IMG/VR virus record: IMGVR_UViG_3300038659_000396
Span: 1 to 20,653 of that record
Strand: one strand, 5' to 3'
Source: a virus
Length of the DNA: 20,653 nt
The position numbers and the translations under genes are program-made. A model generated the notes under the pieces. That model was not told the origin of the DNA. It saw nothing but the letters and a program-made list of their open reading frames with translations, and ran no database searches. This document shows, one piece after another, positions 1-20,653 of this stretch (position 1 is the stretch's first letter; the number at the start of each line of letters is the position of its first letter).

Positions 1-1727
1 TCTTTAAGTTGTCTAACATAAGCTGCTGAGTTTTGACCAGTAGCAACGGCGGTATCATACTCGGTTTTAAGATAGGTAGTGTTAAGCATCTCATTATCTG
101 CTAGAGCTTCTTGTAAAAAGGTACTTCGGTTTTTTATTGCTCCTTTTTCGTAGTCTATAATGCGTTGTGCAATGGCATAGCTTCTTGCTTCAGTTTTGCT
201 TGCTGCAAAATCAAAAAGGTTGTATTCCATCATTTGTAAAACCAAGTTATCTGGAGAGGTGTAGCTTTCTGTTTTTCCAAAACCGCTATAAAGCCCAGCA
301 GTAAGCTGTAATGCTTCTGTAACAATAAGCTTACCTATAATAGCAGAAACATCTGCTTTGCTTAGTAAGCCTAGGGCTAATTCTTTGGTGAGCTGGATTA
401 TTTTTTGAGAAACGCTAGTGCTAAAGCTTGCTGTGGGTAGACTTTCTTCGCAGCAACTTATGGGGTATTTTTCAGGATACAAATGCGCTAAGGGTTTCAG
501 GTCAGGGGTTTTTTTTTCATCCTCTTTTTTTATGGTACGTATGCCATCAAAAGGAATGTTAAAGGTTTCTGATAACCATTTTTGTTCTACTGGAAAACCG
601 TGATTCAATAAACCACTAGAAATAGTCCAAAGCTCCTCAAGGTTCACCTCTTGTTCTGCGGTTTTAAATTCAAATACATCATCTTCAGAAACGGCATATC
701 CGTGCAATTGTAATAGTGGCAATAGCTGATTGTTTATCATAAAAAGCACATTACGCTTGTCTGATGCTGCTATTTTATTGTCAAGGCTTCTTTCATGCAC
801 TTCGGTTTGGCTACGGTTAGATCCTTGGTCGCTTAACATGGTAGAGCCTACTAAGAGTTTGCTTATCTCGTCTGTATTGAGTTGTATAAATTCTTTGTAT
901 ACCCTAAAGGCATCTGTTCTGTTGGCTTCATGCAATTGTACATCTGTACCTTGTGGGAACGTTCCTACACTAGCTTCGCCAACACCAATAAGCATGTCAT
1001 GCACATCGTTTATTGTTTTGTTATCTCTAGCAGCTGTGGTTGCAGTAATTAGGGGTATGCCAAAACGCTCACAGAATTCTGCCCAGGACTGGGCTACATT
1101 TCTCTTCCAAATAATAGCAGGAATAATATTGTTTATTATGCCAAGGTTTTGTCTTTTACCTAATTTTAGCAACCATTGGTCAAAGGCTGGATTGTCAAAA
1201 TCTATGCTGTTATTAATCAATGTTAAATCGGGTATAATTTGCCCTTTTGTTGGAGTAACGTGCCTTTGTGGGATTAGGTTTAGTTTTATATTGTAATCTT
1301 CAAAAGAGGTGAATTCTACCAATTGAAATCCTCTAATAATTTGCATTAGGAAAGCTTCTAATACTTCAAAAAACCATTTTTGTCTAAATAGGAAGGTCAA
1401 ATCTTCATTTTCTTTTCCTGTTTTTCGGTTTAGAATATGAAAATCTGTATTTGTAGTAGCCGTTAATCTCATCATTATTTGAGATTGCAAATGCCCATCT
1501 GTAAGCAAATCGTCTACAAGGTCATGGTAAAAGTCAAAACGTGGGTTTTGTTGTCCGGTAAACTGAGTATATTGAATGGCTCTACGCCACTTGTCTATGT
1601 CTTTTCTTGACCGATCTTTAAAACCTTCTACAATTTCAATTACTTTTGGATTTACTTTTTTACGCGTACTTGCTTTTGCTTGTGGCAAAAACAGTCCGTT
1701 TTGATTTTGTGTATAGTGGTTACTCAT
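1..1727 (-). CDS. Mu-like portal protein (DUF935) with MuF-type minor head domain, partial at left edge
   Basis: This frame is open without a stop from an ATG at 1727 (MSNHYTQNQNG) to the window edge, giving 575 visible residues. Residues about 1-400 read like the DUF935/Mu gp29 portal family, for example LLTDGHLQSQIMM near the start, FGIPLITATTAARDN in the middle and EISKLLVGSTMLSDQGSNRS later. The portal forms the ring at the capsid vertex through which DNA is pumped. From about residue 430 the chain resembles the SPP1 gp7/Mu F minor head family, with FDFAASKTEARSYAIA and YLKTEYDTAVATGQNSAAY as the clearest parts. In Mu these are separate proteins, so a natural fusion is inferred. The C-terminus is outside the window. 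It is the last visible gene of the leftward packaging operon, 42 bases after the gp36-like gene. The family call is firm; the fusion rests on the uninterrupted frame. Confidence 0.85.
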   Translation of the reverse strand, partial: MSNHYTQNQNGLFLPQAKASTRKKVNPKVIEIVEGFKDRSRKDIDKWRRAIQYTQFTGQQNPRFDFYHDLVDDLLTDGHLQSQIMMRLTATTNTDFHILNRKTGKENEDLTFLFRQKWFFEVLEAFLMQIIRGFQLVEFTSFEDYNIKLNLIPQRHVTPTKGQIIPDLTLINNSIDFDNPAFDQWLLKLGKRQNLGIINNIIPAIIWKRNVAQSWAEFCERFGIPLITATTAARDNKTINDVHDMLIGVGEASVGTFPQGTDVQLHEANRTDAFRVYKEFIQLNTDEISKLLVGSTMLSDQGSNRSQTEVHERSLDNKIAASDKRNVLFMINNQLLPLLQLHGYAVSEDDVFEFKTAEQEVNLEELWTISSGLLNHGFPVEQKWLSETFNIPFDGIRTIKKEDEKKTPDLKPLAHLYPEKYPISCCEESLPTASFSTSVSQKIIQLTKELALGLLSKADVSAIIGKLIVTEALQLTAGLYSGFGKTESYTSPDNLVLQMMEYNLFDFAASKTEARSYAIAQRIIDYEKGAIKNRSTFLQEALADNEMLNTTYLKTEYDTAVATGQNSAAYVRQLK

Positions 1728-1769
1728 GTTTAAATTGGTATTACACGCTAATTAATTGCTTTTTTAATA

Positions 1770-2192
1770 TTACCATCTATGGTTATTGGTTTTGTGCTTG
1801 CTGCTAATTTTTAGGGCAGTTAGAGGTTCACCAGTTTCGCTTATTAGCTTTGGCAAATCTGCCATTGCATCTCCACTAGCCAATAGTTTTAGCCAATCTA
1901 TTGCATCTTGATAGCGTTCTGCTCTTATGGTTGGCATTCTGTCTGGAATAGAAGAGGTATACAAGTGGTATAAGACTAAATCTATAGTAATCATTACTAC
2001 ATGGCTATTTCTGTCGTTTTCTTCCTGGCTAAATATAGTATGCACGTCATACCTACCTGCTAGGTAATTTTTTACTTGACTTATGGCCATGTTTTCTGCG
2101 GCTATTATTTTTGTATCAGAGTATCCTTCTTGCAGTAGAGCTTTAATTTCTTCCCTAATTAGCGCACTATAATCTTCTTGAGTAATAAACAT
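1770..2192 (-). CDS. Mu gp36-like protein (DUF1320 type), head-tail connector candidate
   Basis: A 140-residue protein with the DUF1320/Mu gp36 pattern. It has an N-terminal helical segment starting MFITQEDYSALIREEI, then AISQVKNYLAGRYDV, a run resembling VVMITIDLVLYHLYTS, a conserved proline with RAERYQDAIDWLKLLASG, and a charged tail. Family members sit between head and tail genes and are thought to form part of the head-tail joining complex; that role is inferred from the family and from position between terminase and portal. The ATG at 2192 overlaps the terminase stop in a TAATG junction, so translation is probably coupled. An exact biochemical role cannot be read from the sequence. Confidence 0.7.
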   Translation of the reverse strand: MFITQEDYSALIREEIKALLQEGYSDTKIIAAENMAISQVKNYLAGRYDVHTIFSQEENDRNSHVVMITIDLVLYHLYTSSIPDRMPTIRAERYQDAIDWLKLLASGDAMADLPKLISETGEPLTALKISSKHKTNNHRW

Positions 2193-3775
2193 TAGTATCT
2201 GTTTTTGCTTTTGTTAATCCAATCTTTTCTACTTGTAACTTTTGGAGGTACAGAATTGATGATGGCTGCAACATTAAGCTCACCTATGCAACTTTGCATT
2301 GCATCTGGAGCATCGTCATGCGCACCACTTCCTTTTTGAAATGCAAGCAATTGGTTAATGAGTTCTTTGCAGTCTGGCGACTTTTCTAATTGCTCATTAA
2401 AGAAAACATTGCCACGCTCAAAATAGCCTGCCATGCTTTCTATTCTATCAAATTTACCGGCTTTTGTTTTTTTGTCTGCTACTACAGGAATATACCAACC
2501 TCTTACATCTCCTTCTAGGTCAAAATCGTTTACAAATTCATCTTGTGCAAACAATCCCTCCACTAGGTATTTTACATTGCTTTTTAGCAATTGGTTGTCT
2601 TCAACAAAATCATAGAGCCACACGGCTACATTGTTTCTGCTTGTTTGTCTCACAAAGCAATCTAGTACATGGAACTCTCTTCCAGTTTTACCCATTAACA
2701 CCATAGCCTTGTAATCTCCAGCATCTTTGTACGATAAATCCCCGTAGAATACCAAGGCATCATAACTTCTAAACTGCTTTCTAGGCTTGTAGTGTATTTG
2801 CTCATTCTTAAATATTGCACCTTCTATTATATGCTTGTGCATGTACTCCCGCATAAAGCTTCTGTAAGGTGTAGTAAGGAATTTTTTACGCCAATATTTG
2901 GCACTTGTTTTTTCTGGCCAGTTGGGTTCAAAAGTTTCTAAATCTTTTACGGCAGTAACACTTACAATATAGTGTTCTTTTTTAAAGTTGTTTTCTCTAG
3001 CTCGTTGGTTGTATTGCTCAAACTCAACTTTAAGTTGATTGATTAAGGTGTTTTTGTGGAAATTGTTATTGGCTACAATAAAACGTCTATACTTTCCACC
3101 CTCGTTAAATGTACCTCTTAAATCTTCCCAAGCCCATTCCAGTAGTTTCCCACTAAGGTCATCATTTTGGCAGCGTTTTGCCGTGTCTATATCATCTATA
3201 ATAATATAGTCCGGACGTTGGTTTGCTTCCCTTAAACCTCTTGGAGATTGTCCAGCACCAATAGCCATAAACTTAACCCCATCTGTAGTGGTAAAATCTC
3301 CATTAGACCAATCTCCAAATTTGAATTTTTTACCGTAGTAGTGTATAAACTTACGGTTGTGGCTTAGTTGAGCTTGTATGTCTGAAATTAATTTTTTGGC
3401 TTTGTTTTCGGTTTGTCCTACCAGTAACATAAAATGAAGCTTCCCGGTAACATACAAATACATGGGTATGCCTAAATCTAAATGAACCGATTTTGCACCG
3501 GAACGGTAGATTTCTGCCAGCACATTTACCACATCTTTTTTAATGATTATTTTGGCTAGTTTTTTATGAAACCATGCGCTAGGAACTTCCGCATATTGTG
3601 GAAATATAGCTTCAAACCAAGAGACATAATCTTTTTCTAGTTCCAGCCTTGTTTTTCTTCTTTCAGCAGGCGTTTCATTAGCATTTACGTGTGTAATTTG
3701 CTCAATAGAACGGCAATGCTCTTCGTAATTACGGAGCATTTTTTCAAGAGCTTTACTTATTTTTGTGGATGCCAT
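2192..3775 (-). CDS. Terminase large subunit (packaging ATPase-nuclease, Mu gp28-like)
   Basis: This gene encodes the motor that pumps DNA into the prohead and cuts it. Numbering from the ATG at 3775, the ATPase part has a Walker A-like segment RSGAKSVH near residues 91-98, an adenine-site-like strand LHFMLLVGQTENKAKK, the conserved SPRGLRE stretch, and Walker B YIIIDDID near 190-197. The nuclease part shows an acidic strand, FYGDLSYKDAGDYKAMV, and the C-terminal AHDDAPDAMQ typical of RNase H-like terminase nucleases. The Walker A lacks a canonical GxxGxGKS, which is common in this subgroup. I chose 3775 rather than the longer start at 3820: it overlaps the small-terminase stop as TAATG, and the extra 15 residues would lie inside the upstream gene. 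The product is 527 residues, a normal family length. Confidence 0.87.
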   Translation of the reverse strand: MASTKISKALEKMLRNYEEHCRSIEQITHVNANETPAERRKTRLELEKDYVSWFEAIFPQYAEVPSAWFHKKLAKIIIKKDVVNVLAEIYRSGAKSVHLDLGIPMYLYVTGKLHFMLLVGQTENKAKKLISDIQAQLSHNRKFIHYYGKKFKFGDWSNGDFTTTDGVKFMAIGAGQSPRGLREANQRPDYIIIDDIDTAKRCQNDDLSGKLLEWAWEDLRGTFNEGGKYRRFIVANNNFHKNTLINQLKVEFEQYNQRARENNFKKEHYIVSVTAVKDLETFEPNWPEKTSAKYWRKKFLTTPYRSFMREYMHKHIIEGAIFKNEQIHYKPRKQFRSYDALVFYGDLSYKDAGDYKAMVLMGKTGREFHVLDCFVRQTSRNNVAVWLYDFVEDNQLLKSNVKYLVEGLFAQDEFVNDFDLEGDVRGWYIPVVADKKTKAGKFDRIESMAGYFERGNVFFNEQLEKSPDCKELINQLLAFQKGSGAHDDAPDAMQSCIGELNVAAIINSVPPKVTSRKDWINKSKNRY

Positions 3776-4206
3776 TATACTTCTTGTTGTGCTTTTTGTA
3801 ATAAGAATAGCTTGTGCCACTCCAAAAAGGTAATTGCCATTTGTGGGTCTTGGTCTGCCATCCAGTTGTCAAATTCTCGAAATACGGTAAAGACTACTTC
3901 TGTAGAAGTTTCACTAGTCATTTGTTGTAAAGCTCTTATAGCTTCATTAATGGCTTTCATTTCTAGCGTGCCTTTTTCACCACTTACTAGTTTGGAAAGC
4001 TCGTTTGCAATTTGACGTTTGATGTTGTGGGGTGTAGCTAGAAAGGTTTTGCGCTTGTCATCCCAATTTCCATCTCTCCTCCAGTTGCCTATAGTTTTTT
4101 CAGTAACGCCAATAGTTTCAGAGACCGCTTTTGCAGTCATTCCGTCCTCAATAAACATCCGTTCGGCTAGACCTTTAAGCTTTGTTTTACTCTTTGCTAA
4201 ACTCAT
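3775..4206 (-). CDS. Terminase small subunit, helix-turn-helix DNA-binding protein
   Basis: A 143-residue protein whose first 50 residues carry a clear helix-turn-helix: MFIEDGMTAKAVSETIGVTE followed by KTIGNWRRDGNWDDKR, as in the gpP/DUF1804 group of small terminases. The rest is helical and charged, suited to oligomerisation. Small terminases recognise phage DNA and hand it to the large subunit. That role is supported by the overlap with the large-subunit gene at TAATG (3777-3773). It is the first gene of the leftward packaging operon, so its promoter should lie in 4207-4333. A transcription regulator is possible, but the position next to the large terminase argues against it. Confidence 0.8.
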   Translation of the reverse strand: MSLAKSKTKLKGLAERMFIEDGMTAKAVSETIGVTEKTIGNWRRDGNWDDKRKTFLATPHNIKRQIANELSKLVSGEKGTLEMKAINEAIRALQQMTSETSTEVVFTVFREFDNWMADQDPQMAITFLEWHKLFLLQKAQQEV

Positions 4207-4306
4207 TACATCTTTACATTTTATACAAATATCTAAAAGATAAAGGCCTTTTAAATATAAGTCTGCAAGTGTTGCAAGCTTTTTTTAGGATGCAGATATT
4301 TGATTA

Positions 4307-4314
4307 TAAGTTTG
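4307..4314 (+). promoter_or_regulatory. Bacteroidota-type -7 promoter box for the rightward capsid and tail operon
   Basis: TAAGTTTG matches the TAnnTTTG -7 consensus of Bacteroidota promoters and lies 19 bases before the ATG of the head protease gene, inside the only divergent gap of the structural region (4207-4333). No good TTG -33 box is seen at the expected spacing; that stretch is a T-run followed by AGG. On the minus strand, GATATTTG (4233-4226) matches the box with one mismatch and could serve the packaging operon. Mu-like late promoters often need an activator, which could explain the weak -33 region; that is inference. Confidence 0.4.
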
Positions 4315-4333
4315 CTCAAAATAAAGCATATAA

Positions 4334-5434
4334 ATGATATTTAGAAGCGAAAAAAATACCTTGAGTTGTTTTGGCCAAATATGGGAAGGCAATGGTATTG
4401 AATTTATGTATCAATTAAATCGTTTGGCAGCAAGCTATGACGAAATTACTATAAAACTCCACACCTATGGAGGTTCTGTATTTGATGGCAATCTGATGTT
4501 TAACGCCATAAACAGTTCAAAAACAAAAATTATAATAGAAGTGCAAGGCGTTGCTGCATCTATGGGCGCTTTTTTACTGATGGCTACACCGCATGTACAT
4601 ATTGTAGAAAACGGCTACATCATGATCCATGCTCCACAATCTGGAAGTAGAGGTACATCTGAAGAATTAAAAAAGAAGGCTAAGCTGTTGGATAAAATGG
4701 AAGAGAATTTTGTTTCTATTATTATGCAACGTACAGGACTACCAAAGGCCAAAGCGCAAGCATATATGCAAGGAGATAACTGGATAGATGCAAAAGAAGC
4801 CATACAACTAGGTATTGCAACCAAAGAGTTGTCTGCCGTAGTAGTGCCAAAAATAGGATTGGAAGAACCTGCAAGCTTAGGGCAGCTAGAAGTTTACAAT
4901 GCTTATGCTTCCATGATTACAACAACAGAGAACAAACCCAAATTAAACACAAATATGAAAAAAGAGTTGATTGCATTATTTGCCTTAGCTATGGTTACAG
5001 AGGAAAGTTCTGATACGGCTGTACTAGAGGCAGTAAAAGAAAAGGTAAATGCCTTAAAAAAGGACAAAAAAGATGCTGAAGCTGCATTGGTTGTAGCTCA
5101 AACCAGTTTAAGTGCTTTTCAGGATAACCAAATCTCACAAATTGTGGAAGCTTATGCTAAGCAAAACAAGATTGATGACGAGAAAAAGAAGGTTTTTGAA
5201 AACATTGGTAAAACTTCTGGAATAGAAGCTTTACAAGCAGTCTTGGAAACAGGAACCCAAAAACCACAAGCACCAAACTTTACAGGGATGATGAATGCCG
5301 GTAAACAAGGCGATGCTACCCGTGCAACTTGGGACTGGGACAAATGGCAAAAAGAAGATCCAAGAGGTTTAGAAACCATGGCATCTGATAATGCTGAGGA
5401 GTGGAATGAATTGTTTAACAAAAAATACAACTAA
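4334..5434 (+). CDS. ClpP-like prohead protease fused to a scaffold-like C-terminal region
   Basis: Residues 1 to about 170 form a ClpP/S14-type serine protease: HTYGGSVFDG is the oxyanion and substrate-binding strand, Ser76 in VAASMGAFLLM is the nucleophile, His99 in MIHAPQSG is the base, and Asp148 in GDNWIDAKEA aligns with the ClpP acid residue. The remainder, about 200 residues, is Lys/Glu/Ala-rich and helical with a coiled-coil-like stretch near residues 225-265. It ends WDWDKWQKEDPRGLETM and NELFNKKYN, resembling the scaffold tails of Mu gpI-type proteins. Such proteins template capsid assembly and then cleave scaffold and capsid N-termini. An internal ATG in the linker (codon 208, MKKELIALFALAM) could give a separate scaffold, as Mu gpZ arises from gpI; this is inference. 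The major capsid gene follows three bases after the stop. Confidence 0.85.
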   Translation: MIFRSEKNTLSCFGQIWEGNGIEFMYQLNRLAASYDEITIKLHTYGGSVFDGNLMFNAINSSKTKIIIEVQGVAASMGAFLLMATPHVHIVENGYIMIHAPQSGSRGTSEELKKKAKLLDKMEENFVSIIMQRTGLPKAKAQAYMQGDNWIDAKEAIQLGIATKELSAVVVPKIGLEEPASLGQLEVYNAYASMITTTENKPKLNTNMKKELIALFALAMVTEESSDTAVLEAVKEKVNALKKDKKDAEAALVVAQTSLSAFQDNQISQIVEAYAKQNKIDDEKKKVFENIGKTSGIEALQAVLETGTQKPQAPNFTGMMNAGKQGDATRATWDWDKWQKEDPRGLETMASDNAEEWNELFNKKYN

Positions 5435-5437
5435 AGA

Positions 5438-6535
5438 ATGAAAACAAGTAGAAAATTAAAATGGTCAGCCGTATTTATTAACTTATTCCTATCTGTATTG
5501 GTAGGTGTATTATTTTCCACAATTATAGGTGTGCATCCCATAGTTGCTGGAGGTGTAGTTTTTGCTGTAGGCACAGGAATACAATTGGTAACTAAAACCA
5601 ATATAATCCCGATTAGTGCTTTGGCAAATGCTTTAAATCAGCAAATATGGACAGATGTATTGGTACAAGATTTTAGGGCAACGGAAGAGGCTTCCTTTTT
5701 AGGCGAAATACCAGATGAAAGTAGATTTGTAACTGCCACTAGAGGTGAGAATGAAGTAATCCATCTAGTAGATGTTGGAGCGGACCCAGAGGTAATGATA
5801 AATAACATCACCTACCCTATTGGATTCCAACAACAAGTAGACGGTGCAATACCTATTTCTTTAGATAGCTACAAAACCAAAGCTACACAAGTTACGGACG
5901 ATGAAATACAGTTTATTGCTTATGATAAGATTAGACTGGTGCAAGAAAAGCACAAAAACGCAATTATGCGTGTAAAGCACAATAAAGCATTACATGCACT
6001 TACGCCAGGCTCAGAAACCTCAAACACGCCAATGGTTACCACTACTGGAGATGATGATGGAACTGGACGTAAAAAAATGACTTTAAAAGACATCTTGAAA
6101 CTAAAGCGTGCTTTTGATGGACAAAAGATACCAGGGGACAAACGTATCTTGGTATTATGCAGCGACCATTACAATGATTTGCTAGAAGATGCCTTGGGTA
6201 AAACTCAATTTAACGGCCAGTTTTCTGATGAAGTAGGTGGTTTGTTAAATGGACGTTTGTATGGCTTTAAGGTGTACTGGTATGTAGATGCGCCTTATGT
6301 TACGTTAAGCACCTTGACTAAGAAAAGTTTTGGAGCTGAGCCAGTAGCTGGAGATTACCAAGTATCTACTGCATTTTATGCGCCAGATATGTTTAGAGCA
6401 TCGGGCTTCACCAAAAATTACACCGATGAACCGGGTACACAATTGCAGTCTTGGATGTACAATGCTAGACACAATTATATTGTGTTACCAAGAAAGGAAA
6501 GAGCTATTGGATGTATAGTAAGTGCAAGTGTTTAA
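5438..6535 (+). CDS. Major capsid protein with hydrophobic, membrane-like N-terminus
   Basis: A 365-residue protein placed directly after the protease-scaffold gene. From about residue 60 it resembles Bacteroidota phage major capsid proteins: LNQQIWTDVLVQDF, then NEVIHLVDVGADPEVMI and NNITYPIGFQQQ, which match the shell proteins of Mu-like prophages in this phylum. The C-terminal part has FYAPDMFRASGFTKNY and a final hydrophobic strand. The first 55 residues are unusual: two strongly hydrophobic segments (about 9-29 and 34-50) preceded by a Lys/Arg-rich start (MKTSRKLKW), looking like a two-helix membrane anchor. This segment may be a delta domain removed by the neighbouring protease, or may tether proheads to the membrane; neither can be shown from sequence. 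A perfect 7-bp hairpin follows the stop. Confidence 0.8.
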   Translation: MKTSRKLKWSAVFINLFLSVLVGVLFSTIIGVHPIVAGGVVFAVGTGIQLVTKTNIIPISALANALNQQIWTDVLVQDFRATEEASFLGEIPDESRFVTATRGENEVIHLVDVGADPEVMINNITYPIGFQQQVDGAIPISLDSYKTKATQVTDDEIQFIAYDKIRLVQEKHKNAIMRVKHNKALHALTPGSETSNTPMVTTTGDDDGTGRKKMTLKDILKLKRAFDGQKIPGDKRILVLCSDHYNDLLEDALGKTQFNGQFSDEVGGLLNGRLYGFKVYWYVDAPYVTLSTLTKKSFGAEPVAGDYQVSTAFYAPDMFRASGFTKNYTDEPGTQLQSWMYNARHNYIVLPRKERAIGCIVSASV

Positions 6536-6541
6536 TCTTTT

Positions 6542-6561
6542 CCTAGCCTTAATTGGCTAGG
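6542..6561 (+). terminator. Hairpin after the capsid gene, possible partial terminator or RNA-stability element
   Basis: CCTAGCC, a six-base loop and GGCTAGG form a perfect 7-bp stem starting six bases after the capsid stop. Only TTT AAATT follows, so the U-tract is weak. It could lower read-through into the tail genes or protect the 3' end of a very abundant capsid transcript. Confidence 0.45.
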
Positions 6562-6576
6562 TTTAAATTCTAAAAA

Positions 6577-6930
6577 ATGAATACAAAACAAAAAAATACG
6601 GCTAATGAAATATTTAGCCGTTATCCAAAACTGAAAGAACTATATCTAAATCCTAAAGGGGAGTTTTTTACTACCGCAGATTTAGCAACAAACAGTTTGA
6701 GTAAAGGCGAAAAATACCAAGTTGTGAAACGGGAAGTTGTAACTCCAGAAGCTGAAAAAACAACTGATTTTACAGTTCAAGATTTGCAAAAAGAGTTGGA
6801 TGGTGTAGTTGCATTGCCAGTTGCAGAACAATTACTCCTAGATGAGCAAAACGGCAAAAACCGAAAAACTGCCATAGAAGCCATCCAACAAAAAATTAAC
6901 GACCTAAATGCTACACTAGATGAGTCTTAA
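6577..6930 (+). CDS. Small protein between capsid and sheath genes, unknown
   Basis: A 117-residue soluble protein that I do not recognise with certainty. The first half is basic and contains FSRYPKLKELYLNPKGEFFT, which reads as a short conserved head-associated motif. The second half is helical (DLQKELDGVVALPVAEQLL, then AIEAIQQKINDLNATL) and coiled-coil-like. By position it should be a head-completion, decoration or tail-terminator-type protein. Its last codons overlap the sheath gene by 11 bases, so it is probably co-translated with it. It has no signal peptide and no membrane segment. Confidence 0.6.
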   Translation: MNTKQKNTANEIFSRYPKLKELYLNPKGEFFTTADLATNSLSKGEKYQVVKREVVTPEAEKTTDFTVQDLQKELDGVVALPVAEQLLLDEQNGKNRKTAIEAIQQKINDLNATLDES

Positions 6931-8164
6931 TGCTGTAAATATAAGCAAAGGTAGAATTGGTGCTAACCGATTAGGCAGTAATGATAGCGTGAGTGCTATG
7001 GTATTTATGTACTTGGATGAGCCTGATAACTTTGATGTGGGTCCAGTACACGTTGCCTACACTATGAGCGATGTGGAAGCATTGGGCATTACACAAGCCT
7101 ATGATGATGAAAACCTAACCATTGCACACCGGCATTGTAAGGAATTCTTCCGAAATGCAGGTGAAGGTACTAAGTTGTTTCTCTATAATTCTGATGAAGA
7201 CTTACAAGGTTCTTTAGATCGAGCTAAAAATCTTTTGAATGAAGCCAAAGGTGAAATTAGACAAATTGCATTTATCAACGCTAAACATGTAGATACTGCA
7301 CCTGAAGTGGTGTTGTTAGATGGTATACCTACAGAAGTGCACAAGGCAATCCCACTTGCACAAGGATTATACAATTGGGCGTTTGCTAATTTTATGCCTT
7401 TGCAGATATTACTAGAATGTTATACAATAGCTGATTCTGCAAATACTGTTTTAGATTTGAGAGCTATTCCAGATTTGCAAGCAGATAAAGTAAGCTTGGT
7501 CATTGGACAGGATTATACTTATGCAGCTACTTTACCACATTCCATACGTAGTTATGCAGATGTAGGTACAGCATTGGGCGTTTTAGCTAGAGCAAAAGTA
7601 CATGAAAACATTGGCGACAATGAGCAATATAATCTAACAGATGCAACACGTGGAGCTTGGTTAGAACCCGGCTTATCTAATCATGCTACCAATACAGAAC
7701 TTGCAGAACAATTAGAAACATTTGATGCTAAAGGTTACATTTTTGGAGTGAATTACATTGGCTTAGCTGGTGCAAGATTTAACAACGATCATGTATGTAC
7801 TCCTAAAATTTTGGATGATGACAACAATATAAACGAGCATACTATTGCGTATGGTCGTGTTGCAGACAAAGCGGTGAGAGAATTAAGAACCGCTTATTTA
7901 CCAAAAGTAAAAACGACTTGGAATGTAGATAGTGCAACTGGAAAACTAACAAGTGGAACTATTGTAGCATTGGAAGATATTGGAGATAATGTTTTTCAAG
8001 ATATGTTTGCTAGAGGGGAAATAAGCTTTGGCAAAACAAAGATTAATCCTGAAAGCGATTTATTGGTAGAGAAAATACTACGAGTAAGTTATGTAATTGT
8101 TCCCAAAGGAACAATTAATGAGATAAGAGGAACGATTAATCTAAAAACAAGAGACAATGGCTAG
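6920..8164 (+). CDS. Contractile tail sheath protein (DUF2586 family)
   Basis: A 414-residue protein that fits the DUF2586 sheath family of Bacteroidota Mu-like phages. It starts MSLNAVNISKGRIGANRLG and has the domain with YTMSDVEALGITQAYDDEN and the HRHCKEFFRNAGEGTKLFLY strand. In the middle are the LSLVIGQDY-like strand (VSLVIGQDYTYAA) and VGTALGVLARAKVHENIG. The C-terminal part carries YGRVADKAVRELRTAYLPKV and the final beta strands that hook neighbouring subunits. The sheath contracts to drive the tube through the cell envelope. Gene order (unknown small protein, sheath, tube) is that of Mu L and M. The start overlaps the previous gene by 11 bases and the stop overlaps the tube gene by eight. 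Confidence 0.85.
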   Translation: MSLNAVNISKGRIGANRLGSNDSVSAMVFMYLDEPDNFDVGPVHVAYTMSDVEALGITQAYDDENLTIAHRHCKEFFRNAGEGTKLFLYNSDEDLQGSLDRAKNLLNEAKGEIRQIAFINAKHVDTAPEVVLLDGIPTEVHKAIPLAQGLYNWAFANFMPLQILLECYTIADSANTVLDLRAIPDLQADKVSLVIGQDYTYAATLPHSIRSYADVGTALGVLARAKVHENIGDNEQYNLTDATRGAWLEPGLSNHATNTELAEQLETFDAKGYIFGVNYIGLAGARFNNDHVCTPKILDDDNNINEHTIAYGRVADKAVRELRTAYLPKVKTTWNVDSATGKLTSGTIVALEDIGDNVFQDMFARGEISFGKTKINPESDLLVEKILRVSYVIVPKGTINEIRGTINLKTRDNG

Positions 8165-8573
8165 AATAAACAGAAACGGCAAAGCTTACGATAGTGCAGA
8201 TGTTTATGTTCAAATTAATGGTTTACCTATTGAAGTTAAATCTATTGAGTATAACAATGAGCAGGAACATCAGCTCAACCACACCTTAGGTGAACGAGCT
8301 ACAAGTTGGAGTAAAGGCAAAATTACGCCAACCGCCTCTATCAATTTAATGATGGGTGATGTAACACCATTAGAAATTGCTTCTGGTGGAGATTTGTTAA
8401 GCATCAAGCCATTTGTAATTACGGTAGAATTTGCTAACGAGTATAACCTTATCATTGTAGACAAGATACTAGCTAAGTTCCAAAACGAGGGAAGAAACGT
8501 AACTGGAGAGATGGGACTTGAAATGCAATACCCATTGTTTGCCTTAGACGTTCAACTTAATGTTGCATCCTAA
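8157..8573 (+). CDS. Tail tube protein (Mu gpM-like)
   Basis: A 138-residue, beta-rich protein directly after and overlapping the sheath gene. It starts with ADVYVQINGLPIEVKSIEY, and the run HQLNHTLGERATSWSKGK resembles the conserved pattern of contractile tail tube proteins, in which an early strand is followed by a long loop. It ends in alternating hydrophobic strands (MQYPLFALDVQLNV). The protein should stack as hexameric rings to form the inner tube. The assignment rests on position between sheath and chaperone genes, size and strand pattern. Cysteines and signal sequences are absent, as expected for a cytoplasmically assembled tube. Confidence 0.75.
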   Translation: MARINRNGKAYDSADVYVQINGLPIEVKSIEYNNEQEHQLNHTLGERATSWSKGKITPTASINLMMGDVTPLEIASGGDLLSIKPFVITVEFANEYNLIIVDKILAKFQNEGRNVTGEMGLEMQYPLFALDVQLNVAS

Positions 8574-8601
8574 TTTAATCACCAATTAAAGACTTTTAAA
8601 A

Positions 8602-8952
8602 ATGAAAAAAGAAGTAGAAAATACCAGTAGCGCAACACTGCAAATACCCAAAGAAGTAGTTGAAGCTAACAAAGTAAAATACGGCGACAAACTAAGAATA
8701 TTGGAGCTGCCAAAAGATGACGATTACGAAGAAATACTAGAAGTGCTTGCTATTGTTCCCAATCGTTCTGTGGTTGCACAGTTCCAAAGGTTCAAAAACC
8801 AAGATCCTAAGAAGGCTCAAGAAATATTGGTAAAACAATGCTTGCTTACTTCTAAGGATGAAGTAATTGCAGACGATGGCTTGTTTTACGCCACAGTTAT
8901 TGCATTGTCTGACCTTATTCCTATTAGAGAGGGAAAGTCCAGAAGGCTTTAG
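8602..8952 (+). CDS. Tail assembly chaperone, short (zero-frame) product
   Basis: A 116-residue protein in the place of lambda gpG or Mu gp41, between the tube gene and the baseplate genes. It starts MKKEVENTSSATLQIPKEVV, is rich in charged residues, and has a helical C-terminal half (QFQRFKNQDPKKAQEILVKQ and ATVIALSDLIPI). Such proteins bind the tape measure protein and recruit tube subunits, and are absent from the finished virion. The end of the frame carries the heptamer GGGAAAG, at which a fraction of ribosomes should move to the -1 frame (separate entry). The zero-frame stop is TAG at 8950. Confidence 0.75.
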   Translation: MKKEVENTSSATLQIPKEVVEANKVKYGDKLRILELPKDDDYEEILEVLAIVPNRSVVAQFQRFKNQDPKKAQEILVKQCLLTSKDEVIADDGLFYATVIALSDLIPIREGKSRRL

Positions 8953-9143
8953 AAGCTTGTCCTGGTCTAAGCTATGAAAAAGGAGGCGACTTGTTTCTTA
9001 AAGCAGATGCACTCATTAGCTTTTATTTGGGTATTCCTTTTCCAGAAGAACTGGACGATGATACTTGGAGTATTAAGCTAGCGCAAATAGCTTGGTTAGG
9101 CGAAACGGGACACCTTAATGTAAAACTAAAAAAAAATGAGTAG
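8602..9143 (+). CDS. Tail assembly chaperone, long product made by -1 frameshift
   Basis: The zero frame is read from 8602 to the AAG codon ending at 8937, and reading then continues one base back, from 8937 to the TAG at 9141-9143. The product would have 112 residues from the first frame plus 68 from the second, 180 in all. The second part has no start of its own that would make sense, yet is clearly protein-like: after the shift it reads ALEACPGLSYEKGGDLFL and ends with WSIKLAQIAWLGETGHLNV, the tryptophan-rich helical pattern of the downstream chaperone half in other tailed phages. This is the classical G/GT arrangement, where the fusion recruits tube protein while bound to the tape measure. 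The next gene starts at 9136, inside this frame. Confidence 0.8.
8931..8937 (+). other. Slippery heptamer for programmed -1 frameshifting
   Basis: G GGA AAG, read as X XXY YYZ in the zero frame (codons GAG GGA AAG), is the same heptamer as in lambda genes G/T. It lies 13 bases before the zero-frame stop. A short GCTT/AAGC stem (8946-8949 with 8953-8956) and a CCAG/CTGG pairing lie just downstream and may help stalling, but both are weak. The long open -1 frame after it supports function. Confidence 0.8.
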
Positions 9144-9723
9144 AACCATAGTTATAGATTTAGCCGCTAGATATGCCGCAGCTTTTGGAGTTTTAGCAAT
9201 CAATAACAGTTTTAACACAGCGGTTATAGAAGCCAATGAAAATGATTATGGTTTCGATTTTTACCCTAAGGACAATGCCATACTAGAAGAGTTGACATTT
9301 AAGCATGAAACTCAAGAAATAAAATTCGGGCAAATGCTTACAGGCGCACAAACCAATGTGCTATCTCCTCCTTTGCTATTGGAATTTCAAAGAGAAAAAC
9401 AACTCATAGAATCCCAAGTAAACGGAAGTGATAATATAATAGTTGAGCGTTGGGGAACTAAACCTTGGACAATTGAGATGCGAGGGCTTTTGGTAGATAT
9501 GGAAAACAAAGTCTACCCACAAAGCCAAATAGAAGAGCTTACTCGTTTCTTTGAAATTAATGACATCATAGATGTAGAGGGAATTCAATTTGAAGACAAA
9601 AAGATTGATTCTATTTATTTTCAATCTATACGAATAGAACCTCTGGAAGGCTTTTCAGATACGCTTCAAATTGTGTTGAGTGCAAAAAGTATTAAGCCAG
9701 TAGAATTTAATGTATTTAGCTAA
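9136..9723 (+). CDS. DUF6046-like baseplate or tail protein (place of Mu gpN)
   Basis: A 195-residue protein resembling the DUF6046 proteins of Bacteroidota prophages, which normally sit between the tape measure gene and the hub gene. Recognisable parts are LLEFQREKQLIES, VERWGTKPWTIEMRGLLVDM and YPQSQIEELTRFFE, followed by a C-terminal beta strand pair. By position it matches the Mu gp43/LysM-type hub-cap proteins that connect tube, hub and tape measure. Its ATG overlaps the end of the frameshifted chaperone by eight bases and its stop overlaps the hub gene (TAATG), so the junctions are tight with no scar of a deleted gene. No signal peptide is present. Confidence 0.6.
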   Translation: MSRTIVIDLAARYAAAFGVLAINNSFNTAVIEANENDYGFDFYPKDNAILEELTFKHETQEIKFGQMLTGAQTNVLSPPLLLEFQREKQLIESQVNGSDNIIVERWGTKPWTIEMRGLLVDMENKVYPQSQIEELTRFFEINDIIDVEGIQFEDKKIDSIYFQSIRIEPLEGFSDTLQIVLSAKSIKPVEFNVFS

Positions 9724-10694
9724 TGTATGTAAACATAGACGTTTCAGTAACTATTGGTGATTTAGTAATTACAAATGTAATAGCTATACAGATAGAAAAC
9801 AGCCTGAATAGTCTTATAGATACAGCTACAATAACTTTACCTAGAGAATTTAGGTTAAATAGCAATACCGATTTTAGAGGTAAACATCTTTTAGACTTCA
9901 TTCAAAAAGATATGCCAGTAGAAATTAAGCTAGGTTACAATGAAGATTTACAGACTGAGTTTACCGGTTATATTACAGAAATTGGTGCAGAAATACCCAC
10001 AGTAATTAGGTGTGAAGATGAAATGTCTAAGCTAAAGAAAAGCAAAAAATTCAATTTGAATTTTGAAAGCATTAGCCTAGAAGATTTATTATCTGAAATA
10101 GCTGCCGGATATACCTTAGCATGTTCACAAATAAGCCTTGGAAAGTTGAGTATACAAAATGCTACCGCTTATGAGGTTTTAGAAGATTTACGAAAATTTG
10201 GCATAAAATGTTGGTTTGTAGGTAAGGTTCTAAAAGCAGGAACGGTGTTAGATCTAGCTGAAAACAACATACACTCTTATCAATTTGGTAAGAATATAAG
10301 AGAAAGCTCCGATTTAAAATACGTTTCTAAGGATAAAAAAGATTTAAAAATTAAAGCTATCTCAATCCAAAAAGGAAGTTCAAAAAAAACAATATACGAG
10401 TTTGGTACAAATGTAAATGGTGAAAGAACCTTGCATGCACCGCTAAATCTAAGTAGTGCTGAACTAAAAGAATGGGCGGAAAATTACTATAAAACTATTG
10501 TTTTTGAAGGCTATGAAGGCAATGTAGATGGCTGGTGCATACCGAGAACAAAAGCTGGAGATGTTTTAGAATTGGTAGACCCAAATTACCCAAATCAAAA
10601 AAGAGATGGTAAGTTTCTAATTGAAGAGGTGGGGATTAATGTAGATGAATCTAACGGAATAAAACGGAGTAACAAAATAAGCATAAAGCTCTAA
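9723..10694 (+). CDS. Baseplate hub protein, late control D / Mu gp44-like
   Basis: A 323-residue protein with the fold signature of gp27/VgrG-N-type hub proteins. It has an N-terminal beta barrel (VIAIQIENSLNSLIDTATI, DMPVEIKLGYNEDLQTEFTG), a helical insertion (SLEDLLSEIAAGYTLACSQI and AYEVLEDLRKFGIKCWF), and a C-terminal barrel ending with GDVLELVDPNYPNQKRDGKF and LIEEVGINVDE. The hub trimer adapts the hexameric tube to the trimeric spike. The neighbours fit: the spike gene begins two bases after the stop. The LREFGIKCWFVG-like segment is the family's most conserved part. Length is at the short end for gpD proteins. Confidence 0.75.
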   Translation: MYVNIDVSVTIGDLVITNVIAIQIENSLNSLIDTATITLPREFRLNSNTDFRGKHLLDFIQKDMPVEIKLGYNEDLQTEFTGYITEIGAEIPTVIRCEDEMSKLKKSKKFNLNFESISLEDLLSEIAAGYTLACSQISLGKLSIQNATAYEVLEDLRKFGIKCWFVGKVLKAGTVLDLAENNIHSYQFGKNIRESSDLKYVSKDKKDLKIKAISIQKGSSKKTIYEFGTNVNGERTLHAPLNLSSAELKEWAENYYKTIVFEGYEGNVDGWCIPRTKAGDVLELVDPNYPNQKRDGKFLIEEVGINVDESNGIKRSNKISIKL

Positions 10695-10695
10695 G

Positions 10696-11184
10696 ATGGG
10701 AGGAGATAAATTTAAACAGGCACTAAAAGCTCTTGAAACTAGAAAGATGCTTACCAGTATGGGTAAGGTTTCTAAGGTTGAAGGCAATACTTGTGTAGTT
10801 GTTAGAGAGAACCTACCCACTTTAACCGATGTGCGACTAGAAGCCATTATAGAAACTTCTGGGAATTTTCTACTGATAGTTCCAGCGCTAGGAAGCGAAG
10901 TAATTTGTGCAGAAATACAGGGGGCAAAAGAAGAAACCTGTATCATAAAATACACCAAAATAAGCAAGCTTCAGCTACTGATTGATGGATTGGAAGTAAA
11001 TGTGTCTGAAGGGAAATTGAAAGTAGAAAATGAAAGTGCTTCCCTAAAAGATATTTTAACCTCATTATTAGTAGAACTAAAGGCTGCTATAATTCAAACA
11101 CCTGCGGGTCCTGGTAGTTTTTCACCACAAAACGTAACCAATTTTACAGAAATAGAACAAAAAACCTTAAACCTACTAAGCTAA
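10696..11184 (+). CDS. Baseplate assembly protein V / central spike (OB fold), Mu gp45-like
   Basis: A 162-residue protein beginning with a helix, then an OB-type barrel: MGKVSKVEGNTCVVV, a variable loop with LPTLTDVRLEAII, and FLLIVPALGSEVICAEIQGA, followed by EETCIIKYTKISKLQLLIDG. The last third is a short beta segment and a helix (SLKDILTSLLVELKAAI), ending PAGPGSFSPQNVTNF with a C-terminal helix, a tail seen in gpV-like spikes of Bacteroidota phages. The protein would form the trimeric membrane-piercing tip under the hub. No PAAR gene or metal-binding HxH motif is seen. Confidence 0.75.
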   Translation: MGGDKFKQALKALETRKMLTSMGKVSKVEGNTCVVVRENLPTLTDVRLEAIIETSGNFLLIVPALGSEVICAEIQGAKEETCIIKYTKISKLQLLIDGLEVNVSEGKLKVENESASLKDILTSLLVELKAAIIQTPAGPGSFSPQNVTNFTEIEQKTLNLLS

Positions 11185-11387
11185 TGCCATTAAACGATGC
11201 ACTCTTAAAAAATAGTATAATAAGCATTACAGATGCTATGCTTACACAAGATAACTATGAAGCTTCTAAAGAAGTATATGCAGACATGATGGTAGCTGCT
11301 TTTAAGGCTTATTTAAGCACAGGTACGGTAACTATTACTGGAACTAGCCCAGTAGGGCCTTTTACAGGAGTTGGAATAATTAGTTGA
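11184..11387 (+). CDS. Small conserved baseplate-region protein, unknown
   Basis: A 67-residue protein that overlaps the spike stop by one base (TAATG). It has an N-terminal helical stretch (MPLNDALLKNSIISITDAML) and a glycine- and threonine-rich tail, TVTITGTSPVGPFTGVGIIS. The tail pattern recurs, to my recollection, in small proteins next to gpV in other Bacteroidota prophages and may form a spike tip or peel-off cap, but I cannot prove this. Position between spike and gp25 supports a structural role. Confidence 0.6.
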   Translation: MPLNDALLKNSIISITDAMLTQDNYEASKEVYADMMVAAFKAYLSTGTVTITGTSPVGPFTGVGIIS

Positions 11388-11388
11388 T

Positions 11389-11676
11389 ATGAGTAACGAC
11401 ATAATATTAGATGATGAGCTCGATTTACAAATTGAGAATGGCGATTTTGTGATAGCAGCATCAGACATGCAGCATGTAGACCATATTTTGAGAGCGCACA
11501 AAGGGGAATATAAAGACCATCCACAAGTAGGGATTGGCATAAGCAAATACTTAAAAACAACAGGAAAAGAACTGGAGCTTAAAAGAGAAATAAGAATACA
11601 ACTAAGCTATGATGGCTATAAAAATCCGAACATCATACTTGAGAATAATGCTCAAGTAGTAAAAATTGAAGTATGA
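11389..11676 (+). CDS. Baseplate wedge protein gp25/W-like (Mu gp46)
   Basis: A 95-residue protein fitting the gp25-like wedge family. It begins with an acidic strand pair (ILDDELDLQIENGDFVIAAS), then a helix with HVDHILRAHKGEYKDHP, the VGIGISKYLKTTGKELELKR segment, and a final strand (PNIILENNAQVVKIEV). gp25 proteins sit at the inner baseplate and start sheath assembly. The gene overlaps the next one by four bases (ATGA). In Mu the J gene follows directly; here about 3.4 kb of other genes come first. Confidence 0.75.
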   Translation: MSNDIILDDELDLQIENGDFVIAASDMQHVDHILRAHKGEYKDHPQVGIGISKYLKTTGKELELKREIRIQLSYDGYKNPNIILENNAQVVKIEV

Positions 11677-12095
11677 CCGAACTATACAAACACATCTACG
11701 AACCCATTGCACTACTCCTAGCAGGATTAGCCTCTGGTTTTGCAACTTGGTTATTCAGTAAGAAAGCAACCAAGGCAGAATTGGCCAAAAAGGAAACGGA
11801 GGTGGAAGCTCTGCAAGCGGAAGTGGCCAAAGCAAAAGTAGATAGTTCTAAGCGTATAATGGACTTGTACCAAGAAGCATTGGACGATTTGAAAGTGAGG
11901 TATGAGGAGCGATATGAGTACATGAATGCAGAATTTGAACGCAGACATGGAGATTTGAAACTCAACTTTGAAGCCAAATATGAGGAGCTGAAAAATGAAA
12001 AAGATTCTGAGATTATTAAGCTCAAGAAAAAAGTTGAAAATCTTAGGCAAAACCTTGAATATTGGAAAGGGAAGTATGAAAAATTGAATAAGTAA
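11673..12095 (+). CDS. Membrane-anchored coiled-coil protein, function uncertain
   Basis: A 140-residue protein with one N-terminal membrane helix (IALLLAGLASGFATWLFSKK, residues about 12-30) followed by an almost continuous charged coiled coil to the C-terminus. It is rich in K, E, Y and L, with repeated EERYEYMNAEFERR and NLRQNLEYWKGKYEKLNK. The layout resembles inner-membrane spanin subunits or holin-associated proteins. A very short tape-measure-like rod is a more distant possibility given that no other tape measure gene is seen. It overlaps the gp25 gene by four bases (ATGA) and so is translated with the baseplate operon. A long antisense frame covers it but is a shadow of the repetitive codons. 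Confidence 0.6.
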   Translation: MTELYKHIYEPIALLLAGLASGFATWLFSKKATKAELAKKETEVEALQAEVAKAKVDSSKRIMDLYQEALDDLKVRYEERYEYMNAEFERRHGDLKLNFEAKYEELKNEKDSEIIKLKKKVENLRQNLEYWKGKYEKLNK

Positions 12096-12101
12096 ATAGC
12101 T

Positions 12102-12563
12102 ATGGAAACAAATTTTAAACAGGAGGATGGACATCTAAAGCTCAATATAGAAGCTAGAAGTAATATAGAACGGGAAATGCTAAAAGAGTTTATGCAGCAA
12201 GAAATACCGGGTTATACTCATTCTTTGCAATATAGATATGAGAATGATAAGTTGAAGGTTTTTTTTACACCGATTATTAACAAGGCCAATTTGCTTAAAG
12301 AAGGATTTGTTCTATCAATAGATATGGTGGATTATAGTGAAGCAACTTTTTTGAAAAATCAGGATGAATTTAATGATGGATGGTTTACAGCTCACTATTA
12401 TGTTAAAAAATACAATAAAGCATTTGTTGTAATTAATGCATTTGGTACAGTCATTTATTATGATAAAAATAAAAAATTGGCTGCTAAAAATGTGAGAAAT
12501 ATCTATGAACTAAGGCAATTGCTAGGCAAAAATGAAAAAATTTGGTTACGCTTAGAACTTTAA
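12102..12563 (+). CDS. Hypothetical protein of unknown function
   Basis: A 153-residue soluble protein that I do not recognise. It shows an N-terminal helical region (NIEREMLKEFMQQEIPGYTH), two central strand-rich blocks (KLKVFFTPIINKANLLKEGF; GWFTAHYYVKKYNKAFVVIN), and a basic C-terminal third ending ELRQLLGKNEKIWLRLEL. It has no signal, no membrane helix and no catalytic pattern I can name. It lies six bases after the coiled-coil gene and ends before a folded repeat that probably closes this transcript segment. A phage cargo gene acting in the cytoplasm is possible. Confidence 0.55.
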   Translation: METNFKQEDGHLKLNIEARSNIEREMLKEFMQQEIPGYTHSLQYRYENDKLKVFFTPIINKANLLKEGFVLSIDMVDYSEATFLKNQDEFNDGWFTAHYYVKKYNKAFVVINAFGTVIYYDKNKKLAAKNVRNIYELRQLLGKNEKIWLRLEL

Positions 12564-12580
12564 TTATAGACATAAAAAAA

Positions 12581-12636
12581 GCATTCTACTATTATAAAAC
12601 GAATAGAAATCTATTCTACTATAATAAAAGGAATGC
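12581..12636. repeat. Imperfect tandem repeat that folds into nested hairpins
   Basis: Two 22-base copies lie at 12583-12604 and 12613-12634, both starting ATTCTACTAT and ending GAAT, with two differences between them. GCATTC (12581-12586) pairs with GAATGC (12631-12636), and GAATAG (12601-12606) pairs with CTATTC (12611-12616) across AAAT. A run of A precedes it. It lies in the 114-base gap between two genes and may act as a terminator, a processing site or a paired operator. It is not CRISPR: there are only two units and no spacer of normal length. Confidence 0.65.
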
Positions 12637-12677
12637 ATTACAAAGATAACTAAAAAAGTAAATTAAAGTAGGTAGAA

Positions 12678-13733
12678 ATGAAAATTATTAAACAGGCAAA
12701 TCAAAGCGTATTAGACCTATTGCTTCAAGGAACTGGAAACCTAAATGGTGTTGTGCAGTTTCTAAGAGCAAATGCTATCTCTATGGCTGATGAAATTCCT
12801 GTAGGGATGAGCTTTATTATTCCTAAAGATATAGAGATTACACAAGATATAGTTAGCTATTACTCCAGAAAAGGGATTAAGCCTGCAACTGGGTTTGTGA
12901 GTTTAAATGCTTCATCACTCCCTCCTTATTATTACAACACAAACATAGATGGAATTGGTGAAGATTTATTGGATTTGGTTGCACCATACAATATGAATAT
13001 TCGAGAATTAACATTTCACTTAGCAGGTAGCGGTGATGATGATGACTTTGTATTACCAGTTTTTACATTAGCTGCAAGTTTAAATCAAGGTGATAATATA
13101 ACTCTTAACGAAAATCTGATTTTTAGAGTGTATACAGTTATAGACGGTACAACAAATTTTTTATTAGAAACAAATACTAACAATTCTTTTAATTCAATTA
13201 TTGAAAATAATAACATTAAAATTATGATTGTCGCTTTAACATTAGCTTCGAAATTAAGAATAAGCGCAGTTGATGAAGCAGGGAATGAAAGTATTCTAAG
13301 CAATCCTTTTAATGTTAACTATATAATGAATGGTAATTTTTCAGAGCCAATTGAGAATGATGTTGTTCCTTTTTGGAGTTTAAATCGAGCAAATGTTATT
13401 AGTAATGCTAGTGGAAAACATCTTTATTTTTTAAATGGAAATAGTAGCGCAATACAAATTGTGAATACTCTAACCAATAGTCAGTACAAACTCAATTTTA
13501 AAATTAACAGAGTTTTTGATTGGACTGATAATACTATAAATGTTCAAGCAATTGATGTTAATTCAGAAACGGTTCTAGCTTCATTAAGCATAGAAATTGA
13601 CTTTAATGTGTGGACGCAAAAGGAGTTAATTTTCACAAGTATAAGTAGCGTAGTTCGCTTTGAGTTTACAAAAGGAATAGAAAGCGCAGGCCACAATATT
13701 GATAATGTAATACTAAACAAAATAGACGATTAA
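12678..13733 (+). CDS. LysM/gpX-like tail protein with carbohydrate-binding-like C-terminus
   Basis: A 351-residue protein in two parts. Residues 1-75 (QSVLDLLLQGTGNLNGVVQF, then LRANAISMADEIPVGMSFII and an IPKDIEIT strand) match the LysM or gpX-like entry module of many Bacteroidota tail proteins, with QSVLDL aligned to the usual QTLLDI. The middle (about 125-215) looks like an Ig-like beta domain, and the last 130 residues start NGNFSEPIENDVVPFW and run through strands to HNIDNVILNKIDD, the pattern of jelly-roll carbohydrate-binding modules. The first part should attach to the baseplate and the rest would bind glycans at the cell surface. The domain calls for parts two and three are inference from strand pattern. 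Confidence 0.6.
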   Translation: MKIIKQANQSVLDLLLQGTGNLNGVVQFLRANAISMADEIPVGMSFIIPKDIEITQDIVSYYSRKGIKPATGFVSLNASSLPPYYYNTNIDGIGEDLLDLVAPYNMNIRELTFHLAGSGDDDDFVLPVFTLAASLNQGDNITLNENLIFRVYTVIDGTTNFLLETNTNNSFNSIIENNNIKIMIVALTLASKLRISAVDEAGNESILSNPFNVNYIMNGNFSEPIENDVVPFWSLNRANVISNASGKHLYFLNGNSSAIQIVNTLTNSQYKLNFKINRVFDWTDNTINVQAIDVNSETVLASLSIEIDFNVWTQKELIFTSISSVVRFEFTKGIESAGHNIDNVILNKIDD

Positions 13734-13898
13734 ATGAGCTACGAATCAGAACCACAAGGAATAGGTGAAGCATTATTAGACAGTTATCTGTTTGATGTTG
13801 AAAAAAAGAATATCCAAATAGCAACTACTATACTATTACTTATAGTTTTTATAATGGCCTTATTAACACTAAAAATATTAAATGAAAGCGATATTTAG
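13734..13898 (+). CDS. Small single-pass membrane protein (54 residues), holin candidate
   Basis: The ATG sits directly after the previous stop (TAAATG), and the frame ends at TAG 13896-13898. The protein has a charged N-terminal half (MSYESEPQGIGEALLDSYLF, then DVEKKN) and one hydrophobic helix, IQIATTILLLIVFIMALL, with a short tail ending NESDI. It overlaps the next gene by 17 bases. Size and topology fit a class III-like holin or antiholin or a small regulator of lysis, but the lysis genes lie 3.6 kb away and no function can be claimed. Confidence 0.55.
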   Translation: MSYESEPQGIGEALLDSYLFDVEKKNIQIATTILLLIVFIMALLTLKILNESDI

Positions 13899-14658
13899 CA
13901 ATTGGAGCAAACCGCAAGAAGATAATGAACATGCAGGTTATAGCAGTTTAGAAGACTTTAAAATAGGCATAAGCACAGCTGTTCTTTGTGCAGCACGTTT
14001 CTATGAATGCCATTTTGTTGGAGATGCTTATTTATGCAACATCATTAAACAGCTTAATTTACCATTTAAAACTATACAAGAGGTTGATTTCGCAGCAACT
14101 GCACCAGAAGGCTTATGGAATTATTCCAAGCTAAAGGCGTGTAGTATGTTTGAAGCTCCTTTTGTTCATCTTGACAATGATGTGTTTTTGTTGAAAAAGC
14201 TTCCCGAATTTGAAGATTATTTGTTTCAAAGTTTAGAGAGTTTTAATAGCCATCCATGGTATCATGAGCCTATTCAAAATATGCGGACATTATTTGTAGA
14301 CCCTGCCATTTTTAGACCAGACTACCAAGAGGCATATAATTGCGGCATTATAGGTATTGGAAAAAATAACCTAATTAAAGAGTGGATTTTACCTTCTTTA
14401 AGTCTTATTTAAACCGATCAGTTTAAAGAACTCTATAAGAATAAGCCAGCTTTTTATGAAATTGTAGTTGAGCAGTACACCGCATTATGTGCTGCAAAAC
14501 GCCATTATAGAGATGTACAGTTTTTATTACGAGACGACTTTATACAGGAGGATGCAATTAAGCACGGTTTTGTACACATGATTTCTACAAGCAAAAGGAA
14601 TAAAAAAAAGATGCAAAAAATTAAGAATTTTTATAACCGTAATTTTAAAAACAAGTAA
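13882..14658 (+). pseudogene. DUF6734-like glycosyltransferase gene broken by an in-frame stop
   Basis: The 258-codon frame encodes a GT-A-like enzyme of the DUF6734 type. It starts MKAIFSNWSKPQ and has LWNYSKLKACSMFEAPFVHL followed by the DND (DXD-type) metal site DNDVFLLKKLP. A TAA at codon 177 (14410-14412) ends the first part, but the same frame continues without another stop for 81 codons to TAA at 14656. It reads DQFKELYKNKPAFYEIVVEQ, which fits the family's C-terminal helices. One substitution from CAA, GAA or AAA explains the stop. DUF6734 members usually come with surface glycan or tail genes, so the intact enzyme may have modified a phage or host glycan. Without the last third it is probably inactive. 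A sequencing error cannot be excluded. Confidence 0.75.
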
Positions 14659-14660
14659 AT

Positions 14661-15023
14661 ATGAAAAAAGAAAACAAAAAAGAAAGCTTAATTGCAAAAT
14701 TCTTTAGAACACAAAAAGTGCTTTTACATCTTATTGCAGGAGCGGTTGTGTTTCAACTATTACAATTATTTTTTGATTCGGAAAGTCTTCGATTTTATGA
14801 ACTGGTACTTTGGTATTTTGGAGCAGGGTTTATTGTAAACGGTTTTTTTGAATGGTTTCAGATGCATTTTTCAGGAACAAACTCTCAAAATAAGTTGATG
14901 CAAAAAATGTATAATCTGAAAATATTTAGCCGTAACAAAAAAACAAAACCAAGTCTTTTTGACTGTGTAATTACTGGAATTGGTTCTGCGGTTTACTCTT
15001 TAATTTGGTATTTTTTCATCTAA
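14661..15023 (+). CDS. Three-helix membrane protein, holin candidate
   Basis: A 120-residue protein with a basic N-terminus (MKKENKKESLIAKFF) and three hydrophobic stretches: KVLLHLIAGAVVFQLLQLFF (about 19-38), FYELVLWYFGAGFIVNGFF (about 45-63) and the C-terminal ITGIGSAVYSLIWYFFI. Between the second and third is a basic loop rich in K, N and Q. Size and topology suit a class I-type holin (three helices), supplied inside the tail operon rather than next to the endolysin. It is separated from the broken glycosyltransferase gene by two bases and from gpJ by 11 bases. The holin call is inference from topology. Confidence 0.6.
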   Translation: MKKENKKESLIAKFFRTQKVLLHLIAGAVVFQLLQLFFDSESLRFYELVLWYFGAGFIVNGFFEWFQMHFSGTNSQNKLMQKMYNLKIFSRNKKTKPSLFDCVITGIGSAVYSLIWYFFI

Positions 15024-15034
15024 AATAAACAACA

Positions 15035-15877
15035 ATGCCAACAATACTGGAAATACAAAATCAAATACTAACTAAAGCCCAGGAACAAAATGAGCTTAGT
15101 GGCTTAGACAGTACGTCTAATGTGGCAATATATAGGCTGTGGGCTTATGTGGTAGCTTTTGTAATTTGGTTGCAGTATGCGTTTTTTGATGCGTTTAAGG
15201 GAGATGTTAATCAATTAATCCGCGAGCAAAAGCAGTATTCTTTGCTGTGGTTTCGAGAAAAGGCGTTGTTGTATAGGCATGGTGAAGATTTGCCTGAGTA
15301 CAGCGATGTCTATGCAATGGACCCAGGAGATGAAACTGACACACCCGTTAAGCAAGCAGCTGTAATAGAATTGGAGTTACAAAACAGGAAGCATTTGTTT
15401 ATTAAGGTTGCTTCTGAGGTAGATAATGCTTTTGTAGAAGTGAGTGAAGCTGTTAAGTTGGGATTGGAGCAATATTTTGGTAGAATTAAGCCAGCTGGCA
15501 CTAAGATAATCATCTTCACTGCTCCAGCAGATGAATTGAAGCTGGTAATTCGGTTTTTCTATAATCCGCTTTTATTGGATAGTTCCGGAAGCCGCATAGA
15601 TGGAACGGATGATTTTCCGGTACAAAATGCGATTAGAAATTTCATAAAGAATTTGCCTTTTAATGGGGAGTTTAGATTGTCTGCTTTAGTCGATGGCTTA
15701 CAGAACCTTGATGGTTGTTCCAATAGAGAGCTGTACATTGATGAAGCTTCCATAAGGTATGGAACATTGGCAGAATTTCAAGATATAAGCAGCGGTTATG
15801 TAGCGAACGCTGGATATATGGAAATTACTGAAGAAAATTTGAATATTGAATTTATACCCAAAAACGTGCAAATATAA
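15035..15877 (+). CDS. Baseplate J-like wedge protein (Mu gp47-like, Bacteroidota variant)
   Basis: A 280-residue protein that starts with a helix (EIQNQILTKAQEQNELSGLD), then SNVAIYRLWAYVVAFVIWLQ and FDAFKGDVNQLIREQKQY, the pattern of Bacteroidota gpJ-like wedges. It continues with LLWFREKALLYRHGEDLPEY and, near the C-terminus, PVQNAIRNFIKNLPFNGEFR and LSALVDGLQNLDG, the family's conserved C-terminal signature. gpJ-like proteins form the wedge ring that triggers sheath contraction. It overlaps the following gpI gene (TAATG at 15875). In Mu, J is longer; Bacteroidota versions are near this size. Confidence 0.75.
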   Translation: MPTILEIQNQILTKAQEQNELSGLDSTSNVAIYRLWAYVVAFVIWLQYAFFDAFKGDVNQLIREQKQYSLLWFREKALLYRHGEDLPEYSDVYAMDPGDETDTPVKQAAVIELELQNRKHLFIKVASEVDNAFVEVSEAVKLGLEQYFGRIKPAGTKIIIFTAPADELKLVIRFFYNPLLLDSSGSRIDGTDDFPVQNAIRNFIKNLPFNGEFRLSALVDGLQNLDGCSNRELYIDEASIRYGTLAEFQDISSGYVANAGYMEITEENLNIEFIPKNVQI

Positions 15878-16386
15878 TGAGTGGGAATATTTATAACATC
15901 AATTGGAATAGCCTAACTGCACTTTTGTTGCCTACGTTTTTACGTGGGCCAAAGATGTTAGCCTGGCTTAATTCTTTGGTTTATCCTATTCAGCTTTTGC
16001 ATGCTCAATTTTTGGAGTATAGACTAGATGCTATATACCGTATAGAACACACTCCACAAGTCTACGCAATTGAAAAGGTGCTGAATGAGGAGTTTGACGA
16101 TGTGCTGCACCGCATTTATATTGAGGATGGGGAATATACGGAGCAATTGTATTTTTTTACTCCAGATGAAGAATTACCAGTTTATATTTTTGGACCTAAT
16201 GAGAATAATCCGGTATATTTTTTTGGTGAAAATGATGCTGCTAATACTTCTGTGGACTTCATAGTGCATTTGCCTTTGTCTTATCAAGTCTTTTTTGAAA
16301 TTGGAAGTAACAACAGAAACAAGCTAGATAGCTTAATTAACTATTACCGTCTTCCAGATAAGACGTATCAAATAATATATGTATAA
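15877..16386 (+). CDS. Baseplate tail protein I-like (Mu gp48 place)
   Basis: A 169-residue protein between gpJ and the fibre gene with the opening seen in Bacteroidota tail proteins of the gpI place: NWNSLTALLLPTFLRGPKML, AWLNSLVYPIQLLHAQFLEY and RLDAIYRIEHTPQVYAIEKV. The C-terminal two thirds are strand-rich (PVYIFGPNENNPVYFFGEND, then VHLPLSYQVF). The wedge dimer with gpJ would carry fibres. It overlaps gpJ by one base at its start and the fibre gene by one base at its end (TAATG), so the three genes are translationally coupled. Confidence 0.7.
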   Translation: MSGNIYNINWNSLTALLLPTFLRGPKMLAWLNSLVYPIQLLHAQFLEYRLDAIYRIEHTPQVYAIEKVLNEEFDDVLHRIYIEDGEYTEQLYFFTPDEELPVYIFGPNENNPVYFFGENDAANTSVDFIVHLPLSYQVFFEIGSNNRNKLDSLINYYRLPDKTYQIIYV

Positions 16387-17144
16387 TGAAAAAAATAAAT
16401 CTTATTAATGGGGGTTTCCCGGGCACAACAAAAACATTTCAGCATTTAGCAGAAATGACAGAACAGGTAGCAGCTGCGGTTGCACAAATGGCTGGAAGAG
16501 ATAGAGTAATCATATCGGGAGTTGATTTTGTAGATGGCTTAATGAGTAGTGGATGGGTGGTTATAGATGGGGAATTGTACCCCTTTGTAGGTGGTAATGA
16601 GAATTCTCATGTAAGAATAGTTGAAAACGTTGAGCAGGTACAGTATTTGGCAGATACCGATAACAATGGTATTGGCGATATGGTGGATGCTTATTTTAAT
16701 CGTTTTGCCCTGTTTACTTCTGTAGCTGAAGGCAATATTCCTTTTGCAGAATTTGAGCGGTATGAAAATTTGGTTGGTGGCGTTTCACGAAGTGGCACAT
16801 TTAGTCTTATTCCAAGTACAGTTTCATTTTTTGTTACTGGAGATTTTACAGGTGTTGCAAATAATGATTTGGCAGATGCTCCTGGACAGCAAGCAGGTAA
16901 TGCTCTATTGTTTCAAATTGAGTTTGAAGAAATAGATACCGATTATGATGTTATATGTTTACCTATAGACCCGCAAACCGAGGAGCTTACTGGCTCAACG
17001 CTTTTAGTTGCAGCTCTAAGTCTTGATTATTTTGTTTTTAACAAAACGACTACTTCATTTGACTTGATACTGCAATCAACTGATTTGCCAATATTTCTTC
17101 AGACTGGCCAGGCAAACTATCAAATTAATCTAATCAAAAAATAA
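16386..17144 (+). CDS. Tail fibre protein, N-terminal baseplate-binding type
   Basis: A 252-residue protein with the Bacteroidota tail-fibre opening INGGFPGTTKTFQHLAEMTE, then a helix (VAAAVAQMAGRDRVIISGVD) and SGWVVIDGELYPFVGG, a module I recall from the start of many prophage fibres. The middle is varied, with DTDNNGIGDMVDAYFNRF. The last 90 residues are beta-rich and probably bind receptor or partner. The protein is short for a fibre and may cap a separate adhesin or act as the receptor-binding tip itself. No collagen-like repeat is present. Confidence 0.65.
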   Translation: MKKINLINGGFPGTTKTFQHLAEMTEQVAAAVAQMAGRDRVIISGVDFVDGLMSSGWVVIDGELYPFVGGNENSHVRIVENVEQVQYLADTDNNGIGDMVDAYFNRFALFTSVAEGNIPFAEFERYENLVGGVSRSGTFSLIPSTVSFFVTGDFTGVANNDLADAPGQQAGNALLFQIEFEEIDTDYDVICLPIDPQTEELTGSTLLVAALSLDYFVFNKTTTSFDLILQSTDLPIFLQTGQANYQINLIKK

Positions 17145-17148
17145 TATT

Positions 17149-17505
17149 ATGATGTACGGAATTAAGCATGATAACGGCACTATTGAAGCTATTTCAAGAT
17201 TTAGAGGATTAGCCACTTTGCCTGCTGGATTTATTGAAATTACGAAGGTTGAATATGAAAATTACCTACAAATAGTGTCTGAAAATACATTTGTTACTTA
17301 CAATGCCACGACAAAAGAAATTGATGTTGATATGTCTCAGGAACTGGATTTGAAATACTACGCCAAAAGAAAATTTTTAAAGAATCAACTACTGTATTTA
17401 AGTGCAGAAATTGATTTAATAAATAGAATGGGTGAAAGTCCAGTTAATGCTCAATCTGAATTTGATGCTGTTTTAGCTGAATATACTCAACCTCAAAGCA
17501 CGTAG
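17149..17505 (+). CDS. Fibre-associated or fibre-assembly protein, unknown
   Basis: A 118-residue protein following the fibre gene by four bases. It has a strand-rich N-terminal half (MMYGIKHDNGTIEAISRFRG; AGFIEITKVEYENYLQIVSE) and a helical end (LDLKYYAKRKFLKNQLLYLS, then AEIDLINRMGE). Position suggests a fibre chaperone or a small structural partner, comparable in place to Mu U, but there is no firm similarity. The ATG at 17152 is an alternative start one codon in. The protein has no signal sequence. Confidence 0.55.
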   Translation: MMYGIKHDNGTIEAISRFRGLATLPAGFIEITKVEYENYLQIVSENTFVTYNATTKEIDVDMSQELDLKYYAKRKFLKNQLLYLSAEIDLINRMGESPVNAQSEFDAVLAEYTQPQST

Positions 17506-17507
17506 TT

Positions 17508-17954
17508 ATGAAATTTATAAAAGAAGGAATTGATATACTACACGAGTTTGAAGCTTTACGGCTAGAGGCTTATTTGTGTCCAGCTGGAGTACCTACCATT
17601 GGTTGGGGCAATACCTACTATGAAAATGGCGCAAAGGTGAAATTGGGAGATAAAATTACGAAGCAACGAGCTGATGAGTTGTTTGCAAATATTGTTGATT
17701 ATTTTTCTCGTGAAGTTTTGAAAAGCCTAAAAGTAAAACTGAATGACTATCAATTTTCTGCACTAGTGAGTTTTGCTTATAACGTGGGAATTCGTGCTTT
17801 TAGAAATTCAACTCTTTTGCGCTTGGTGAATGCCAATCCAAATGATGCAGGTATAGCGCATCAATTTAAGCGTTGGAATAAATCTAGAGGTCGAGTTTTA
17901 AGAGGCCTTACAAGGCGTAGGAAAGCAGAAATAGAGCTTTATTTTTCAAAATAG
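17508..17954 (+). CDS. GH24 lysozyme-type endolysin (muramidase)
   Basis: A 148-residue protein matching T4/P22-type lysozyme. The active segment is LHEFEALRLEAYLCPAGVPT followed by IGWGNT: Glu15 is the acid catalyst (T4 Glu11), Cys24 takes the place of T4 Asp20 and Thr30 that of Thr26. The cysteine variant is common in phage muramidases with the YLCPAG motif. The rest has the usual helical lobe (LNDYQFSALVSFAYNVGIRA, NSTLLRLVNANP) and a basic end. It cleaves peptidoglycan glycan strands late in infection. No signal peptide is present, so a holin is needed for release. The spanin gene follows six bases after the stop. Confidence 0.9.
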   Translation: MKFIKEGIDILHEFEALRLEAYLCPAGVPTIGWGNTYYENGAKVKLGDKITKQRADELFANIVDYFSREVLKSLKVKLNDYQFSALVSFAYNVGIRAFRNSTLLRLVNANPNDAGIAHQFKRWNKSRGRVLRGLTRRRKAEIELYFSK

Positions 17955-17960
17955 GAAGTT

Positions 17961-18494
17961 ATGAGATATGTTTATTTATTTTTTATGTTGATGCTGGTTT
18001 CGTGCAAATCAACAAAAACTAGCGTAAATCAGGAGCTAACACAAAGCGTTAGTGAGTTGATTGAGGTAGTTGATAGTATTCACCAAATAAATGAAAGTTT
18101 GGTTGAAGAAATTCAGAAAAACAGGAATCAAAAAAACACAAGATTAGTTTTAATGCCTGTTATAGACAGTAATGGTGTTGTACAGCCAATAAGTTATAGT
18201 GAGTTAAGGAATGGGGTTGTAACAAGGCAAATAGAGCTTACAGGAGCTTCATTAGAAGAAATAACAGAAGATATTGAAGAAACTGAAAAACAAACTATAA
18301 AAAAAGATAGTACAGCTACATCAGGTACTAGTAATTTGAATTATTCAGGAAATACAGATACAAACATAAGTACAAAAATTGAAACTGAAAGCGAAATAAC
18401 TGGAGGTGGATTTTGGGCTAGATTTAAGCTATGGTTAATTATTGCATTGTTGCTAGTTCTATTGTTTTTGAGCTGGCGTTTAAAACTCTTTTAA
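17961..18494 (+). CDS. Unimolecular spanin candidate: lipoprotein with C-terminal membrane helix
   Basis: A 177-residue protein directly after the endolysin. It begins with a lipoprotein signal (MRYVYLFFMLMLVSCKS; lipobox LVSC, modified Cys15) and ends with a membrane helix (LWLIIALLLVLLFLSWRLKL, about residues 157-176). The part between, about 140 residues, is rich in E, T, S, N and Q, with a helical stretch near residues 25-55. An outer-membrane lipid anchor plus an inner-membrane helix on one chain is exactly the design of u-spanins such as T1 gp11, which fuse the two membranes in the last step of lysis. The u-spanin call is inferred from topology and position. The late-operon terminator follows about 80 bases downstream. 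Confidence 0.75.
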   Translation: MRYVYLFFMLMLVSCKSTKTSVNQELTQSVSELIEVVDSIHQINESLVEEIQKNRNQKNTRLVLMPVIDSNGVVQPISYSELRNGVVTRQIELTGASLEEITEDIEETEKQTIKKDSTATSGTSNLNYSGNTDTNISTKIETESEITGGGFWARFKLWLIIALLLVLLFLSWRLKLF

Positions 18495-18503
18495 TTGCTG
18501 TTT

Positions 18504-18640
18504 AAATCCAATGGAGGTTAGGATTAAAAAAATGTCCTCCGCTTTTAAAACTTTCTGAGGGATTTAAAACATGAGCCAAACGACTACGGAGGACACAAAG
18601 TCTTCTATGTCGTTTGGCTTTTTTTATTTTAATCCCTCAG
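18504..18640 (+). ncRNA. Strongly structured region with competing helices at the end of the late operon
   Basis: Helix A pairs CTGAGGGATT (18555-18564) with AATCCCTCAG (18631-18640), extended by AAAA/TTTT across a one-base bulge. Helix B pairs AGCCAAACGAC (18574-18584) with GTCGTTTGGCT (18609-18619), perfectly over 11 bp. The loop of B contains CGGAGGACA (18587-18595), a perfect 9-base complement of TGTCCTCCG (18533-18541) upstream. That upstream strand can instead pair with GGAGG at 18513-18517, and AATCC (18505-18509) can pair with GGATT (18521-18525). A switch-like fold or pseudoknot is therefore possible. No coding frame fits. Whether it acts as a free RNA or only as a transcript 3' end cannot be told from sequence. 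Confidence 0.55.
18574..18626 (+). terminator. Rho-independent terminator of the late operon
   Basis: The 11-bp helix AGCCAAACGAC/GTCGTTTGGCT is followed directly by a run of T (18619-18625), a standard intrinsic terminator on the plus strand about 80 bases after the spanin stop. Its loop, 24 bases, is unusually long and itself pairs with the upstream sequence described for 18504-18640. Confidence 0.75.
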
Positions 18641-18682
18641 AACTGCAAAAATAGTAAATAACAAAAATTATATATGAATAAA

Positions 18683-18745
18683 ATGAGTAAAAATTTTAAA
18701 TCAGCTCCCTTGCCTTGCCAGCAGATATATATCATTTGTATTTGA
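18683..18745 (+). pseudogene. Short 5' gene fragment, possibly from a D12-type adenine methyltransferase
   Basis: An ATG at 18683 opens a 20-codon frame reading MSKNFKSAPLP before it runs into sequence out of frame and stops at TGA 18743. From memory, the SAPLP start resembles adenine-specific DNA methyltransferases carried by Bacteroidota phages, whose N-termini continue FxGQKR. After about codon 11 the DNA instead encodes, in another frame, the end of a thymidylate-synthase-like protein. The fragment is too short for a firm call. Confidence 0.25.
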
Positions 18746-18879
18746 TAAGCCGTCAAATAGATCTGCCTCTGAAGTCAATAAGTTTGATGCTTGCAAATGT
18801 TCACATCTACAAGAACAACATTAATGCAACAACAGAACTACTAGAAGGAGCTAAGCCCAAGTTTGAACTTAATGTATAA
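18700..18879 (+). pseudogene. 3' remnant of a thymidylate-synthase-family gene
   Basis: Without a start codon of its own, the frame from 18700 to TAA at 18877-18879 reads 59 residues: LALPADIYHLYLISRQIDLP, then LKSISLMLANVHIYKNNINA and TTELLEGAKPKFELNV. It lines up with the C-terminal part of ThyA: LALPADIYHLY with the LGLPFNIASYA segment, and ANVHIYKNNI with the GDTHLYSNHM segment that holds the conserved His and Tyr binding the dUMP sugar. The upstream two thirds of the gene, with the catalytic cysteine, are gone. A stop lies just upstream in frame. It is followed at once by a strong terminator, so it is the genuine gene end. A hydroxymethylase relative is possible. Confidence 0.5.
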
Positions 18880-18932
18880 CAAGAAAAATAACCCCTGCTT
18901 AACTTCATATTAAGCAGGGGTTATTTTTCTTG
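18880..18932. terminator. Perfect 23-bp bidirectional terminator
   Basis: The 23-base arms 18880-18902 and 18910-18932 are exact reverse complements around a 7-base loop, with core AACCCCTGCTTAA and A-rich/T-rich ends, so a GC-rich stem is flanked by a U-tract on either strand. It lies between the end of the thymidylate-synthase-like remnant (plus) and the end of the TPR gene (minus) and can serve both. A second, weaker inverted repeat, AATTGTAC/GTACAATT (18934-18941 and 18960-18967), overlaps the end of the TPR gene. Confidence 0.85.
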
Positions 18933-18955
18933 AAATTGTACGTTTTGTTTTATTT

Positions 18956-19567
18956 TTATGTACAATTCGTTTTGGCGATTATACAAGCATCTTTAAAATT
19001 CCTCATCGAAAACTTTGCTTTTCCACGAATATAGTAGGCAAAATCACTTTTAGCATTAACGTTAGTCGCTTCCGTACAATGCTTTATTGAACCTTCGAAA
19101 TCTTCAATTCTGAATTTAATTAAAGCAACCGAAATATAATCGTCAGCACTTGGTTTTTTTGTGTTTTCAATATGTAAAAATGCATCTTCAATTGCTCCAT
19201 TATAATCTTTCAACCTTTCTTTGCAGGCACTCCGTCTATGAAAAACACCAAAATCTTTTGGGTCTAATTCAATTACTCTTGTGTAAAGTTCAATGGCGTA
19301 TTTATAGTTGTTAGTTTTTATTCTATGAAATAAACCATAATTATTTAATGCTTCTATATAATTTGGTTTCAGATTTAATGCTTTCTCGTAACATTCAGTT
19401 GCAGTTTCATAATCTTTTTTTTTCCAACAATCCTTTGCTTTGTCTAATAATTCTTTTGCTATTCTGTCATTTGATTTGTCGAGTAATTTGTTTAAAACGT
19501 TAGTTTGAACGTCAATTTTTTGAATCGCATTGTTATTGATTATAAGTTTGTTATTTTGATTACTCAT
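18956..19567 (-). CDS. TPR protein, partner of the upstream J-domain protein
   Basis: A 203-residue protein with about four to five tetratricopeptide repeats from residue 36 on, for example AKDCWKKKDYETATECYEKA followed by LNLKPNYIEALNNYGL, then YKYAIELYTRVIELDPKDFG, KDYNGAIEDAFLHIENTK and EDFEGSIKHCTEATNVNAKS. The last repeat, KDACIIAKTNCT, ends early, so the C-terminus may be shortened. TPRs bind peptides and often bind chaperones. The start overlaps the stop of the J-domain gene by eight bases, which makes an operon and suggests a joint function. No signal peptide or membrane helix is seen. The N-terminal 35 residues are asparagine-rich and probably flexible. Confidence 0.75.
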   Translation of the reverse strand: MSNQNNKLIINNNAIQKIDVQTNVLNKLLDKSNDRIAKELLDKAKDCWKKKDYETATECYEKALNLKPNYIEALNNYGLFHRIKTNNYKYAIELYTRVIELDPKDFGVFHRRSACKERLKDYNGAIEDAFLHIENTKKPSADDYISVALIKFRIEDFEGSIKHCTEATNVNAKSDFAYYIRGKAKFSMRNFKDACIIAKTNCT

Positions 19568-20477
19568 TATCTTTTAGATTTCTTAATTCTTCAAATAAGG
19601 TTTTCTTTGTGTTCTCAAAATAACTCTCCCAATTTTCAATTTTTATAATGGATTGATATGTGTCCGAGCTTTTTAATTCGCTTAATTTATCCTCAATATT
19701 TGATATTTTTTTACGAAGATTTATTATTTCTACTTTTAGAATAGATTTTTCATTGATACTATCTGATTTTTTTATAAACAAATTTCCGTTTTCCAAAGAA
19801 CTCAATATTTCATTGACTCTTTCTAAATCATTTTGTTCATAAGCAAGTCTTAACTCTCTAAAAATTTCTTGAGCTTGAAATTTTAAATTCTCATTCACAA
19901 TATCTGGATGACACAATTTAGATGCTTTTCTGTAATTCTTCTTTAATTCCTTTTTTTGTTTTTCATCAAGAAGATTTATTATTTCCTTTTTTGAAACTTC
20001 ATATTGCTCATTAAATTTTTCATAATCGGAATTAGCTTCTTCAAATTCGATTTTTTTCTTTTTACTCTTACCTTTTTCTATTTCTAATTTGTCTCTGCGG
20101 AATTTTAAGATTTGATTTAGTAAATCTCCCAATTCCTGATTTTGTTGTGTACTAAAATTATGTATTAATTTTTCAGTTTCTGCAACTTCGTTAACTATAG
20201 AATTATAATCTAATTCTAAAGCTCTAATCTCCATTTTTAAAGCGATTAAATCTTCGTCTTCACTTAAAACTAAATTTGGACTTGCATTTAATTTGTTTTG
20301 GATTAATTCAATTGCTTTATTGAATGATTTCTCTTGTATGTTTTCGATTATCTCTTTATAACTATTTCCATCATTTGCAGTTATCAGTTTTTCTATTTGA
20401 ACATCGAGTAGTTCAAATTCTTCTAACAATAATAATTGTTTAATTAGGTTTAATCTTTTTGCAGTTTCGATTGTCAT
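19560..20477 (-). CDS. J-domain coiled-coil protein
   Basis: A 305-residue protein, very rich in E, K, L and N. The middle part reads KELKKNYRKASKLCHPDIVN followed by ENLKFQAQEIFRELRLAYEQ, a J-domain helix II, HPD loop (residues 190-192) and helix III. The HPD triad is what activates Hsp70 ATPase, so the protein should be a DnaK co-chaperone. Long coiled coils flank it on both sides (about 75-175 and 240-285). The J domain sits in the middle, unlike DnaJ. The gene is first in a two-gene operon with the TPR gene. It does not belong to the phage structural cluster. I see no clear promoter: the 43 bases just upstream hold no good TAnnTTTG box. The client is unknown. Confidence 0.7.
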   Translation of the reverse strand: MTIETAKRLNLIKQLLLLEEFELLDVQIEKLITANDGNSYKEIIENIQEKSFNKAIELIQNKLNASPNLVLSEDEDLIALKMEIRALELDYNSIVNEVAETEKLIHNFSTQQNQELGDLLNQILKFRRDKLEIEKGKSKKKKIEFEEANSDYEKFNEQYEVSKKEIINLLDEKQKKELKKNYRKASKLCHPDIVNENLKFQAQEIFRELRLAYEQNDLERVNEILSSLENGNLFIKKSDSINEKSILKVEIINLRKKISNIEDKLSELKSSDTYQSIIKIENWESYFENTKKTLFEELRNLKDNE

Positions 20478-20523
20478 TTTTTACTAAATAGTGTTATCAG
20501 AGACGGATTTTTTTTGCATTACA

Positions 20524-20652
20524 GCTAACGTTCTTGTATATGAGCTGTGGCGTGTTTTAGCACGAACCTCTCCAAATATAAACTAACTTTGGGAAATCCG
20601 AAAATTTTCCAAATGGGCAAAGACCAAGCCATAGCTTATATACGGTGTTGGC
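20524..20652. repeat. 129-nt fold-back repeat with attC-like ends
   Basis: The element begins GCTAACG and ends GTTGGC, which are near-complementary, and inside them TATATGAGCTGTGGC (20537-20551) pairs with GCCATAGCTTATATA (20628-20642) at 13 of 15 bases. A shorter inner stem includes GGAAA/TTTCC (around 20592-20610). An imperfect palindrome with GCYAAC-type ends resembles integron attC sites or the dispersed non-coding repeats found between genes in many flavobacterial genomes. It may continue beyond the window edge. No integrase gene is visible, and only one copy is in view. Confidence 0.5.
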
Positions 20653-20653
20653 A

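Follow-up and report, generated by a model that had tools for sequence, protein, structure and literature searches.

We identified the fold-back element at the right edge of the window, a viral DNA record of 20,653 bases, as the probable recombination site (an attC analogue) of an integron-like gene-cassette system, a reading to which we assign a probability of about 0.88. From comparison of sequences, the best explanation of the relatives of this element is an integron-like system in Flavobacteriaceae and some other Bacteroidota, and the best explanation of the window copy is that it is the site of a cassette that would lie beyond the right edge of the record.

The window carries Mu-like portal, terminase, head-tail adaptor, protease, capsid and tail-sheath genes among the 10 ORFs scanned. 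The phage genes are followed by a minus-strand operon encoding a J-domain protein and a TPR protein, and then by the fold-back repeat (Table 1). Scans with Pfam and PHROGs detected no integrase among these 10 ORFs. The first-pass annotation had described the repeat as a 129-base imperfect palindrome with an inner pair of 15-base arms. The palindrome is present, folds as a single strand and spans the conserved unit to within a few bases, and the inner arms form 16 pairs, two of them G.T. Comparison with 53 relatives delimits the conserved unit to 124 nt (AACG...GTTG), with GCT before it and GCA after it in the window, and these flanking bases differ between copies. The record stops 3 nt beyond the site. 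A hairpin-like stretch was seen by eye in many aligned relatives at the place equivalent to the internal palindrome. Folded as single-stranded DNA, the plus strand of the window site reaches −18.3 kcal/mol (z −2.44), equalled by 2 of 200 shuffles, and the minus strand folds more weakly (−14.4, z −1.23, equalled by 26 of 200).

Table 1 Features at the right end of the window.
Feature	Coordinates	Strand	Basis or remark
Candidate attC-like recombination site	20527–20650	+	Covariance model R1, 116 bits; sole site in the window; alignment of 54 copies
Left arm of 16-pair L-type stem, GTATATGAGCTGTGGC	20536–20551	+	Pairs with 20628–20643, including two invariant G.T pairs
Right stem arm, GCCATAGCTTATATAC	20628–20643	+	Segment 20543–20546 / 20632–20635 covaries in the family
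Internal imperfect palindrome (apical hairpin, ...AAATCCGAAAATTTT...)	20587–20622	+	Repeat search
Arm preceding AAC, CATTACAGCT	20517–20526	+	Family arm rule
GTT core with the start of the next arm, G^TTGGCA (proposed crossover at ^); record end	20647–20653	+	Sequence
J-domain protein, 305 aa	19560–20477	−	Pfam DnaJ; start codon 50 nt from the site
TPR protein, 203 aa	18956–19567	−	Pfam TPR; no site follows the stop codon

A covariance model built from the family, window copy included, recovered the window site with an E-value of 9.7e-22. With filters off, the window site was the only copy that the model found in the record of 20,653 bases; the other matches were the complement of the site itself (19.5 bits, E 0.023) and 11 more listed matches with E of 1.2 or above. 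An exact 17-mer of the site had no match in viral contigs and the site had no blastn match in phages, while a consensus-like copy (from locus L092) matched one phage by blastn. The blastn relatives of the window site lie on three plasmids, two from Myroides at 90% identity and one from Tenacibaculum at 72%.

A gapped pattern taken from the first copies matched 7 viral contigs and at least 119 stretches of the genome collection, and 118 of the 119 stretches listed are labelled as Bacteroidota, nearly all as Flavobacteriales. One pattern match lies in a Cyclobacteriaceae MAG (L102) and another in a MAG contig labelled Rhodobacteraceae (L104), which may reflect a wrong bin or a transfer out of Bacteroidota. 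We aligned 54 of the 56 non-redundant copies over 132 columns. In this alignment 99.0% of the stem cells are paired, double-change cells number 89 against 27.4 (sd 3.7) in shuffles, and sliding the partner by 1–3 columns reduces the pairing to 24–55%. Two of the five covariation measures did not exceed the shuffles (double-change pairs, 4 versus 4.1; further pair types, 12 versus 12.8). Taken across the aligned copies, the stem is supported by covariation. It contains a freely changing 4-bp paired segment (e.g. agct/agct, gaaa/tttt, gtta/taat) flanked by two unchanging G.T pairs. A third G.T pair follows the AAC/GTT core, and each of the three is found in 54 of 54 copies. The other strand has A.C mismatches at these positions, and thus the displayed strand folds better. 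It is the more stable of the two in 434 of 447 sites and, when each locus contributes a single site, in 132 of 137. This folding strand is, in the relatives, the complement of the cassette genes (the 'bottom' strand). In classical attC, the strand is chosen by extrahelical bases, and the consensus is RYYYAAC...GTTRRRY. The present sites depart from that consensus beyond AAC/GTT: AAC and GTT (usually GTTG) are kept and the next bases vary, as in GTTGGCA, GTTGTAC and GTTGCCA.

Covariance-model searches yielded 361 matches (91 sources) and 217 matches (59 sources), and a profile HMM yielded 511 (150 sources). After addition of long loci and iteration, the set comprised 730 matches in 190 loci, some of which overlap. 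Seventeen genomes, picked for multi-site loci, hold at least 34 to at least 145 sites each, counts that are lower bounds from 150 scored candidates per genome. At least one site was found in 124 of 149 Flavobacteriaceae genomes, with 23 candidates scored per genome, and in 34 of 198 Bacteroidota genomes, with 17 scored. The surveyed family and phylum were identified as Flavobacteriaceae and Bacteroidota from genome G003, which contains the Lacinutrix algicola contig L117. A Persicobacter plasmid (Cytophagales; L198:659–12034) carries twelve model matches with E up to 0.02, all on the plus strand and within 12 kb, and the system therefore extends beyond Flavobacteriia. Flavobacteriaceae are abundant in the sea and, with these site counts, they may hold a large stock of mobile genes that are not annotated as such. 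Family sites also occur in two flavobacterial phages, as in the prophage record of the window: Polaribacter phage P12002L (L199) has one at 14503–14625 (60.8 bits) and Tenacibaculum phage JQ (MT002873.2) has one at 717–842.

Next, we examined the arrangement of the sites. Orientation is uniform in all 114 multi-site loci, which partly overlap, with none mixed; the same was true of all 97 loci with at least two sites in the first, profile HMM set, which overlaps the 114. If the intervals between sites are cassettes, the arm after GTT of one site should be complementary to the arm before AAC of the next, and the two arms of the same site should not be. At least 5 arm nucleotides match in 277 of 339 neighbour pairs, compared with 17 of 442 for arms of the same site, 13 of 313 for neighbours in the reverse sense and 152 of 5000 random pairs. 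In the relatives, the 6–7 nt arm before AAC is the reverse complement of the arm at the far end of the neighbouring cassette. Among 426 pairs with 6–8 matching bases, a G.T position follows seven matches in 308, of which 260 agree at the three bases beyond, and a T mismatch follows six matches in 114.

Over 495 distinct intervals, the arms are complementary across the intervening gene in 417 and unmatched in 78. The unmatched intervals served as a blind test, since their outer arms predict the start and the end of a hidden site of another sequence type. Both predicted arms were present, 60–200 nt apart, in 23 intervals and one arm in 21, with neither arm inside the other 34; in 1540 control trials with foreign arms, both were never found and one was found 36 times. 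We examined 20 of the 23 hidden sites, and 17 of these start with AACG and end with TGTTG or TGTTA, are 123–193 nt long and have other stems, which indicates that the true family is wider than the model. The remaining three, one from L058 and two from L181, differ at their ends and are perhaps not real sites.

The strong covariation, the G.U-compatible pairs and the proximity of the sites to stop codons would also be expected of a structured RNA or a terminator-like element at gene ends, in which the pairing served an RNA. However, the better-folding strand runs antisense to the genes, the window has no Rfam match at the gathering threshold, and such an element predicts neither arms that are complementary across the neighbouring gene nor hidden sites located by those arms. 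We find an RNA scarcely credible, and return to the sites as borders of cassettes.

Cassette genes mostly run towards their own 3' site. Among the matched cassettes, 228 contain an ORF of 100 aa or longer; 223 of them encode the longest ORF opposite the folding strand, its stop lying a median of 12 nt from a site and its start a median of 25 nt from the previous site. A recount that admitted ORFs from 50 aa covered 457 cassettes, of which 377 have the usual sense, 30 the opposite sense and 50 no ORF or a tie. The median cassette body is 646 nt. We put the 322 non-redundant cassette proteins in random order and scanned the first 90, which matched 43 Pfam families in all, none of which matched more than two proteins; at least 41 proteins thus have no Pfam match. 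Defence-like matches were few (19 PADLOC families, none in more than two proteins).

Duplicated cassettes reveal which site travels with the gene. Within genomes, 15 pairs of bodies are at least 99.5% identical at different places, after seven rows for places fetched twice were removed by hand. Thirteen of these pairs share a 3' site with an identity of at least 99%; the 5' site is that similar in 2, both of which lie inside two-cassette blocks. Judged from these copies, cassettes move with their 3' site, which is the gene-plus-attC unit of an integron. A travelling 5' site had been suggested by bodies in different records that share neither neighbour, and was ruled out by the within-genome duplicates.

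Between species, we found 12 pairs of similar bodies (81–98% identity), 10 of them in different genera, including Winogradskyella and Formosa (98.1%) and Algibacter and Lacinutrix (96.4%). The 500-nt flanks of nine cross-species pairs gave no blastn match on either side, and the outer 150-nt flanks are 59–68% identical, compared with a mean of 58.7 and a 95th percentile of 63.3 for random stretches. The 3' site is at least 90% identical in one of the 12 pairs and 64–82% identical in the rest (random pairs, 72.6, sd 8.6). Against expectation, the sites seem to be replaced faster than the genes between species. Near-identical bodies with differing 3' sites, such as L051/L060 and L109/L132, are seen across species, unlike the within-genome duplicates.

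We then looked for a recombinase. The best IntI-like recombinases (373–411 aa) define 20 loci (67,808 bases), 14 of which contain a site. Four of the remaining six gain sites when extended (L176, L177, L179 and L180), giving 18 of 20, and the last two are contig ends (L147 and L148). By comparison, none of 20 control loci from ten of the 17 genomes (129,653 bases), each with one other tyrosine recombinase identified by HMM, holds a site. The array lies downstream of the recombinase, with its genes reading in the same direction, in 16 of the 20 loci. L151/L181 and L152/L180 have their sites on the 5' side of the recombinase with the cassettes reading away, and their recombinases are among the most divergent; an array on the 5' side of the integrase with cassettes reading away is the layout of the class 1 integron.

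The recombinase stop codon is followed by the junction with the first cassette (TT plus arm) at 28–83 nt in 10 loci; an eleventh has it at 168 nt. Four loci (L142, L176, L177 and L195) show the arm of the first detected site only 573–2675 nt downstream, and these distant junctions are probably joints with an undetected site. For L179, the arm of the first site was not found downstream of the recombinase. The bases that precede the junction are alike within two groups, TATATTTG...ATATAAC.AG/TT and ACATATGTTCTATATACAATTG/TT (the slash marks the junction), and by eye both resemble the right half of a site. On these sequence features we take the junction behind the recombinase to be attI-like, a putative entry point.

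Comparison of the array recombinases with known families shows that they lack the insertion specific to IntI. Their catalytic residues are invariant in the 19 aligned, and residues 197–227 and 237–246 of IntI1 (R388), about 41 in all, fall in gaps in at least 90% of the 19. The distance from the catalytic-lysine patch to HxxR is 58–59 residues in the 17 measured, versus 100 in IntI1. A profile of the array recombinases aligns to IntI4 in two pieces, with 64 IntI4 residues set against 21 in the profile, and to XerA in one piece. The best family match is NCBIfam NF040815 ('site-specific tyrosine recombinase/integron integrase'), which is over its cut-off for 3 of the 5 array-side recombinases scanned; this is the group of XerA and the archaeal-type recombinases (PDB 4a8e, 5hxy), and the XerA alignment runs through with no IntI insertion. 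The array recombinases differ from XerA in standing beside cassette arrays and in an extra N-terminal domain. This domain, of about 70 residues, is seen in the array integrases except L151 and has no Pfam name in the five recombinases scanned. The AlphaFold model of one array recombinase (mean pLDDT 83.8, pTM 0.53) comprises this N-terminal domain (residues 11–78, pLDDT about 90), a core-binding domain and a catalytic domain, and its top fold matches, among the best 50 of 202, are XerA and IntI, dominated by the recombinase part. In a tree, 17 of the 20 controls (296–310 aa) form their own clade (99/93), and the array integrases are not separated from IntI1 or from IS91-linked recombinases (monophyly support 31/0). 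The array integrase is often preceded by like neighbours, either a protein beginning MGRAFEFRKARKMKRW or a small CxxC protein with GRxDKKxC; in such loci (L137, L139, L141, L146, L147, L148 and L153) the first cassettes differ by eye.

The element could instead be an ordinary attC of a classical, IntI-served integron, or of an integrase-less attC cluster, that has diverged in sequence. The shared plan is extensive: in class 1 integrons and the Vibrio superintegron, as here, mostly one-gene cassettes each end in a 3' fold-back site, lie in one orientation and have an AAC/GTT core (the R box), a spacer between R and L stems, arms complementary within the cassette, one better-folding strand, and an array with an attI-like junction headed by an adjacent integrase. 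Five of the best array recombinases also match TIGR02249 as whole proteins (180–213 bits), and the array recombinases match IntI4. Passages of two reviews list integrons for Bacteroidota without giving detail (PMC8618304, PMC2426708), and in passages of another report, sites of a Polaribacter phage are taken as attC, one of them being active with IntI1 (PMC9892861). Against a classical attC, no tyrosine recombinase of the 17 array genomes is an IntI over the curated 265-bit TIGR02249 cut-off, the array recombinases lack the IntI1 segments described above, and a search of R388, the carrier of a class 1 integron, with the R1 model gave no site at E up to 1. The flavobacterial sites further differ from integron attC in forming a conserved sequence family of about 125 nt with invariant G.T pairs, and in arms whose 6–7 variable nt end at a G.T pair or a T mismatch. 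We give a classical attC only a small chance.

The first-pass annotation had read the element as attC-like, had likened it to intergenic repeats of flavobacterial genomes, and had set against this the picture of copies scattered without any link to gene turnover. The likeness to flavobacterial repeats was right in substance, the site family being common in Flavobacteriaceae, and among the relatives the copies are not scattered in that way. The attC-like reading is strongly supported by the oriented arrays, the paired cassette arms and the duplication of genes with their 3' site, and further by the recombinase with an attI-like junction that heads the arrays and by the strand-biased fold; a classical attC read by a classical IntI has no such support, since the adjacent recombinase lacks the IntI-specific insertion. 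We therefore describe the system as working like an integron, on the basis of its single orientation, complementary arms, 3'-site duplication, array downstream of the recombinase and attI-like junction, and do not file it as a classical integron, given the missing insertion of about 41 residues and the lack of an IntI over the cut-off in the 17 genomes.

The sequences themselves show the anatomy of the system. A cassette usually consists of one gene with one site at its 3' end, and cassettes stand head to tail beside the tyrosine recombinase gene, mostly downstream of it and co-directional, the first being joined to the attI-like sequence just behind the recombinase stop codon. We propose that such a system would operate as follows. 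The strand complementary to the genes would fold into a hairpin, the recombinase would cut at AA^C / G^TT, and cassettes would be excised and re-inserted one strand at a time. In a free circular cassette, the two arms beyond the core would pair and complete the outer stem, and the invariant G.T pairs would keep a good fold on one strand only and so direct the choice of strand. The proposed crossover between G and TT of the GTT core is drawn from the ends of cassettes and the attI-like junctions in the relatives.

Other known systems share parts of this arrangement. In the 'reverse' integrons of Spirochaetota, the integrase reads in the cassette direction, a layout like that of the 16 flavobacterial loci; those integrons differ in having an IntI. 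Typical Spirochaetota IntIs are described as being in reverse orientation in passages of the archaeal integron paper (PMC9668308), where the additional domain is also called a defining feature. Phage P12002L shares the host family with the present sites. The attC report on this phage describes a CALIN with two DNA methyltransferase genes (PMC9892861); methyltransferase genes are annotated at 29–32 and 38 kb, where R1 lists no site at E up to 1, and the phage has the one present-family site given above. According to parts of the IntegronFinder 2.0 survey, complete integrons are mostly found in Gammaproteobacteria (93%), and one is named in Bacteroidetes proper, in Salinibacter (PMC9024848). Passages of one survey indicate that integrases were chosen by the additional IntI domain (PMC2426708), and the use of this domain as a criterion may explain the absence of the present system from the surveys consulted. 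In parts of a survey of tyrosine recombinases, the insertion 'is not fully conserved' in an integron-like subgroup (PMC8138268), and therefore insertion-less relatives may already be present in databases. We found no description of the flavobacterial system among the listed papers and passages of open PMC text.

We lean slightly towards the view that Bacteroidota possess a very large integron-type system of their own, in which the Xer/XerA-like recombinase lacks the IntI-specific domain and the strand would be chosen by the invariant G.T pairs of a distinct family of fold-back sites, in place of extrahelical bases. If this is true, the capture of single-stranded cassettes arose more than once, or works without a domain that has been held necessary, and the resistance genes aadS, blaMYO-1 and perhaps estT would be cassettes of this Bacteroidota system. 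The flavobacterial system would provide a natural test of strand choice and of the role of the IntI-specific domain.

These resistance genes lie on plasmids, where aadS, blaMYO-1, a GNAT gene and estT adjoin family sites in the usual sense. On the Myroides plasmid (L002:5090–8760), aadS has matched arms, the arms of blaMYO-1 match at 5 of the first 6 bases, and those of a GNAT gene match at 6, the gene being placed between two sites near 7986 and 8643 that were recognised by eye and not by the model; the arms of blaOXA do not match. The 5' arm of aadS adjoins other DNA and not a site; the junction, behind an IS91 element, is at TT, which points to G^TT as the joint. On the Riemerella plasmid (L197:4001–5060), the stop codon of estT is about 22 nt from a site. 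Sites at the ends of resistance genes on such plasmids would mark a route that is invisible to a search for IntI only.

The association with IS91 raises another reading, in which the sites are the ends or targets of plasmid elements made of IS91 and a tyrosine recombinase and not part of a host cassette system. In L004, two sites are each followed by the identical bases GTTGAACTAATCCTCGTACC, with an IS91 and tyrosine recombinase pair just beyond. This reading is at odds with the chromosomal arrays, which have tens of sites and stand beside a different recombinase: the IS91-linked recombinases score 220–241 bits on the array-integrase profile, versus 390–554 for the proteins behind that profile. 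We regard the chance that IS91 elements account for the sites as very small; they look like users of the sites of a host cassette system. Sites followed directly or nearly so by GTTGAACTAATCC... are seen at L004:6003–6128 and 9229–9353, in L025 and L067, and in L002 near 8640–8770. The IS91-family transposase and tyrosine recombinase in L004 stand just past the sites, as if inserting at the same joint.

Finally, we returned to the J-TPR operon of the window, which the first-pass annotation had suggested might be a cassette. The window supplies neither a 3' site of its own for the operon nor a matching arm. Over the whole window, the site model finds no site after the TPR gene, and the predicted partner arm GTTAGCTGTA is absent as an exact match from the plus strand. 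With up to 1 mismatch on both strands, the arm gave 5 matches against 2.48 expected by chance; the only exact match is the arm itself, and the two plus-strand matches, at 301 and 3004, each carry one mismatch and are remote from the TPR gene. In the family, a site belongs to the gene whose stop codon precedes it on the gene strand. By this rule, and since it is the J-domain start codon, not a stop codon, that lies near the window site, we assign the site to a cassette beyond 20653. The J-TPR operon could be the body of the next cassette. The missing 3' site would fit a phage insertion that split the body, and would equally fit an operon that is no cassette. The J-domain and TPR proteins have no relatives in the 190 site-bearing loci. 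Two inverted repeats, at 18553–18642 (16 bp, 94%) and 18880–18932 (23 bp, 100%), stand between the last rightward phage ORF and the J-TPR operon. The repeat at 18880–18932 looks like a terminator common to both sides, and that at 18553–18642 may lie near the end of the prophage.
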